From: Deltaproteobacteria bacterium
GTDB lineage: Bacteria > Desulfobacterota > Desulfarculia > JACQYL01
NCBI GenBank assembly: GCA_016208165.1
Contig: JACQYL010000029.1
Location: forward strand, 1-64,000
Direction: 5' to 3'
Length of the DNA: 64,000 nucleotides
The notes beneath the pieces were generated by a model. That model ran no database searches. It worked only from the letters and a program-made list of their open reading frames with translations, and was not told the origin of the DNA. The position numbers and the translations under genes were made by a program. Below, in pieces: positions 1 to 64,000 of the stretch; the stretch's first letter is position 1, and each line of letters opens with the position of its first letter.

Positions 1-1026
1 GAGGTCGTCACCGATCAGAAAGTCGAAACCTGGCTTGCCTGCCACCGCAGAACCTTTGAGTGGTTCGGCGGTCTGCCGGCAAAGCTGATCATCGACAATG
101 CCAAGTGCGCCATCACCCGGGCCTGCTTCCGGGATCCGGAAGTCCAACGCTCCTACGGCGAGCTTGCCGAAGGCTACGGCTTTCTGATCTCTCCATGTCC
201 TCCGGCGCAGCCGCAGAAAAAGGGCCGGGTCGAATCCGGGGTCAAGTACATCAAGAAGAACTTTGTCCCCCTCCGGCAGTTCCGCTCTCTTGCCGACGCA
301 AACGAGCAGCTGCGGCGGTGGTTGACTCAAACCGCCGGCAACCGGGTTCACGGCACCACCCATCAAAAACCGCTGACCCTGTTCGCCGAAGCGGAAAAGC
401 CGATGCTCCGGCCGTTGCCGGACGTGCCGATTCAAATCGCGGTCTGGACCCGGGTCAAGCTGCACAACGACTGCCATGTCCGCCATGAAAAGGTCCGCTA
501 CTCGGCGCCGTTTAGACTGGTCGGACAACGGCTTTGGCTCAAGGCCACCGACAACACCGTCAAGCTGTATCGGGACCTGAAGCTGGTGGCGGTTCATCCC
601 CGTCTCACCGAGCCCGGCGCCCGGTCCACCATGGACGACCACTTGCCGCCCGAAGCGCTGGCCTACAAGATGCGCGATCCAGAGTGGTGCCTGAAGCAGG
701 CCGAAGTCGTCGGCCCCGATTGCCACCGGCTTATCCGGCGCCTGTTTGCCGACCGGGTGCTGGACAATCTGCGCGCCGCTCAAGGCGTGGTCGGACTCGT
801 GAAACCTTACGGGGCCGTCCGCCTGGAGGCGGCCTGCAAGCGAGCGCTGTTCTTCGACAATCCGAGATACAGGACGGTGAAAAGCATCCTTCACCAGGGA
901 CTGGACCAGACTCCCGTAAACCAGGTCGACAACGTGATCGATCTTGCCGCCGCCTACACCGGCGCCGGGCGCTTTCTTCGAACCGGAGAAGAGCTGCAGG
1001 TTGCGGCGGAAGGGAGGCTGCCATGA
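1..1026 (+). CDS. istA: IS21-family transposase IstA, C-terminal part
   Basis: DDE-type transposase that cuts and joins IS21 ends together with IstB. The reading frame is open from base 1 and runs 341 residues to TGA at 1024-1026. Visible core motifs are LIIDN, which carries the second acidic residue, and KGRVESGVKYIK, which carries the catalytic Glu with the typical KGxVE context. The helix-turn-helix domain and the first Asp must lie upstream of the window. The remaining C-terminal portion (VKLHNDCHVRHEKVRYSAP and onward) matches the beta-rich C-terminal domain of IstA proteins. No stop or frameshift is seen, so this half appears intact. It overlaps istB by 4 bases, which suggests translational coupling. 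Confidence 0.9.
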   Translation, partial: EVVTDQKVETWLACHRRTFEWFGGLPAKLIIDNAKCAITRACFRDPEVQRSYGELAEGYGFLISPCPPAQPQKKGRVESGVKYIKKNFVPLRQFRSLADANEQLRRWLTQTAGNRVHGTTHQKPLTLFAEAEKPMLRPLPDVPIQIAVWTRVKLHNDCHVRHEKVRYSAPFRLVGQRLWLKATDNTVKLYRDLKLVAVHPRLTEPGARSTMDDHLPPEALAYKMRDPEWCLKQAEVVGPDCHRLIRRLFADRVLDNLRAAQGVVGLVKPYGAVRLEAACKRALFFDNPRYRTVKSILHQGLDQTPVNQVDNVIDLAAAYTGAGRFLRTGEELQVAAEGRLP

Positions 1027-1826
1027 ATCCGATGCCCGAGCTGATCCCGATGCTGAAACAGCTTCGCCTGTCGGGGATCCTGGACTCCATCGAGTCCCGC
1101 AACCGGCAGGCCATTGAAAAGAAGCTTTCCTACATGGACTTTCTGGCCATGATCGTCACCGACGAGATCGAACGAAGGACCCAGAAGAAGCTGGCTTTGG
1201 CCTTTCGCCGAGCCAACTTCCGCAACCAAAAGACCCTGGAGGAGTTCGACTTCACCTTCAATCCGGGGATCAACCGCGGACTGATCGCCGACCTTGCCTC
1301 CTGCCGGTTCATCGAGGAAAAGGTCTGTGTGTTCGTGGTCGGCCCCTGCGGAACCGGCAAAAGCCACATCGCCCAGGCCCTCGGACACTGCGCCATCCGA
1401 GCCGGCTACGATGTGCTGTTTACCACCGTCTCCAAGATGCTCGGCCAGCTCAATGCCGCCCAGGCCATCAACGGCTATGACCGCCACTTCGCCAAGCTGG
1501 CCGGCGTCGATCTTCTGATTATCGACGACTTCGGGCTCAAACCGCTGAAGGCGTCCCAGGACGAAGACTTCCACGAGGTCATCGCCGAACGTTACGAACG
1601 CAAAAGCACCATCGTCACTTCCAACCTGGATATCCCCGAGTGGCCGGACGCGTTCCCCAACCGGATCCTGGGCGCCGCCACCATCGACCGGCTTCGCCAC
1701 GGCGCCTACAAGGTTGTTCTGGAGGGAAAGAGCTTCCGGGCCCCTCGGACGACGACCGGATCATCCAAAACAAACTGTCAAAGAACGGAGAAAATCACAC
1801 CTCGGAAAGGAGGTGAAAAAGACTGA
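1023..1826 (+). CDS. istB: IS21-family helper ATPase IstB
   Basis: AAA+ ATPase of 267 residues that assists IstA by remodelling target DNA. Walker A is GPCGTGKSH at about residues 107-115 and Walker B is LLIIDDF at about 164-170; sensor region STIVTSNLDIPEW follows, then the arginine-finger region RILGAATIDRLRHGAY. The start at 1023 was chosen because its ATG overlaps the IstA stop and the N-terminus MNPMPELIPMLKQLRLSGI is typical of IstB. The gene lacks stops and all ATPase motifs are present. The C-terminal 30 residues are polar and poorly conserved, which is normal for the family. Confidence 0.93.
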   Translation: MNPMPELIPMLKQLRLSGILDSIESRNRQAIEKKLSYMDFLAMIVTDEIERRTQKKLALAFRRANFRNQKTLEEFDFTFNPGINRGLIADLASCRFIEEKVCVFVVGPCGTGKSHIAQALGHCAIRAGYDVLFTTVSKMLGQLNAAQAINGYDRHFAKLAGVDLLIIDDFGLKPLKASQDEDFHEVIAERYERKSTIVTSNLDIPEWPDAFPNRILGAATIDRLRHGAYKVVLEGKSFRAPRTTTGSSKTNCQRTEKITPRKGGEKD

Positions 1827-1879
1827 TTTGAATGGCTGTCCGAGACCCCTTTTTTGACGCTTTTTACTGGCTTCATTAC

Positions 1880-1917
1880 GGCGATCATGGGTGGCTCGAT
1901 TAAGGTGATCATTGACA
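1880..1917 (+). repeat. Probable right terminal repeats of the IS21 element
   Basis: Two related motifs, GGCGATCATG at 1880-1889 and GGTGATCATT at 1904-1913, are followed by GACA ending at 1917. IS21 ends carry several short repeats and finish in a CA dinucleotide, so this is the likely right end. The matching left end is not in the window, so the exact boundary is unproven. Confidence 0.5.
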
Positions 1918-2434
1918 CGGCCTTCCCGCTCCGGGCCACGCGCCTTCTGAAGATGCCATTCAACGCGATTTCCAGCCCTCGAATACGCGCGGGTCGATCG
2001 GGTCAACCGGCCGCACAGGTCCTTAACGTACACCTTGTTTCTGCTTTCCTGTCCCTACCCCATCCCCTTCGCCATCCCTGATTGCATCCTGCACGCCTCA
2101 CAAAGGCTTTGACCGTGGAATACAAAGAGTGTAGGCTATATGTAGCCAAATAGAATGACGAACGTCCGTTTTTTATTTGTGGACTCGTTAAAACACCTCA
2201 ACCGCCCTCGTTCGGGCTCATTCCACACGAAGCAACGCGGTCTTGAACAAAGGTTCACAGGCAGGGCGTGCGGATTTCCCGCGTACCATAGAACCACACT
2301 TGTATATAAGAAACGTCCGGTGCGTGACGGCGCCCCGGCTTCGAGCATGCAAATTCTCCGCGACCAAAGGTAAGTGCACAGCCGGCGGATATGATTTCAC
2401 GTTTTCCATCAACACCCAAAAAAGGAGGATCAGC
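1918..2434. other. Intergenic region between IS21 end and OYE gene
   Basis: About 515 bases without a credible gene. It holds a possible promoter (2109-2137) and, directly before the next gene, a strong ribosome binding site AAAGGAGGA at about 2421-2429. Short open frames here have no convincing start signals or recognisable products. Confidence 0.5.
2109..2137 (+). promoter_or_regulatory. Weak candidate sigma-70-like promoter upstream of the module 1 genes
   Basis: TTGACC at 2109-2114 and TAGGCT at 2132-2137 are separated by 17 bases. The -10 match is only moderate. If used, it would leave a leader of roughly 290 bases before the reductase start at 2435. Confidence 0.3.
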
Positions 2435-4396
2435 ATGGCAAAGATCTTTGAACCGATCCGAGTGGGGAGTATGGAGCTGAAAAACCGGATAGTATCGCTT
2501 CCAACCGTTACGAGCTTCGCGGATCGACAGGGGTACGCCACGCCGCAGTTGATCGACACGTACAGGAAGAGAGCCGAGGGCGGCGCGGGATTGATCATCG
2601 TGGAAGCCACCTACATGCGCCCGGACGGGAACATGTTCTTCGGCATGCAGGGGATTTATTCCGATCGCATGCTTCCGGGCCTCAACGACATCGTAGAGGC
2701 CATTCACGAGATGGGCGGCAAAGCCTGCATTCAGATCGTGCACGGCGGCCGCCAGTCCAATCCCCGCATCACCAAGCTGCCGCTGGTGGCGCCTTCCGCC
2801 CATGCCAATCCTTTTGCGCCCGGCCGCGACGGTGAAGCTCGAGCCATGACCACGGCGGAAGTTCACCAAATGCTCGACCAGTATGTGGAATCGGTGGCCT
2901 TGGCCAAGGAGGCCGGGTTTGACTGCGTCGAACTGCACGGCACCCACGGATTTCTGATCAGCCAGTTCTTGAGTCCGTTCACCAACAAGCGGGACGACGA
3001 ATTCGGCGAGTTGCTGGCGTTTCCCACCGAGTTGACCCGCCGCTGCAAGAAAGCCTGCGGCGCCGATTATCCCATCGTGTTCCGGCTCACCGTGGACGAG
3101 AAGCTCCAGGAAATCGGGATGCAGGAAAAGGGCATCACCCTGGACCTGGCCAAGGAGTTCGTACCCAAGCTCATCGAAGCGGGGGTGGACTGCTTCGACC
3201 TGTCGAACAGCAACTTCGAAACCGTGAACTACAATGTCGAGCCCATCTACTTCACTCCGGCGGGCCGGATCTACTCGGACTTCGCTCCCATCACGAAAAT
3301 TTCGACGGTCCCGGTCATAGGCAGGGGCCGGGTGAACGATCCGCGGCTGGCCATGAAACTCGTCGAAGGCGGCCAGGTGGACCTCATCGGCATGGCGCGC
3401 CAGATCATAGCCGACCCCCTCACTCCCCGGAAGATGCTCGAAGGCCGGTACGAGGACGTGCGGCGATGCATAGCCTGCGACATAGGGTGTTCGCAGCGCC
3501 TGTTCAACCAGGTGCGAATTCGCTGCGCCATCAACTATGACTTCGGCATGGAGTACCGCGAGTATTACGGGGCGCCAAAGGCGCGCAATGCGAAGAACGT
3601 GCTGGTGGTAGGCGCCGGCCCCGGCGGTCTCGAGGCGGCCAAAGTGTGCGCGGAACGGGGGCATAAAGTCACGGTATGGGAGAAATCGGACAAGGTCGGA
3701 GGCATGGTGAAGCTGGCGTCGTCCGCGCCGTCGATACTGACGCGGGACCTCTGGCACATTATTCCCTGGCTCGAAAGGCAATGCAACGCGCTGGGCGTGG
3801 CGTTCGAGTTCAACAAGGAAGCCACGGTCGAGGCCATCGAGGGGGGAGGCTGGGACGCGGTGATCCTTGCCGTGGGCGCTTCCCTCGCCAAAGCGGACAT
3901 TCCGGGCATGAACCACGTGAAGGCCGTGTACCTGGACGACTACTATCTGACAAAGGCCCCGATGGGACCGAAGGTGGTGGTTGTCGGGGGCCAGGAGGGA
4001 GCGGAGGCCGCCTATTCGCTGGCCAAGGAAGGAAAGCAGGTCACTCTGCTCTCGACCACCGGAAATTATGGAGATGCGCCCTATATCTACATCCTCAGGC
4101 AAATCACGCTCCAACAGATGATCGGATCCCTGAAGAACATCACCGTCATGACCAACGTCAAGGTAAAGGAATTCTCGAACGGGAAGCTTCTCATCACCGA
4201 CGGCGAAGGACGGGATCAGGCCCTGGAAGCGGACACGTTTCTCATGGCTTTGGGCAGGACCTCGAACCGAGCCCTGGCGGACACTTTGGCGAGCAAACAG
4301 ACTCCCAACGTGTTCCAGATCGGCGACGTCAAACAACCTCGGCGCATCATGGAAGCGATCCACGAGGCCAATGCCGTAGCCCGGAGCATCAACTGA
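2435..4396 (+). CDS. OYE-family FMN/FAD/[4Fe-4S] enoate or dienoyl-CoA reductase
   Basis: Cytosolic flavoenzyme of 653 residues with the architecture of 2,4-dienoyl-CoA reductase (FadH), 2-enoate reductase and 2-naphthoyl-CoA reductases: N-terminal FMN TIM barrel (1-340), an iron-sulfur motif, and a C-terminal FAD/NAD(P) domain. Barrel signatures include QIVHGGRQ and HGTHGFLISQFLSPFTNKR. Cys345, Cys348, Cys352 and Cys364 form the CxxCxxxCx11C cluster motif of FadH. The nucleotide-binding motif VGAGPGG begins near residue 392. The start at 2435 is preceded by AAAGGAGGA; an upstream in-frame extension has no such site. It leads a run with an epimerase-like VOC protein, a ferredoxin, a CoA ligase and a carboxyltransferase, so a CoA-ester substrate is likely. 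The exact substrate (unsaturated acyl-CoA or an aromatic/alicyclic acyl-CoA) cannot be read from the sequence. Confidence 0.87.
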   Translation: MAKIFEPIRVGSMELKNRIVSLPTVTSFADRQGYATPQLIDTYRKRAEGGAGLIIVEATYMRPDGNMFFGMQGIYSDRMLPGLNDIVEAIHEMGGKACIQIVHGGRQSNPRITKLPLVAPSAHANPFAPGRDGEARAMTTAEVHQMLDQYVESVALAKEAGFDCVELHGTHGFLISQFLSPFTNKRDDEFGELLAFPTELTRRCKKACGADYPIVFRLTVDEKLQEIGMQEKGITLDLAKEFVPKLIEAGVDCFDLSNSNFETVNYNVEPIYFTPAGRIYSDFAPITKISTVPVIGRGRVNDPRLAMKLVEGGQVDLIGMARQIIADPLTPRKMLEGRYEDVRRCIACDIGCSQRLFNQVRIRCAINYDFGMEYREYYGAPKARNAKNVLVVGAGPGGLEAAKVCAERGHKVTVWEKSDKVGGMVKLASSAPSILTRDLWHIIPWLERQCNALGVAFEFNKEATVEAIEGGGWDAVILAVGASLAKADIPGMNHVKAVYLDDYYLTKAPMGPKVVVVGGQEGAEAAYSLAKEGKQVTLLSTTGNYGDAPYIYILRQITLQQMIGSLKNITVMTNVKVKEFSNGKLLITDGEGRDQALEADTFLMALGRTSNRALADTLASKQTPNVFQIGDVKQPRRIMEAIHEANAVARSIN

Positions 4397-4457
4397 GCCG
4401 GAGGATTCACGGTCAAAAAACACATTCGGGGGCTTCGGCCCCCCTCGAGGGCCCTTC

Positions 4458-4856
4458 ATGATACGAAAGGTGCATCACATAGCCATCGCCGTCCGGGACT
4501 TGGCGAAGGCCGAAAAAACGTACCGGGAAACACTCGGTCTCGAGTTCGAACGAGTGATCCGTATGCCCGAATACCATGTCGAGGTCGGGTTCATACGGGT
4601 TGGGGATCTGTGGCTCGAGTTCATCTCTCCCACCGGCGAGGAGACCCGGTTCAGCGCGTTCTTCAAGTATCGAGGGCCGGGGGTGCACCACATCGCCTAC
4701 GAAGTGTCGGACATCCGAGGCTCGATGCGGACCATCCGCTCGCGCGGTGTGTGTTTCGACAGCGAGGAGCCCATGAAGGGGGCGGACGGCCTGGTGTGCT
4801 TCCTCCCTTCCGAGGTGCTCGAGGGAGTGCTCACGGAGCTTGTGGAGGTCTCCTGA
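4458..4856 (+). CDS. VOC-fold protein, methylmalonyl-CoA epimerase-like
   Basis: Vicinal-oxygen-chelate protein of 132 residues. Two beta-alpha-beta-beta-beta modules are visible, opening with VHHIAIAV (metal-ligand His near residue 7) and again with GPGVHHIAYEVSDI, and ending with VLTELVEV, which offers the terminal Glu ligand. This pattern and the length match methylmalonyl-CoA epimerase, which interconverts the 2R and 2S isomers. A carboxyltransferase of the propionyl-CoA carboxylase family three genes downstream fits that role. Other VOC members (glyoxalase, dioxygenase-like) share the fold, so the substrate is inferred. It follows the reductase by 61 bases on the same strand. Confidence 0.75.
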   Translation: MIRKVHHIAIAVRDLAKAEKTYRETLGLEFERVIRMPEYHVEVGFIRVGDLWLEFISPTGEETRFSAFFKYRGPGVHHIAYEVSDIRGSMRTIRSRGVCFDSEEPMKGADGLVCFLPSEVLEGVLTELVEVS

Positions 4857-4933
4857 GACCAAATAATGAGAGTGGCCGTGAGAGAGGGATTCTCCGAACA
4901 CACCGTGGAGATAGCGCCGGCATGGCGGGGTTT

Positions 4934-4951
4934 TTCCGGCGCAAGCCGGAA
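4934..4951. repeat. REP-like small palindrome
   Basis: TTCCGGC-GCAA-GCCGGAA is a perfect 7-bp inverted repeat with a four-base loop, followed by TGA. Palindromes of this kind are common dispersed extragenic elements in proteobacteria. It sits just before the larger hairpin repeat at 4982-5016. Confidence 0.6.
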
Positions 4952-4963
4952 TGACCCCCTTCC

Positions 4964-5016
4964 AAGAGGTTTGGGGAGGGGTTTGGGGAACCCTTTTTTC
5001 AAAAGGGTTCCCCAAA
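4964..5016. repeat. Dispersed hairpin repeat, copy A
   Basis: A G-rich lead-in (GAGGTTTGGGGAGGGGT) runs into a perfect 16-bp inverted repeat, arms 4982-4997 and 5001-5016, with loop TTC. The same lead-in, inverted and slightly diverged, recurs at about 56218-56250 beside another hairpin. It lies between the VOC and ferredoxin genes and could also act as a transcript-stabilising or attenuating structure, but no T tract follows. Confidence 0.6.
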
Positions 5017-5054
5017 AATACGGCAAGGAAATCATCCGTTAGGAGGTCAGCCGA

Positions 5055-5270
5055 ATGGCCATCATTCGCATACAGGTGGAAAGCTGCCTGCGCATCACAT
5101 CCCACTGTTCGCTCTGCATAGACGAATGCCCGATGCAGCTGTTGGACCCCGGGTACTTCGAGGGAACGGCGGAATTCGTCATCGAGGACACCAATTGCAT
5201 CGAGTGCAGGAACTGCGAAGTCACCTGCCCAACCAAAGCCATAGAAGCCGTATCCGCCGAGGAAAGATAG
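5055..5270 (+). CDS. Small two-cluster ferredoxin-like protein
   Basis: 71-residue soluble electron carrier. The C-terminal motif Cys48-x2-Cys51-x2-Cys54-x3-Cys58-Pro is a complete [4Fe-4S] site. The N-terminal set is Cys11-x6-Cys18-x2-Cys21-x3-Cys25-Pro, a variant with a lengthened first gap, so a second cluster is likely but less certain. Start is supported by AGGAGGT eight or so bases before ATG. It is placed between the VOC protein and a CoA ligase, so it probably serves the neighbouring iron-sulfur flavoenzyme at 2435 as donor or acceptor (inference). Confidence 0.82.
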   Translation: MAIIRIQVESCLRITSHCSLCIDECPMQLLDPGYFEGTAEFVIEDTNCIECRNCEVTCPTKAIEAVSAEER

Positions 5271-5304
5271 CGGACATCCATGGCGCGACCGATGGAGGCT
5301 TTTC

Positions 5305-6546
5305 ATGACGTACCATCCTATTTGGAATGTCCCAATGGAAACCATGCCCTGGGATTCGGTGCGGGAGATTCAAGAGGCAAAGCTGAAAAAACAGCTCGCC
5401 TATGTCTGCGGCCATTCCGAATTCTACAGGCGCAAGTTCCGGGAGCACGGGTTCGAACCCGGTGATTTCAAAACCTTGGACGACCTGGATCGGATTCCGT
5501 TCACCGTGAAGCAGGAACTCCGGGATTCTCAGGTGGAAGCCCCGCCCCTGGGAACCCACACGGCCGCGGACCTCGAGAAGGTCATCCGCATTCATTCCAC
5601 CTCGGGCACTACGGGGAGGCCCACCTACATCGGACTTACCAAGAGCGACATCCAGGCATGGATGGAGGTGCATTCCCGTATATACTGGTGCGCCGGATTC
5701 AGGCCCGCGGATCGCGTGCTGTTCGGATACGGACTGAGCATGTTCGTGGGCGGTATCCCTATTATAGAGGCGCTCCAGAACATCGGCTGCACCGTGATTC
5801 CAATAGGCCCGCGGGAAGGCACGGACCGATTCCTCTCCCTTTCCAGGGACCTGGGCGCCAACGCGCTTGTAGGCACGCCCTCCTTTGCCCTGTATCTCAT
5901 CGACCGCGTGCAGGATTCGGTTCACTGCGCTCCCAAAGACCTCGGTTGGAAGAAAATGGCGGTGGGGGGCGAGCCCGGCGGAAGCGTGCCCTCCATCCGA
6001 CACCATCTCGAAGAGGTCTACCATACCGATGTGCGGGACTCGGGATGCGGCGGCGCGGAGATGATCGCCGGCATGTGGGCGGACTGCGAGGAGAAAAGTG
6101 GTATGCACTTCGTGGCCCAGGAGTACTGCCTGCCCGAGTTGGTGGATCCGGATACGCTGAAACCCATTCCGTTCCGGGACGGAGTGGAGGGCGAACTGGT
6201 GTACACGGCTTTGGACCGGGAATGCCTGATCGTGAGCGGCATCAATGTATTTCCTTCCGCCATCAAGGACGTGGTTACGACCCACGTCCCGGATGTGACG
6301 GGTGAGCTTCGCATCGTACTGACGCGGGAACCCGTAGGATCCGCCGTGAATCCGCCCCTCACCATCGAGGTCGAGCACGGCGTGAACCTGGGACCCGAGG
6401 CCCTGCGAAACCTGAAATCCCAGTTGGAACGGGAGATGAGGGACAAGCTGCTGTTCAAGGCGGACATTCAACTGGTGGCTCCGGGCCGGCTCGAGCGCAG
6501 CGTGCACAAGTCCTCGTATGTTCGGCATGCGTACAGGGGGGAGTAG
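5305..6546 (+). CDS. Phenylacetate-CoA ligase-like adenylate-forming protein with an internal deletion
   Basis: 413-residue member of the PaaK family, which activates aromatic acids to CoA thioesters with ATP. The phosphate-binding loop STSGTTGRPT lies near residues 97-106, and the glycine-rich DSGCGGAEMIAG segment and the C-terminal GINVFPS block are present. GGAGG precedes the ATG by 7 bases. Odd feature: between GELVYTALDRE and CLIVSGINVFPS the roughly 39 residues that in PaaK carry RYRTxD, the CxCGR stretch and GRSDDM are missing, in frame. Those residues include the Asp that holds the ATP ribose, so normal ligase activity is doubtful. It may be inactive, divergent, or an artefact of a local deletion. 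Neighbours suggest CoA-ester metabolism. Confidence 0.8.
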   Translation: MTYHPIWNVPMETMPWDSVREIQEAKLKKQLAYVCGHSEFYRRKFREHGFEPGDFKTLDDLDRIPFTVKQELRDSQVEAPPLGTHTAADLEKVIRIHSTSGTTGRPTYIGLTKSDIQAWMEVHSRIYWCAGFRPADRVLFGYGLSMFVGGIPIIEALQNIGCTVIPIGPREGTDRFLSLSRDLGANALVGTPSFALYLIDRVQDSVHCAPKDLGWKKMAVGGEPGGSVPSIRHHLEEVYHTDVRDSGCGGAEMIAGMWADCEEKSGMHFVAQEYCLPELVDPDTLKPIPFRDGVEGELVYTALDRECLIVSGINVFPSAIKDVVTTHVPDVTGELRIVLTREPVGSAVNPPLTIEVEHGVNLGPEALRNLKSQLEREMRDKLLFKADIQLVAPGRLERSVHKSSYVRHAYRGE

Positions 6547-6639
6547 GCCGTAGGGGCGGGCCCCCGTGCCTGCCCGGCACGCGCGGCATACCTATAGAGG
6601 AGAGTGGCCCGCTGGGGCGGGCGGAAAAAGAGTCGTGAC

Positions 6640-8187
6640 ATGCAGGACAAGATCGACGAACTGAGATCGCGCCGGGACCAGGCCCTCAAGGGCGGCGGAG
6701 AAGAAAGGATTCTCGAGCAGATCCAAAAGGGTAAACTGTTTGCCCGCGAGCGCATCCACCGGCTCCTGGACAAGGACACCTTTACCGAACTGTACATGTT
6801 CGCGGAGCACCAGTGCCATGACTTCGGCATGGACCGGAAGCACATCCCCGGCGACGGGGTTGTCACGGGACATGGTCTGATCGGAGGGCGCCGGGTCTTT
6901 GTCTACGCCCATGACGCGACGGTATTCGGTGGGTCCGTCGGAGCCGTGAGCGGCAAGAAAATCGTGGATACCATAGCCTTGTCCCGAGACGTGGGCGCGC
7001 CGCTCATAGGCTTGATCGATTCGGCCGGAGCACGGATCCAGGAAGGCATGGACAATGTACGAGGGTATGCCCGCATCTTTTATGAACACGTTCAGTCCGC
7101 CGGAGTGGTGCCCCAGTTGTCCGCCATCATGGGGAACTGCTCGGGAGGCGCTTCCTACTCCCCTGCCCTCACGGATTTCGTATTCCAGGTGGATCAGACG
7201 AGCCGCATGTTTCTGACGGGTCCCGAGGTAATCCGGCAAGTAACAGGGGAAGTGATTTCTTTCGAGGATCTTGGAGGGGCGCGGATCCATACCCGACGAT
7301 CGGGTGTTTCCCACTTCTTTTGCAAAAACGACACCCAGTGTCTGGAACAGATCCGGACGTTGCTGACCTTCCTGCCTCAAAATAACCGTGAACACCCGCC
7401 CGGGTTGGACACCGGGGATGACCCGAAGAGGCCCGTCCCCGCCATCGAGAAGATCATTCCCACCGACATGAAGAAGAGCTATGACGTGAGGGACGTGATT
7501 CGTAAACTGGCGGATAGGGGGGACTTCCTTGAAGTGCACGAGCTGTTCGCCAGAAACATGGTTATCGGATTCGCGAGGCTGGCCGGGCGGCCCGTGGGCA
7601 TCGTCGCCAATCAACCCAAGGTTCTGGCCGGCGCCATCGACATCGACGCGTCGGACAAGGCCGCCCGATTCATCCGGTTCTGCGATGCCTTCAACTTCCC
7701 CCTGGTGACGTTGGTGGACAATCCCGGCTATCTTCCGGGAACTGCCCAGGAGTATGGCGGCATCATCCGGCACGGGGCCAAAATGCTGTACGCCTACTCC
7801 GAATCCACCGTACCCAAGATATCCCTGGTGCTCCGCAAGGCATACGGGGGCGGCATTTCCGCCATGTGCCCCAAGGAGATGGGAACGGATCAGATGTTCG
7901 TACTGCCCACGGCGGAAATCGCCGTTGTGGGAGCGGAACCCGCGGTGGATATCTTGTTCCGCCGGGAGATCGCCTCGGCCGAGGATCCCGAATCCTTCCG
8001 GAAAACGAAAATCGCGGAGTACAGAAACGCCTTTTGTACGCCGTACCACAGCGCATCGAGGCAGTTGGTGGACGCGGTCATCGAGCCTGCCGAGGCCCGC
8101 GCCGCCATTGTAGGAGCTCTGCTGATGCTCGAGTCCAAATCTACAGCCGCCCGCCCGTGGAAAAAGCACGGGACCATCCCTCTATAG
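6640..8187 (+). CDS. Acyl-CoA carboxylase/decarboxylase carboxyltransferase subunit
   Basis: 515-residue biotin-dependent carboxyltransferase of the propionyl-CoA carboxylase beta / methylmalonyl-CoA decarboxylase alpha type. It moves CO2 between carboxybiotin and an acyl-CoA. The N-terminal family pattern (ALKGGGEERI, KGKLFARERI), the first crotonase half with DSAGARIQEG, and the second half with NQPKVLAGAIDIDASDKAARF and VDNPGYLPG are all present. ATG at 6640 was chosen over GTG at 6604 because the family begins close to it and the GTG has its GGAG only one base away. No biotin carboxylase or carrier is nearby, so partners are encoded elsewhere. Together with the epimerase-like gene it points to propionyl/methylmalonyl-CoA, but glutaconyl-CoA or an aromatic acyl-CoA is possible. 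Confidence 0.88.
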   Translation: MQDKIDELRSRRDQALKGGGEERILEQIQKGKLFARERIHRLLDKDTFTELYMFAEHQCHDFGMDRKHIPGDGVVTGHGLIGGRRVFVYAHDATVFGGSVGAVSGKKIVDTIALSRDVGAPLIGLIDSAGARIQEGMDNVRGYARIFYEHVQSAGVVPQLSAIMGNCSGGASYSPALTDFVFQVDQTSRMFLTGPEVIRQVTGEVISFEDLGGARIHTRRSGVSHFFCKNDTQCLEQIRTLLTFLPQNNREHPPGLDTGDDPKRPVPAIEKIIPTDMKKSYDVRDVIRKLADRGDFLEVHELFARNMVIGFARLAGRPVGIVANQPKVLAGAIDIDASDKAARFIRFCDAFNFPLVTLVDNPGYLPGTAQEYGGIIRHGAKMLYAYSESTVPKISLVLRKAYGGGISAMCPKEMGTDQMFVLPTAEIAVVGAEPAVDILFRREIASAEDPESFRKTKIAEYRNAFCTPYHSASRQLVDAVIEPAEARAAIVGALLMLESKSTAARPWKKHGTIPL

Positions 8188-8284
8188 GGCCCTGGGATGA
8201 CCTCAAGAACTACTTGAACTCTTTTCGGAAAGTATTTGAGTCGAACTCAATTTCTTCAAAACGCCCCTTGAAGCCAAAAATCTT

Positions 8285-8311
8285 TTGACCGCAAAAAAAC
8301 TACGGTATAAT
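8285..8311 (+). promoter_or_regulatory. Candidate sigma-70 promoter for the 8460 lipoprotein
   Basis: TTGACC at 8285-8290 and a perfect TATAAT at 8306-8311, spacer 15 bases (slightly short). It would start transcription near 8318, about 140 bases before the ATG. The rest of 8188-8459 shows nothing recognisable. Confidence 0.5.
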
Positions 8312-8459
8312 GTGTCCAAAGAATGTCAAGTGAGGATTTCCCCCGATTGTGCTCTGAAAGAGCTTGAAAAGCTCTTCAAATCGATGAGCCAAGGGGAGAG
8401 AAGCGGAGTTATGATTACGATGACTTAATAACCGTTCAGAACACTGTGGAGGCGCCGTC

Positions 8460-10442
8460 ATGCCGCGAATCAGCTCGTACTCCCTGATGCTGCTGCTCGC
8501 AGTCCTGCTCGGAGCCGTGGGCTGCGGCGGAGGAAACGACTCCTCTGACGGGGGAGCCGAAACAGGCGGGGCCAAGATCGTCGTGGGTCCCTCGGTGTCC
8601 GTTTCGAATACGGAGATCCCTACGGCAGGGGGCGCGATTACCGTTCCGCCGGGAAGTCCGATTGCGGGTTTCGAGATCGAGATTCCGGACGGGGCCTACG
8701 ACGAGACGAAGTCCGTTGCCATCTCCTACGCCCCCATCGAGAGCCATGCGTTCGGGAGCCTCATCGTCCCGGTGCTGCCCCTGATACGCATCGATGACGG
8801 CGGCGGGACCGCGAGTCAACCCATTCTCATCACGATCCCGCTTTCGATCCATGATGACGAGTTCGCCATGGCGTTCGCGTACAACGAGTCGACCGGAGAA
8901 CTCGAAGGTTTGCCCCTGGTCACGATGACCAGCCAATCGCTTTCCGTACTTAGCTTACATTTGTCCGGGACTTCATCCGGTCTCCCTCCATCTTTCACAA
9001 AACAGGACGACCCGCTCGAAACCCGTTCCCTGTACATCCTGGTGTCAAAGATTTTCAGGAACGAGCTGGAAAAGGACGCGGATTCCGGGTTTCGTCCCGG
9101 ACAGGACGACTGGCAATTCAGGAACCTGGGGTCGCACATCGCGCCCAGAGGCCACTGCTCGGGACAGAGCGTGGCGGCGATGTGGTATTATGCGGAAAAG
9201 CCGCGCAGTGGGGCCCCGCACCTGTACGGCCTCTACGACAACAACGGGAATGAACCGAGACCTGCCGGTTTTTGGCAGGACGATTCCAACGCGTATCGAC
9301 TCTGTTCCGTTTTGCAGAAAGAGAGTAGCTACGGATCCCTGAGCGGTCGCCTGATCGACCGTTTTCAAAACCTGTCCTACGCCGGCGATCAGGAAACCAT
9401 GGCGGCGTTTTCCTATGCGCTCCGAGTAACCGGAAACCCCCAGCTCGTGTTTATGTGGGGAGAGAAGAACGGCGAGCAACAAGGCCATGCCATGATCGTA
9501 TATCGAAAAGAGGGAAAGAAGCTCTACGTGGCCGATCCCAACTATTCCGGTGCAGCGGACCGTGAAATCAGCCTCATCTTCACGGAATTCTATCCGTATG
9601 CGTCGGGGTCAAGCGCATCAGACCTTGGGACGCTCTTTAGCAAGATCCGGTACATGGCTGTCGGCGCCTTTCTGGACTGGTCTTCCATTGCGGGCTACTG
9701 GTCGCAGATGGAGAACGGAACCATCGGCGACGAGCAGTTCCCGAGTTACACCCTGAAGGCGCTGAATGATGACGATGAATACGTGGAACTCGAAGACGGA
9801 TTCACTCGTACGAGTGATTATCTGACGGTCCTCATACAAGCCAATTCCTTCGATGCCCATTTCATGGTGTACGACGCGAAGGGATTTGAGATCGCTGTTT
9901 CGGAAAGCGGGATCATTCGCGGACTGGATAAAGGGAAACAGCGGATCGGATTCCATATCACGGACGAAGCCGGGAAGTATGTGGATTTCCGGTGGTTCGA
10001 AGTGGAAATCAAGGGCCTCGGCGTTGAAATGAAATGCACGGCCTTCGTGAACGTTGCTGTGGAAGGGTACGACCCGGTACCCTTTGATGTTTCATCAGCG
10101 ACATCGAGCTTTGATGACCTGGGCGGGTGGACTTTCCGGGCCGAATCGGGAGCCGGCGAATACGTATATCTTACCATCTCCGACCTTCGAGGAAGCGGCG
10201 CCTACTCCTGCGACGGCAGCCAGGGTGCTCCGAACAGTGCAGTATGGATTCTCATGAGAGATGGAGAGTGGCTGGATTTTACGCCCAATCTCTATTACGA
10301 CTATTACCTCACCATCGATATTGCGTCGAGCACGTCGGACTCCGTCAGCGGTTCCTTTTCAGGCAAAGGGGTCGAGCTATTGACCGACACTTACGTCCAT
10401 ATCGTTTCGGAGGTGTCCGGGTCTTTTTCGTGCAGCTATTAA
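8460..10442 (+). CDS. Large lipoprotein with ZU5-like N-terminus and papain-like protease domain
   Basis: 660-residue predicted lipoprotein. The signal peptide SYSLMLLLAVLLGAVGC ends in a lipobox with the lipidated Cys at residue 22, followed by a Gly/Ser/Asp-rich linker. Residues about 55-170 (GGAITVPPGSPIAGFEIEIPDGAYDETK) resemble ZU5-type beta domains. The next part contains GHCSGQSVAAMWYY (Cys233), GHAMIVY (His343) and ADPN (Asp359/Asn361), spaced like a cysteine-peptidase triad of the C1/C39 type; the protease call is inference from these motifs. The C-terminal 250 residues are beta-rich with no family I recognise. GGAGG precedes the ATG. It converges with the caspase-like lipoprotein at 10529-12064. 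Confidence 0.7.
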   Translation: MPRISSYSLMLLLAVLLGAVGCGGGNDSSDGGAETGGAKIVVGPSVSVSNTEIPTAGGAITVPPGSPIAGFEIEIPDGAYDETKSVAISYAPIESHAFGSLIVPVLPLIRIDDGGGTASQPILITIPLSIHDDEFAMAFAYNESTGELEGLPLVTMTSQSLSVLSLHLSGTSSGLPPSFTKQDDPLETRSLYILVSKIFRNELEKDADSGFRPGQDDWQFRNLGSHIAPRGHCSGQSVAAMWYYAEKPRSGAPHLYGLYDNNGNEPRPAGFWQDDSNAYRLCSVLQKESSYGSLSGRLIDRFQNLSYAGDQETMAAFSYALRVTGNPQLVFMWGEKNGEQQGHAMIVYRKEGKKLYVADPNYSGAADREISLIFTEFYPYASGSSASDLGTLFSKIRYMAVGAFLDWSSIAGYWSQMENGTIGDEQFPSYTLKALNDDDEYVELEDGFTRTSDYLTVLIQANSFDAHFMVYDAKGFEIAVSESGIIRGLDKGKQRIGFHITDEAGKYVDFRWFEVEIKGLGVEMKCTAFVNVAVEGYDPVPFDVSSATSSFDDLGGWTFRAESGAGEYVYLTISDLRGSGAYSCDGSQGAPNSAVWILMRDGEWLDFTPNLYYDYYLTIDIASSTSDSVSGSFSGKGVELLTDTYVHIVSEVSGSFSCSY

Positions 10443-10528
10443 ACCGCCCGGACGAGGCTTCTATGCCGAGAAGGAAGAAGAGCTACTGCCGATTACTTCG
10501 CCCCTTATCCGGCACTCGACCCTCCGCC

Positions 10529-12064
10529 TCACTTCACTTGAAGCGTCAGATTCCAGATTGTTGGGTCTCCGCTGCTCGTGGTGATGAGGGGGTGCTTGGC
10601 TACGCCGAGCACCTTCTGCGTTTCATCGGGCATGGCCCTTTCAAGGTAGGCCCGGAGTTCACCCAATGTGATCGTGCCGTCTTTCGCTCCGGCGCTCTGA
10701 AAGCCATCCGCCGCACCTTCAAGGCCCTGGAGAACGCAGTGCGTAAACGCCCCGTTGCGCCACGAACTGTGTTCGACGGCTTGCCGGTCCGTGTCCGCGC
10801 TCACCATGAAAACCCACCCTTTCGGCACCCGACCTTGATCGTGCATGCGTCTAACCGCCGGGACCACGGAAAGCCCCCGTTCGCCGCGGGTGATCAGTTT
10901 CCCCGCATGGCAGGTATCGGCCAGGACCACCACGTTCTTAGCCTGTCGTTCCTTCAGCGAGCCGATGACCCGGTCCATGCGGAATCCCGTCGGTGGGACG
11001 CGGATATCGGTATCGTAGCAGGCAAAGTAGACTCTCTCCGGGTCCTCGGGGTCGGTAAAGCCATGCCCCGCCCAATAGAGCACAACGAGATCTTTTGATC
11101 CGGCTTTTGTAAGCCACGATTCGAGTGCGACTCGAATATTGCGCTCCGCTGCGTCCTCATCGATCAGAACCCGGACGTGATCGGATGACCATCCCGCTCC
11201 GGTCAGCCATCGTGCGAACATGCGCGCATCATCGGCCGCGAACGGGAGAGCGTCGAGTCCCCCCTGACCGGCAAAGGCATACTTTGAGACACCAACCACC
11301 ACCGCCCATCGATTGTATCCCGTATCGACAGGACCGGGGACGACGGACTCGCGGGGAACGGCCGGCTCCGGACCCACAGAGATGTTCGTTGGGGGGGCCG
11401 GGGCGACTTCATTGACCATCCCCTTCTTTGCACGGGCCAGGGCGGCCATCTTGGGAAGTTCCGGCGCCTCTGCGATCCGCTTCGCCAGGTCATCGGCCAG
11501 TTGCACTCGAAGCGCGTCGATTGCCAGGCGAAAGTCGGCGCCCCATTGCGGATGTATGACCTCCGCATGCACGCTGTCCCGGATCACTGGATCCTTTCCC
11601 GAATCCCGGACGCCTACTTCATAGGTCACGGTTCCCGTGGCCGACGGCCTCAATCCGATTAGCCCCATGTTGCTTGTAAGCGTTTTTGTAGCCGTTATGG
11701 AGTCGACACGTCCTCTTACGTAGATGTCTCCGGTGGCCTCGGATATAGACACTTGCGTGAAACGCCCCGTTTTTTGAAGCTCTTTGGCAAGCTCGTCACG
11801 GAGCGCCGCACCGAATGACCTGCAGTCATACACGGCATCGAAGTTAGCGGCTACATCCACTCTATCGAGGTGTTCGCTATCGAAGGCGCTGATTCCACAG
11901 GAGACGCCCAGGCTTGGAAGTTCCGCCGTTTGCTTTGGAATCCCGTACAGCGGGGCTTGCCCACGCGAATAGTGCCCGGCGGCGCAGCCGATTACATCGA
12001 AAAGGAGAAGGCAAGGCAGGAGTAGCGAACCCCATCGGCGGCATCGGGCATACGGCTTTCTCAT
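10529..12064 (-). CDS. Caspase-like (peptidase C14) lipoprotein
   Basis: 511 residues. The start at 12064 is chosen because AAAGGAG lies six bases upstream and it opens directly into a lipoprotein signal (WGSLLLPCLLLFDVIGC, Cys at 27); an upstream ATG 13 codons earlier lacks these. Residues about 50-220 form an uncharacterised beta-rich domain, followed by a Pro-rich linker and a C14 domain: WAVVVGVSKY, YWAGHGF with catalytic His334, and ADTCHAGK with catalytic Cys385. Such peptidases cleave after Arg, Lys or Asp and are often part of signalling or cell-death systems, here placed at the membrane outside the cytoplasm. It converges with the papain-like lipoprotein, 86 bases apart, without a clear terminator between. 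Confidence 0.85.
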   Translation of the reverse strand: MRKPYARCRRWGSLLLPCLLLFDVIGCAAGHYSRGQAPLYGIPKQTAELPSLGVSCGISAFDSEHLDRVDVAANFDAVYDCRSFGAALRDELAKELQKTGRFTQVSISEATGDIYVRGRVDSITATKTLTSNMGLIGLRPSATGTVTYEVGVRDSGKDPVIRDSVHAEVIHPQWGADFRLAIDALRVQLADDLAKRIAEAPELPKMAALARAKKGMVNEVAPAPPTNISVGPEPAVPRESVVPGPVDTGYNRWAVVVGVSKYAFAGQGGLDALPFAADDARMFARWLTGAGWSSDHVRVLIDEDAAERNIRVALESWLTKAGSKDLVVLYWAGHGFTDPEDPERVYFACYDTDIRVPPTGFRMDRVIGSLKERQAKNVVVLADTCHAGKLITRGERGLSVVPAVRRMHDQGRVPKGWVFMVSADTDRQAVEHSSWRNGAFTHCVLQGLEGAADGFQSAGAKDGTITLGELRAYLERAMPDETQKVLGVAKHPLITTSSGDPTIWNLTLQVK

Positions 12065-12379
12065 GGATCGCTCCTTTGCGAAATGCCCCCGCACGAGTGG
12101 CATGCGCTACAACACGCGGAGGTTTGATGGGGCCCCAAAAACAAATGCCTCCGAAGGGATGCAAGAATCCTTCGAAGGCTCGTGGACAGGTATACTCTCC
12201 GGCCATCCTTCCATCGCTCTCCCCGGAAAGATCCGGTGGTGTCAACAGAGGGGTAAACAGAGGAATGAATAATGTATATAGAATATCAACTGCCGGACGA
12301 AATGTCCAACCATGTGTTTCTTCGAAGCAGCGAATAGGGGCAGACCGTTGCTGTTTTTGTTGCGAGGCGCCTCATCGAT
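12065..12379. other. Upstream region of the caspase-like lipoprotein and tetR (divergent)
   Basis: About 315 bases between divergent genes. It carries the AAAGGAG ribosome site for the minus-strand lipoprotein at 12070-12077. I see no minus-strand promoter with both elements and no gene. Confidence 0.4.
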
Positions 12380-12408
12380 TTGACAAAATCAAATTCCCGT
12401 ATTAAATA
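12380..12408 (+). promoter_or_regulatory. Candidate promoter for the TetR-efflux operon
   Basis: Perfect TTGACA at 12380-12385, 17-base spacer, then TAAATA at 12403-12408, in very AT-rich DNA. An imperfect dyad (TTAAAT...ATTTTAA, 12402-12418) overlaps the -10 and start region and would be a natural place for autorepression by the TetR protein. The operator part is inference. Confidence 0.55.
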
Positions 12409-12443
12409 TACATTTTAATTTTTTTGGCGACGGAGAGACGCTC

Positions 12444-13112
12444 ATGGCAAGAGATTCGGCAAGCACCAAAGAGCGGCTGCTGGAAGCCGCATGCAACGTC
12501 TTTGCGGCAAAAGGGTTTCGGGACGCCACGGTGGCGGAGATCTGCGAAGAGGCTGGTGCAAACATTGCCGCCGTAAATTACCATTTCCGGGACAAGGAAA
12601 CGCTGTACGCGGAAGCCTGGCGCCTGGCCTTCCAGAGATCCCTGGCGGTCCATCCGCCGGACGGCGGAGTGGACGAAAAAGCGCCGGCGGAAGAACGCCT
12701 TCGCGGCCGGATTCTCTCCCTTGTACGTAGAATCGTCGATCCGGAGAGTCTCGAATTCGCCATTGTCCATAAAGAACTGGCCAACCCCACCGGCCTCCTC
12801 GTCAAGGTGATCCTGGAATCCCTCGAACCGTTGCGTCACGCCCTGGAGGGCATCGTTCGTGAATTGCTGGGCGACGGCGCTTCGCAACGTCAGGTCCAAC
12901 TCTGCCACATGAGCATTCGAGGGCAGTGTTTCGATCTTTTGTCTCGCGAGCAGTGGCGCAAGTTGTTCGCTAAAGCGGAGGTGAATTTCGGACCTCCTCC
13001 CCTGGAGGCAGGCATCGAGGCGATAACGGATCATATTACCCTTTTCAGCATGGCGGGCATCCGCGAGCTGCGACGGCGGATCGAAAACGGAGAGCTCCGT
13101 GAGCGGCAATAG
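12444..13112 (+). CDS. TetR-family repressor, CecR/YbiH-like
   Basis: 222-residue one-component regulator. The N-terminal HTH is typical: STKERLLEAACNVFAAKGF followed by VAEICEEAGANIAAVNYHF and the KETLY turn at about residues 10-55. The C-terminal part (LVRRIVDPESLEF, HKELANPTG) resembles the ligand domain of CecR (YbiH), whose gene in enterobacteria also precedes an HlyD/ABC export operon. Here it directly precedes an HlyD-ABC-permease-OMF set, with 33 bases to the next gene, so it most likely represses that efflux operon in response to a small molecule. The ligand is unknown. Confidence 0.87.
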   Translation: MARDSASTKERLLEAACNVFAAKGFRDATVAEICEEAGANIAAVNYHFRDKETLYAEAWRLAFQRSLAVHPPDGGVDEKAPAEERLRGRILSLVRRIVDPESLEFAIVHKELANPTGLLVKVILESLEPLRHALEGIVRELLGDGASQRQVQLCHMSIRGQCFDLLSREQWRKLFAKAEVNFGPPPLEAGIEAITDHITLFSMAGIRELRRRIENGELRERQ

Positions 13113-13145
13113 ACGGGTTCACGTACGTGTAAATCGGGAGTAACC

Positions 13146-14504
13146 ATGAGACTGTTCAACAAAAGAAGAGTCCTGGCGCTGATCGTTCTGGGACTCTTCG
13201 GGGCGGCGGGCGCCTGGTATTTCCAACGCGACAACGGACAAGCCGCCTCCTTTCGCACGGCGGCGGTGGAACGCGGTGATTTGCTGGTCTCGATCAGCGC
13301 CACCGGCACCGTCGAGCCCGTGGAGGTGGTCGACGTCGGGGCCCAGGTGGCCGGGCGGATTCTGTCCTTCGGACAAGACGCGGACGGCAAGACCGTGGAC
13401 TACGGCTCCGTGGTCAGTGAAGGAACCGTGCTGGCCCGCATCGACGATTCGCTGTACGCGGCCGACGAGGCCCAGGCCGAGGCATTGCTACAGTCCGCCA
13501 AGGCCGGCGTCGAGGTGGCCAAGGCCGACTTAGAACAATTGAAAGCCAAACTCCACCAGGCCGAACGCGATTGGCTGCGGGCCCAGAAATTGGGTCCCTC
13601 CGACGCATTGTCGCAGGCGAGCTACGACGCCTACAAGTCCGCCTACGAGACAGCCAAGGCGAATGTCACCGTGGGTGAGGCAGCCATCCTGCAGGCCGAG
13701 GCCGCCGTCGCCCAGGCCCAAGCCTCCCTGAGGCGAACGCAGCGAAACCTGGGATACTGCACGATCACTTCGCCGGTCAGAGGCGTTATCATCGATCGCC
13801 GCGTCAACATCGGACAGACCGTAGTCGCCAGTCTGAACGCTCCCAGCCTGTTCCTGATCGCCAAGGACCTCACGCGCATGCAAGTGTGGGTGGCGGTCAA
13901 CGAGGCCGATATCAGCAAAATTCATCCCGGCCAGCCCGTGACCTTCACCTTGGACGCCTTTTCGGGCGAAACCTTTTCGGGGGAAGTGGGCAAGGTTCGA
14001 CTAAACGCTTCCATGACCCAGAATGTCGTGACGTACACGGTAGAGATCACGACGGACAATTCCAACGGGCGTCTGCTTCCTTATCTCACAGCCAATGTTC
14101 AGTTCGAGTTGCATCGCAGAAACAATGTGTTGTTGGCGCCAAACGGCGCCCTCCGTTGGGAACCGACAGTGGATCAAATTGCTCCAAAGTTCCGGGACGC
14201 CTTCGAGAATCCGGAAGCAGAGCAACCGGCTGAAGAGGACCGACGGAGTACGTCAGGGTCCCCAAAGTCGGCGTCCGAAACCACACATGCAGGCGTCCTA
14301 TGGGTGATCGATGGGCAACAGGTGCGGCCTCTCCGTGTGCGGACGGGCTTGACGGACGGTTTCATGACGGAGGTTCAGGGTGAGGAGCTGAAAGAGGGGG
14401 TGATCGTCGTCACCGGTTTGCAGTCTGAGAATACCGCCCAGAGTGACACGGGCAGCCCGTTCACGCCCAAATTTCCTCGATCGAAAGCCGGCAGCTCAAG
14501 GTAG
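13146..14504 (+). CDS. Periplasmic adaptor (HlyD/MacA-like) of tripartite efflux
   Basis: 452-residue membrane fusion protein that bridges an inner-membrane ABC permease and an outer-membrane channel. One N-terminal membrane anchor (RVLALIVLGLFGAAGAWYF, about 6-25) is followed by a lipoyl-like half motif (SATGTVEPVEVVDVGAQVAGRI), a long coiled-coil hairpin rich in Ala/Glu/Gln (about 100-195), the second lipoyl half (YCTITSPVRGVIIDRRVNIGQTV), a beta-barrel and a membrane-proximal domain. The order is that of MacA. GGAG lies before the ATG. Genes for ATPase, permease and outer-membrane factor follow directly. Confidence 0.9.
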   Translation: MRLFNKRRVLALIVLGLFGAAGAWYFQRDNGQAASFRTAAVERGDLLVSISATGTVEPVEVVDVGAQVAGRILSFGQDADGKTVDYGSVVSEGTVLARIDDSLYAADEAQAEALLQSAKAGVEVAKADLEQLKAKLHQAERDWLRAQKLGPSDALSQASYDAYKSAYETAKANVTVGEAAILQAEAAVAQAQASLRRTQRNLGYCTITSPVRGVIIDRRVNIGQTVVASLNAPSLFLIAKDLTRMQVWVAVNEADISKIHPGQPVTFTLDAFSGETFSGEVGKVRLNASMTQNVVTYTVEITTDNSNGRLLPYLTANVQFELHRRNNVLLAPNGALRWEPTVDQIAPKFRDAFENPEAEQPAEEDRRSTSGSPKSASETTHAGVLWVIDGQQVRPLRVRTGLTDGFMTEVQGEELKEGVIVVTGLQSENTAQSDTGSPFTPKFPRSKAGSSR

Positions 14505-14539
14505 ATGTGTCAGCCTCTTCCTGTGGAGCAAGAAGATTC

Positions 14540-15298
14540 ATGGATCTCATAGAACTGCGCAATATTTACAAAACATACCACATGGGCGACATTACCGTCC
14601 CGGTGCTCAAGGGCGTTTCTCTCATCGTTGCCCGGGGCGAGCTTGTCGCGCTGATGGGTACTTCAGGTTCAGGCAAGAGCACCCTGATGAACGTATTGGG
14701 ATGCCTGGATCGACCCACCTCGGGGGAGTACTGGTTCGAAGGCCGGGAAGTGGCGAGGCTCTCCCCGGATGAACGCGCCCTGTTGCGAAACACGAAAATC
14801 GGCTTTGTCTTTCAAAGCTTCAACCTGCTGCCTCGCACCAGCGCCTTGGAAAACGTGATGATGCCTCTTTCCTACGCCCCCGGCCGCCTCACCGATCGGG
14901 AGGCCGGGAAGCGAGCCGAAGAAATGCTCCATCGGGTCGGTTTGAGGGACCGGATGGAGCATGAGCCTTCCCGACTTTCGGGAGGGGAACAACAGCGGGT
15001 GGCGATCGCCCGGGCCCTGATCAACCATCCCCCGCTGCTCTTTGCCGACGAACCCACGGGGAATCTCGACTCTCGCACGAGTGGGGAGATCCTCCGGATG
15101 TTCCATCAGCTGAACGAAGAGGACGGCATCACGATCTTCCTGGTCACCCATGACCCGGAAGTGGCTCAGCAAACGGGCCGGGTGATCCGCATCCGCGACG
15201 GAGTCATTGTCGATGGCGCTCTCGCCGCGGTTAAGGATCGAACCGATGCGCGGGCAGGAGCTTCGCCCGATTCGACGCCGGGAGGAGACGCGAGATGA
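14540..15298 (+). CDS. ABC exporter ATPase (MacB/LolD-type)
   Basis: 252-residue nucleotide-binding subunit. Walker [11 protein letters not shown]-loop [12 protein letters not shown], signature [15 protein letters not shown], Walker [13 protein letters not shown] and switch His in LVTHDPEVA are all intact. The start at 14540 gives the family N-terminus [13 protein letters not shown]; a GTG at 14507 would add 11 residues unlike the family. The stop overlaps the permease start by four bases (ATGA), so ATPase and permease are separate chains here rather than the single MacB protein of enterobacteria. Confidence 0.92.
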
Positions 15299-16659
15299 GC
15301 GGCTCCCATACCATCCGAACCGCGTTAAAAGCGCTGAGGCGCAACCCGATGCGCGCCATGCTGACCACGCTGGGCATTGTCATCGGCGTGGCGGCGGTCA
15401 TCGCCATGATGGAGATCGGCTCCGGTTCCTCGGCGGCCATTCAAGCGGCCATATCGAGCATGGGGGCCAACGTCCTGATGGTCATGCCCGGTACGGCCGC
15501 CAGCGGGGGCGTGAGCTTCGGTATGGGCAGCGTTACAACCCTGAGGCCGGAGGATTGTGACGCCATCCTCCGGGAATGCCCGTCCGTCCGCGCTGCCGCC
15601 CCGATGGTTCGCGCCCGTACGCAGGTCGTGTACGGCAATCGCAACTGGGTTCCATCCTCGATGGACGGAACCACGGCGGCCTTCCTGAAGGTGCGGGATT
15701 GGACTATCGCCGAGGGAGAGCCGTTCACGGATCGCGACGTGCTCAACGCCAACAGGGTGTGTCTCGTGGGGCAGACCCTGGTACGCGAGCTGTTTCAAGG
15801 TGAATCACCCGTTGGTAAGGAGATGCGGGTCAAGAACGTTACGTTCCGGGTTGTAGGCGTCTTGGGGAAAAAAGGAGCCAATATGATGGGCATGGACCAG
15901 GACGACATTCTGCTGGCGCCCTGGACCACCATAAAGTACCGGGTGACGGGTTCGACCCTGGAAACGGCGAACCAGAGCGCCGGCGCCGGGTCCGGCAGCT
16001 CGGTAAACACGCTGAGCAACCTCTATCCCGGCAGCTCCGGCCTCTATCCCGAGCGGTCGGAAATCCAGGCCGCCGACAATCCCATGCCGGTCCGCTTCGC
16101 CAGCATCGATCGCATTATGGCGGCCGCCAACAGCTCGGATGAGATTCCTACCGCCATCCAGGAGATCACGGACGTCCTCCGCGAACGTCATCGAATCCGT
16201 CCCGGCGAACCGGACGATTTTACCATCCGCGACATGACCGAGATGACCAAGACTCTTTCCTCCACCACTACACTGATGACCAATCTATTGCTGTGCGTGG
16301 CCATGATCTCGCTCGTGGTCGGAGGCGTGGGAATCATGAATATCATGCTGGTGTCCGTCAGCGAGCGGACGCGAGAGATCGGGCTTCGTATGGCTGTCGG
16401 CGCCCGCTCCCGGGATATTCTCCGTCAGTTCCTGGTGGAAGCCGTGGTGCTGTGCCTGGTGGGCGCCGCAACAGGCATCCTGCTGGGTCACGGAGGCTCT
16501 CAGTTGGTACGATTGCTGCTGCACTGGCCTGTAGCCACTTCTCCGGGCGCCATCGCCGCAGCCGTGCTCGCGGCGTCCACCGTGGGGATTCTTTTCGGGT
16601 TCTACCCGGCGTGGAAGGCGTCGCGCCTGGACCCCATCGAGGCATTACGTTACGAATAA
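15295..16659 (+). CDS. ABC exporter permease (MacB/FtsX-type)
   Basis: 454-residue inner-membrane permease. One transmembrane helix near the N-terminus (AMLTTLGIVIGVAAVIAMMEIG) is followed by a large periplasmic MacB_PCD domain (about 50-315) and three C-terminal helices beginning at LLLCVAMISLVVGGVGIMNIMLVSV. The conserved cytoplasmic VSERTREIGLRMAVGARSRDI segment of the family is present. Transported compound cannot be predicted; the family exports antibiotics, peptides and lipoproteins by mechanotransmission. Translationally coupled to the ATPase. Confidence 0.92.
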   Translation: MSGSHTIRTALKALRRNPMRAMLTTLGIVIGVAAVIAMMEIGSGSSAAIQAAISSMGANVLMVMPGTAASGGVSFGMGSVTTLRPEDCDAILRECPSVRAAAPMVRARTQVVYGNRNWVPSSMDGTTAAFLKVRDWTIAEGEPFTDRDVLNANRVCLVGQTLVRELFQGESPVGKEMRVKNVTFRVVGVLGKKGANMMGMDQDDILLAPWTTIKYRVTGSTLETANQSAGAGSGSSVNTLSNLYPGSSGLYPERSEIQAADNPMPVRFASIDRIMAAANSSDEIPTAIQEITDVLRERHRIRPGEPDDFTIRDMTEMTKTLSSTTTLMTNLLLCVAMISLVVGGVGIMNIMLVSVSERTREIGLRMAVGARSRDILRQFLVEAVVLCLVGAATGILLGHGGSQLVRLLLHWPVATSPGAIAAAVLAASTVGILFGFYPAWKASRLDPIEALRYE

Positions 16660-16699
16660 CGATCATAGGGCCGGCGAGCGGCCACAGAGGAGTCCGTAT

Positions 16700-18181
16700 A
16701 TGCTCCGTGGTGACAACGGAGATTCACTACGCCGGATGAGGGCATGCAATTTGGCCCTGTTGGCCGGTTTTTGTCTGGTCCTGTCGGTCACCGGCTGCAC
16801 GGTGGGCCCGGATTTCAGATCTCCGGAACCCCTGGTTCCCGCCGCTTGGGCGGGAGTTCTCGCCGGGACCAGACCGTTGACTCCTGCTGAAACGGATCTG
16901 GCCAGGTGGTGGAGCGTTTTTGACGATCCGATACTCACCTCTCTGGTGGAACGGGCCGTGGTCTCCAATCTGGACCTGAAGCAAGCCGAATCCGGCGTCC
17001 GGCAGGCCCGGGCCTCACGAGGCATCGCCGCCTCGGGGCTGGGTCCGAGCATCGATGCCGGCGGCTCCTTCCAGCGAAGCCGCTCACCCGGATTTGCCGG
17101 CAGAGAAGGAGTCATCCGCGGCGATGCTTCCACCACCAATTTGTATCAGACCGGCTTTGACGCGGGCTGGGAGTTGGATATTTTCGGGGGATTACGTCGC
17201 AGTGTGGAGGCCGCTGAAGCCGACCTCCTGGCCGCTGTGGAAACCCGCCGCGACGTCCTTGTAACCCTGACGGCCGAGGTGGCCCGCAACTACGTCGAGC
17301 TGCGAGCGTTTCAGCAGAGAATCGACATCGCCCGAAGGAACCTCAGAGCCCAACAGGACAGCGCCAGACTGACCCGATTGAGGTTCGAAGCCGGATTCGC
17401 CAGCGGTCTGGACGTCGCCAATGCCGATGCCCAGGTGGCGACCACGGCCTCGCAGATTCCTCTGCTGGAAGCGTCGGCTCAACAGTCCATCTACATACTC
17501 GGAGTCCTTTTGGGACATGAACCCGCGGCCTTGTTGCAGGAGCTGTCACCGGCGGAGGATATTCCCGCCGCTCCACCCCTGGCGCCCGTGGGCATCCCTT
17601 CGGATCTCCTCCGACGCCGCCCGGACATCCGAAGAGCCGAGGCCGAGATTCATGGCGCCACCGCCAGGATCGGCGTGGCCACGGCGGATCTCTTCCCTAA
17701 GTTCAGCCTGACCGGGTCCATGGGATTCCAGTCCTCCACGTCCAGTTCGTTGTTTGATTGGATCAGCCACTTCTGGTCGTTCGGTCCCTCCGCCACCTGG
17801 CGCATCTTCGATACCGGGAAAACGCTCTCCAATATTGAACTGCAGAAAGCCCTGGAAGAGCAATCCGTCATCGCTTATCGGCAGACCGTGCTGACGGCCT
17901 TGCAGGAAGTCGAAAATGCCCTGGTCGTGTCTACAAAGGAACAGGAGCATCGCGAGGCGCTCAAGGATTCCGTCGTCGCCAACCGAAAGGCGGTGGAGTT
18001 GGCCAGGCAACTGTATGTGGAAGGCCAGACCGACTTCCTGAGCGTGCTCGAGGCCCAGAGGTCATTGTTTGCTACGGAGGACGCCTTGACCCAGAGCAAC
18101 GGCACATTGGCCACCAACCTCATTGCTTTATATAAGGCACTTGGCGGGGGATGGCGGACGACTTCCGAATCGGAGAGATAA
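16700..18181 (+). CDS. Outer-membrane efflux lipoprotein (TolC/NodT type)
   Basis: 493-residue outer-membrane channel component. GAGGAG seven bases before the ATG supports the start. A lipobox (VLSVTGC, Cys at about 33) marks it as a NodT-type lipoprotein, followed by TVGPDFRSPEP and two long repeated helical OEP domains with the YxxLGGGW-like end (LYKALGGGW). It completes the tripartite pump with the upstream adaptor, ATPase and permease; all four run on one strand with gaps of 40 bases or less. Confidence 0.92.
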   Translation: MLRGDNGDSLRRMRACNLALLAGFCLVLSVTGCTVGPDFRSPEPLVPAAWAGVLAGTRPLTPAETDLARWWSVFDDPILTSLVERAVVSNLDLKQAESGVRQARASRGIAASGLGPSIDAGGSFQRSRSPGFAGREGVIRGDASTTNLYQTGFDAGWELDIFGGLRRSVEAAEADLLAAVETRRDVLVTLTAEVARNYVELRAFQQRIDIARRNLRAQQDSARLTRLRFEAGFASGLDVANADAQVATTASQIPLLEASAQQSIYILGVLLGHEPAALLQELSPAEDIPAAPPLAPVGIPSDLLRRRPDIRRAEAEIHGATARIGVATADLFPKFSLTGSMGFQSSTSSSLFDWISHFWSFGPSATWRIFDTGKTLSNIELQKALEEQSVIAYRQTVLTALQEVENALVVSTKEQEHREALKDSVVANRKAVELARQLYVEGQTDFLSVLEAQRSLFATEDALTQSNGTLATNLIALYKALGGGWRTTSESER

Positions 18182-18230
18182 GAACGCTGTGGATTCTTCC
18201 AACCTCCAAGGCGCGGGCGTGCGTCCACGA

Positions 18231-18953
18231 CTAAACATCCTTGCCTTTACCCCGCAGTCGTGCCAGCTCGGAAAGCAAATCGATCTGAATTTGCTGGATT
18301 TCAACCAGCCGCTCCCATTGGTGCGACAGCAGGTGGTCGATTTTGTCGTGCAGCTGCCGGATTTCAAGTTCCGCCTTCAAATTCACACGGTAATCATACT
18401 GGGATCGCAAACGGTCTTTGGCTTCCACTCGGTTCTGGCTCATCATGATAACAGGGGCTTGAATGGCCGCCACACAGGACAGGACCAGGTTGAGTAAGAT
18501 AAAAGGATAGGGATCAAATGGCTTCGTGAGGAGAACGAACGTATTTAAGGCTATCCACGCCAAAAGCAGCATCCCAAAGATGGCGAGAAAGGTCCAGCTG
18601 CCTCCAAATGATGCCAGCTTGTCTGCCATTTTTTCACCGACACTGAGATCTTTTTCAAACTCGGTTTCGACATGACTTGACAGAATTTCGTGTCGTTGAA
18701 GACTCTCCAGGACATCATGGTCCAGCGTGGTCAGTTCTCCCTTTTCAGATTGGAGCAGGTCCTTGATATAGTTCATGCGGAACTGATTCAGATCATCGAG
18801 ACAGACGTAGCCCTCGGGTTTCCATTCGGGATGAAATCGTTTTACCTGTTCCGCTATGGCGTCTCGAACAAGCGCTGCGGGCATCATCATGGACCTGGCT
18901 TTGGTCTTGCCGCAAATATTGCAGATAACGGTTTTCGATTGCGATGCTTTCAT
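18231..18953 (-). CDS. DUF1003-type membrane protein with N-terminal Cys motif
   Basis: About 240 residues. The N-terminus carries CNICGK and CLDDLNQFRM, a possible zinc-binding pair. Two adjacent transmembrane helices (TFLAIFGMLLLAWIALNTFVLL and FILLNLVLSCVAAIQAPVIMM) are followed by the DUF1003 signature SQNRVEAKDRLRSQYDYRVNLKAE split by a Gln/Leu-rich helical tail. I chose ATG at 18953; a TTG seven codons upstream is possible. Function is unknown. It converges with the efflux operon, 49 bases apart. Confidence 0.75.
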   Translation of the reverse strand: MKASQSKTVICNICGKTKARSMMMPAALVRDAIAEQVKRFHPEWKPEGYVCLDDLNQFRMNYIKDLLQSEKGELTTLDHDVLESLQRHEILSSHVETEFEKDLSVGEKMADKLASFGGSWTFLAIFGMLLLAWIALNTFVLLTKPFDPYPFILLNLVLSCVAAIQAPVIMMSQNRVEAKDRLRSQYDYRVNLKAELEIRQLHDKIDHLLSHQWERLVEIQQIQIDLLSELARLRGKGKDV

Positions 18954-19072
18954 GGTTGATATCGACTCCTGCAACTGGAAAAGGTTCCTGTTATCCTAGT
19001 CAGCGAGGTGGCGGGGGAGACCCAATCAAAGTGTCAATGGTCACGACAAATCAACCTAACAAGGGAATCCAT

Positions 19073-19416
19073 ATGGCAGCTGTTATCTTTGAAGTAACGC
19101 CAACGGCATCCGGAAAAGATGGATATCTCAAACTAGCGGCGGATCTTCGTCCGCTCCTCGACATCCCGTCGGATTCATATCGGTTGAACGGTTTCAAAGC
19201 CTTACTAAAGTGAGAAAGGCTCTCAGTCCGTGTTTCCGGCAAGCCGAAGCTTCTGTTCAAACATGGCGGAATCTTCTGGAACACCGGCCGGCACAGAAGA
19301 AAGGCAAGGATTCTCTTTTCGGCTCTTACAGGATCCGTGTGGCGGAAGTCCGCCGGGATTATACGAACATGGAGAGGGAGGAGGCTCCGGCGGACTCTAA
19401 CAACGCTCTGGCCTAA
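19073..19416 (+). pseudogene. Antibiotic-biosynthesis-monooxygenase-like gene with one frameshift
   Basis: The first 41 codons (MAAVIFEVTPTASGKDGYLKLAADLRP) fit the start of an ABM-fold monooxygenase/stress protein, then meet TGA at 19211. From about 19195 a -1 frame continues the family pattern: SLTKVRKALS, SVQTWRNLLEHRPAQ, SYRIRVAEVRRDY, ending at 19416. A single missing C near 19195 (TTTC-AAAGC where TTCCAAAGC would give Phe-Gln-Ser-Leu-Thr) restores one continuous protein of about 114 residues. This is either a recent disruption or a sequencing error. AAGGGA precedes the ATG. Confidence 0.7.
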
Positions 19417-19473
19417 ACACTACGTCATAACGCGCGTGGTCAGGTCACAGATGTCCGCCTCGACACGCGAGCA

Positions 19474-20556
19474 TCAAAGCGTCCCTTTCGAGCGCCGCCG
19501 AAGATCAGCTTCATATTCCGCGGACGATCTCATGAAGTCGTGTTTGTCCGGAGGCACTCTGATCTTTTCTTCCGACTTCCGAACCAGTTGTATGGCCCCC
19601 TCCGAACACGTGCTGACACACAGTCCGCATCCAATGCAGCGGTCCGGGTGGATGTGCGCTACGCCTTGATCGGATAAGGTGACGGCGCCCATGGGACATC
19701 GGCCTATGCAAGTCTCGCAACCGATGCAATCCTCCGCCGCCACAGTGGAATAGTAGTTGGAGTTCGCATACTTTGCCGGTTTGGGGGTTCGCTTGATGGC
19801 CAACAGGCTCTCGCAGCAATCCGGACAGCAATTGCAGAGCGCATCCGGATTGACGCTGTTGCCGAATTGGGGAACCAGTCCGCTCTTGTCGCATTCTTTT
19901 AATATTTCCAGAAGTTCCCTTTTGTCGACTTCCCTTCCCAATCCACGCTCGATGTAGTAATCCGCGTAGAAATCGAACAAGAAGCATACCTCACGAGGCC
20001 GTTCACACGGATGTTCCGCCGCTTGGCGAACCACCGAGCAGGCGCAGTCCGCCACACAAAACCGTCGCTTCCGGTCTATAACCTTCGTGACGTCCTCGTA
20101 GGGTGCAACTTGGGCATCGCTATCCACGACGGTATGGATAGGAATCGTCCTGAGCGGCGCCGGTCCACGGCTGAAGTAACCGACGCGATTCAGTTCGAGC
20201 ATCAGGCCGGCCGTATCTTTATCGATGCGCTTGATTTGATGTTCCAAAAGCCCGTGAAGATAAGGGGCGGCCGAGTAGTAAAACGGTTCATCGTTCTTCG
20301 GAAACCGGGGAATCGTCAGTCCCTTCTCCGTCATGTTCTGAAGGATTTCTTCCGTTCTTTCCACAGATTGGCCCGTACTCCCGGCGATATCGGCCGCTGT
20401 TTGCAGGCTGCGGGTCAAATTCAAATACATTTCGGCTTCTTCCTCGGTAAACAAGGCCTTCAGTAGTCGGATTTCGACGCCGGTGCCGGTGGATTTAAAG
20501 CCGATGGAGTATTCATCCAATCGTTCTCTAAGTCTGCTGTACACGTCGCTATTCAT
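19474..20556 (-). CDS. Dicluster ferredoxin-type protein with HTH-like N-terminus
   Basis: 360-residue cytosolic protein. Residues about 25-90 (LFTEEEAEMYLNLTRSLQTAADIAGSTG and onward) look like a winged-helix segment. The middle has clustered cysteines: RFCVADCAC, HPCERPREVC and NCCPDCC. The C-terminus holds two [4Fe-4S] motifs, CIGCETCIGRCP and CIGCGLCVSTC. Proteins of this build are frequent in Desulfobacterota but I cannot name a tested function; a redox-linked regulator or an electron-transfer protein are both possible. It stands alone on its strand, followed downstream by the pseudogene at 19073-19416 on the other strand. Confidence 0.75.
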   Translation of the reverse strand: MNSDVYSRLRERLDEYSIGFKSTGTGVEIRLLKALFTEEEAEMYLNLTRSLQTAADIAGSTGQSVERTEEILQNMTEKGLTIPRFPKNDEPFYYSAAPYLHGLLEHQIKRIDKDTAGLMLELNRVGYFSRGPAPLRTIPIHTVVDSDAQVAPYEDVTKVIDRKRRFCVADCACSVVRQAAEHPCERPREVCFLFDFYADYYIERGLGREVDKRELLEILKECDKSGLVPQFGNSVNPDALCNCCPDCCESLLAIKRTPKPAKYANSNYYSTVAAEDCIGCETCIGRCPMGAVTLSDQGVAHIHPDRCIGCGLCVSTCSEGAIQLVRKSEEKIRVPPDKHDFMRSSAEYEADLRRRSKGTL

Positions 20557-20586
20557 GGGTCGACCTTATCCTTTTTTTCTATTCCT

Positions 20587-20630
20587 GGTAAGCGGATGGC
20601 CTCCGCCGCTACGGAAACCCCCCGCTTACC
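20587..20630. repeat. Intergenic hairpin between mscL and the iron-sulfur gene
   Basis: Perfect 9-bp arms GGTAAGCGG (20587-20595) and CCGCTTACC (20622-20630). No T tract follows on the minus strand, so intrinsic termination of mscL here is unproven. Confidence 0.4.
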
Positions 20631-20651
20631 CCACTCTTTTGCCTTTGTCTT

Positions 20652-21104
20652 TTAAGCCGTCAGCTCCGAGGTACAAAAGGCGCATCGCGTTGCCCTGATG
20701 GGTATGGTGGAAAGGCAGTGCGGGCAGGCCTTGGTGGCGGACTCGGCGGCCGGCGCCTCCTCTTTTCGCCTAAGGATGTTGATGCCTCGGATCAGCAGGA
20801 AAACGGCGAAGGAAACGATGAGAAAGCTGATGATCTTGGTAATGAAAAGACCATAATTGATACTGACGGCCCCAGCCTTCTGGGCCTCGGCCAGCGTGAC
20901 GTATGGCCCTGGGACGGCGCCCTTCTTGAGGACCAGGAAGAAGTCGGTAAAATCCACGTTGCCGAGCAGCAGACCGATGGGCGGCATGATAATGTCCGCG
21001 ACCAAAGATTGGACAATGGTTCCAAAGGCGGCGCCGATGATGATGCCCACGGCCATGTCAACCACGTTTCCTCTCATGGCGAACTCTTTGAATTCTTTCC
21101 ACAT
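20652..21104 (-). CDS. mscL: Large-conductance mechanosensitive channel
   Basis: 150-residue inner-membrane channel that opens under membrane tension and releases solutes on hypo-osmotic shock. The start at 21104 follows AAAGGAGG and gives the family N-terminus [22 protein letters not shown]1 ([18 protein letters not shown]) and TM2 ([19 protein letters not shown]) surround the periplasmic loop. Residues about 128-147 form a C-terminal double CxxC zinc-ribbon ([18 protein letters not shown]) in place of the usual charged helix end. Such a tail occurs in some other MscL proteins; its role is unknown. Confidence 0.95.
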
Positions 21105-21918
21105 GCCCGCACCTCCTTTTTGAATTTTGCAGTACCGGAAACCCTGCCCTTTGAATGGGCTTTTTGCCCTTAGAGCAACGTACTTGGCGTCGCTATAAGA
21201 ATGCTTTGGAGCATGAAAAGCCGTTCGTGGAGATGATTGGTTCTTGGCCGGCGGACAGAAAAGTCCATTTTCTATCTCTCGGTAAATGAACAGCGGCAAG
21301 TCGAAAGCTTATCCGTAAAAAGATGGACATTGGCCAATCGTTAGCCAGACTACGTACGTTATCTTTTATTGTCAAAATGTTTTAAGGAGATTTCACCTTT
21401 CGCGTCGTGAGTACGACAATGCTGCTTTTTCTTTGAATAGCAGCGCTGAAGTGTTGCGGCTCGCATATCGAGCCTGTATAAGAAGTAGGGATGGAACGGG
21501 GGCTTGATGGATCGGCGTTATACAAAGGGGATACACGCTCCATACCCTCGAAGGCGAAGGGCATCTGTTCCCCTACAAGTACCTGACGCTCATTTTCGAC
21601 ACGGCGGACGCCGAGACGGCCGGAGCGAAATTCTGCTGCGGGGCTCATTGGCTTTTTCTCGCATAATAAAACGTTTGACAGGTCGCAATGCAGCCGCCTA
21701 AAAGCCTTCCCGGCCATTTCATTATAAGGTCTTTCTGCCGCCCTTTATCGTGGAGCCGATCAATAGACTTCGGTACAGGATGTGGTGAAAGTCAAAGCCG
21801 GTTTTCCGCCGAGACTGAGACTTTCCCTTTTTCCTTGGTCCGATCAACGCTTCCAGATATCTTCGTATCATCGGGGAAACCGCAGCAATGACTTCGTTGG
21901 ATCGGGGAAGGATTTATC
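21105..21918. other. Long intergenic region, possible gene remnant
   Basis: About 810 bases with no complete gene. On the plus strand, 21508-21660 encodes a protein-like stretch without a start (GYTLHTLEGEGHLFPYKYL, then TLIFDTADAETAG) ending in TAA, which looks like the tail of a decayed gene; I cannot assign a family. Short open frames elsewhere here lack ribosome sites. Confidence 0.4.
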
Positions 21919-21946
21919 TTGACGCCTCCTCCGTGTCGGGTATGAT
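21919..21946 (+). promoter_or_regulatory. Candidate promoter of the TRAP transporter operon
   Basis: TTGACG (21919-21924), 16-base spacer and TATGAT (21941-21946) are a good sigma-70 match. The predicted leader of about 100 bases contains a small hairpin, GGCGC (21981-21985) with GCGCC (21992-21996), and a strong GAGGAGGA ribosome site before the ATG at 22054. Confidence 0.6.
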
Positions 21947-22053
21947 AACCCATCGTTGAATTCGGTATGAGATGAAAAGGGGCGCATGAGAGCGCCATGC
22001 GGTTTGACAGTCATTTTAGGCTGAAAACAACACCCAGACGGAGGAGGATTCAC

Positions 22054-23208
22054 ATGGCCGGTGATTCAAAGGTACGAGGCGTCTCTCGGCGCGAATTTCT
22101 GAGAACGACGGTATTGAGTGGCGCGGCGATCGGTGCTTCGTTGACCTTGGCCCCGGGCTTGAATATGGCCCGAGCCGCCCAAGAGGGAAAGTGGACCATG
22201 AAGTACGATTGCTACATCGGCCCGACCGCCGAGACGGCGCAATTGGACAGCTGGTTCCTCGACGAAATCGCAAAACGCTCCGATGGACGGATTGAAATCA
22301 AGAAGTTCTGGTCCGGGTCTCTGCACAAGGTGGGTCAGCATTTACCGGCTGTTCGCGACGGTCTTTCGGAGATTTCTCTGATCAGCTACGGATACTACCC
22401 ATCGGACGTGCCTTTGAGCCGGGGGCTGGAATGGTACTACAGAGGATGCGACCATGCGGACGCTCTCTTGTACGTGTGCCGCGATATCTACAACGAGTCA
22501 CCCGAACTGAAGAAGGAATGGGAAGAGAAGAACAATGCCCAGGTGCTCTACTTCACGAACTGGAGCTATTGCCCATTCATGATGAAAAAGCCGATGGAAG
22601 ACGTGGCCGGGATGGAAGGCAAGAAGGTACGAGGCTACGGCATTGGGGCGGACGCGGTTAATCGCCTGGGCGGACGAGGAATGCCCATCGTGGCGGGCGA
22701 AGTCTACACTTCACTCGAGCGGGGCATTCTGGACGGCGTTTTCGCCTTCGCGTTCATCACTGCCGAGAAAATGAAGCTTCACGAGCAGGCCCCTTATGTT
22801 GTGGAAACCGGTGCAGGCGCCCACGCACCCACGACGGTGGTTATGACCCGAAGCCTGTATCTTTCCCTGCCGGACGATATCAAGGAAATCATCGACAACA
22901 CGGCCAAAGAACTGTACGAATCCAAATACCTGTCTCTCTACACCGCGCTGACGGAAGAAAGCGTCGACAAGATGGTCCAGGCAGGCGCCAAGTTTTCGAA
23001 ATGGCCCGATTCCGAAATCAAAAAAGCCACCGACTTGGTGCAGCCCGCCCAAGTCGACGAGTGGATTGAAAAGATCGCCAAACCCCTGAATTTCGACGGG
23101 CAGGCGTTCCAGGACAAGGTAGCCGCTTTGATCAACAAATACGAACCGGGCAAATTGAAAAATCCATGGCAGGTGTACGAAGCCAAATACGGAACGATGA
23201 AATCCTAG
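22054..23208 (+). CDS. dctP: TRAP transporter substrate-binding protein (DctP type)
   Basis: 384-residue periplasmic binding protein of the tripartite ATP-independent transporter. The start at 22054 follows GAGGAGGA. A twin-arginine signal, SRREFLRTTVLSGAAIGASL, ends near ARAAQ, so the protein is probably exported folded. The mature part has the DctP fold with family landmarks (LPAVRDGLSEISLISYGY, KKVRGYGIGADAVNRLG). Arg of the KVRGYG segment is the usual carboxylate clamp. Ligand is probably an organic or aromatic acid, judging from the CoA ligase and dehydrogenases downstream. First gene of dctPQM. Confidence 0.9.
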   Translation: MAGDSKVRGVSRREFLRTTVLSGAAIGASLTLAPGLNMARAAQEGKWTMKYDCYIGPTAETAQLDSWFLDEIAKRSDGRIEIKKFWSGSLHKVGQHLPAVRDGLSEISLISYGYYPSDVPLSRGLEWYYRGCDHADALLYVCRDIYNESPELKKEWEEKNNAQVLYFTNWSYCPFMMKKPMEDVAGMEGKKVRGYGIGADAVNRLGGRGMPIVAGEVYTSLERGILDGVFAFAFITAEKMKLHEQAPYVVETGAGAHAPTTVVMTRSLYLSLPDDIKEIIDNTAKELYESKYLSLYTALTEESVDKMVQAGAKFSKWPDSEIKKATDLVQPAQVDEWIEKIAKPLNFDGQAFQDKVAALINKYEPGKLKNPWQVYEAKYGTMKS

Positions 23209-23220
23209 TTCGGAACCCCG

Positions 23221-23253
23221 CGAGGGTGAGCCGCCAGAAGCCGCTCGCCCTCG
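23221..23253 (+). promoter_or_regulatory. Intercistronic hairpin after dctP
   Basis: Arms 23221-23231 (CGAGGGTGAGC) and 23243-23253 (GCTCGCCCTCG) pair over 11 bp with one G-U. No long T tract follows. Such structures after binding-protein genes often protect the upstream message or attenuate the membrane genes, giving an excess of binding protein. Confidence 0.6.
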
Positions 23254-23310
23254 TACTTTCCCGACACCCGCTTTCTTTCCGCCATGGACGGAAAATAGGA
23301 TGGTTGACTG

Positions 23311-23853
23311 ATGGCCACGCCTTCTGCTCCCACGCCTCTGGTTGACACGCTCTCTGAAGCCTATCGTAAGTTCTGCGTTGTAATGGCGTTTATCTCCGGA
23401 CTTACCATTGCGGTGATGATGCTGAGCACAACGGTAGACGCCTCGGCGCGGTATTTTTTCAACGCGCCCCTTGCAGGCATTTTCGAACTCAATGAAGTGA
23501 TCCTTGTGATTTGTGTCTATATGGGATTGGCCTGGACGCAAATCGAGCGGGGACACATCCGGGTAACAGCTCTTGCGGGACGGGTACCCGCCCGCGCTCG
23601 CTGCTATATGAACATGGTGGCCTGGTCAGTCAGTTTTCTGTTTGTCTTTCTAGTAGGCTACCAGAGCTGCCTGGGGGCCATCGAGTCCATCCGGTTATGG
23701 GAATTCCGCTGGGGATCGGTACAGATGCCGATCTGGTGGGCCAAATCTCTCGTACCCATCGGCTGCTGGATGCTGAACATTCAATTGATCATCGATATAT
23801 GGAAGGATATCGAACGCCTACGAGGGCGCCTGCCCATGGAGGCGGTCGACTAG
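23311..23853 (+). CDS. dctQ: TRAP transporter small membrane subunit (DctQ)
   Basis: 180 residues with four predicted transmembrane helices, the usual DctQ topology: FCVVMAFISGLTIAVMMLST, FELNEVILVICVYMGLAW, YMNMVAWSVSFLFVFLVGY and SLVPIGCWMLNIQLIIDI. The conserved middle WTQIERGHIRV is present. It couples DctP to the DctM channel in the inner membrane. Confidence 0.9.
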   Translation: MATPSAPTPLVDTLSEAYRKFCVVMAFISGLTIAVMMLSTTVDASARYFFNAPLAGIFELNEVILVICVYMGLAWTQIERGHIRVTALAGRVPARARCYMNMVAWSVSFLFVFLVGYQSCLGAIESIRLWEFRWGSVQMPIWWAKSLVPIGCWMLNIQLIIDIWKDIERLRGRLPMEAVD

Positions 23854-23906
23854 GCGGTCCGGGCGTTATACGAAACCTTTGAGACAACATCGGATGTGAT
23901 TACATC

Positions 23907-25238
23907 ATGCTCGACCCAACAACGGCTGTATTTCTGAGTGTGCCTGTGGTGCTGATTCTGCTCGCCATCGGGATCCCTGTTTACGTTTCACTGGGACTGA
24001 CCGGTTTTTTGGGATGCGTGGCCATTTCGAGCTGGGACATGGCCCTTAGCCAACTCAAGGTTTACCCGTATGTCCAGACAGCCAGCTACTTAATGGTGGT
24101 GGTGCCTCTCTTCGTCATCATGGGCGGCTTCGCGTTCAAGGCGGGTCTGGGATCGGATATTTTTACGGTCGGCCGAAAATGGTTTTCCCGGTTTCCAGCA
24201 GGGCTGGGCGTAGCCACGATCATCGGCAGCGCCGGCTTCGCGGCTTGTTCGGGGTCGAGCGTAGCCACCGCGGCCACCATGGGCGCCGTGGCCATACCGG
24301 AAATGCGCAAGCAGGGTTACGATCCCAAACTGGCCTGCGGTATTGTGGCCGCCGGCGGAGTGCTCGGCATCATGATTCCACCCAGCGTTATCCTGGTTTT
24401 CTACGGAGTGGTGACCGACACATCGGTGGGATCCATGCTGGTGGCCGGGGTCATTCCGGGCATCCTTTCCGTGGTCGTTTACGTGCTGGGGCTTATGTTT
24501 CTGAGCCGGATCGAACCCACCTTGGCGCCGGAACCCGTCAGTGTCTCATGGGGAGAACGATTCGCCTCCCTGACCAAAGCCTGGGGAGTGCTTCTGCTGT
24601 TTTCGATCGTAGTAGGCGGAATATACATCGGCTGGTTCACACCGACTGAGGCGGCGGCGGTAGGTTCTTTCGCGGCATTTTTAGGCATGATATTCAGAAG
24701 AAAAGGGAGTGGAAGCGGCCTGAAATTTGATATATCTGAATGTTTCATTTCCACGTTGCGCACAACCTGTATGGTATTCATCGTTATCGTGGGGGCCGGA
24801 TTGTACAGTTTTTTCCTGACTCTGGCCCAGGTGCCGCAGATGATCTCCGCCTGGGTTGCCACTTTGCCCCTATCTCCCTGGTACATCGTAGCCATGTTCC
24901 TGGTGATCTATATCCCCCTGGGCATGTTGCTGGACTCTTTTTCCTTACTGCTGGTCACTCTGCCCATCATGTTTCCCGTAGTGGTTGATCAGCTTGGATT
25001 CAGCCCTCTCTGGTTCGGTATACTCTCGACCAAACTATGCGAAATCGGACTGATTACGCCCCCGGTGGGACTGAATGTATATGTCCTGGCCGGTGTGGTG
25101 AGGGACGTGCCGTTGACCGACATATTCAAGGGGTGTCTCTGGTTCGTAATATTCGAGCTGGTCAGCACGGCGATTTTGTTCCTGTTTCCCGTTCTCAGTT
25201 ATTGGCTGCCTCAGACCATGCAACTCTTAAAAGGATAA
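23907..25238 (+). CDS. dctM: TRAP transporter large membrane subunit (DctM)
   Basis: 443-residue sodium-coupled transport subunit with about a dozen transmembrane helices. Family landmarks include GSAGFAACSGSSVATAATMG, the re-entrant loop GVLGIMIPPSVILVFYG, TPTEAAAVG and the second inverted half with IGLITPPVGLN. Complete length and no frameshifts. Last gene of the TRAP operon; the CoA ligase gene follows 320 bases later on the same strand. Confidence 0.93.
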   Translation: MLDPTTAVFLSVPVVLILLAIGIPVYVSLGLTGFLGCVAISSWDMALSQLKVYPYVQTASYLMVVVPLFVIMGGFAFKAGLGSDIFTVGRKWFSRFPAGLGVATIIGSAGFAACSGSSVATAATMGAVAIPEMRKQGYDPKLACGIVAAGGVLGIMIPPSVILVFYGVVTDTSVGSMLVAGVIPGILSVVVYVLGLMFLSRIEPTLAPEPVSVSWGERFASLTKAWGVLLLFSIVVGGIYIGWFTPTEAAAVGSFAAFLGMIFRRKGSGSGLKFDISECFISTLRTTCMVFIVIVGAGLYSFFLTLAQVPQMISAWVATLPLSPWYIVAMFLVIYIPLGMLLDSFSLLLVTLPIMFPVVVDQLGFSPLWFGILSTKLCEIGLITPPVGLNVYVLAGVVRDVPLTDIFKGCLWFVIFELVSTAILFLFPVLSYWLPQTMQLLKG

Positions 25239-25558
25239 AAGCAGCTTAGGTAAAGGATGTCTCGTGGTTGGTCCAAGAGCCATCGGGACTGCCGCATATG
25301 TGTGATCACATCGGTCACGGGCGGAAAGATCCGTCTCTCTTTCAAGAGCCTTTCGATGTCATAAGACGCTTGCTTCCTAAATCGCTACATACCGAAAGCT
25401 TGTGAACTGCGTTGAACCGCAACTGTTTTGGGCACTGGACACCGAAACGCACTCCAACCATTTGGGGAGAGAACCAGCGGGAACCTGTTCCAAGAGGCTT
25501 ACTCTCGGCTACCCTGTGGGTAGACGTAATAAGAATATAGCCACGATCGAGGTGTTAT
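25239..25558. other. Intergenic region upstream of the CoA ligase, with a 10-bp palindrome
   Basis: TGTGATCACA at 25301-25310 is a perfect palindrome and could be an operator for a CRP/FNR- or GntR-type regulator, but no -35/-10 pair is obvious beside it. The ligase ribosome site GAGGTG lies at the 3' end. No gene is seen. Confidence 0.35.
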
Positions 25559-27124
25559 ATGAACGTTGGTACGCTGTTGACCAAATCCGCCCGGGCGTTC
25601 CCTGAGAATTTGGCCGTGGCCCGCGGTTCAAAAAGACTAACCTACAGAGCGTTCAATCAGAGGGTGAACCGGCTCGCAAATGCCCTCCAAGGCTTAGGGC
25701 TGAAGCCGGGGGACAACGCGGCCATTCTCATGTACAACTACCCTGAAATGCTCGAGTCCATGTTCGCCTGTTACAAAGCCGGACTCGGTGCGGTTCCCAT
25801 CAATTTCAGGCTGCATCCCAAGGAGTTCGCTTTTATTATCCATCACTCGGAAGCCAAAGCCGTGCTCACCTCACCCGAGTTCGACGAACCCTTGCTGGAG
25901 ATCCGCGATCAGATACCCCAGGCCCGACACCTGATCACGTTGTCGAAAGCCGGCGGGGAGTTGATGGACTACGAGACCCTGCTCTCGAAGGCATCCGATG
26001 CGTTTGAAGACGTGAATGTGGAACCGGATCACGTAGCGTGGATATTCTATACATCCGGCACCACGGGGTTGCCCAAAGGCGCTATGCTCACGCATCGAAA
26101 CCTCTTGGCCATGTCCATGAACTTCTATGCGGACATTTGCCCCGGATTTGGTCCCAAGGACGTCATTCTTCACGCAGCGCCCCTTTCCCACGGAAGCGGC
26201 TGTTACTCCCTGCCCAATATCGGCAAAGCCGCGGCGAACATCATACTGGATTCCAAATCCTTCGAGCCCGAACTCGTTTTCAAGACCATACAGGAGCATG
26301 GGGTGACCAACATGTTCGCGGCTCCCACCATGATTCGCCTCCTGCTGGATCACCCGACCCTAAGCCGGTATGATCTCAGTTCAATGAGGGCCCTGAACTA
26401 CGGCGGCGCCCCCATGCTCGTGGAAGACCTGATGGAAGCCATGCGAAAGCTGGGACCCTGTCTGGTTCAACTTTACGGTCAGGCGGAATCTCCCATGACC
26501 ATCACCTATCTGCCTCATTGGGACCACGTCATGGAGGGCGCTCCGCAGCAGAAGGCCCGACTTGCATCAGCCGGTATCCCGCGTACGGATGTGGAAGTCG
26601 CCATCTTCGATTCAGAGGACCGTCCCCTGCCTCCCGGCAAGATGGGTGAGATCGTAACCCGCTCCGATCTGGTCATGAAAGGTTACTGGCGCAATCCGGA
26701 AGCCTCGGCCGACACTTTGAGAAGCGGCTGGCTGCACACCGGCGATATGGGGTACCTCGACGAACAGGGCTATCTATTCATCATGGACCGTTCCAAGGAC
26801 ATGATCATCAGCGGAGGCGAAAACATCTACCCGAGAGAAATCGAAGAGGCGCTCATACAACATCCCGCTGTGAGAGAAGTTGCCGTCATAGGCGTTCCTG
26901 ACGCCAGATGGGGGGAAGCCATCAAAGCCATTGTGTCTCTGGTTCCGGGAAGACAAGCCACGGAGAAGGAGTTGATCGACTTCTGCAAGCAAAACATCGC
27001 CGGCTACAAGAAGCCCAAGTCCGTGGATTTTGTTGACGCCCTGCCGAAAAACAACTACGGGAAAATATTGAAAAGGGAGTTGAGAGCCCCCTATTGGGGT
27101 GAAAAGGAAAGGAAAGTCATCTAG
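25559..27124 (+). CDS. Acyl-CoA synthetase (AMP-forming, FadD/benzoate-CoA-ligase type)
   Basis: 521-residue adenylate-forming enzyme that converts a carboxylate, ATP and CoA into acyl-CoA. Motifs are complete: FYTSGTTGLPKGAML (P-loop), NYGGAP, YGQAESP (A5), GWLHTGDMG (A7, ATP ribose Asp), DRSKDMIISGGENIYPRE (A8) and the catalytic Lys in PKNNYGKILKRE (A10). GAGGTG lies five bases before the ATG. Coming after the TRAP transporter, it probably activates the imported acid. A hairpin terminator follows at 27162. Confidence 0.9.
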   Translation: MNVGTLLTKSARAFPENLAVARGSKRLTYRAFNQRVNRLANALQGLGLKPGDNAAILMYNYPEMLESMFACYKAGLGAVPINFRLHPKEFAFIIHHSEAKAVLTSPEFDEPLLEIRDQIPQARHLITLSKAGGELMDYETLLSKASDAFEDVNVEPDHVAWIFYTSGTTGLPKGAMLTHRNLLAMSMNFYADICPGFGPKDVILHAAPLSHGSGCYSLPNIGKAAANIILDSKSFEPELVFKTIQEHGVTNMFAAPTMIRLLLDHPTLSRYDLSSMRALNYGGAPMLVEDLMEAMRKLGPCLVQLYGQAESPMTITYLPHWDHVMEGAPQQKARLASAGIPRTDVEVAIFDSEDRPLPPGKMGEIVTRSDLVMKGYWRNPEASADTLRSGWLHTGDMGYLDEQGYLFIMDRSKDMIISGGENIYPREIEEALIQHPAVREVAVIGVPDARWGEAIKAIVSLVPGRQATEKELIDFCKQNIAGYKKPKSVDFVDALPKNNYGKILKRELRAPYWGEKERKVI

Positions 27125-27161
27125 TCGGCAACGCCCGTCAGAATGCCCCCTGTTTGATTTA

Positions 27162-27199
27162 CTGAGGAAACTTGAAAAAGTATCCCTCAGCAGCTTTTT
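27162..27199 (+). terminator. Candidate rho-independent terminator after the CoA ligase
   Basis: CTGAGG (27162-27167) pairs with CCTCAG (27185-27190), with inner pairing ACTT/AAGT, and a TTTTT run follows at 27195-27199. It lies between convergent genes. Confidence 0.55.
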
Positions 27200-27353
27200 C
27201 CGTTTCAGCCATGAACACGCCGTCTTTGGCGGAACGCCTGTCGCAACCGGTCGCAGTATCTCCCCTGATGCCTTTTCCGCCCCCTCCCCTCGCATCCATG
27301 ATCCGATGCGCACTCGGAAACAGTGCCGGATACCCGGACGACCCGGGGCATCT

Positions 27354-28562
27354 CTAGCCAACGGAGGAACCCTCCTTCGTGCCTGACCTGTGTGGAGGGA
27401 TTGGGTACGTCTTCGGCAGAAACCGTTCCCAGCCAAGTTCCGGATTTTGCGAACATCGGACGCCGGTTCCTTCGATCATGATGGATTTGGCGCACGTGAA
27501 GCAGAACACGCAGCGTCGAATTTCGTCGAAACGTTCTTCCAGCGCCTTGATGGGCCAATCGGGATCCACGAGGAGAGCTCTGCAAAGAGAAGCCACGTCC
27601 ATTGCGCCTTGCCGGATGGCTTTCTCCGCCGTTCGAGGATCGTGGATGTTGGGGCAGATGACCGGAATGCCGAGTCCCTGTTTGAACGCCTTGGCCTCCG
27701 CCAGCATGAGGCCTTCGCTTTCCGGAAAGGTCCATCTGAGCGCCTGGTAGCATCCGGACGACACATGCAAATAGTCCAGACCCGCCTCCTCGAACCGGCG
27801 CGCCGCCCGCACGGAGTCCTCGATTTCGAGGCCTCCCTCCACATGCTCGCTCCCGCTTATTCGGAATCCGATGACGAATTTCTCGCCCACTGTTTCGCGT
27901 ACGCCTTCGATCAAGCGGAGCGGAAGGGCCAGACGTTTATCGAAAGTCCCGCCATAGGCGTCTTGCCGCTGATTGAACAGAGGGGAAATGAATTCGGCCA
28001 CCAGGTATCCGTGGGCGCCGTGGAGTTCAACCCCGTCAAAACCCGCCTCTTTCAGTGTCCTGGCCGCGGTTATTGCGCCCCGGATCAGCTCCTCGATCTC
28101 GTCCGTGGTCAACGGTCTCGGGGGTTCGCCCTGAACCTCTCCGATCATTTTCAACGGTTTGGGCAGATTCCGTTGGTCGATACGCGCGGGAACCGCCGAA
28201 GGGCCGACGAGGTCTCTCCTTGGATGCCTGAAGAGAGCCTGAGCCCCTTGTCCAAGCACAATTTGAACCACGGCTTTGGCGCCCGCAAAATGAATTACTT
28301 CGGCAAGCTCCTTCAATCCTTTGCGGTACGGATCGCCCATGCAGGCCAGCCCGCGGCGCATACTGAATGCGTACTTTCCCGTGAATCCGGCGCCCTCCAC
28401 GATAACCAGGCCGACCCCGCCTCTGGCCCGTGCGCTATAGTGGCAGAGGAGTTGATCCGTTACCTCTCCTTTGTCCGTGCAATAGCCCATGTGGGTGGGG
28501 CCGAAAGCGACGCGGTTTTTCAGGGTCATCGACCCGATACGAATCGGCTCGAACAGCTTCAT
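27354..28562 (-). CDS. Short OYE-type FMN/[4Fe-4S] oxidoreductase without FAD domain
   Basis: 402-residue NADH:flavin oxidoreductase homologue with a single TIM barrel, HGAHGYLVAEFISPLFNQR signature and a cysteine set Cys-x2-Cys-x2-Cys-x12-Cys near residues 352-373. It stops right after this iron-sulfur motif, where the full-length enzymes at 2435 and 50416 continue with about 270 residues of FAD/NAD(P) domain. The usual FMN-contacting His segment (QIVHGGR in the paralogues) reads QIVLGQG here, so the flavin pocket is altered. GGAGGA precedes the ATG. It must take electrons from a separate partner, such as a ferredoxin or flavoprotein. Placed between the CoA ligase (convergent) and acyl-CoA dehydrogenases (divergent). 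Confidence 0.8.
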   Translation of the reverse strand: MKLFEPIRIGSMTLKNRVAFGPTHMGYCTDKGEVTDQLLCHYSARARGGVGLVIVEGAGFTGKYAFSMRRGLACMGDPYRKGLKELAEVIHFAGAKAVVQIVLGQGAQALFRHPRRDLVGPSAVPARIDQRNLPKPLKMIGEVQGEPPRPLTTDEIEELIRGAITAARTLKEAGFDGVELHGAHGYLVAEFISPLFNQRQDAYGGTFDKRLALPLRLIEGVRETVGEKFVIGFRISGSEHVEGGLEIEDSVRAARRFEEAGLDYLHVSSGCYQALRWTFPESEGLMLAEAKAFKQGLGIPVICPNIHDPRTAEKAIRQGAMDVASLCRALLVDPDWPIKALEERFDEIRRCVFCFTCAKSIMIEGTGVRCSQNPELGWERFLPKTYPIPPHRSGTKEGSSVG

Positions 28563-28974
28563 TAGTTCCTCCCTCGAAAAAACGAACTTCTATATTTGTG
28601 CGATCCATTTAGAAAAAGGTCAGTTTCAAGAGATAGTTCTTTGCGAAAAAGGTCCGCTTGTCAAGAACACGATCGAACCATGACGCCGGATTTCTGCTTG
28701 GAGTTCAGTTATGCGGCATTCCATCACGGACAGGTGCGCTCGAGGCTTGTGGCCGAAACACCGGCAATAACCGGTGCCCGAACTCAGATGAGTCTTGGAA
28801 ATCCAACGGTGGTAGGGTAGTATCTCCAGGTCAACTCGCTTTTTCGGTCTCGTCCGGGGATTTCAACCGGAAGCCGGTCTTTTCACGAAAGGAAGGAACC
28901 GATATTCAACCAAAAGCTGCCCAGATAAGCACCGTGGGTGTTCCCCAGGACCTGTCCACATAAAGGAGGAACGG
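28563..28974. other. Divergent intergenic region between OYE and acyl-CoA dehydrogenases
   Basis: About 410 bases. A hairpin CACCGG-N6-CCGGTG lies at 28759-28776. The ribosome site AAAGGAGGA precedes the dehydrogenase at 28975. I found no convincing promoter pair on either strand and no gene. Confidence 0.4.
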
Positions 28975-30201
28975 ATGGATTTCAGACTCAGCCCGAAGGA
29001 AGAAGCATTCAAGAGTGACCTGCTCTGCTGGCTGGAGCAAAACCTGCCCGAAGGCTACCGCTCCGGTGAGTATCGGCTGCCGGATACCTGGGAAAAGCGC
29101 GTTCAGGAATACAGCCGTTTTCAGAAGGCGCTTTTCCAGGGCGGCTATGCAGGGATACGGTATCCCAAAGAATATGGGGGAAGGGGCGGAAGCCTCATGG
29201 AGGAGATCATTGTCCTGGAACTGCTCGCTCCCATATACAGGGATTTCGGTAGTGTTGGGATTATCGGGCATGGTATGGCCAGCCCCACGATTCACATCTG
29301 CGGAACCGAGGAACATAAGCGATCTTTTTTGCCCAGGATTCTGGACGGCAGTCACATCTGGTGTCAGGGATTCAGTGAGCCCAACGCGGGATCGGACGTG
29401 GCGAACGTGTCTACCCGCGCCGAGAAGCGTGGCAACGAATATATCATCAACGGACAAAAGACCTGGACCAGTTTTGCTCACATCGCGGACTACTGTATTC
29501 TCTTGGCCCGAACCGATCCCAACACGGCCAAGCACAAAGGGTTGAGCTATTTTCTGATGGACATGAAGCTCCCCGGAATTGAAGTGCGGCCCATCCGACA
29601 AATAACGGGCGAGCCCGAGTTCAACGAGGTTTTCCTGGAAGACGTGCGAGTGCCCGAGGCAATGCGCGTAGGGGTTGAGGGACAGGGGTGGCAGATAGCC
29701 ATCACCACCCTGATGTTCGAACGCGTCATCGGAGATATCAGCATGGCGGCTCTGTATTCCGATGAGCTTAGGAGGATGCTGAACATGGCCGGGCAGGTGA
29801 AGCGGAACGGACAGGCTGTTCTGGAGAACCCCATATACCGGCAGCAGATGGCCCAGTGCTACATCGAACTCATGGTTCTCAAGTACAACGGGTATCGGAA
29901 CGTATCCAAGTTGATCAAGAACGAGATTCCGGGCCCCGAGGGCTCCATCGGTAAACTCCTGTGGAGCGAGCTGCACCAAAAGATGGGCGAGACGGCCATG
30001 CAGATACAGGGTCCTTATCATCAGATCATGAAGGATTCGCCGTCGGCCATCGACAACGGATTCTGGCAGCACCTGTTTCTGAGAAGCAAGGGCAACACCA
30101 TCGAGGCCGGCACCTCGGAGATTCTGAGGAATATCATAGGAGAACGCGTACTGGGTCTGCCCAAAGATGTCTCAAGAGCCGTCCGGCGTGAAGGGAGGTA
30201 A
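28975..30201 (+). CDS. Acyl-CoA dehydrogenase, probable alpha partner
   Basis: 408-residue FAD enzyme that introduces a 2,3-double bond into an acyl-CoA and passes electrons to ETF. Family landmarks: WCQGFSEPNAGSD, INGQKTWTSFAH, and the C-terminal IEAGTSEILRNIIGERVLGLP (about 376-396). In classical short/medium-chain enzymes the catalytic Glu directly precedes the Gly of that motif; here it is Ala378 with Glu377 one step earlier, as in FadE-type subunits. The next gene, four bases away, encodes a second, different acyl-CoA dehydrogenase. Such pairs in steroid and cyclic-acid degradation form alpha2beta2 enzymes with one active site per dimer; this reading is inference. Confidence 0.87.
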   Translation: MDFRLSPKEEAFKSDLLCWLEQNLPEGYRSGEYRLPDTWEKRVQEYSRFQKALFQGGYAGIRYPKEYGGRGGSLMEEIIVLELLAPIYRDFGSVGIIGHGMASPTIHICGTEEHKRSFLPRILDGSHIWCQGFSEPNAGSDVANVSTRAEKRGNEYIINGQKTWTSFAHIADYCILLARTDPNTAKHKGLSYFLMDMKLPGIEVRPIRQITGEPEFNEVFLEDVRVPEAMRVGVEGQGWQIAITTLMFERVIGDISMAALYSDELRRMLNMAGQVKRNGQAVLENPIYRQQMAQCYIELMVLKYNGYRNVSKLIKNEIPGPEGSIGKLLWSELHQKMGETAMQIQGPYHQIMKDSPSAIDNGFWQHLFLRSKGNTIEAGTSEILRNIIGERVLGLPKDVSRAVRREGR

Positions 30202-30205
30202 AGGA

Positions 30206-31348
30206 ATGGACCTGAGCTTCAATGAAGACCAGATTGAAATCGCAAGGCAAGCCCGTCGGTTCCTGGACAACGAGTGCCCCATGGACAAGGTGAGGCTGCT
30301 CCTCGAGGATGAACATGGATGTACGGACGAGTTATGGTCCAAAATGGCGGAAATGGGATGGATGATGCTGAGGATCCCGGAATCCTACGATGGCATGGGC
30401 CTGGATCTTCTGGACCTCTGCGTTGTGCTCATAGAGATGGGCCGTACGGCGTTGCCGGGACCTTTCTTCTCGACAGTCCTCCTGGCTGCGGAGACGCTGT
30501 TGGAGACCGGGAGCGACCACCAAAAGCAGGCATTTCTGTCCCGAATAGCTTCGGGTGACATCCGGGGGACCCTGGCCCTGCACGAGCCGGCCGGAGGGGC
30601 GGTACCCGGATATGTTCAAATGGAAGCCCGGGCCGACGGTGATGGGTATATTCTGAATGGCGTCAAGGGGTTCGTGCCGGATGCCCACGGAGCCGATTTC
30701 ATCATCTGCGCGGCCCGGACCATGCCCGGCAACGATCCTGCCGAAGGGATCTCTCTCTTCCTTTTGAATCGGGAGACACCGGGCGTTTCGGTGAATCTTC
30801 TGAAGACCATGGACCAAGGTCGAAAGCTTTGCGAGGTGCATTTTGACAAGGTCCGCCTGCCACGACAAGCCGTGCTGGGTGAGGTTCACCGGGGATGGGC
30901 GCCTTTACGCAGGGTGTTGCAGAGGGCTCAGGTAGGTTTGTGTGCGGAAAGTGTGGGCGGCGCTCAGCGGGCCATGGAGATGGCCGTCGAGTACGCGAAG
31001 ATACGTCACCAGTTCGACCAGCCCATAGGAAGCTACCAGGCGATCAAGCACCGGTGCGCCCAGATGCTTCTCGAAGTCGAGGGCTCGCGATCCGTGTTAT
31101 ACTGGGCCGCTTGGGCCCAGGACCATGGAAGCTCCGAGGAGGCTGAACTCGCCGCTTCCGTTGCGAAAACGTATTGCTCGGAAACGTTCAGGAACGTTTC
31201 GGCGGGGGCCATCCAGGTGCTTGGTGGAACGGGCTTCACATGGGAGCATGATATGCACATCTACCTCAAACGGGCCAAGGCCAATGAGGTGGCCTTGGGG
31301 GACCCCGCCTACCATAGGGAAGAAGTGGCACGGCTCATCGGCTGCTGA
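30206..31348 (+). CDS. Acyl-CoA dehydrogenase, probable beta partner
   Basis: 380 residues. The start at 30206 follows GGGAGG and gives the family N-terminus MDLSFNEDQIEIARQARRFL; an upstream in-frame ATG inside the previous gene is unlikely. The C-terminal FAD-binding half is well conserved (KIRHQFDQPIGSYQAIKHRCA, QVLGGTGFTWEHDMHIYLKRA), whereas the N-terminal half is more diverged (LALHEPAGG replaces the usual FAD-contacting segment). This asymmetry is what one expects for one half of a heteromeric enzyme with the upstream protein. The pair sits with TRAP, CoA ligase and a short OYE protein, fitting beta-oxidation of a branched, cyclic or aromatic-derived acid. Confidence 0.87.
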   Translation: MDLSFNEDQIEIARQARRFLDNECPMDKVRLLLEDEHGCTDELWSKMAEMGWMMLRIPESYDGMGLDLLDLCVVLIEMGRTALPGPFFSTVLLAAETLLETGSDHQKQAFLSRIASGDIRGTLALHEPAGGAVPGYVQMEARADGDGYILNGVKGFVPDAHGADFIICAARTMPGNDPAEGISLFLLNRETPGVSVNLLKTMDQGRKLCEVHFDKVRLPRQAVLGEVHRGWAPLRRVLQRAQVGLCAESVGGAQRAMEMAVEYAKIRHQFDQPIGSYQAIKHRCAQMLLEVEGSRSVLYWAAWAQDHGSSEEAELAASVAKTYCSETFRNVSAGAIQVLGGTGFTWEHDMHIYLKRAKANEVALGDPAYHREEVARLIGC

Positions 31349-31407
31349 TTCGTGCCTGATGTTATTCGGACCGGGCGATCCTCAGGATTTAATGTAAGTC
31401 CATCCAT

Positions 31408-31448
31408 AGAGGCCGGGGTACTTCGCGATGATGAATGCCCCGGCCTCT
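31408..31448 (+). terminator. Candidate terminator after the acyl-CoA dehydrogenase pair
   Basis: Perfect 11-bp arms AGAGGCCGGGG (31408-31418) and CCCCGGCCTCT (31438-31448) with a 19-base loop, followed by GTTTATTG. The T tract is weak, so termination efficiency is uncertain. Confidence 0.55.
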
Positions 31449-31560
31449 GTTTATTGCACTTTTCGCTCTGTGCGCTTCCCCCGGAAATCGAGTTTGAGTA
31501 AGCCTCCTGAGACCGAGAGAATTCAAAGGATCCCTTCCGACTCCTTCGCCTCGGGACAGG

Positions 31561-32358
31561 CTAAACAATCGGGTGGGTCGAAACGCGCACCTCTTTCACG
31601 CCGGGCACACGTCTTGCCGCCTCCTCGATCCTTGCAACGACTTCTCCTTCCTGCTGCATCCTGCATTTGGTGTCCACAAATAGGACACCGTTCTCTGCGC
31701 AAACGCTTACTGGGGGCCATTCCTTCACGATCTCCACTTTTGCCCGAGAGGCCAGCACGATGTTGGCAAGAATCCTTCGGGACTCGTCCGTGGTCTGGAA
31801 ATGAGGCAGCCTCGCGGTGTGGCAGACGATGTCCACTGCGTCGGACACCGTCATTTTCCCGATATGAAGCACCAGATCGTATTGGAATGGATCCGTCGTA
31901 TCAACGCCATATAAAGCCATGGCCCATTTATGCCGTTCGTGATCATCTTTCTTGAGCACATGCCGTGCCTCGTCTTCGGAGATCTTCTCTCGCTCCATTT
32001 CGAGCCGAATCCGGTCTTCCAAATCGGCAAGAATACGGACTTTCAACGCGTGGCCTACGTTCTTCAGGAAAAAATGGCCGGCCAGTCCGTGGTAGACAAT
32101 GTTGTCCTTTTGCATATGTTGCAGGAAAGCCTCTTCTATAAAAGCCACATATTTTTCTTTGCCAAAAGTAAACCGGCCTAGCACGGAGGGAGCGTCGTGG
32201 AGCGCACGCACGAGTTTTATTTCCGGAATGTTGAACTGTTCGGACGCCTCGAGTAGAATATCACGAGACACGCATTCATAGCCCAACTCTTTGGCCACCT
32301 TCTCGGCAATTTCCTTGCCTTTGCTATAAGAGCCGCGTGAAATAGTTACTATGGCCAC
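31561..32358 (-). CDS. Cytidylate-kinase-like protein with C-terminal extra domain
   Basis: 265 residues. GTG start at 32358 has AGGAGG eight bases upstream. The first 190 residues fit the cytidylate-kinase-like family (VTISRGSYSKGKEIAEKVAKELGYECVSRDILLEAS; later RIRLEMEREKISEDEAR and KDDHERHKWAMALYG). The P-loop is of the SRGSYSKGKEIA type rather than classical GxxGxGK, as in this family. The last 70 residues (SRAKVEIVKEWPPVSVCAENGVLFV) look like a small BON-type alpha-beta domain. Substrate is unproven. No operon partner is adjacent. Confidence 0.75.
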   Translation of the reverse strand: MAIVTISRGSYSKGKEIAEKVAKELGYECVSRDILLEASEQFNIPEIKLVRALHDAPSVLGRFTFGKEKYVAFIEEAFLQHMQKDNIVYHGLAGHFFLKNVGHALKVRILADLEDRIRLEMEREKISEDEARHVLKKDDHERHKWAMALYGVDTTDPFQYDLVLHIGKMTVSDAVDIVCHTARLPHFQTTDESRRILANIVLASRAKVEIVKEWPPVSVCAENGVLFVDTKCRMQQEGEVVARIEEAARRVPGVKEVRVSTHPIV

Positions 32359-32669
32359 GGGGAACCTCCTTTGTTTAGTTTCAATGTGCGCACATGGTAT
32401 GTATCGTGGTTGAAAACGGCAGCGACGTTTTCATGCGCCGATTCGCACAAGGTTAATCTAAGCGGACCGTACTCTAACCCGGAGGGTTTGGGAATGTAAA
32501 TACCCTATCGCGTGAATTCCGGGAAACAGTTGGCTAATTCTAAAAGGGCGTCCGGTACGTTTCGCCCCGTTCGCCAAGACCCCGGCGCTCAACCCTATTC
32601 CAAAAGAGGAAGTCCAAAGCCCCCCGGAAGCGCAAGAATGCGTTGCCCGTGGGGATTTGATACATCGTT
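32359..32669. other. Intergenic region with a 12-bp palindrome
   Basis: About 310 bases between two minus-strand genes. ATGTGCGCACAT at 32384-32395 is a perfect palindrome, about 25 bases upstream of the kinase-like gene's GTG start, a plausible operator. Otherwise nothing recognisable; no strong terminator is seen for the caspase-like gene. Confidence 0.4.
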
Positions 32670-34268
32670 CTAATAGAACTTCAACCGGTGCGTCAATTGC
32701 ATACTTCGCCCGTCCACGAGCTGAACCCGGATTTTGATCTCAAACGTTCCCCACCCTGACGTGGACAAAGGGAAGGCGTGCGGCCCTTGACCCCTGTCGC
32801 ATACCTTTCTGACGGGGTTAGGAAAGGTCGGATGGAGCGTGTACTCCACACATTGAACCACAGCCAAATCACGATCCTCCCCCTGAATAAATACCGTCCA
32901 ATTCCACGCCTTCTCCCCTACCCTTTGTGAGACATTACCCGTGGTAAAGTGCGGCCATTCGGCCTTGGCAGGGGAAAGTCGGACCTCGATGTTTTTGTCC
33001 TCGCCCGGCAACAGATTTATCCAGCTATCATATGGTTCCCATCCCTCGGCGGATACCTCGAGACGATAGCTACCCGGTTTGAGCTCCATTCCTTGAACAA
33101 ACCCGGGCTTGATGTTAACGAGCTTCACCCGGGCGCCATCGGGCTGTGTGGACACATTAAGCCGGGCGTTGTCGACTCGTTCTTTTTCAAGGTCTACGTA
33201 AAGGGAAACGGTTCGGCCCGCTTGAAAAGAAACTCTTCTGGAAAAGAGATTGTACCCTTCTTTTCGGACCGTAACCTCGTGTTCGCCCACAGAGACCGGG
33301 ACATCTGAAAATGGCGTGACCCCTACTTCGATGCCGTCCAAAAAGACCTGAGCGTTGTCCACATTGGAGTCCACGGTCAGCCCTCCCTTTCCCCCGAGCG
33401 GAGTGAGCGTTGCGATGGTCTTGTGGAATACGAAATCTCCTTCATCCAGATCCGGATCCTTGATTTTTCCATATTGAGGCGTCTGCCGCGCATCGTAGGA
33501 AAGCACCTTTCGATGAAGAAACATGCCCAGTTCCGTGCCCGTCACGTAGCCGTCACGGTCAAAGTCCGCTTCTCCGTCAATGGCCCGGACAAAGGAAGGC
33601 ACGAACACGCTCCTGGCGGGTACGGTTTCCCCTGCGCTCCCGGCTGTGATGAATTGACGAACGGGCCGCGCGGTAAGATCCGAAATGTGAGGAGGCTGTT
33701 CCGGTAGGGCGCGAACTTTGAAAACCGTTCCAGAGAAACAGCTGTCGAAAAGAAACAGGGCGTGCCTGGATTCAATACGCCGGGCCCAAGTTACGATTTG
33801 CCTCATGCTGATGGCCTTTTGAACGAATCCAATGTCGTCGAATCTGGGATCAGGGGCGTCGGCAGGGACGATATAGCCTTCTTTTCCTTCTTTGCGTGAA
33901 TGCCCATGCCCCGAAAAGAAGAAGAGTAACCGATTATCCTCATACAGACCGTAACGATTGATGAATTCCTCGAAAGCCCGTTTCATTTCGTCGGCTCCCG
34001 GGTTGAGGACTTTCTCAACGTTGAAACCCTGTCCTTTAAGGGCGGATTCGACTCCTTCCAACTCATCAGGTATGTTTTCCAGATTTGGCCACCCGGCCGT
34101 ATAATTGGAAACTCCGATCAGCAGAGCGTAACTTTGATGATAACTGCCCACTTGCCGTCCCGTATTGTCCTTGATAACGCGAATGCCCTTATCGCTCCAT
34201 GCCGAAGCGGCCGTCAGCCACAAAACGGCAAGGAGAACGGCCAAATTCAGAATGCTCGTCCTCTTCAT
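32670..34268 (-). CDS. Secreted caspase-like protease with EF-hand, PEGA repeats and a YEATS domain
   Basis: 532 residues. A signal peptide (LAVLLAVLWLTAASAWS) is followed by a C14 caspase-like domain with catalytic His121 in FFSGHGHS and Cys177 in FDSCFSG. Residues 235-246 form an EF-hand calcium loop (DFDRDGYVTGTE). Two PEGA repeats follow (about 297-365 and 370-433), a surface carbohydrate- or protein-binding module. The C-terminus (about 438-532) has the YEATS pattern: YTLHPTFPNPVRKV, then STSGWGTFEIKIRVQL and the final LTHRLKF. Prokaryotic YEATS domains are described in counter-invader and signalling proteins. It lies 34 bases downstream of a hybrid histidine kinase, so both are probably one operon. 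Confidence 0.85.
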   Translation of the reverse strand: MKRTSILNLAVLLAVLWLTAASAWSDKGIRVIKDNTGRQVGSYHQSYALLIGVSNYTAGWPNLENIPDELEGVESALKGQGFNVEKVLNPGADEMKRAFEEFINRYGLYEDNRLLFFFSGHGHSRKEGKEGYIVPADAPDPRFDDIGFVQKAISMRQIVTWARRIESRHALFLFDSCFSGTVFKVRALPEQPPHISDLTARPVRQFITAGSAGETVPARSVFVPSFVRAIDGEADFDRDGYVTGTELGMFLHRKVLSYDARQTPQYGKIKDPDLDEGDFVFHKTIATLTPLGGKGGLTVDSNVDNAQVFLDGIEVGVTPFSDVPVSVGEHEVTVRKEGYNLFSRRVSFQAGRTVSLYVDLEKERVDNARLNVSTQPDGARVKLVNIKPGFVQGMELKPGSYRLEVSAEGWEPYDSWINLLPGEDKNIEVRLSPAKAEWPHFTTGNVSQRVGEKAWNWTVFIQGEDRDLAVVQCVEYTLHPTFPNPVRKVCDRGQGPHAFPLSTSGWGTFEIKIRVQLVDGRSMQLTHRLKFY

Positions 34269-34302
34269 TGGTTTTCCTCGCTTCTGATGTAGCGTGTGGG
34301 CT

Positions 34303-36612
34303 TCATCTCAAGGGCACGACGGAAAGAATTTCTTTGAGTTTCCTCGACAGTTGAGAAATTGTCAAAGGCTTCTGCAGAAAACCTTCAGCCCCTGCGTTCA
34401 GGATCTCACGCGCCGGCCCGTCAACCGAATAGCCGCTGCAAACGATTACTTTCAGATTTGGGCGCGCTTCGACAAGCAGCAGATACAGCGCCTTACCCCC
34501 CATGTCCGGCAATACGACATCCAGAATAGCAAGATCAATTTCTCTATCAAACGTTTTGGCGATTTCTAAAGCCTCTTTGCCTGTCTTTGCTCTCAACACG
34601 CGATAGCCCATAGCCTCCAGCATTTCCGAGGTTACGTTCATAACCATTTCTTCGTCTTCAATAACCAGAATGGTCCCACCCAGTTCCGGAGTATCGGGCT
34701 TTTCGTTTTCTTCCTCGACCGCATGAGGTTCAAGGGCGGGGAAGTAAAGCCTGACTATGGTGCCTTTTCCCATTTCAGATGCAACCGTGATCCAACCTCC
34801 GTGGTTCTTCACAATGCCATATACGGCCGCCATACCCAGACCTCGACCGGTGGACTTGGTTGTGAAGAAAGGTTCGAAGATCCGCTGCTTTGTAACTTCA
34901 TCCATTCCTTTTCCGTTATCCTCGATGCTCACGCATACGTAACGTCCGGGTACCACCTGAAAACCGTTTATCCGATCCTGGCTGATGGCTTCGTTTGCGC
35001 ACGAGATCCGAATTCTACCCTTCCCTTCAAGCGCTTCAGATGCGTTGTTCAATATGGCGGACAGCACCATTTGCAGCTGAGTCACGTCTGCTTCGACACT
35101 CCGCACATCGGGCGGCAGCTTTGTCTCCACCTCCATTGAATCCTTGAGCGAATCCAGAAGTACGGGCAGCGTGTCTCGAATGAAGTCACTCATTACTACC
35201 TCTTTGACCCGATATTTTCCTCCCCGGGCGTAAGCCAGAAGCTGTTCGGTAAGCTGGGTCATGCTTCGGGCGGATTCCCTCATTGATTTAAAATACCTCG
35301 CTACTTTGTCCCGATCCTCATAGTTTATGCTTGCCAGATCCAAGTAGCCGGTTATGGCAGATATTTTATTGTTGAACTGGTGAGCTATTCCACCCGCCAA
35401 GGTAGCAATGGCGTCCACTCTCTTGACGGCATTGAGTCTGTATTGAAGTGTTTGCTTCTCCTCCTCCACCAGTTTCCGATAAGTAATATCTTTTGCAAGT
35501 ACAACGATTCCACTGGGGGTTGGATAGACATTTACATCAAGAAAATAGCGTGTGGACTTAATCTCGATTTCAGACTCCGAACTGTTCGCCTCACCGGTAC
35601 TTAAAACGTTGATACATAGTTGTTCAATCATTGACCCCTTGATGCCTGCAAACAGTTCATAGAAAGAGGTTCCGATAGCCTCGGCCGCAGGAATCCCGGT
35701 AAGATTCTCGGAAGACTTATTCCAGAAAACGCAGTTCAGCCCACGATCCAATGCGAAAAAGACATCCGTGATTCCGTCGGAAAGCTGCCTATAACGCTCC
35801 TCGCTCTCCCGCAGCGCCTCTTCGGCGCGCCTGCGCACAGATATTTCATCATTCAGCTGCTTATTCGCATTTCTAAGGTCGCTGGTTCTTTCTATAACTC
35901 GCTTTTCCATCGCTTGCTGGGCGATGAGCAATTCTTTCTCAACGTACTGCAAATGGTTTGTCTTCTCTTCAAGCTCGATATTCTTTTTGCGTAGATCCCG
36001 CTCACTTCTTTTCAAGAGACGCCCGGTATACGCCGAGACAAAAGCCGCCACCTGAAGATAACAGATCACCGTGATTACTATGGCGGCCTGATTCAGTCCG
36101 GGCAGGGGCATACTTTGGAGGGGGTCCTGACTGGGAAGGAATCCGAAATGCTCCAATGCCACCGAGCCGGCCAGGGCAATTCCACAAAACGAAGCTACGA
36201 TAAACGGTAATCTCCAAGGGCCGATTGCACCCAAATACGCTGTGAGGACAGCGTACAGGGGTGTCAAGTACAAGGCCCTGATGCCTCCCAGGAAGTAGAT
36301 GACAGCCGTGTACCCGATGACATCCAATAGATTGACGAAAAGAGAGAAACCATCCGCAAGCCGTCGATTCGAAATGCGCCTCAACAACCACAAAACGGGC
36401 GGATTGATCAGGATGAGGTAAACGACGGTAGCACTGATACCGAAGAAGTTGTTCGGTCCGATAAGATGCAACCCGTAAGCCGTCAAGGCGAACAGCCACA
36501 TGAATAAACTTGCGCCCGATCGGAGCCAGGCTCCTTGATAATGATACTTGTAAAGCCGCCGCAAGTACTCGGGTTCAGACATTTTGGGATTCGGGTTTTG
36601 GACGCGCATCAT
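34303..36612 (-). CDS. Hybrid sensor histidine kinase (membrane sensor, PAS, HisKA, HATPase, REC)
   Basis: 769-residue inner-membrane kinase. About six helices (residues 28-200) form an integral-membrane sensor, then a coiled coil (RLLKRSERDLRKKNIELEEK), a PAS domain (about 270-385), a HisKA box with phospho-His in AGGIAHQFNNKISA, an ATPase with NNASEALEGKG, DNGKGMD and GRGLGMAAVYG, and a C-terminal receiver (VIEDEEMV; phospho-Asp in LAILDVVLPDMGG). AGGA precedes the paired ATG start. The signal is unknown. Because the next gene encodes the caspase/PEGA/YEATS protein, the kinase may control or sense processes linked to that protease. Confidence 0.9.
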   Translation of the reverse strand: MMRVQNPNPKMSEPEYLRRLYKYHYQGAWLRSGASLFMWLFALTAYGLHLIGPNNFFGISATVVYLILINPPVLWLLRRISNRRLADGFSLFVNLLDVIGYTAVIYFLGGIRALYLTPLYAVLTAYLGAIGPWRLPFIVASFCGIALAGSVALEHFGFLPSQDPLQSMPLPGLNQAAIVITVICYLQVAAFVSAYTGRLLKRSERDLRKKNIELEEKTNHLQYVEKELLIAQQAMEKRVIERTSDLRNANKQLNDEISVRRRAEEALRESEERYRQLSDGITDVFFALDRGLNCVFWNKSSENLTGIPAAEAIGTSFYELFAGIKGSMIEQLCINVLSTGEANSSESEIEIKSTRYFLDVNVYPTPSGIVVLAKDITYRKLVEEEKQTLQYRLNAVKRVDAIATLAGGIAHQFNNKISAITGYLDLASINYEDRDKVARYFKSMRESARSMTQLTEQLLAYARGGKYRVKEVVMSDFIRDTLPVLLDSLKDSMEVETKLPPDVRSVEADVTQLQMVLSAILNNASEALEGKGRIRISCANEAISQDRINGFQVVPGRYVCVSIEDNGKGMDEVTKQRIFEPFFTTKSTGRGLGMAAVYGIVKNHGGWITVASEMGKGTIVRLYFPALEPHAVEEENEKPDTPELGGTILVIEDEEMVMNVTSEMLEAMGYRVLRAKTGKEALEIAKTFDREIDLAILDVVLPDMGGKALYLLLVEARPNLKVIVCSGYSVDGPAREILNAGAEGFLQKPLTISQLSRKLKEILSVVPLR

Positions 36613-36966
36613 CCGTCTTCCTGTGTTCTCCGTTCGCCGACAACAAGTGATCGTTTTACGTTGCCACCTTCAAGCTAGTATCGTCAACTCAGTTCTTGGC
36701 TTGAGTGAAATTCCTATTACACGTAACGGTTTACATATCATCATTGAAAATGGATAATGCATCCGTTGTTTGGAATCATGGTTTTCCAAGGCGCCGCGCC
36801 GATCGCAGAGACTGAAATCACCTATCAACCCTGAAGCCCGGCCGGTCCTGAGAACGGGCAGGTGGAAGGTCTTCTGAATTCCCTGGGATATGGGGTTCCG
36901 CGGAGCCTTCTGACAGGCAACCGGGCCGAGCGGCGACGGTAAAGCAGTCTGAACGAAAGGAGTAAC
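36613..36966. other. Divergent region between hybrid kinase and small unknown gene
   Basis: About 350 bases. The only clear signal is AAAGGAG just before the ATG at 36967. No convincing promoter pair, repeat or gene is seen. Confidence 0.4.
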
Positions 36967-37218
36967 ATGGCTAAGTGGACAGTAGAACAGCGAAAATTGG
37001 ATGCATCCAAAGGAATTTGGACAAAGAACGGCACATGGGAAGTCGAGGCTCAAGAGCCTGACGAAGCCCTGAAATACGTATTTGTCAATTACCTGGACTT
37101 GACCGACGAATTTGACCGGTTCATACGACAAGCGAGCAAGGAGCTTTTCGGGCTGACTCTGACCGTTGAAAACAAATCGTGGTTGGTGAAGCCCGCCGGC
37201 GCCGGGGTACCCGGCTGA
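36967..37218 (+). CDS. Small hypothetical protein (83 aa)
   Basis: Short soluble protein beginning MAKWTVEQRKLDASKGIWT, acidic in the middle (EAQEPDEALKYVFVNYLDLTD split by aromatic residues). It has no Cys, no signal and no membrane segment. The gene call rests on AAAGGAG five bases before the ATG, coding-like composition and a strong terminator 80 bases downstream. I do not recognise a family. Confidence 0.6.
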   Translation: MAKWTVEQRKLDASKGIWTKNGTWEVEAQEPDEALKYVFVNYLDLTDEFDRFIRQASKELFGLTLTVENKSWLVKPAGAGVPG

Positions 37219-37297
37219 TAACGCGCAGAATTGGCTTAGGTATCTGTGTTACCGGCCCTCGAACCGAAGGTGGAAAAACACCTTTCCCCGTACCCGC

Positions 37298-37330
37298 AAA
37301 CCGCCCCTGTCCCGGAGACAGGGGCGGTTT
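37298..37330. terminator. Strong bidirectional terminator
   Basis: Perfect 14-bp arms AAACCGCCCCTGTC (37298-37311) and GACAGGGGCGGTTT (37317-37330) around CCGGA. It serves the small gene ending at 37218 (+) and lies 100 bases beyond the end of the long minus-strand operon at 37430. Confidence 0.8.
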
Positions 37331-37429
37331 CGTTCGTGCAACCTACCTATTCAGAAGCGGCCGAAGCGGATACGGACGAGTCGTCCGACGAGAGCCGCCG
37401 GCATTGAGCCGTTTTTCCCCGAATGAGTC

Positions 37430-38878
37430 CTATTCCGTAATGCCGCAGAGTCTTTTCGCCGCTTTGATCTTTTCCTGCATATCCACTCGTCTCGCGATCA
37501 TGACCCGCTGGGCCTGAGGAGAACCTGCTCCATGCATGGACTCGGTCAGGTATCCAACAGCGGCGGCGCCTAGAGTCAAATTTTCGATGAGCCGGAGCAC
37601 GTGCATCCGGTCCTTCATGGAAACATTAGGATCGGCCTGCAGGTATTTGGTCACCAGATGGCCCACTTCCGGCGAGTTCAAATCCTGTTCCGATGGACAG
37701 GTGACCATGAGTCCGCCCGCGAGATCCTGCGCCAGTCTTGAAATCTCGTAGGGAAACCTCGTCACGTTCTGTTTGTGCACATTGGCCAGCAGCGTGTCCA
37801 CCGAATACGTTCCGCTGGGTTCCTGGTATCCTTCCGAAGCGCAGGCGATGCAGCCGCAATAGAGTGTTTCATTGAGATGATTCATCTCGATGAGCTTGTC
37901 CTTTACATGGCTGGCCCCGGCCACTCCATTATATTCGGCCACCAACTGGGCCGCGCCGATTAGAACGTCTCCGACTCCGACTTTGCATGCGTAACTCTGG
38001 CGATGGTAGCCGGCAAAACTCTCCACCAGCTGCACTGCCATCTCATGCTCTTTGTACATGAACACTCTGTCCCAGGGGACAAACACATCTTCGAAGACAA
38101 CCAGTGCTTCATGTCCCCCGTAAAGGACATTTCCCCGGTCCATGCAGCCGCCTTCCAGTTTTCGGGTATCACAGGATTGGCGACCCACAATATAGGTGAT
38201 TCCTTTTGTATCGCTGGGCAATGCGAAACTCACGGCATAGTCCCTGTCTTCCTCTCGCATGGCCAGGGTCGGCATCACGATGATTTCGTGAGAGTTGACC
38301 GCTCCGGTCTGATGCGCCTTGGCTCCCCGGACGATGATGCCGTCGGATTGCTCTTCCACCACGTGAACGAAATGATCCGGGTCGGGCTGCTTGTGAGGAG
38401 GGGTCCCTCTGTGCCCCTTTGGATCCGTCATGGCCCCGTCGCAGATCAGGTCTCTTTCCTGAACATGGCGGAGGTAATCCAGAAAGCGATCGTAGTACGT
38501 GGTCCCGTGCTTCCGGTCCGTATTGTAGGTAACAATGGAAAGGGCGTTCAGGGCATCCATACCCACGCATCTCTGAAAGCAGCAACCCGTCAGTCTGCCC
38601 AGCAAACGCCCCATCTTGCTCTTCTTGACAAGATCGTCCACGCTCTGGTGTATATGAGTAAAACGATTGATCTTTTCACCCGTGAGGTGGGATCGAGCCG
38701 TCATGAGGTTTTCGTATTCCGGTTGATGAGCCAACTCATACGTGACGGCAACTGCGTTCATGGAAGGACGGATGATGGGATCATCCACCACGTTCTCAAG
38801 CTTTTTCCCGAACATGTAGACCTTCAGGTTCAGAGCTCGCAAGCTCTCTTCGTATTGTTCAGCCGTCATCAAAGCCAT
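37430..38878 (-). CDS. 4-hydroxybutyryl-CoA dehydratase / HpaB-family protein
   Basis: 482-residue member of the family uniting flavin-dependent 4-hydroxyphenylacetate 3-monooxygenase and the [4Fe-4S]/FAD enzyme 4-hydroxybutyryl-CoA dehydratase. The dehydratase reading is preferred: a Cys100-x3-Cys104 pair (GCCFQRCVG) and His292/Cys298 (GYHRQSYACKVG) stand where the four cluster ligands occur, and the surrounding genes are anaerobic CoA-ester enzymes. The dehydratase converts 4-hydroxybutyryl-CoA to crotonyl-CoA by a ketyl-radical mechanism. The spacing of the His/Cys pair should be compared with characterised enzymes before the function is accepted. AGGAGG precedes the ATG. Last gene of the minus-strand operon. 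Confidence 0.8.
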   Translation of the reverse strand: MALMTAEQYEESLRALNLKVYMFGKKLENVVDDPIIRPSMNAVAVTYELAHQPEYENLMTARSHLTGEKINRFTHIHQSVDDLVKKSKMGRLLGRLTGCCFQRCVGMDALNALSIVTYNTDRKHGTTYYDRFLDYLRHVQERDLICDGAMTDPKGHRGTPPHKQPDPDHFVHVVEEQSDGIIVRGAKAHQTGAVNSHEIIVMPTLAMREEDRDYAVSFALPSDTKGITYIVGRQSCDTRKLEGGCMDRGNVLYGGHEALVVFEDVFVPWDRVFMYKEHEMAVQLVESFAGYHRQSYACKVGVGDVLIGAAQLVAEYNGVAGASHVKDKLIEMNHLNETLYCGCIACASEGYQEPSGTYSVDTLLANVHKQNVTRFPYEISRLAQDLAGGLMVTCPSEQDLNSPEVGHLVTKYLQADPNVSMKDRMHVLRLIENLTLGAAAVGYLTESMHGAGSPQAQRVMIARRVDMQEKIKAAKRLCGITE

Positions 38879-38931
38879 GGTATAAGCCTCCTTAGTTCGT
38901 TTGCGGGCCTGCTACGGCCGGGTTTCGCCCC

Positions 38932-39699
38932 CTACAGAGCCTCGGGACTCTTGTTTAGCGCCTCGTAAGCCGCCATATCGTGGGAAGGAATGATGTCGGC
39001 ATCGAGCAAGCGAGCCAGATGTTCCAGGCGATAGAGGCTTTCCACACACTGCTTGGCGCTATAAGCATTGCTGAGCGGTATCTTCCGTTCCAGATTCTCC
39101 ACAAGGGGCATGGCGTCACCGGGAAAAATGCAGAATCTTCCATCCGCCGTCTTCACCAAAACCGACTGGTGTCCGGGTGTGTGTCCCGGAGTCCTGATGA
39201 CCGAAACATCGGATGTTACAAACCCGTCTCCCTCCAGAAGCTGAAAGTCCAGAGGGTGCTTGAAGTGATTGGCCATGTACGGCGCCGAAATGAACGGATC
39301 CGGGTTGAAGGCAAACCGATACTCTTCCTTTTGTACAATAATGGGGCAGTGCTTGAAAAAGCGCAAGGCGCCGGTATGATCCCAGTGCATGTGCGTCAGA
39401 ATCACCATCCTGATGTCCGAGACCGATAAACCCAACGCCTTCAACCTGAGACGAACATCGTCCTCCTGCGTCAAGTGCGGTTTGATGATCTTGGCTCGCG
39501 GCCCCCAGGTCTTTTCCGGCTCAGTGAGACCGTCTGTGTTCAGACCTGCGTCAATGAGGATCGGCCCTTCAGTATCCATGAGAAGAATGGTATACACCGG
39601 GGCCTTGATCACTCGGCCCATGTCCGTGTTGGAGAGGAAAATGGATCGGTCGATGTCCAGAAAACCGCTCGGAAGAATGAATATCTTTTCCACAGCCAT
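38932..39699 (-). CDS. Metallo-beta-lactamase-fold hydrolase
   Basis: 255-residue MBL protein with the dinuclear-metal motif THMHWDHTG (HxHxDH), a second-site His in RTPGHTPGHQ, Asp in FPGDAMP and His in IIPSHD. Layout is close to N-acyl-homoserine-lactone lactonases and related cytosolic hydrolases. In this operon, between a CoA transferase and a dehydratase, a lactone or thioester substrate is plausible (inference). GGAGA precedes the ATG. Confidence 0.85.
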   Translation of the reverse strand: MAVEKIFILPSGFLDIDRSIFLSNTDMGRVIKAPVYTILLMDTEGPILIDAGLNTDGLTEPEKTWGPRAKIIKPHLTQEDDVRLRLKALGLSVSDIRMVILTHMHWDHTGALRFFKHCPIIVQKEEYRFAFNPDPFISAPYMANHFKHPLDFQLLEGDGFVTSDVSVIRTPGHTPGHQSVLVKTADGRFCIFPGDAMPLVENLERKIPLSNAYSAKQCVESLYRLEHLARLLDADIIPSHDMAAYEALNKSPEAL

Positions 39700-39801
39700 A
39701 TTCGCGTCTCCTTTTAATGCCTCGGGGCTGCTTTACAGCTCTTCCTAAGGTTGTCCGAGCGTCTGTTACGACGAAAACTTTTTTTCCACGGAGGGCTTTT
39801 T

Positions 39802-40989
39802 TTAGATTACCTTTTCCACCCTCAGACTATCAATCTCTTCCGGTGACAAACCGAGCCATTCCTCGAGGAATTCGGCTGTATGCTCGCCCAGGTCCGGCGA
39901 CGCCTTTTCGATCCGACAGGGAGTACGCGAGAATTTCATCGGCGTACCCACCACGTTCACTTTCCCGAGGCGGCTATGGTCCACGGCTAATATCATTTCC
40001 CTCTCAAGGACGTGCGGATCCGAGACAGCCTGCTGAATATTGTTCACCGGACTCACCACAATCCCTTGCTGCTCGAGCAGATTCAGCCATTCGTCCCGGG
40101 TCTTCTGCTTGAAGATCTCTACGAGCAGAGGTTCCAGCTCGGCGTGATGCTCCGTCCTATTCGCCGACGTGTTAAACCGTTCGTCTTCGATCCATTCTTC
40201 CCGTCCGATCACGCGACACAGATTTCTCCACTCCTCATCCCGAAACGTGATGACGACCATGTCATCGGTCTTCGTTGGAAAGACTTGGAAAGGTGTAACA
40301 ATAGGATGCCGGCTCCCAAGTGGACGAGGGACCTCCCCGGTAGCGAAGTAGCGCGCGCAGGCATTCTCGCACAGAGCCACCTGACAGTCTAGCATGGCCA
40401 CGTCCACCTGTTGGCCCAGTCCGGTTTTTTCGCGCTCGTACAAGGCAGCCATGGCAGCGGTCACAGCATAGAGGGCCGCTCCGATATCTCCAATGGAATA
40501 GCCTACGCGAACGGGCGGCCTGTCGGCTTCCCCCGTGATACTCACCGTGCCGCCCATGCCTTGGGCGATCATATCAAAGGCCGGTTTCTGAGCATAGGGG
40601 CCGTACTGCCCAAAGCCTGAAATGGAAACATAGACCAAGCCGGGGTTCAGCTCTTTGAGCGAATCATAGTCAAGCCCCATCTTTTTCATGACGCCCGGAC
40701 GAAAGTTCTCCACCAGGATATCGATTGTACCAATCAGCTTCAGGAGCAATTTCTGAGCCTTATCGTGACGCATGTTCAAGCCAACGCTCTTTTTGCCTCT
40801 GTTGACACTGAGGAAATAGGAACTGACGTCTTTGATGAAGGGACCATTGTTTCGGGCCATATCACCCTTCTCCCGGTCCTCGATCTTAAAGACCTCGGCG
40901 CCAAGATCCGCCATTAACATGGCCGCGTACGGTCCTGCCAAGACGCGTCCAAAACTCAACACTTTCACGCCCGTAAGCGGTCCCGCCAT
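39802..40989 (-). CDS. Family III acyl-CoA transferase
   Basis: 395-residue CaiB/BaiF-type (formyl-CoA transferase) enzyme that moves CoA between carboxylic acids through a covalent aspartyl-CoA intermediate. Landmarks: VLSFGRVLAGPYAAMLMADLGAEVFKIE at the N-terminus, VENFRPGVMKKMGLDYDSL, catalytic Asp in KPAFDMIAQGMGG, and VSPVNNIQQAVSDPHV near the end. Full length, no frameshift. It provides an ATP-free way to activate the pathway acid using another acyl-CoA as donor. Confidence 0.92.
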   Translation of the reverse strand: MAGPLTGVKVLSFGRVLAGPYAAMLMADLGAEVFKIEDREKGDMARNNGPFIKDVSSYFLSVNRGKKSVGLNMRHDKAQKLLLKLIGTIDILVENFRPGVMKKMGLDYDSLKELNPGLVYVSISGFGQYGPYAQKPAFDMIAQGMGGTVSITGEADRPPVRVGYSIGDIGAALYAVTAAMAALYEREKTGLGQQVDVAMLDCQVALCENACARYFATGEVPRPLGSRHPIVTPFQVFPTKTDDMVVITFRDEEWRNLCRVIGREEWIEDERFNTSANRTEHHAELEPLLVEIFKQKTRDEWLNLLEQQGIVVSPVNNIQQAVSDPHVLEREMILAVDHSRLGKVNVVGTPMKFSRTPCRIEKASPDLGEHTAEFLEEWLGLSPEEIDSLRVEKVI

Positions 40990-41029
40990 TTCGAACTCCT
41001 CAACTGATTAGTGCGCTGCCGTGCATTCT

Positions 41030-41043
41030 TCCGGTTAACCGGA
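41030..41043. promoter_or_regulatory. Palindrome between carboxyltransferase and CoA transferase genes
   Basis: TCCGGTTAACCGGA is a perfect 14-bp palindrome about 40 bases upstream of the CoA transferase start. It could be an operator or a processing hairpin; function unproven. Confidence 0.3.
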
Positions 41044-41122
41044 TCGCTGTTCGATTCCGGTCAGCACTGTTTTGAAATACTTTCTCCAAACGATTCGGAG
41101 TAGGACTTTCCACGAAAGCCGG

Positions 41123-42688
41123 CTAAAGCGGTATATTACCGTGCTTTCGCCATATCGCGCCTTCCGGTTTCTTGTCCTTGAAGACCCCCAACGCCCAGAT
41201 CAGCCATCGTCTCGTGTCCTTGGGATGGATCACCCCATCTATGTATTGCTTGGATGCTGAGTAATAAGGCGACAATATGGTCTCTTTATACTCGACGATT
41301 TTCTCTTGCCGGACCTTCTCCTGGTCGTCGGCCTCCGCGATTTCTTTTCTGTAAAGGATCGGTACGGCCGCTTGGGAACCGAGCATGGCAAATTCGGCCG
41401 TGGGCCAGGCCAGAAGGATGTCCGCCCCCGTCTCGTGGCAGCACATGGCCGGTATGGCGCCGCCGTAGTATTTTCTCAAAACAATGGTGATTTTGGGTAC
41501 GGTGGCCTCGGAAAACGAATAGAGCATCTTTGCCCCGTGTCTGATGATGCCCCGCCGCTCCTGATCGGAACCCGGAAGGTAGCCGGGCACGTCAGCCAGC
41601 ACGATCAGCGGGATATTAAAGCAGTCACAAAACCGGATGAACCGCGCCGCCTTGTCCGCGGCATCGATGTCGATGGTGCCCCCCAGGTACTTGGGCTGAT
41701 TGGCCACCACGCCTGCGACCTTGCCGCTCAGCCGGCCGAATCCCACGATCATGCTCTTCGCAAAAGAGGCGTGGACCTCCAAGAAAGTGTCCATGTCCAT
41801 GAGTTCGCGAATCACACGACCCATATCGTAGGTCTTCCGCGGTTCGGCGGGAACGATCTCCGTCAGAATATCGTTGGTTCGTTCCGGATCGTCTTCCAAC
41901 TCTTTTGCGGGAGGTACCTCACGGTTGTTCTGGGGCAGATAGGACAGCAGTCTCCGGATCAACTCGCAACATTCAAGGTCGTTTTCGGCTGCAAAGTGAG
42001 CCACTCCGGATTTACCTGTGTGAACCGCATACCCGCCTAAACCTTCGAAGGAAATTTCTTCGCCCGTGACTTCTTTGATGACCGCCGGGCCGGTAATAAA
42101 CATTTGCGCCGTTCCCTTGACCTGGACGATAAAGTCCATGATAGCGGGTGAATAAACCCCTCCACCGGTGCAGGCGCCCATGATGGCTGCAATCTGCGGC
42201 ACAACGCCCGAGCATTGGGTATTTTCGAAAAACATCTGCCCATAGCCGGACTCATTTTGCATGCCGTCCTGGATACGGCCCCCCGCCGACTCGTACAGCC
42301 CGATGACCGGCGCCCCCGCCCTGCGGGCCATACGCAACATCAGGTTGATTTTTTCTCCATGGGCCCGTCCGGCCGAGCCGCCGAAAACCGTTACATCCTG
42401 GGAGTATACGAAGACGTTTCGGCCGTTGATCTTCGCCATACCCGTAACCACACCGTCTCCCAGGATCTTCTTGTCCTGCATGTCGAATTCAAAGGTCTGG
42501 GTTTCGGCCAGCATATTGATCTCTCTGAAGGTGCCGGGATCCACCAGGGCGTCGATCCGTTCCCGGCAGAGAAGCTTTCCCTTGGCTTTCTGGGCCTCCT
42601 GTTTTTCAGGGCCGCCGCCCAGTTTCGCCTTGTTCTCCTTGGCCTCGAGTTCGGCCAACAGCTCATCCCATGGTTTCCAGGGCTCCAT
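41123..42688 (-). CDS. Acyl-CoA carboxylase/decarboxylase carboxyltransferase subunit, second copy
   Basis: 521-residue biotin-dependent carboxyltransferase, homologous to the protein at 6640 along its whole length. Motifs: CRERIDALVDPGTF, ESAGGRIQDGMQN, GACTGGGVYSPAIMDF (oxyanion region), NQPKYLGGTIDIDAADKAARF, VPGYLPGSDQERRGIIRHGAK. Biotin carboxylase, carrier or a decarboxylating membrane subunit are not nearby. The two copies in one window sit in different catabolic modules, so each may act on a different acyl-CoA. Here the neighbours suggest glutaconyl-CoA, methylmalonyl-CoA or an aromatic acyl-CoA. Confidence 0.9.
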   Translation of the reverse strand: MEPWKPWDELLAELEAKENKAKLGGGPEKQEAQKAKGKLLCRERIDALVDPGTFREINMLAETQTFEFDMQDKKILGDGVVTGMAKINGRNVFVYSQDVTVFGGSAGRAHGEKINLMLRMARRAGAPVIGLYESAGGRIQDGMQNESGYGQMFFENTQCSGVVPQIAAIMGACTGGGVYSPAIMDFIVQVKGTAQMFITGPAVIKEVTGEEISFEGLGGYAVHTGKSGVAHFAAENDLECCELIRRLLSYLPQNNREVPPAKELEDDPERTNDILTEIVPAEPRKTYDMGRVIRELMDMDTFLEVHASFAKSMIVGFGRLSGKVAGVVANQPKYLGGTIDIDAADKAARFIRFCDCFNIPLIVLADVPGYLPGSDQERRGIIRHGAKMLYSFSEATVPKITIVLRKYYGGAIPAMCCHETGADILLAWPTAEFAMLGSQAAVPILYRKEIAEADDQEKVRQEKIVEYKETILSPYYSASKQYIDGVIHPKDTRRWLIWALGVFKDKKPEGAIWRKHGNIPL

Positions 42689-42763
42689 CCTAATCTCCTT
42701 CCGCTCAACTCGGTTAGCACCTCAGAATCTGTATTACCGCCGGCAGATAACCCGAGCCGCTCA

Positions 42764-43405
42764 TCAAAAAAGGACTTTGCTGCGTCGATTGATGCGAATG
42801 GCCTGCAGGGGGCAATTGGTGGCGCAATGCTCGCATACCTGGCACTTGGCCGGTTCCGTGGGAACCAGCCAGCCGTCGATCACCTTTAGAATCTGGGACG
42901 AGCAGGTCGTGACGCATTGTCCGCAGTTGTTGCATCCAAGGCTGATATTGATCTGCCGTTTGGCGACCTTTCTCGGTATGGGGAGCGCGGTGGTAACCTT
43001 GAGAGCCCCCGTGGGACAGAACGTCACGCAGGCCGGTTCATCCCGATCCGGGCACAAGTCGCACACCACCGCCGGCTCCTCTTCCGAGATCAACACAATG
43101 GCCCCGTAAGGGCAGGCTTCCACGCACCGGCCGCACTGATTGCACTGTTCCTTCGGCACCTGAATGGCCCGGGTTGCGGGGTCCCGGGAGAGCCCGCGCT
43201 GCGGGCACGCCATCACACACGCCGGATCCCCCTCGCAACTCACGCAGGTGTAGGCCTTGGCCATCCCTTTGCCCGCCTCGAGAACCTTGATTCGCGATAC
43301 CCGCGGGTCGAAGACACCCGCTTTTACCGCCGAACAGGCCATCTCGCACAGGCGGCAGCCGTTACACAGGTTCCGGTCGCATTGCAGCATCGTTTTTTCA
43401 GGCAT
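42764..43405 (-). CDS. Polyferredoxin with six [4Fe-4S] motifs (AOR/DmsB-type electron subunit)
   Basis: 213-residue cytosolic iron-sulfur protein. Six four-Cys sets are visible: CNGCRLCEMAC, CVSCEGDPACVMACP, CNQCGRCVEACP, CDLCPDRDEPACVTFCP, CNNCGQCVTTC and CQVCEHCATNCP. The first four follow the pattern of the small electron-transfer subunits of AOR-type and DMSO-reductase-type enzymes (compare AorA and BamC); the last two are extra. It probably connects the AOR-family enzyme to the Hdr part of the complex. No signal peptide. Confidence 0.85.
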   Translation of the reverse strand: MPEKTMLQCDRNLCNGCRLCEMACSAVKAGVFDPRVSRIKVLEAGKGMAKAYTCVSCEGDPACVMACPQRGLSRDPATRAIQVPKEQCNQCGRCVEACPYGAIVLISEEEPAVVCDLCPDRDEPACVTFCPTGALKVTTALPIPRKVAKRQINISLGCNNCGQCVTTCSSQILKVIDGWLVPTEPAKCQVCEHCATNCPLQAIRINRRSKVLF

Positions 43406-43420
43406 GACGGCTCCTTACGG

Positions 43421-44299
43421 TCAATCGATGCGGGTTCGAAACGCCCGTTCTCTCTTTCGGGCGGCGTTTTCCCGGATCAAGCGAATCCTCGCGGCGGCGG
43501 AAACGAGCTTGCCCTGGTAGTCCGCCCACAATTCGGAAGAAAGCGGCAGACCCCGAATCCGTTCCCGCCTCACCTCGAGGGCCTCGGTTGCGGGACAGAC
43601 GACGGCGCAGGCCCGGCAGTAGATGCAGTGTGCTTCTTCCAGTCGTACCCGATCATCCTGCACATAAAGGGCCCCGGTGGGGCATACCTCCGTGCAGGCC
43701 CTGCAGGACGGGAGACAGTGTTCCGGCCTGAACGAAACCACGCCGGACCTCGCACTCCGGACCGCAATCAGATCGAAGGGACAGGCGGGCTCGCATTTTC
43801 CGCAATAGAGGCACTGTTCCCGGTCGATCCTCACTTCGGCGATGCGCTCTTTGTCCTCGCCGGTCTCGGTCTCGACCTCGATGGCGTCAACCGGGCACGA
43901 GGACTCGCAAGCCAGCCCGCACTCGATCCGGCAGTCCTCCGCCCGGACTTCGATGGCTTCGTCCAAAGCCGGAAGGATGGCTTTAGTAATAACATTGGGA
44001 ACCGTCCGTTCGTTTTCACGCCAAGCAATCGCCTTAGCCGGGCAAACGACGGCGCATGCGCCGCAGAACGTGCACTCCTCCGGATCCACGTCCACGATCA
44101 CACGCTTCCGGACGGTCCCGTTGTCCACCACCGGCTCCGTCGAAGACACCGCCTCCGCGGGGCAGAGGTTTTCACAGTCCCCGCAGCCGCAACATTTCCG
44201 ACGATCCAGATAGAGCTCCTGCTCGAGGCCGATCATCCGGCGGTGCAGAAGCAGGTTCCCGTCAACGGTTTTAGACTTTTTGGTTTTCCCTAGCCTCAT
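43421..44299 (-). CDS. Polyferredoxin, HdrB-adjacent
   Basis: 292 residues with six cluster motifs: CCGCGDCENLCP, CTFCGACAVVCP, CRIECGLACESSCP (stretched spacing), CLYCGKCEPACP, CLPSCRACTEVCP (stretched) and CIYCRACAVVCP. The start at 44299 was chosen because it follows a GGGAGTGAGG ribosome site five bases after the HdrB stop; a longer upstream frame overlaps hdrB and is spurious. The last 60 residues are Arg/Ala-rich and helical. Probable electron wire between HdrABC and ferredoxin. Confidence 0.83.
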   Translation of the reverse strand: MRLGKTKKSKTVDGNLLLHRRMIGLEQELYLDRRKCCGCGDCENLCPAEAVSSTEPVVDNGTVRKRVIVDVDPEECTFCGACAVVCPAKAIAWRENERTVPNVITKAILPALDEAIEVRAEDCRIECGLACESSCPVDAIEVETETGEDKERIAEVRIDREQCLYCGKCEPACPFDLIAVRSARSGVVSFRPEHCLPSCRACTEVCPTGALYVQDDRVRLEEAHCIYCRACAVVCPATEALEVRRERIRGLPLSSELWADYQGKLVSAAARIRLIRENAARKRERAFRTRID

Positions 44300-44304
44300 G
44301 AACC

Positions 44305-45228
44305 TCACTCCCTGGACGGGGAAACATCCACATCCCGATCCTCTTCCAGTCCCAACAACTCCCGGACCAGCGGTTCTACATCCACCAGGTGAAGACCTAG
44401 CCCCAGGCTGTCCGACGATTCGCCAAAGGCCAGCCCGATGAGTTCGGTCAGATAGAACACGGGAAGAGACAGTTTCGTGTCGAATTCCTGTTCGATCAGC
44501 CGCTGGTTCCTGTCGAGCTGCACCATGCACGAAGGACACACCAGCACCACTGCCTGGGCCCCGGATTCTTTCATGATTTTCAGTTTCTCGAATCCCATGC
44601 GCAGAGACAGATCGCGATCCACGCCCATGACCGTAAAGCCGCAACAGAGCATCTTTCGGGGGTAGTCCAGGACTTCCGCACCCAGGGCCCAAACCAATTC
44701 CTCGAGTTTGGTCGGGTTGTCCGGGTCATCGAATTCGTGAATCCGTGACGGGCGAACAAGGTGGCAGCCCGGGTGAAAGACGACCTTCAGCCCCTTCAGG
44801 GACCGGACGACCCGCTCTTCCAGCTTCGCCGGACCGACCTTCTCGTACAGGAACCGGGCGAAATGCTCCGCCCGGGACCCGGAGGGCAGTTTCAGTCCCA
44901 GACGATCGAGGTGCTCTCCAATCTTCCGCCGGAGCATGGGGCTCTCGTCCAGCGCATGCTCGGCCTCACGGAACGTGCTGTAACAGCCCGAGCAGAGCGT
45001 CATCATCGGTTTGCCGGCGATGGCGAGATTGCGCGCCGCCAGCATCAGCCAGGCTTCGTGATCCAGATCCCGGAAATAGACCGGATTCGGACAGCAAGAG
45101 GCTCCTTCCACTTCCGAGAGCCCCACACCCAGTCTATTCAGGACGAGCCGAGCCGACTTCTCGACATGCGGGAGCCGGGCCCGGATCAGGCATCCCGGGA
45201 AAAAACGATATTCGTTGTTTTCGGTCAA
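44305..45228 (-). CDS. hdrB: HdrB-like subunit with two CCG domains
   Basis: 307-residue homologue of the catalytic subunit of heterodisulfide reductase. Two cysteine-rich CCG domains are present: FFPGC...SCCPN...LCSGC, and HPGC...MLCCG...VCPSC, which bind noncubane [4Fe-4S] clusters in methanogen HdrB. In bacteria this subunit reduces disulfides or passes electrons to another acceptor. It overlaps nothing but lies seven bases after hdrC and five before the polyferredoxin, so it is co-transcribed. Confidence 0.9.
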   Translation of the reverse strand: MTENNEYRFFPGCLIRARLPHVEKSARLVLNRLGVGLSEVEGASCCPNPVYFRDLDHEAWLMLAARNLAIAGKPMMTLCSGCYSTFREAEHALDESPMLRRKIGEHLDRLGLKLPSGSRAEHFARFLYEKVGPAKLEERVVRSLKGLKVVFHPGCHLVRPSRIHEFDDPDNPTKLEELVWALGAEVLDYPRKMLCCGFTVMGVDRDLSLRMGFEKLKIMKESGAQAVVLVCPSCMVQLDRNQRLIEQEFDTKLSLPVFYLTELIGLAFGESSDSLGLGLHLVDVEPLVRELLGLEEDRDVDVSPSRE

Positions 45229-45234
45229 GGTTCT

Positions 45235-45774
45235 CTACTCCGCCGGGTTTCCTTCGGTTTCGGGGTCCGCTTCCCGGACCTCCTCTTCCCTTCTCTTGAA
45301 GGTCTCCATCTTCGCCGTCCAGCAAAGGATCGAAGCCAGGGCCGCGAGGTCTTCCGCACCGATGCCGGGAGCCGGCTCGGGGAGACCCAGATTGCTTCGC
45401 TTCTTCAGCATCCGCTTGATCGGTTCCTCGCTCCAGCCCCGAGTCATGATCTGGTCCGCCATTTTCACATCGTTCTCGGGCGCATACCCCCTTCTCGCCG
45501 AGGCGTTCTTCACGTGCATGATAATCTCGGACACCTCGATCTGCTGGGGACAACGCTCGAGGCAGGTCAGGCAATGCGAACACAGCCATAGGCCGGGGTT
45601 CTTCACCAGTTCCTCCAGGCGCCCCCGGACGATCATCTCGATGAATCGCCGTGGATTGAAGTCCCACCGGAACCTGCCCACCGGACAGCCGCCCGTGCAG
45701 GCGCCGCACTGGTAACAGGCCCGCGCCCTCACGGGCAAGTCGAATGCCTTTAACTCTTCTATCAGGTTTTCCAC
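45235..45774 (-). CDS. hdrC: HdrC-like ferredoxin subunit
   Basis: 179 residues. Two [4Fe-4S] motifs, CYQCGACTGGCP (about 20-31) and CSHCLTCLERCP (about 65-76), with the HdrC spacing, then a helical C-terminal tail longer than usual. HdrC relays electrons from HdrA to HdrB. Ten bases separate it from hdrA and six from hdrB. Confidence 0.9.
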   Translation of the reverse strand: MENLIEELKAFDLPVRARACYQCGACTGGCPVGRFRWDFNPRRFIEMIVRGRLEELVKNPGLWLCSHCLTCLERCPQQIEVSEIIMHVKNASARRGYAPENDVKMADQIMTRGWSEEPIKRMLKKRSNLGLPEPAPGIGAEDLAALASILCWTAKMETFKRREEEVREADPETEGNPAE

Positions 45775-45783
45775 GAATGTCCT

Positions 45784-48228
45784 CTATTCCAAATGCGAAA
45801 GGATCAGATCCGGAACGTGGGCCAGGCGTTTATCGAGTTCCGGCAAGGCCGCTTCGTTTTCTTTCCGGATGCGGTCTTTTCCCAGGTCCTTTAGGGTCCG
45901 GTGCATCTCGGTGATCACCCGAGCGTACTTCTCCCCCTCGGCCGCGGAGATCCATTCCACGCGGAACCGCTCCGGGGAAATGCCCAGTTTTTCCAGGCGG
46001 CCGGGCACGGCGGTCATCCGTTTCTCGGCGTAGTGCTGGCCGGTCAAATAGTGGCAGTCCTGGGGATGGCACCCCGACACCAGCACCATGCCCGCTCCCC
46101 GCCGAAAGGCCTCGAGCACGAAATCCCGCTTGATCCTACCGGCGCACATCACCCGGATGCCCCGGGAAGAAGCCGGGTACTGCAGGTGATTGACTCCCGC
46201 GTTATCCGCCCCGGGATAACTGCACCACCAGCACATGAACGACAGGATCTTGTCCTCGGGGTTCTTCCTTAGATGAGACTGGATCTGAGCGTGGATCTGA
46301 AGATCATGGAAATGAGCCTGAGTGATGGCTCCCGTCGGGCATTCGGCCACGCAGGTCCCGCACCCCATGCATTTGGCCGGGTGGACCACGGCGGCTTCGC
46401 CGGCCTCCACGCTGATGGCGCCGAACGGGCAACGCGTCGCGCAAACACCGCACTTCTTCGCCACGTTTCGGCAGAGGGTTGCGTCGGCCCGGGCCACGAT
46501 GGGTTCGATCACCAGGCTCTCCTTCATGAGCACTCGGGAGGCGCGAGCCGCGGCGGCGCTGCCTTGGGCCACGCTATAGGGAATATCCTTGGACCCGCAC
46601 GAGGCCCCGGCGAAAAACACCCCTTCCGTGGGAGCGTCCACGGGCCTCAGTTTTGGATGATATTCCCGGAAAAATCCCGTCTCGTCACGGCTTGCGGACA
46701 TGATGGAGCTCAGCTTGTCCGTGCCCGCGGAAGGCACCGCTCCGGTCGCCAGAACCACGAGGTCGGTCTCCCATTCCACGGGTCGGCCCTGGTCCCGATC
46801 CTCTGCATAGACTATAAGATGTTTACCCCGGCTCGGAGGCGCCACTTCGGACGGTTTTCCCTGGATGAAGATCACTCCCGCCCTCCGGGCCCGCGCGAAG
46901 AATTCCTCGTACCCTTTGTAGGGAGTCCGAATGTCCAGGTAGAAGATCGCCACTTCCACGTCCGGATACTTCTCCCGGATATGGATGGCCGTCTTCAGGC
47001 TGGCCATGCAGCAGTAACCCGAGCAGTAGGCGTTGTACTTCTTGTCTCTCGAGCCCGCGCACTGAATGAAACCGACGCGGTCCGGTTTCTTGAAATCCGA
47101 AGGCCGTATAAGACTCCCCTTGGTCGGGCCGCCCGGATCCAGCAAACGCTCGAGATCCATACCCGTGATTACATCGTCGTGGCGGCCGTAACCGTACTCC
47201 GAAAGGGCCGACGGATCGAACACGTCGAAGCCGGTGGATAAAATGACGGCGCCCGCCTCGATCACTTCTTCCCGGACCGCCTGGGAGAAATCTACGGACC
47301 GGCGATCGCAGACATCCACGCACTTATAGCAGTGAATGCAGGATTTTGGATCCACGACGAAGGTGCTCGGAACGGCCTGGGCAAAGGGCTGATAGATGGC
47401 GTGTCGATAGCTCAGGCCGAAATCGAACTCGTTGGGTACATTGATCGGGCACACCTCGAGACAATCCCGGCAGGCGTTGCAGGTCTCCCGGACGTACCTC
47501 GGCTTGTGTTCGACGGTCACGCGGAAATTGCCCACGTAGCCTTCGCACTTCTTGACTTCGCAATAGGTCATCAACTCGATGTTGGGGTGACGCGCCGCGT
47601 CCACCATCTTGGGGGCCAATATTCAAATGGGGCAGTCCATGGTCGGGAACGTCTTGCAGAGCTGGGCCATCCGGCCCCCGATGCTCGGTTCCCGTTCCAC
47701 CAGGATGGTTTGCACCCCTGCTTCCGCCAGATCCAGAGCCGCCTCGATGCCGGCAATGCAGCCTCCCACCACCAAGGCCCGCTTGGTCACCGGGACCCGG
47801 ATGTACTCGAGAGGCTCGAGCAGCCCGGCCCGCACCACGGCCGTGGCCAGCATATCCTTGGCCTTCTCCTGGGCGGCGGCGGGTTCGTGGGTATGAACCC
47901 AGGTCACATGCTCGCGAACATTGATCATTTCCATAAGAAAGGGATTCAGCCCCGCCTGGATCACGCATCTCCGGAACGTCTCCTCATGAAGCTTGGGCGA
48001 ACAGCCGGCCACCACCACGCGATCGAGTTCGTTTTCCCTGATGATGTTCACGATCTCCTGCTGTCCCGGATCGGAACAGGTGTAGAGGTTGGCCGCCACC
48101 TTCACCACTCCCGGCAGCCTCGAGGCGTACTCGCTCAGTTCCGTCATGTCCAGCACTCCCGCGATGTTGGCGCCGCAATGACACAGAAACACACCGATTC
48201 TGAGACCTTTTCCATCATTCAGGCTCAT
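45784..48228 (-). CDS. hdrA: Selenocysteine-containing HdrA-MvhD fusion
   Basis: 814-residue FAD/iron-sulfur core of a bifurcating Hdr complex, read through an in-frame TGA at 47625-47623 as Sec202. Both flanks are conserved HdrA sequence: KTFPTMDCPI before and ILAPKMVDAARHPN after, so the TGA replaces the second Cys of the family CPxC motif. Order: N-terminal GVFLCHCGANIAG, FAD motif VVGGCIAG (153-160), Cys250-260 and Cys297-307 [4Fe-4S] sites, FAD domain, two more ferredoxin motifs (CGVCATRCP, CMGCGTCVAECP), and an MvhD domain (FMCWWCSYPGADNAG, SGCHPQDCHY) fused at the C-terminus. A SECIS-like hairpin follows the TGA. It would normally be annotated as two genes. Flavin-based bifurcation or confurcation with the AOR enzyme is inferred. 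Confidence 0.9.
47586..47605 (-). promoter_or_regulatory. Bacterial SECIS-like hairpin for the hdrA UGA
   Basis: Read on the minus strand, starting 17 bases after the TGA: GGUG-G-ACGC-GGC-GCGU-CACC. Eight base pairs, one bulged G and a GGC apical loop whose first base is G, 26 bases from the UGA. This fits the position and loop rules of bacterial SECIS elements. Confidence 0.7.
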
Positions 48229-48300
48229 GTTCTCTCACCTTCATTACCTTGACATCTCCAATTTATACTATACGGCCGCTCTCCGGAAAGGGTCGTCCGC

Positions 48301-50064
48301 TCATCGTCTTCCTTCCGGCGGCATGCCCTCCGAAGTCCATCCGCGCGCCGTGAAATAGGTTTCCATGCGGTTCTTCCAATGCGTTCGATCGAGAACCGCA
48401 TAGGTCTCCCCGTTTCCCGCCAGGTCCTCCGAAAAAAAACGCTCGGCCAAGGTAAGCCCGGAGGGCCTCGATCCTTCCCTCCAATCAAACGACTTGATTC
48501 CTTCGACGCACCGTCGGCCCCAACCCGGCAAACACTCGTCCGACGCCGCGTCGCCGATCACGAGTCGGCACATGGCGGCCAGCTTTTCCAGAGGATCCGG
48601 CTGGGCGGCAAACACCCGGGGACAAACGCCCACGGTTTCGAGCAGGGCCCAGCGGTCTTCCAGCCGGATCATCTCCGACGCCCATTCCTCGTCTTTTAAC
48701 GTTCGTTCGGGACCGGCGTCCACCGTAGTCGGATCCACGGCGGGGCCGAGATAGGAGAGAGGCCGGAAGGCCCTCCTGGGGTCCGCGTACGAAAGCTCCT
48801 GGCCCCCAAAATGCACGGCGAACTTCAACGCCTCGGGCCCCAGTTTCTTGGCCGCACTAAATACCCCCATGCCCAGCAGGTCACCAAGCTCGGATCCGGA
48901 AATCAGTTCCGCGGGCAGGGACGCGAGCCACGGACCCCCGCCGAATCCCGCCTCGGCGCCAAGATCCACTCCCAGATCGATCCCGTTTTCCAGGCACTCG
49001 GCCGCCCAGGCCGCCACGATACCCATGGAGACGGGGTCCAGCCCCATATCGCGGCAAATCCCGAGCGTTTTGAGGGTTTCCTCTGTTTCCTTGATATCCA
49101 ACAGGGGACCCAGGGCCCACAGGTGTTCGGGGAACAACGGCAGATCGACCGCTTCCCCGGACTTCCCGTAATCTTCTTCCGGAAAAAACAGGTTCCCACA
49201 AGACAGAGGGCATCCAATACAGGCCCTCTTCTTGACAGCAAGGCCCTCCACGGCATCAAACCAGCTCTCCTCGAAGCCGGCGTTCCGGAAGTTGTGACTC
49301 GGTAAGGCGTTGACCTGGTTCAGGTTTCTCAAAGCCAAGGGAGTCCCCATGTTCACGGCCGGATGATCGCCGGCCTCGCTCAGGGAACGGATCAAGGGAG
49401 CCGCAGCCTTAAGAAACGCTTCCGGTTGCTCGATTCTTACCGGTCTGTCCGGGCGGATCACCAGAGCCTTCAAATTTTTCGAACCGAATACGGCTCCAAG
49501 GCCGCCCCGGACTCCCCGTTCCGGGGAGCCGTCGCTCACCGAGGCGAACCGTACCCCCGCCTCGCCGGCCGGTCCCACACCGAGGACGGCGATGTCCTCA
49601 CCCCACGTACGCCGAAGCGCTTCCCTCGTCCGTACCAGAGACATGCCCAAAAACGGCTTGGCCGGACGGAAGTACACACGGCCCTCGTCCAACAACACAT
49701 AGCACCCGTCTCGAGCGCGGCCCCGAAGCACCACGGCCGACCATTCGGATCGGCACAGGGACCAGGCAAACTCGCCGCCCATGGTTCCCCCGGCCCAACA
49801 TCCCGTCAGAGGGGACTTGGCCGCAACGGCGAACCGGGTCGATCCGGGATACGGCAGGCCCGCCAGAAGCCCCGCAGCGAATACGATAACACTTTCCGGC
49901 GCCAGTGGATCGGTCCCCGAGGGCAGGTGATCGGTTAACAAACGGGTGGCCAGCGCGGCCCCGGAAGGACATTCCAACAACACCCCGGTCGGGATCTCCA
50001 GGGTTTCGGATCGCTCCCGATCCAGATCGATCCGTAAGACTTTCTTCGGCTCGGACGGAGTCAT
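48301..50064 (-). CDS. Aldehyde:ferredoxin oxidoreductase-family tungstoenzyme
   Basis: 587-residue member of the AOR family (aldehyde:ferredoxin oxidoreductases, BamB of class II benzoyl-CoA reductase). The N-terminal domain (SPLTGCWAGGTMGGEFAWSL, WSAVVLRGRA, GVRGGLGAVFGSKNLKALVI) and the cluster ligands Cys282-x2-Cys285-x3-Cys289 plus Cys481 are present; these bind [4Fe-4S] near the bis-pyranopterin tungsten. It is somewhat shorter than most AORs. TGA lies just upstream in frame, so the ATG at 50064 is the first possible start, though the ribosome site is weak. Its place directly before hdrA points to direct electron exchange with HdrABC. Whether it oxidises an aldehyde or reduces an acyl-CoA ring cannot be decided here. 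Confidence 0.88.
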   Translation of the reverse strand: MTPSEPKKVLRIDLDRERSETLEIPTGVLLECPSGAALATRLLTDHLPSGTDPLAPESVIVFAAGLLAGLPYPGSTRFAVAAKSPLTGCWAGGTMGGEFAWSLCRSEWSAVVLRGRARDGCYVLLDEGRVYFRPAKPFLGMSLVRTREALRRTWGEDIAVLGVGPAGEAGVRFASVSDGSPERGVRGGLGAVFGSKNLKALVIRPDRPVRIEQPEAFLKAAAPLIRSLSEAGDHPAVNMGTPLALRNLNQVNALPSHNFRNAGFEESWFDAVEGLAVKKRACIGCPLSCGNLFFPEEDYGKSGEAVDLPLFPEHLWALGPLLDIKETEETLKTLGICRDMGLDPVSMGIVAAWAAECLENGIDLGVDLGAEAGFGGGPWLASLPAELISGSELGDLLGMGVFSAAKKLGPEALKFAVHFGGQELSYADPRRAFRPLSYLGPAVDPTTVDAGPERTLKDEEWASEMIRLEDRWALLETVGVCPRVFAAQPDPLEKLAAMCRLVIGDAASDECLPGWGRRCVEGIKSFDWREGSRPSGLTLAERFFSEDLAGNGETYAVLDRTHWKNRMETYFTARGWTSEGMPPEGRR

Positions 50065-50415
50065 AATTCAATCGGTTCCATGATGAACGGTTGACGGCAT
50101 ATCGATAAACCGACGGCTTCGCGCACGCTCGAAGCTCCTGAGTGCGCTCTCGGCGTCTCATTCGTGTTCAAGGTCTGACGGCCGGTGCATTTCGAGCGCC
50201 CAAACGCCCCTGCGTCACCACATCACTCGGCGCCCTCGACGCACGGACCCCCCCGCAGAGCCGAATGAAAAGCGCCGGCGCGCTTTCCATTCGGCCTGTT
50301 AGACCTGGCTGCCGCCCGGTTCGGCCGGGTGGCAGCTAGTTAAGACGGCAGTGAAAATGGTGCAAGAAACGGTGACTACCACGGATTCGTTCTTGAGCTG
50401 TGGCCGAAACGAAAG
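50065..50415. other. Structured intergenic region with stacked hairpins
   Basis: About 350 bases between OYE and AOR genes. Three dyads occur: TGCGTC (50211-50216) with GACGCA (50238-50243); a near-perfect 36-base palindrome at 50260-50295; and a 12-bp stem at 50308-50319/50325-50336 closed by TTCGG. No T tract follows any of them. They may stabilise or attenuate the transcript between the reductase and the AOR-Hdr genes. Confidence 0.5.
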
Positions 50416-52356
50416 TTAAATCTTGCGTCCGTAATACGCACCGTCGTCGATGGCATGGTAGATGTCATAGGGTTTGACGCAATCACCGGCAGCGTACACT
50501 TCCGGGGCTTTGCCTTTCAGTTTTTCAAACAATGCCGATTTGGGCTTGCGGTTGTAGGCCAGAAGCACCTTGTCGCACGGCAACGTCTGTTTGCCGCCGC
50601 CATTCTCGACAACCACCCCGGCATCGGTAATCTCGAGGACCTTGGTTTTCTTCAACACCTTCACCTTGGCATCAGTCAAGAGTCTCTCGAGCATGAACGT
50701 ACGGGAGTACAGATCCTGTATGTAGATGGGTCGAACGATCTTGTCGCTCTCCTCCACCATGGTGACGTCCTTGCCCTCCCGGGCCAGGGAAACGGCTGTC
50801 TCCGCTCCGTAGTTTCCGCCGATGACCACCACCTTCGAGCCCATGGGGACGGATCCCTCCTTACGGAGATAGTCCTCGTTGGTCACCACCTTGGCGGATT
50901 TGATTCCGGGAATGTCGGGTATGTATTCTTCCGAGCCCACCGCTACGAGAATGGCGTCCGGTTTCTCCTTGTCCACCAGAGCCTGCGTCACTTCGGTCTC
51001 GAGGTGCACGGTCAGCCCTTTCGTCTTTTCCACTTGCACCACGTGATAGTCCACAATGTTTCTAAGGTCGCGCGTGTTCAACCTCGGATGGGAAGACGCC
51101 ACAAACTGAACCAGTCCGCCCAGTTCGTCGCTCGCTTCATACAGATCCACCTTGTGGCCGCGCTGAGCCAGTGTAATGGCCGATTCCATGCCGGCTACGC
51201 CGCCGCCGATAACCATGACTTTCTTGGGCTTAACCGCCGGTTTGAGCTCGTATTCCTTTTCACGGCTGTAATTGGGGTTGACGGCGCAGAGAACGGTCAA
51301 TTGTCTGAACAGGGTCTCGAGGCACCAGTTGCACGAGATGCATTTGCGGATATCCTCGGGACGCCCCTCGAGAATCTTCTTGGCCATGTGCGGGTCGGCT
51401 ATGGCCGGACGGCAGACATGGACCAGGTCGGCGCGGCCGCTCGCCACGATTTCCTTGGCCAGTTTGTCGTCCATGATCTTGGCTACGCCCATGACGGGTT
51501 TCTTGGTAACGGACTTGATATCCGTGGCCAGGTGAACGCGGGTGCCCCGCTCGGCGTAAACCGGCGGGAAGGAAAACATGGAGGTAAAACCGATGCGTCC
51601 GCCGGTGACGTCAAAGCAGTCCACGTACGGGTCCAGACGCTTGGCCATGGTTTTGCCCCACTCTTCGGTATAGCCGGGCTCCCCGAGCCAGTCGCCCAGA
51701 AACTCGTGGGCCGCCAGACGCCATATGACAGGAAAATCGGGTCCCACCGCCGCGCGCACTTTCTTAGCAATGGTTTCCGGGAACAGACCGGGGTCCTTAC
51801 CCCATTTGTCATCCCTCAGATTAGTGTAGGGAGACATAAACTGCTGAATGAGGGTTCCCTGACAACTGTGAATATTGACCGCGTCGAATCCCGCCTCTTT
51901 GGCCCTTACCGCGGCGTCCGCATAATATTGCGCCCTCTCCTCCACTTCATCCGTGGGAAGACCTCTCACAGGACCGAATATGCCGCCCTTCTCACTGGGT
52001 CCCACCACGGGAAGGCCTGTGATCGCTGAATTACAGATGGCGCCGCCATGGATGAGTTGGATCGAGCAGAGGGTCCCTTCGCGGTGGATGGCGTAGGCCA
52101 GCCGCTCGAGGCCGTTGATGCATCTGTCGTCATGGATTCCGATCTCGTTTCGGAAGATGCAGCCTTCCGGGTGGATAAAGGAGGCGCTGCACTGTAGAAG
52201 TCCCCAACCTCCTCGAGCCTCTTCTGCAAACCCATTGATTACCCGGTCGTTTATGTAGCCATCTTCGCCGGCGTGGTTCTTTACGGTAGGTGCCAGTACT
52301 AAGCGGTTGGGAAGCTTTAACTTCCCGATGTTGATCGGATCGTGTATGGTCGCCAT
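50416..52356 (-). CDS. OYE-family FMN/FAD/[4Fe-4S] reductase, second full-length copy
   Basis: 646 residues with FMN barrel (1-340), cysteine motif, and FAD/NAD(P) domain (VIGGGVAGMESAITLAQRG near residue 393). QLIHGGA keeps the flavin-contacting His. The substrate loop reads HSCQGTLIQQFMSPYTNLR where the other copies have HG[TA]HG, and the cysteines are Cys-x2-Cys-x2-Cys-x11-Cys, one residue shorter than in FadH. GGAGGG lies five bases before the ATG. It heads the minus-strand run that continues into AOR-HdrABC, so it may share ferredoxin electrons with that complex. Substrate unknown; enoate, dienoyl-CoA and aryl-CoA reductases are all possible. Confidence 0.85.
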   Translation of the reverse strand: MATIHDPINIGKLKLPNRLVLAPTVKNHAGEDGYINDRVINGFAEEARGGWGLLQCSASFIHPEGCIFRNEIGIHDDRCINGLERLAYAIHREGTLCSIQLIHGGAICNSAITGLPVVGPSEKGGIFGPVRGLPTDEVEERAQYYADAAVRAKEAGFDAVNIHSCQGTLIQQFMSPYTNLRDDKWGKDPGLFPETIAKKVRAAVGPDFPVIWRLAAHEFLGDWLGEPGYTEEWGKTMAKRLDPYVDCFDVTGGRIGFTSMFSFPPVYAERGTRVHLATDIKSVTKKPVMGVAKIMDDKLAKEIVASGRADLVHVCRPAIADPHMAKKILEGRPEDIRKCISCNWCLETLFRQLTVLCAVNPNYSREKEYELKPAVKPKKVMVIGGGVAGMESAITLAQRGHKVDLYEASDELGGLVQFVASSHPRLNTRDLRNIVDYHVVQVEKTKGLTVHLETEVTQALVDKEKPDAILVAVGSEEYIPDIPGIKSAKVVTNEDYLRKEGSVPMGSKVVVIGGNYGAETAVSLAREGKDVTMVEESDKIVRPIYIQDLYSRTFMLERLLTDAKVKVLKKTKVLEITDAGVVVENGGGKQTLPCDKVLLAYNRKPKSALFEKLKGKAPEVYAAGDCVKPYDIYHAIDDGAYYGRKI

Positions 52357-53106
52357 GTTGCCCTCCGTTCTCTAGTCAAGTTAGCAGCAAGTTTGCTTTT
52401 CGCTTCTTCCAACAGGCCGAAGGAAGAAGCTGAATTTCCAGGTGTGCCGACCGATGGCGGCACGGTGTAGCCTGGACCGAGGCCCTGACACTCAAAAGGC
52501 CCTTAAAGCGAATAAACTGCCCTGAAACGTCGTGTACCTCCTTTCCTGTTAGACCTTTTCGATGATATTACCTTTTCGAGCTATCCAGATTGTTGTGGGA
52601 CGTGCGCCAACTTACAAAACCACTGCAAAGGAACACGAAAAACGACGGGTTTTATTTGAACGTGGAATTCGTATACAGATTGTATACTGAAATAGGGAAA
52701 AACGAATATCCTGTCAAGTCAAAAAACCAGACTCGTCTCCTCCATTATGTAAGAACTCGACATTTCGACCAAAAATTCCTGTGTAATCCCAGAGGCTCTT
52801 TCCGTTCCCTTCCCCGAATTGCATGAAGATCCCCGAAGAAGCTCCCGCTTCATCCGTTTCTATACTGCAACGGGTACCGGGTCTCGGAGAGCCTCCGGAC
52901 CGAGCGGTCCGGGAATGCCGGGCCGCTGCCTGGTTTCTTTTCAAGCGCCAACCCTTTTTGATGGACTGCTTGGATTGAGTCACGGTGGCTGGAACAGCGA
53001 GTGGTTTATCTCGCGCATTCTCGGTATACTTATCGAATGCCGATGCGTCGGCCATACTATATTTTTTAGTCCGCTCATTCACCTGGAAGATAAAGGCAAA
53101 TTGTAA
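52357..53106. other. Divergent control region between OYE and gntR
   Basis: About 750 AT-richer bases without a credible gene. It contains the GTATAC operator pair at 52671-52687 and a single GTATAC at 53024-53029. Short open frames here have no ribosome sites. Confidence 0.5.
52671..52692. promoter_or_regulatory. Candidate GntR operator pair 1
   Basis: GTATAC at 52671-52676 and 52682-52687, 11 bases apart (one helical turn), the second followed by TGAA. The same arrangement recurs at 53950-53970 on the other side of gntR. FadR-type GntR proteins bind short palindromes of the TnGTnnnACnA or GTATAC type, so this is a likely site for the adjacent regulator. Confidence 0.5.
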
Positions 53107-53784
53107 ATGGGAAAAGCAGAAGGTCCGACCGCTTCCCGAGCCTACCAGCTTACCAAGGACAAGATCATTCGAAACGAACTTGATCCGAGGCAGAAGCTGA
53201 GCGAAATCGAACTGGCCAAGGAACTGGATATCAGCCGGACCCCGGTCCGGGAAGCCTTGATCATGCTGGAAAAGGACGGACTCATAACCCGGTACGAGGG
53301 CACCAGAGGATTCTATTTAAAGCAATTCAGCCTGAAAGACATTCAGGATCTGTACGAGTTCCGTGAGATGATCGAGGTCGCGGCAGCGGCTCGCATTATC
53401 GAAAACGTGACGGACAGACATATAGGGGAGCTGGCCGCCATTTTGCAAGAAGTTGAAACGATCATAGAAGACGGCCGCCCCGCGGACGCCCTGGTCAAGG
53501 CCCTCGATTTCCATATCCACTGCGTCCAGACGTGCACCAACAATCCCTTCATCACCTATGCACTTCGCAATTGTTACGAAAAGCTGACCGTGGTCAGTTG
53601 GACCTGCCACGACATCAATGCATGCATCAGTGGCGCAAAAGAGCATCACGAAATACTCGATGCCCTGAGGGCCCGGGACTTGAATAAACTCGTGGAACGC
53701 TCCCGCCATCATGTCCATCGCGCTCGGGATCGAATGATGGACACGCTCAAACTGGGGACAAAGAGGCTCTACTTCATGCCCTGA
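53107..53784 (+). CDS. GntR-family regulator, FCD (FadR) subfamily
   Basis: 225 residues. N-terminal winged helix (LTKDKIIRNELDPRQKLSE, ELAKELDISRTPVREALIMLE, DGLITRYEGTRGFYL) at about 12-75 and an all-helical FCD ligand domain with metal-binding His residues in FHIHCVQ, EHHEILDAL and RHHVHRARD. Such regulators sense organic acids or acyl-CoAs. Its divergent position to the OYE/AOR-Hdr operon and the flanking GTATAC pairs suggest it controls that operon and possibly the GcvH-like gene. The ribosome site is weak. Confidence 0.9.
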   Translation: MGKAEGPTASRAYQLTKDKIIRNELDPRQKLSEIELAKELDISRTPVREALIMLEKDGLITRYEGTRGFYLKQFSLKDIQDLYEFREMIEVAAAARIIENVTDRHIGELAAILQEVETIIEDGRPADALVKALDFHIHCVQTCTNNPFITYALRNCYEKLTVVSWTCHDINACISGAKEHHEILDALRARDLNKLVERSRHHVHRARDRMMDTLKLGTKRLYFMP

Positions 53785-53949
53785 CCGGCCTCCGCTTCGC
53801 CTTCCGTCTTTTCCGGCAAGAGCTGTCATGTCCGACCCCCTTCTCAGCCTCTTCGAAGTCCCAGCGGTTCCTTCACCCTGTCATCACGCGTGAATCGGCC
53901 TGTCCGTTTAAGCTCCGAGTATACCTATGAACGCTCCGGTATTTGTCAA

Positions 53950-53970
53950 GTATATTCTGTGTATACTGAA
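53950..53970. promoter_or_regulatory. Candidate GntR operator pair 2
   Basis: GTATAT at 53950 and GTATAC at 53961, again 11 bases apart and followed by TGAA, matching the pair at 52671. Another GTATAC lies at 53919-53924. It is upstream of the GcvH-like gene (54100). Confidence 0.5.
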
Positions 53971-54099
53971 GCAGACTATCGTGATTGACATCAACATCGG
54001 CGTGCCTTATGGTGGCTTCATCCCGGATCACACGGCCGACCGGCGAAAGCCGCGATCGTTCATCCGGCGGATCATTTTCATCATATGAGGAGGCGCATC

Positions 54100-54504
54100 A
54101 TGGGAGATATGAGTGAACTTTCGTTTCCGGACGACGTTCGATACAGCGAAGACCATGCCTGGGTAAGGATCAAGGGCGACGTCGCCGTCATCGGCATAAC
54201 CGACTACGCACAAAAGCAGCTTGGCGACTTGACCTTCGTGGACCTGCCCGAAGAGGGCGAAGGCTTCGAAAAGGGAGAAGAGTACGGAGCCGTTGAGTCG
54301 AGCAAGGCGGCCGTAGACCTGATTATCCCGCTGTCAGGTGAAGTGACGGCCATCAACCAAGCCCTCGATGAAAATCCTCGGCTGGTGAACTCGAGCCCCT
54401 ACGAAGAGGGATGGATGATCAAAGTCAAGATCGAAGAACCGGAGGACCTGGAAGACCTCATGTCGGCCGAGACGTACGCAAGTATGCTCCAAGGCATGGA
54501 ATAG
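54100..54504 (+). CDS. GcvH-like lipoyl carrier protein, orphan
   Basis: 134 residues. AGGAGG six bases upstream fixes the ATG at 54100. The lipoyl domain is complete, with YSEDHAWVRIKGDVAVIGIT, the Leu-Thr-Phe-Val strand, and the lipoylation Lys in VESSKAAVDL. GcvH proteins carry the aminomethyl arm of the glycine cleavage system; no gcvP, gcvT or lpd lies nearby. Orphan GcvH-like proteins also act as lipoate-binding carriers in Hdr-like sulfur-oxidising systems, so a link to the neighbouring Hdr cluster is conceivable but unproven. Confidence 0.85.
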   Translation: MGDMSELSFPDDVRYSEDHAWVRIKGDVAVIGITDYAQKQLGDLTFVDLPEEGEGFEKGEEYGAVESSKAAVDLIIPLSGEVTAINQALDENPRLVNSSPYEEGWMIKVKIEEPEDLEDLMSAETYASMLQGME

Positions 54505-54528
54505 TATTGTCCTACTGTGGGAAACTTT

Positions 54529-54550
54529 AAAAAGTTCCCCTCAGCAGATC
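54529..54550. terminator. Hairpin between convergent genes
   Basis: GGGAAACTT and AAGTTCCC pair with one bulged A around TAAA, between convergent genes. There is no T tract, so it is a weak terminator candidate. Confidence 0.35.
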
Positions 54551-54564
54551 CAAATCACATCCGT

Positions 54565-56094
54565 TCAGGCCTCGAAGAGTTGCCGGACCTGATCCTTCAA
54601 CACCTTTCCCATGGTGTTCTTGGGAAGTTTATCGATGAATCGAATGTCCTTGGGGCATTTCCAATTGTGTAGATGCTCCTTGCAGTATTCGAAAATGGTG
54701 TTCTCGTCCGTGTCCGAGCCGGGTTTGAGCACCACGGCGGCCACCACCTTCTCCCCCCATTTTTCGTCCGGCACGCCGGCAACGGAAGACTCCATTACCC
54801 CCGGCGCCCGGTTGATGACGGTTTCGACTTCTTTTGGAGACACGTTCTCACCGCCTGAAATAATGATGTGCTTGATGCGGTCCGTCAGATAATAATAGCC
54901 CTCTTCGTCCATGTGACCCAAGTCGCCGGTTCTGAACCAACCCTGTTCGAACGTTTTGGACGTTTCTTCGGGCTTTCTCCAATATTCGGAAATGATACAG
55001 GGTCCTTTGAGCCAGATTTCCCCGGTCTCGCCCGTTCCCATGTCTTTGAAACTGTTAGGATCCACAATACGGACTTCGAGATCGGGCAAAGGCCGTCCTA
55101 TGGAGCCGGGTTTCCGCGCGCCGTGCAGTGGATTCGAGAAATTCATCCCTGTTTCGGACATGCCTTCCCGTTCCACCGGTTCCCGACCCAGCGTTTTCTT
55201 TATTCTTTCAAAATCCTTGACCAGCAGCGGCGCGGATCCGGACGCCCACAGCCTGATATGACTAAAGTCAGGCGCATCGTCCCGTACGAAATCCATCAGT
55301 ACGCTGTACATGGCCGGCACGGCCATGTACACCGTGCACACCTCGCGCCCTTCCCTCTTTTTCAACGTCCCGATGACGGTCTTCGGTGCAAACCGGTCCA
55401 TCAGTAGGACAGTGGATCCAGCCATCAACGCCGTGTGGAGGGCAAAACACAGGCCGTGCACGTGGAACAGAGGGAGGGCATGGCACAACACGTCCGACTC
55501 CACGATTTCCCATACTTGGACGATGTTCCTGGCGTCATGCACGAGATTCCCTTGAGTGAGGACCGCGCCTTTGGGGTTTCCCGTGGTTCCGGACGTGTAG
55601 ATGATCAGAGCCGGGTCCGCGAGCCGGAGATCGATGGGAGAAACGCTGTCCCGCCGGCTCCGAAAAAAATCCAGCTCCGTATAGGGAATCTCCGTGTCCA
55701 CTACGACCCTGTTCAAGCGGGGAGCGATTTCCCGGACCAGATCCTGCTGTTCGGGCCCCACTATCACTAGTTTTGGATCCGCATCGGCCAACAGATAGGC
55801 CATCTCGGACTTCTTGAATCCAGGATTCAACGGCACGGAAATGGCCCCCAAATCCTGGAGAGCCAGGTGCGCCACCACGAAAAATAGACATTTGGGCATA
55901 AAGAAAACCACCCGGTCTCCTTTTCCAACGCCCCACTCCCGAAGCGCACCGGCCATCTGTTCCATCTCCCGGAGCAGTTCAGCGTACGAGAGAACCGTCT
56001 CGATTTCGCCGTCCCGCAAACGAACGATGGCCCTTTTCCGCCCTCTTTTCCGGAAAGAATCCTTGAGGGCGTCTCTAAACGTCTCGCCGTCCAT
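54565..56094 (-). CDS. Acyl-CoA synthetase, malonyl-CoA-synthetase (MatB)-like
   Basis: 509 residues with all adenylation motifs: IIYTSGTTGNPKGAVL, ALPLFHVHGL, REGMSETGMN (A5), GWFRTGDLGH (A7), DRIKHIIISGGENVSPKEVE (A8) and KNTMGKVLK (A10 Lys). The ALPLFHVHG and EGMSETGM segments resemble MatB, which makes malonyl- or methylmalonyl-CoA; other acids are possible. The start at 56094 follows AGGAG seven bases upstream; an in-frame ATG at 56163 lacks one. Confidence 0.87.
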   Translation of the reverse strand: MDGETFRDALKDSFRKRGRKRAIVRLRDGEIETVLSYAELLREMEQMAGALREWGVGKGDRVVFFMPKCLFFVVAHLALQDLGAISVPLNPGFKKSEMAYLLADADPKLVIVGPEQQDLVREIAPRLNRVVVDTEIPYTELDFFRSRRDSVSPIDLRLADPALIIYTSGTTGNPKGAVLTQGNLVHDARNIVQVWEIVESDVLCHALPLFHVHGLCFALHTALMAGSTVLLMDRFAPKTVIGTLKKREGREVCTVYMAVPAMYSVLMDFVRDDAPDFSHIRLWASGSAPLLVKDFERIKKTLGREPVEREGMSETGMNFSNPLHGARKPGSIGRPLPDLEVRIVDPNSFKDMGTGETGEIWLKGPCIISEYWRKPEETSKTFEQGWFRTGDLGHMDEEGYYYLTDRIKHIIISGGENVSPKEVETVINRAPGVMESSVAGVPDEKWGEKVVAAVVLKPGSDTDENTIFEYCKEHLHNWKCPKDIRFIDKLPKNTMGKVLKDQVRQLFEA

Positions 56095-56217
56095 GTGTCC
56101 ACTCCTCTTGTGACGTAATACACGTTTCCCGGTCATTTTGAACCGGGGAAAAGCCCGTATCACTTACCACCATCCGCGCACCAGGCACAATACCTTTATT
56201 CATGAGCAGACGTAGGA

Positions 56218-56378
56218 GGGGTTTCCCCGAACCCCTTCCCAAACTCCCTGCGCGATCGCCCTTCCGGCGGGATGCACTGAATCAGTTCCTTCAACGCTCT
56301 CGCGATGGGCCGGAACGCGCGGCGGGACGGCCCAACGCCGCAGGCGAGATCTGGGGGACCACCGGTCCCCCAAGATCT
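56218..56378. repeat. Dispersed hairpin repeat, copy B
   Basis: GGGTTTCCCCGAACCCCTT and following bases mirror the lead-in of the repeat at 4964-5016 in the opposite orientation. A near-perfect hairpin of about 14 bp lies at 56347-56360 and 56364-56378 with loop ACC. This is the intergenic region between the ligase and marR. Confidence 0.5.
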
Positions 56379-56423
56379 CCCAGCCAACCACCCCTCTTCG
56401 CCGCAGACTTTCCCATGCTCAAC

Positions 56424-56455
56424 TATCTTGACATCAAGGTAATACGCTTTAGATT
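56424..56455 (+). promoter_or_regulatory. marR promoter overlapped by a MarR-type operator
   Basis: TTGACA (56428-56433), 16-base spacer, TAGATT (56450-56455). TATCTTGA-CA-TCAAGGTA (56424-56441), an 8-bp dyad with one mismatch, covers the -35 box. The predicted start of transcription is at or next to the ATG at 56462. Confidence 0.6.
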
Positions 56456-56461
56456 AAGACC

Positions 56462-56893
56462 ATGGAAACAGGACCTCGCATACGATTGGTGCTTTGGAAA
56501 GCGGCGAAGGCCATGGAAAAGGCGGACTTGAAGAGCATCGCCGAGACGGGGCTCGGTTTGTCGGACTTCGCCATAATGGAAGCATTGCTGCATAAAGGGC
56601 CCTTGGCTGTGAACCGGATCGGGGAAAAGGTGCTGCTCAGCAGCGGATCCATGACCGCGGCTGTCAATCGATTGGAAAGTAAAGGACTTGTCCGGCGCAA
56701 GCAGGATCCCATGGACGGCCGGCGCTACGTGGTGGGCTTGACCCCGGCGGGTCGCGGAATGATCGATGAGGCTTACGAGAAACACCGGGAAGATCTGGAT
56801 AGGATCGCAGATATATTAACGCCGGAAGAACGAACGGAGCTGGTTCGGCTTCTGAAAAAGATCGGTTTTCACGCGGAGCGGCGGGCGGAGTAA
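56462..56893 (+). CDS. MarR-family regulator
   Basis: 143 residues with the winged-helix core: LSDFAIMEALLHKGPLAVNRIGEKVLLSSGSMTAAVNRLESKGLV, then DPMDGRRYVVGLTPAGRGM. No ribosome site precedes the ATG, and the promoter spacing puts the transcript start on the A of the ATG, so the message may be leaderless. An inverted repeat over the -35 box suggests autorepression. The wrbA gene follows 183 bases later, and MarR control of a quinone reductase would fit a redox or phenolic-compound response. Confidence 0.88.
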   Translation: METGPRIRLVLWKAAKAMEKADLKSIAETGLGLSDFAIMEALLHKGPLAVNRIGEKVLLSSGSMTAAVNRLESKGLVRRKQDPMDGRRYVVGLTPAGRGMIDEAYEKHREDLDRIADILTPEERTELVRLLKKIGFHAERRAE

Positions 56894-57076
56894 AGCGTAT
56901 CTCCGTAGAATCTTTGAGGACAGACCCATCATCGGGGGCGCGGATGTTTGTTCGAGAGGAACCTTCGGTTTTCAAAAGGCGCCGCTTTTCGCACATGCCG
57001 GCAACGAAGAGACGCCGATGAGGGGTAAATCGACACGTGTAGACCGACGTTAAGCAGGTAAAAGGAGGATTCCATC

Positions 57077-57688
57077 ATGAAGGTGCTAATTGTTTTCTAT
57101 TCGATGTACGGACACGTATACAAAATGGCGCAAGCCATTGCAGAGGGCGCTCGGCAAGTCGAGGGCGCCGAGGTCGTGCTGAAACGGGCGCCCGAAACGC
57201 TGCCGCCCGAAGTGCTCGAAAAAATGGGAGCCGTCGAGGCCCAGAAATCGATGTCCCACGTGCCGATTTGCACGGTGCAGGAACTGGCCGAAGCGGACGC
57301 CATCCTATTCGGAACGCCGACCCGGTTCGGCAATATGTGCGGGCAGATGCGACAATTCCTGGACGCCACGGGGCAGCTCTGGGCAAAAGGCGCGCTTGTT
57401 GGAAAGGTCGGAAGCGTATTTACCAGCAGCAATACGCAGCACGGAGGTCAGGAATCCACCATTCTATCCTTTCATATCACCCTGCTGCACCAGGGATTCA
57501 TCATTGTCGGGCTGCCCTATACGTTCCAGGGGCAGATGCGCATGGATGAAATTACGGGAGGGTCTCCGTACGGCGCTTCCACCATTGCCGGGGGATCCGG
57601 TGAGAGGATGCCGAGCGAGAATGAGTTGGACGCCGCCCGCTATCAGGGCCGGCACGTGGCAACCATTGCTTCGAAACTGGTTGCGTAA
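57077..57688 (+). CDS. wrbA: NAD(P)H:quinone oxidoreductase, WrbA type
   Basis: 203-residue flavodoxin-like FMN enzyme. FMN phosphate loop [36 protein letters not shown] and the [13 protein letters not shown] segment match WrbA, which reduces quinones by two electrons and so avoids radical formation. AAAGGAGGA precedes the ATG. Probably under the MarR protein upstream (inference from position). Confidence 0.92.
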
Positions 57689-57781
57689 TGCTTCAAAGGG
57701 GGGACGCATGTTTATCGCGGCGTTCCCCTTTCCTCACGAGACGACCCTTTTTTACTCTGTTTTCGCCTCAGGCGGCAGATT

Positions 57782-60151
57782 CTAGTGCGATAGAATTTGC
57801 CTGATGGCGCCAATCATCTCTTCCTGTTTGAAGGGTTTTGGAATAAAGCCGGCCGCCCCCTCCAGACCGTTCATATCGTATTCATGTTGTATATACCCAC
57901 TGCTGATCAGCACTTTGAGTTTCGGGTCGATCTTTAGAAGCTCGTCGAGGCACTTTCTTCCTCCAATGCCGGGCATGCCGAGATCAAGGATGACCAATTT
58001 GATCCGGCTCTTGTTTTTCCTGAAAACATCCAAGGCTTCTTCTCCGCTGCCGGCGGCAACGACCGGGTAACCGTTGATTTCCAAGATCCTCCCGCTGATG
58101 CTCCTGATGTCGTCTTCGTCGTCAACGATCAGTATGGTTTCGCGTCCTCCCCCCGAGGAACGTTGGGGCTCGTGATTGCTCGAGCTCGCCGACGCGGCCG
58201 CGGGTTGGAGGGCAGGTAGATACACGTAAAACGTGGCGCCTTGATGGAGCCTGCTCGAGCAGAAAACATGACCGCCATGGTTCGTTACGATTCCATACAC
58301 CGCGGACAGGCCCAGCCCCGTGCCAGCCCCGATCTCTTTCGTGGTGAAGAACGGATCGAAGATGTTCATCAACGTCTTCTCGTCCATTCCATGGCCCGTG
58401 TCCGACACCTTTATTCTCACAAAATCGCCGGAGAAAGGTTCGCCACAGAAATTACATGTCTCGTCGGTCACAGTTACGTTTTGGGTATCTATCGTAACTC
58501 GTCCTTCGCCGTCTATGGCGTCGGCGGCGTTACTGACAAGATTCATGATCACCTGTTCGAGCTGCTGCGCGTCTCCTTCCACGGCCTTCAGGTCCCCAGC
58601 CAACGCCAATTCAATATGGATCATTTTCGGGATGGTCCTTTCCAGAATCGTAGTGGCTTCCTGGACGCAACCATTCAGATCCAATACTCTCTTATCCGTT
58701 TCACCCCTTCTGCTGAACGCCAGAATTTGTCTGACGAGCGTCTTAGCCCGCCCGGCAGCCTGAACGATTCCGTGCAGGTCCTTCCTGGCAGGGTGGTCGT
58801 CCGGCAACTGGGTTCCCGCCAGTTGCGCGTACCCCAGAACCGCTCCCAAGATGTTATTGAAATCGTGGGCAATGCCTCCGGCAAGCGTTCCGATGGCCTC
58901 CATCTTCTGGGACTGACGAAGCTGATCTTCCAGTTCTTTTTGCGCGGAGACGTCTCTGAGGATATTCAAAGTAGCCGGCCGGTTTTCCCACGTTATGAGA
59001 GCGGTGTTCAGTTGAACCCATCGGATTTGGCCGTTTTTTCGCACGATTCTGAATGAATACGTTGATGGAAACTCCTCGCCGTTCAGCCTTCTCCTATGCC
59101 TGTCGAGCACCATCTCCCTGTCGTCGAGGTGGATAATCTCTAAAAAGGAAACCGTTTTCAGGTCAAGTTCCGAATAACCGGAAAGATCCAGTGTTCTCGG
59201 ATTTGAAAAACGAAGACACCCATCCTGAGCGATAAAAATGGCGTCACTGGAATTCTCGACCAGCGCCCGATACTTCGCTTCACTCTCCCGAAGCGCTTCT
59301 TCGGCCTGTTTATGCGCCGTAATGTCAATGAGCGTTATAAAATCCGCCGACTTTCCCTCCCACAGTACGGGCTTGGAATATTGTTCCACCCATTTCTCTT
59401 CTCCGGACGTTGTCAACAGCTTGTACGTATAATGGACAATAATTTCTTCTGATTCGCCTGCCATTTTCTTCCGAGCCTGGCTCATGACAAAATCGCGAAA
59501 GTCCGGGTGTATATGCTTTGTGAGGTCATCGATGCTCATGGAAAATAGCTCTTCTCTCGAATACCCTATCAAATTAAGAAACGCTTCGTTGGCGTATTTG
59601 AACCCGTCCTCCTGAAGAATAGCAATACTTAGTATGGCCTGTTCGGAGAGTAATCTAAATTTTTCTTCGCTTTCTTTTAAGGATAGTTCTACTCTCTTCC
59701 GTTCACTTACATTGCGAGCTATAGTCTGTATGAACATATTGCCGTAATCAATGATTACGCAATTACTAGACTCAATGTCTATTTGGGTTCCATCCTGCAT
59801 TCTAAGCTTTGATTCAAAGGTAATAGAGTCACCACTCACGATACGTGAGTGATACCTTTCATAATTTGGCAGGTCTGATTCTTCATACAAATCCGATACT
59901 CGCATGGACAGCAGCTCATGCTCCGGATATCCGGTCAAATCGCAAGCGGCCGCATTCACATACACAAGACGCATATCTCTGTCGCTGACAAAAATCCCGT
60001 CTCGAGACCCTTGAAAGATGTTCCTATACCAAGCGATAGTCTTGGAAAATCCCTCCTCGATAGACCTGCATCCCGCGGCTTTCAGCTCCAGTTCCACAGC
60101 TCGCTGCTCTAATTCATGATAACTTAATTTATTGGACATCTCTTTATCCAT
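57782..60151 (-). CDS. Hybrid histidine kinase with three PAS domains and a receiver
   Basis: 789 residues, no membrane segment, so probably a cytosolic sensor. Three PAS domains (about 40-155, 160-285, 290-405) precede HisKA (phospho-His in AGGIAHDFNNILGAVLGYA), an ATPase domain with NLVSNAADAIDGEG, SDTGHGMD and GTGLGLSAVYG, and a receiver (VDDEDDI; phospho-Asp in VILDLGMPG). A CNFCGEPF insertion (two Cys) sits in the ATPase domain before the G1 box, seen in other Desulfobacterota kinases of this type. No partner response regulator is adjacent. Confidence 0.9.
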   Translation of the reverse strand: MDKEMSNKLSYHELEQRAVELELKAAGCRSIEEGFSKTIAWYRNIFQGSRDGIFVSDRDMRLVYVNAAACDLTGYPEHELLSMRVSDLYEESDLPNYERYHSRIVSGDSITFESKLRMQDGTQIDIESSNCVIIDYGNMFIQTIARNVSERKRVELSLKESEEKFRLLSEQAILSIAILQEDGFKYANEAFLNLIGYSREELFSMSIDDLTKHIHPDFRDFVMSQARKKMAGESEEIIVHYTYKLLTTSGEEKWVEQYSKPVLWEGKSADFITLIDITAHKQAEEALRESEAKYRALVENSSDAIFIAQDGCLRFSNPRTLDLSGYSELDLKTVSFLEIIHLDDREMVLDRHRRRLNGEEFPSTYSFRIVRKNGQIRWVQLNTALITWENRPATLNILRDVSAQKELEDQLRQSQKMEAIGTLAGGIAHDFNNILGAVLGYAQLAGTQLPDDHPARKDLHGIVQAAGRAKTLVRQILAFSRRGETDKRVLDLNGCVQEATTILERTIPKMIHIELALAGDLKAVEGDAQQLEQVIMNLVSNAADAIDGEGRVTIDTQNVTVTDETCNFCGEPFSGDFVRIKVSDTGHGMDEKTLMNIFDPFFTTKEIGAGTGLGLSAVYGIVTNHGGHVFCSSRLHQGATFYVYLPALQPAAASASSSNHEPQRSSGGGRETILIVDDEDDIRSISGRILEINGYPVVAAGSGEEALDVFRKNKSRIKLVILDLGMPGIGGRKCLDELLKIDPKLKVLISSGYIQHEYDMNGLEGAAGFIPKPFKQEEMIGAIRQILSH

Positions 60152-60618
60152 GGTTGGAGAACGTTTCCGGATTGAAATCGCATGGGAGACCTCGGCTACT
60201 ATTTGCCCGAATAGGCCGATTTTTGCTTTTCCAGACCCCGGCTTCCTTGTTCAAATCCGTACAACGCCGGCCAAAAGCGTCCATGACGAGTCGAATCCTT
60301 TTCCGCGGCCCCGACACCTCGAAGAGCAGGCCCGGCCGGCTGAAGTCTCCCCGTCACGCGGATGAGTCACCGCGATTGTGACGGCTTCCGAACGCAACCG
60401 ACCGTCACTGACGAATAGTTCAGAAGCAAGTTTCATTCCAAAGAAAAGGAAGGGCCTCGGATAGAGATCGGCGCTTTTGAAAATCCAGTGCGGGCACAGC
60501 GGGTCGGAGCCCCAAGTTTCTACAATCTTCATCGGCTCGAAAAGAAGTTGACTTAAGTCAATGAAGAGAAGAACCCGATAGCGTATGCTCGTCGAAACCA
60601 CACTCAGGAGAAACCCCG
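60152..60618. other. Divergent region between kinase and CBS gene, with a 14-bp palindrome
   Basis: TTGACTTAAGTCAA at 60549-60562 is a perfect palindrome about 55 bases before the CBS gene; its left half looks like a -35 box, but no -10 is properly spaced. It is a plausible operator. CAGGAG precedes the CBS start. No gene is seen in the 467 bases. Confidence 0.4.
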
Positions 60619-61242
60619 ATGAACGGAATTTCCGGTCAAAACGGCTCGCGAACATCCGCGAACGAAGTCTGTGCGCCGCTTGATCTGTCGGACGAAGATA
60701 TTTACGACGCCATGAAGTCGATTCCGGGATACCTGGATATTACAGCGGGTGACTTCAAGGAACTGTATCGAGCTGCGTACCGGCACGCCCTGCAGCGCAT
60801 CCGAACGCGCCTGAAGGCCGGCGACGTGATGACGCGCAAGGTCATATCGGTAAAGCTCGATACGTCTTTGGAGGAAGCGGCCGCGGTCATGGCGCAGCAC
60901 AACGTCTCCGGCGTGCCGGTTTTGGACCATCACGGCCGAGTGGCCGGCATCATTTCCGAACACGACTTCCTGGAGCGGATGTCCCGAGGTGAAACCAGGA
61001 GTTTCATGGGCGTACTGGCCGATTGCATCTCATCCAAAGGCTGTGCGGTCTTGACCATCAAAGGGAGGACCGCTGCCGACATTATGAGCTCGCCCCCAAT
61101 CAGCGTTTGGGAGGATACGCCCGTATCCGAAATCGCATCCCTGCTAACGGAAAAACGGATCCATCGGGCGCCGGTGGCTGACAGGGAGGGCTTTGTGAGG
61201 GGGATGATCACGCGTACCGACCTCTTGAAGGCGTCTTACTAA
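60619..61242 (+). CDS. CBS-pair domain protein
   Basis: 207 residues. After a 65-residue helical N-terminus, two CBS motifs follow: VMTRKVISVKLDTSLEEAAAVMAQHNVSGVPVLD and IMSSPPISVWEDTPVSEIASLLTEKRIHRAPVAD, each ending in a GII/GMI strand. Such pairs bind adenine nucleotides or related ligands and regulate partners. The next gene, 11 bases on, encodes an HPP membrane protein; HPP and CBS modules are fused in some bacteria, so the two chains probably work together. Confidence 0.88.
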   Translation: MNGISGQNGSRTSANEVCAPLDLSDEDIYDAMKSIPGYLDITAGDFKELYRAAYRHALQRIRTRLKAGDVMTRKVISVKLDTSLEEAAAVMAQHNVSGVPVLDHHGRVAGIISEHDFLERMSRGETRSFMGVLADCISSKGCAVLTIKGRTAADIMSSPPISVWEDTPVSEIASLLTEKRIHRAPVADREGFVRGMITRTDLLKASY

Positions 61243-61253
61243 CGAGGGTTCTC

Positions 61254-61790
61254 ATGGAGTATTTCAGTAAAATGAAAGGAACCACCACGAGTCCGCCAAG
61301 AGTGCGAATCTCTGAAATCCTGTGGTCGTGGGCGGGTGCATTTTTGGGAATTGCCGCCGTAGCCTATTCCAACTACCGGCTCGTCGACGGCATGGGGCTG
61401 GTGATGATTATCGGTTCTTTTGGCGCCTCTGCGGTGCTGATCTACGGCGCGATAAAAAGTCCCCTGGCCCAACCCCGGAATCTGATTGGAGGACACGTAC
61501 TTTCCGCCCTAGTAGGTGTGGCCTGCTACCAGGTATTCCAGCCGCACGTATGGCTTGCCGGTTCCGTGGCCGTGGCCACCGCCATCGCGTGTATGCACGC
61601 CACCAAAACCCTGCATCCTCCAGGAGGCGCCACGGCGCTTATCGCAGTGATTGGAGGTCCCCAGATTCACGCTCTGGGCTATCTTTATGTCCTGATCCCC
61701 GTTTTCTCGGGCGCCGCGATCATGTTGGCCATCGCTCTGGCCATAAACAATATCCCAAAGGACCGTCGCTATCCGGAGTTCTGGATATAG
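61254..61790 (+). CDS. HPP-family membrane protein
   Basis: 178-residue integral membrane protein with four helices and the family signature KTLHPPGGATALIAVIGG. Other landmarks are IGSFGASAVLIYGA and PRNLIGGHVLSALVG. HPP proteins are thought to be transporters (nitrite transport is shown for some members in other organisms). Coupled to the CBS protein upstream. Confidence 0.88.
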   Translation: MEYFSKMKGTTTSPPRVRISEILWSWAGAFLGIAAVAYSNYRLVDGMGLVMIIGSFGASAVLIYGAIKSPLAQPRNLIGGHVLSALVGVACYQVFQPHVWLAGSVAVATAIACMHATKTLHPPGGATALIAVIGGPQIHALGYLYVLIPVFSGAAIMLAIALAINNIPKDRRYPEFWI

Positions 61791-61845
61791 CGGTCTCTTC
61801 TTGCCTATAACCCGGAATCGAACTGGAGCGTCCGCCCTCTTTGAA

Positions 61846-62105
61846 TCACCAATTCCTCGGCAACGGGTAAAGGCTCGTCCATTCCATAACGATGTTGAAG
61901 GCAATGCCTCCGAGTTTGATCTCTCGGCTCTGTCCGCTCGTGACGGTAATCCTGCCGGGCTTGGTCACCGTGGGGGCGCCGTAGTTGGGCGTAGAAAAAA
62001 ATAATCGACTTCGTACTCGCCGGCCGGCAGAGGATGGGAAGACTCGGCGGGCAGTCTTTCGGTTTCCTTCACGTTCTTACCGTCTGACGAAGGGTGAAAG
62101 CGGGA
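61846..62105 (-). pseudogene. Decayed gene fragment with homopolymer frameshift
   Basis: Minus-strand frame to 62002 reads ERLPAESSHPLPAGEYEVDYFF; with one more T in the T7 run (complement of 61995-62001) it would continue STPNYGAPTVTKPGRITVTS and then REIKLGGIAFNIVMEW to a TGA at 61848-61846. Both halves look protein-like (secreted beta-sandwich style), but no start or upstream domain is recognisable. I cannot assign a family. The remaining 61791-62445 shows only GGACC-N7-GGTCC (62410-62426) before hicB, a possible autoregulatory site. Confidence 0.4.
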
Positions 62106-62445
62106 TACCTGAAAGTACGGTAAAGAAATGGTATTATGCTGATAATGGGTCCTGTTTTGGACCAAGAAAAACATCAACATGTTAATGAAATAAAAACGTC
62201 TACGGACGAGATTTTTGCTTGAAATAGCAGCCTTGCTAAAATGGGTTAAATCCGACCAGGTGAAGGCGCAACACGCGGCCGTGTCGTTTTCTTGTAAACC
62301 TTGCATGCGATCTACTGATCTTACCAAGTGTAGGACATTCGTTATACGAACCGCTTGACAGAGAGGGGCGATAAGGTGCAATGATGTCAGTTGGCATCAT
62401 ACTGTAAATGGACCATTTAAGGGTCCGAAGATGCGGAGGGAATTT

Positions 62446-62835
62446 ATGGGAGCATCTTCATCGCAGGGCAGCATGTATAACGTCCTGATTCAGCACGAAG
62501 ATAATATATATACGGCGCATTGCCTTGAATTGGATATCGTGACCGAAGCGCCGACGCTCGATCAGGTTAAGTTGGACATTGTCGATCTGATCCGATCAGC
62601 TATTGAATACGCTTTCCGGCATGACAATCTGGATCATCTGTTCCGGGCCGCTCCGCTAGAAATTTGGGAAGAGTTCTACCGCTGTCTCCGTGAAGATCCC
62701 TCTTCGGAGAGGGAAGAAATAAAAATAGAGATCCCGAGTGCCCAACAGACTGAGGAAAACACCGTACCGCACTTCATACCACCCTGGGTAATTACGAACG
62801 TCTGCAGGACGACACGTAGTACTCATGTCGCATGA
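62446..62835 (+). CDS. hicB: HicB-family antitoxin
   Basis: 129 residues. GGAGGG five bases upstream fixes the ATG at 62446. The N-terminal HicB partial RNase-H-like fold is visible in YNVLIQHEDNIYTAHCLELDIVTEAPTLD (split by usual strands), followed by a helix and an acidic C-terminal tail. It precedes and overlaps hicA by 11 bases, an order seen for many HicBA pairs. Confidence 0.78.
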   Translation: MGASSSQGSMYNVLIQHEDNIYTAHCLELDIVTEAPTLDQVKLDIVDLIRSAIEYAFRHDNLDHLFRAAPLEIWEEFYRCLREDPSSEREEIKIEIPSAQQTEENTVPHFIPPWVITNVCRTTRSTHVA

Positions 62836-63082
62836 GGCGAACCTCACATACCGACAACTACTCAAGCGTCTTCGTCGCTACGGCGTTATAGCCATGGATG
62901 AGAAGCGCGGACGTGGGTCCGAGCGCATCCTTGTCTTACCGGACTCGCCGGGTTCCGACAAAGGGCCGCAGTATCCGATTAAGTACCATGGAGAAGGTAC
63001 ACCGCTCGGTAAGGGAACAATAAGGGCCGTTCTAAGGCGTTTTGGTATTGATCCCAAGGGATTCTGGCAACAGAAGAAATAA
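62825..63082 (+). CDS. hicA: HicA-family toxin-like protein
   Basis: 85 residues with the dsRBD-like HicA fold: TYRQLLKRLRRYGVIA, then RGRGSERILVLP, YPIKYHGEGTPLGKGTIRAVLRRFGI. HicA toxins are mRNA interferases using a His in a GSH motif; here that place reads GSE, while a His occurs later in KYHGEG. This GSE form may represent a divergent subgroup or an inactive toxin. A hairpin terminator begins at the stop codon. Confidence 0.75.
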   Translation: MSHEANLTYRQLLKRLRRYGVIAMDEKRGRGSERILVLPDSPGSDKGPQYPIKYHGEGTPLGKGTIRAVLRRFGIDPKGFWQQKK

Positions 63083-63111
63083 GCCCCAGAGCTGGGCGGT
63101 TTTCGGGGCTT
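63081..63111 (+). terminator. Candidate terminator after hicBA
   Basis: AAGCCCC (63081-63087) pairs with GGGGCTT (63105-63111), followed by CTACTCTTTG. The T tract is weak. Downstream, TTGGACC-G-GGTCCAA (63235-63249) is a separate palindrome of unknown role; no gene lies between here and the tRNA. Confidence 0.5.
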
Positions 63112-63341
63112 CTACTCTTTGTTGAACCTCCCACACGTCCGCATCCAACCCGTAGTACAAGATCACTGAATTCAATCTGATAGAACACTTCCGAGCCGTC
63201 TCTTTCTCCAAAATCAACACAATCAATCAGGGTGTTGGACCGGGTCCAAAATGGGGCTGGTTTTTGAGCATGCGAACGGCAAACTTAGAGGAAAATCCCC
63301 CGGTGTGTTGGGGATGCTGTTGGGGAAACTCAATAGGTCAA

Positions 63342-63374
63342 ACAAAAAGGACCTACAATTCCTTGTAAGTCCTT
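63342..63374 (-). terminator. Rho-independent terminator of tRNA-Asp
   Basis: On the minus strand, AAGGACTTACAA, loop GGAA and TTGTAGGTCCTT form a 12-bp stem with one G-U/mismatch, followed by TTTTTG. It starts eight bases after the tRNA CCA end. Confidence 0.85.
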
Positions 63375-63382
63375 GATGTGTC

Positions 63383-63460
63383 TGGCGGGGACGACGAGGC
63401 TCGAACTCGCGACCTCCGGCGTGACAGGCCGGCGTTCTAACCAAACTGAACTACGTCCCC
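63383..63460 (-). tRNA. tRNA-Asp (anticodon GTC)
   Basis: On the minus strand the acceptor stem GGGGACG pairs with CGTCCCC, discriminator G and encoded CCA follow. The D-arm, an anticodon arm with CCTGTCACG (GTC anticodon), and a T-arm with GTTCGAGCC are all canonical. Length 78 including CCA. Confidence 0.96.
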
Positions 63461-63535
63461 GTAAAGAAGCTACTGTTTAACTCAGATCAAACCACTTGTC
63501 AACAGATTTTGATGGAGCCGATCGGTTTTTGAGCG

Positions 63536-64000
63536 TCAAAAACTTCCCAACCGATCCAGGATAATTTCCTCCGGAATCTTTCCCATGTACACCCGGCCTT
63601 CGACCACAAAACCGGGCGTGGCCGTGATACCCAGACGGTTTCCCAACGCCGCGCTTTCGAAGAGCAATTTCCGGATATCCGGATCCTCGAGCTGTGTTTT
63701 GAGTTGGTCGTAATCGGCGTCGACCATGGAAGCCAGCTCTTTCAAGGTCAATTCGCCGCCGTCCCACCGCCGCTCAAACAAGGCGTCGTGCATTTCCCAA
63801 AATTTCCCCTGCCTCAGGCCCGCCAGGGTCCAGAACGCCAGATCGCAGCTCCCCTCGTGCTGCGTCTCTTCCACTCTAGGATTGCAGTTCTTATCCAATG
63901 GGAACGGATAGTAGACGATCTTGATGGCCCCTTTGTGTCTGTAGAGCAGGTCTTTCAAGAGAAAATGGGCCTTGCGGCAATAGAAACACTGATAATCCGT
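63536..64000 (-). CDS. DsbA/thioredoxin-fold oxidoreductase, N-terminus outside the window
   Basis: 154 residues are visible; the gene continues past base 64000. The first visible residues TDYQCFYCRKAH contain the redox CxxC (CFYC). Then come a DsbA-like helical insertion (CDLAFWTLAGLRQGKFWEMHDALF) and the cis-Pro loop GITATPGFVVEGRVYMG near the end. Such proteins form or reduce disulfides, usually in the periplasm. The signal peptide, if any, lies outside. A short gap of 75 bases separates it from the tRNA on the same strand. Confidence 0.85.
   Translation of the reverse strand, partial: TDYQCFYCRKAHFLLKDLLYRHKGAIKIVYYPFPLDKNCNPRVEETQHEGSCDLAFWTLAGLRQGKFWEMHDALFERRWDGGELTLKELASMVDADYDQLKTQLEDPDIRKLLFESAALGNRLGITATPGFVVEGRVYMGKIPEEIILDRLGSF

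Follow-up and report, generated by a model that had tools for sequence, protein, structure and literature searches.

Genes and domains at the locus

The locus lies within a 64,000-nucleotide stretch of a deltaproteobacterial contig (JACQYL010000029.1), which was analyzed as a whole and is referred to here as the window. It comprises two genes on the minus strand: a hybrid histidine kinase gene and, 34 bp downstream of it, a gene for a predicted exported caspase whose C-terminal pYEATS domain is preceded by two PEGA repeats. Both open reading frames of the preliminary description of this DNA are confirmed by the ORF list. In the direction of transcription, the features are:

34303..36612, minus strand: gene for a membrane hybrid histidine kinase (769 aa; ORF call)
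32670..34268, minus strand: gene for a predicted exported caspase-PEGA-PEGA-pYEATS protein (532 aa; ORF call)
34200..34268, minus strand: predicted Sec signal peptide, residues 1-23 (hydrophobicity and sequence reading)
33423..34136, minus strand: caspase (Peptidase_C14) domain, residues about 45-282 (Pfam; Foldseek)
33906-33908, minus strand: codon of His121, the dyad His, in SGHG
33738-33740, minus strand: codon of Cys177, the dyad Cys, in DSCFSG
33531..33566, minus strand: EF-hand-like loop D235-E246, part of the caspase domain (canonical loop; AF2 model)
33180..33386, minus strand: PEGA repeat 1, residues 295-363 (Pfam PEGA)
32976..33179, minus strand: PEGA repeat 2, residues about 364-431 (Pfam PEGA / CarboxypepD_reg)
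32673..32948, minus strand: pYEATS domain, residues 441-532 (Pfam pYEATS and YEATS, Yaf9, PDB profile search, AF2)

The caspase gene carries a GAGG ribosome-binding site 7 nt 5' of its ATG and may be co-transcribed here with the kinase gene. As originally described, the first gene encodes a hybrid histidine kinase of the membrane; hydrophobic segments between about residues 59 and 194 account for several TM helices, and Pfam gives the order membrane-PAS-HisKA-HATPase_c-REC. The neighbors of the caspase gene in the window look like acyl-CoA metabolism; no defense island was seen around the gene in the window, and PADLOC yields a generic caspase match only.

The second protein begins with a predicted Sec signal peptide consisting of a KR n-region, a hydrophobic segment (residues 5-23) that is the sole hydrophobic stretch of the protein, and an ASA cleavage motif followed by W, in agreement with the signal peptide proposed earlier. 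The preliminary description had also placed a caspase dyad at His121 and Cys177, and both residues are present in the motifs SGHG and DSCFSG, which are kept in related caspases; the Pfam match to Peptidase_C14 (residues 47-189, E = 1.1e-14) scores 55.2 bits against a cut-off of 21.4. An AF2 model, computed from a multi-domain alignment in which a few tail residues are misplaced, has a pLDDT of about 95 across most of the caspase domain, and Foldseek with the whole protein finds MALT1 paracaspase as its best match (9e-14). MALT1 (caspase-Ig) likewise has a caspase followed by a beta-sandwich, but it is an intracellular scaffold protease of animals and the likeness is one of fold only. Orthocaspases have Arg/Lys-type specificity (PMC6426788), and by analogy with these enzymes the window's protein is most likely an Arg/Lys-type caspase.

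A calcium-binding EF-hand had been proposed as a further element, of which the loop stands and the separate domain does not. Residues D235-E246 (DFDRDGYVTGTE) form a canonical 12-residue EF-hand loop that is flanked in the AF2 model by two predicted helices (residues 222-233 and 244-254), with a short strand at 241-243. An additional domain is ruled out, as the Pfam EF-hand score of 10.9 bits falls under the cut-off of 25.4 and the loop lies within the caspase domain. Of 24 related caspases, 10 share the loop consensus, which makes it a trait of the family. Calcium may have an effect on the caspase-pYEATS protein.

Both PEGA repeats of the preliminary description score over the Pfam cut-off (whole-protein E = 9e-24), and the second, of the 'NIxPxFxQGMELxPGxY' type, is 45% identical by blastp to the repeat in L083/L098. 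The YEATS-like character of the C-terminal domain is likewise borne out by profile search: the domain matches Pfam pYEATS over residues 455-529 (E = 2.1e-21, 76.0 bits against a cut-off of 26.9) and the eukaryotic YEATS family over residues 455-532 (E = 1.3e-15, 57.5 bits against a cut-off of 22), and phmmer recovers yeast Yaf9 at 1.9e-9 and human GAS41 at about 1e-6. When the PDB is searched with a profile of 29 bacterial pYEATS domains, only chains of YEATS proteins are found at E <= 0.001, and the C-terminal domain of the AF2 model is all-beta with a pLDDT of about 95. The best 50 Foldseek matches of the whole-protein query include no YEATS chain, and those listed are MALT1 and caspase structures, which on their own do not establish a YEATS fold.

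Cage residues and cysteines of the pYEATS domain

Eukaryotic YEATS domains are nuclear readers of histone acylation. The acyl-lysine cage of GAS41 is made up of H71, S73, Y74, W93 and F96 together with G92 and G94, and the substitutions W93A and G94A each lose binding (PMC5995911); the cage of AF9 is made up of F28, H56, S58, F59, Y78 and F81 (PMC9293779). In the phmmer alignment the equivalents of the GAS41 residues in the window's domain are H479, T481, F482, G505, W506, G507 and F509, and judged by this alignment the acyl-lysine cage residues are intact; an equivalent of AF9 F28 is not obviously kept. The window's domain is therefore comparable in its H, S/T, F/Y, WG and F, all kept, to the homologous domains of the readers Yaf9, Taf14, GAS41 and AF9, but it belongs to a predicted extracytoplasmic protein without histones, in which acyl-lysine binding is only putative.

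Across 29 aligned pYEATS domains the H, F, WG and F of the cage are invariant, and the cage set as a whole is invariant or almost so, a conservation that is partly built in, as the search motif itself holds some of these residues. The N-terminal copies of six tandem proteins, which were not selected by motif, keep the cage set save for one change of F to I. In a motif-independent, Pfam-based sample of eight domains, mostly from the phylum of one exported tandem protein (L023), most cage residues are found in most domains, and about 2-3 of the 8 have a degenerate cage. On these alignments the cage is common among pYEATS domains but not universal, and its degeneration in part of the sample argues that acyl-lysine binding is not required of all of them. 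By analogy with the eukaryotic domains, acyl-lysine would be the natural guess for the ligand; to our knowledge, periplasmic lysine acylation is not established, and for this organism we are aware of nothing that would supply acylated lysine beyond the cytoplasm.

The domain also contains a pair of cysteines, C473 and C490, placed symmetrically about the LHPTFPNP turn, and this symmetry makes a C473-C490 disulfide plausible. Cysteines at both positions occur in 12 of 19 exported versus 0 of 15 cytosolic pYEATS domains (Fisher p = 1.4e-4, uncorrected for relatedness). The pair would fit an oxidizing compartment, independently of the signal peptide.

Related caspases and pYEATS proteins in other genomes

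The caspase domain falls in a set of exported caspases of the phylum whose C-terminal part is swapped. Read by eye, C-termini of the FGE-sulfatase type occur in a paralog from the same genome (L002), in L008 and in L085, and other related caspases end in DUF1566-like, coiled-coil or beta-barrel-like regions; apart from the pYEATS pair, L008 has the caspase nearest to that of the window (67% identity over 239 residues). FGS lectin-like domains have been proposed as invader sensors in conflict systems (PMC8195603), so that a pYEATS domain in the same position is readable as a recognition arm.

The only full-length ortholog in the phylum sample, from Desulfobacteraceae CG2_30_51_40 (G159, contig MNYJ01000050.1), has 60% identity and the same architecture; read by eye, its gene follows a VapBC-like pair and precedes a gene for a GspE-type ATPase. 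A caspase-PEGA-like-pYEATS protein is also present in NaphS2 (L021), where the caspase is 27% identical to that of the window and groups with L094. Well-supported branches of the caspase tree require the pYEATS label to change at least twice, the exact place of L021 being unsure on account of its long end branch, and on the reading of this tree caspase and pYEATS are joined at least twice. The caspase-pYEATS protein is found in three genomes only, and the arm may therefore serve different purposes or have no role that is conserved.

A motif scan (LHPTFPNP and WG[TQ]F[ERT]I[QK]I) of GTDB species genomes yielded 31 loci. Predicted export is not unique to the window's gene, as six loci encode exported tandem pYEATS proteins (L019, L020, L023, L024, L025 and L027) and L022 encodes a TIR-TM-pYEATS protein; an exported single pYEATS protein is found at L042, and 2TM-pYEATS proteins at L045 and, from a separate search, at L013. 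Cytosolic forms are either pYEATS-TIR proteins or stand-alone pYEATS proteins encoded beside TIR-like genes. The domain is repeatedly joined or linked to effectors, by the caspase fusion here and to TIR, caspase, papain-like and patatin proteins elsewhere. Besides fusions, caspase genes lie near pYEATS at L015, L034 and L038, papain-like genes at L040, L042 and L045 (with a similar-looking gene at L131), and a patatin gene at L042, with likely ones at L128 and L133. pYEATS is rare: with centre genomes counted, the window's phylum has it in 3 of 395 genomes (a second count gives 2 of 395), the phylum of L023 in 7 of 326 and that of L024 in 2 of 329.

Proposed function of the predicted exported protein

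The explanation we favor, with a probability of about 0.5, is that the gene encodes a Sec-exported, stand-alone caspase-type peptidase with a C-terminal pYEATS recognition arm. The cysteine peptidase would be exported by the Sec route and would work alone, not as an output of the adjoining kinase. The PEGA repeats may act as spacers or as an envelope tether for the catalytic domain. Outside the cytoplasm, the pYEATS arm would bind a ligand that is either a protein or part of the cell surface; the aromatic cage of the YEATS domain is the most likely binding site, with an acylated lysine or a similar amide-bearing group as the candidate. Such binding would bring the peptidase to its target or switch it on, and the peptidase would then cleave, probably after Arg or Lys. 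The protein may also have a role in defense against invaders or competitors, which is suggested by the effector company that pYEATS keeps and not by the window gene's own neighbors.

The preliminary description had instead placed the hybrid kinase and the exported caspase in one extracytoplasmic signaling pathway, and had named a lack of co-conservation of the two genes as evidence against it. The shared strand, the 34 bp gap and the good ribosome-binding site are consistent with such a pathway, as is the membrane location of the kinase. In other genomes, however, the search for the pair found no co-conservation. There is no kinase at the locus beside either the CG2_30_51_40 ortholog or the NaphS2 caspase-pYEATS gene. 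The membrane sensor region of the kinase recurs at 12 loci, 11 of them spread over 10 further genomes of the phylum sample (one genome has two) and the last in another genome of the class; several of these loci are on short contigs, and a caspase relative is encoded at none of them. The HK/REC part, searched at the other pYEATS loci, finds no match save a weak one at L134. With the ortholog and NaphS2 lacking the kinase and the 12 sensor-region loci lacking the caspase, we reject the kinase-caspase module; the kinase is probably not a dedicated partner of the caspase-pYEATS protein, and a pathway common to both is very unlikely.

It is also unlikely that the pYEATS domain is a plain beta-sandwich adhesion domain like PEGA, reading no ligand, on a caspase that trims envelope proteins. 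This would suit the beta-rich PEGA repeats of the AF2 model, the varied C-termini of the relatives (an apparent OmpA-type beta-barrel among them) and the loss of the cage in some domains of the motif-independent sample, but in the exported set, unselected tandem copies included, no positions are more conserved than those of the cage, and the partners to which pYEATS has repeatedly been joined are TIR and caspase effectors, not structural proteins. Neighbors and fusions of the domain that include TIR, caspase, CHAT, papain-like and patatin proteins, together with its patchy distribution in the phylum, are consistent with a conflict system: as an exported defense or inter-bacterial effector, the protein would detect an invader or competitor at the envelope by its pYEATS domain, and its caspase would kill or disarm it or trigger self-killing. 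An acyl-CoA-like neighborhood without a defense island and a PADLOC result limited to a generic caspase match speak against this reading, which we consider a real possibility, if on the improbable side; it overlaps with a stand-alone peptidase bearing a recognition arm but commits to a role.

Burroughs and Aravind reportedly described pYEATS domains (PF20305) as sensors of prokaryotic immune systems, in J Bacteriol in 2020. That prokaryotic immune systems contain YEATS domains is thus not new, and what is newer here is export. The immune sensors are of the same domain family and share its links to effectors, TIR and caspases among them, but the window's copy is C-terminal in a predicted exported PEGA protein and has a cysteine pair that is absent from the cytosolic copies examined. 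No exported form was found in the portion of the full-text literature on YEATS/pYEATS that was covered. Bacterial caspase homologs, or orthocaspases, resemble the window's protein in their HC dyad, their N-terminal hydrophobic segment or signal peptide and their swappable C-terminal domain (PMC3501461); pYEATS in the C-terminal position distinguishes the window's protein, and the words YEATS and PEGA are absent from the main text of that survey. EACC1-associated caspases (NF047832; PMC7159879) are similar in being membrane-linked with variable C-terminal domains. Assignment to this type is rejected at 46.3 bits for NF047832 against a cut-off of 140, and no EACC1-type gene was recognized beside the caspase-pYEATS gene.

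A broader and doubtful proposal, which we put forward tentatively, is that YEATS domains serve as acyl-group readers outside the bacterial cytoplasm, such that the exported set (caspase-PEGA-pYEATS, SP-pYEATS-pYEATS with a two-TM partner, and TIR-TM-pYEATS) would form an extracytoplasmic system coupling the recognition of acyl-modified or similar ligands to caspase or TIR effectors. YEATS domains that keep their cage, are predicted to be exported and have been fused to caspases on at least two occasions suggest envelope sensing as one use of the domain, and bear on the wiring of caspase and TIR effectors to sensors outside eukaryotes. The loci also provide a short list of small proteins for ligand finding, such as the tandem pYEATS protein of L019.

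Membrane-protein genes ahead of exported pYEATS genes

Directly 5' of seven genes for exported proteins with the prokaryotic YEATS domain (pYEATS), in tandem or, in L042, as a single copy, lies a gene for a membrane protein of 160-230 aa, and a comparable gene precedes pYEATS in L040.

Membrane-protein gene plus pYEATS (positions within each locus)
L019 5088-6258
L020 4902-6270
L023 5021-6264
L024 4907-6240
L025 5067-6252
L027 230-1514
L042 5264-6282
L040 5412-6489 (comparable gene)

At its N-terminus the membrane protein has a pair of hydrophobic helices, a coiled coil frequently follows, and then comes a beta domain predicted to be seven-stranded (AF2, mean pLDDT 79); a Pfam search with it returned nothing over the cut-off. 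The 2TM-pYEATS proteins of L045 and L013 look like fusions of this two-helix protein with pYEATS. Together, the membrane protein and exported pYEATS possibly form an undescribed two-gene cassette found in several phyla.

Other pYEATS architectures

A gammaproteobacterial MAG encodes a TIR-TM-pYEATS protein (L022 5242-6240) with pYEATS predicted outside and TIR inside, a layout resembling a one-chain receptor. The pYEATS match at L132 4207-5649 is weak (E 1.9e-6) and lies within a protein that has numerous HQFD/CQH repeats and what looks like a zinc-metalloprotease motif (HEFGHALGFAHE); its pYEATS-like region does not retain the acyl-lysine cage residues. L015 4496-7301 shows the operon-like order caspase, papain-like peptidase (YaeF/YiiX-type, C92), 2TM-beta-pYEATS.

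Genes elsewhere in the window

Read by eye, the genes flanking the kinase and caspase-pYEATS pair (28975-31348 and 37430-42688) resemble acyl-CoA metabolism (acyl-CoA dehydrogenases, CoA-transferase, carboxyltransferase) and do not look like a defence island. By eye, a small ORF starting MAKWTVEQRKLDASKG (about 36996-37247, +) lies in the gap upstream of the hybrid histidine kinase gene, on the opposite strand. A second caspase gene in the window (10529-12103, -) encodes a 524-aa protein whose N-terminus resembles that of a lipoprotein; ahead of its caspase domain lies a weak LptE-like region.
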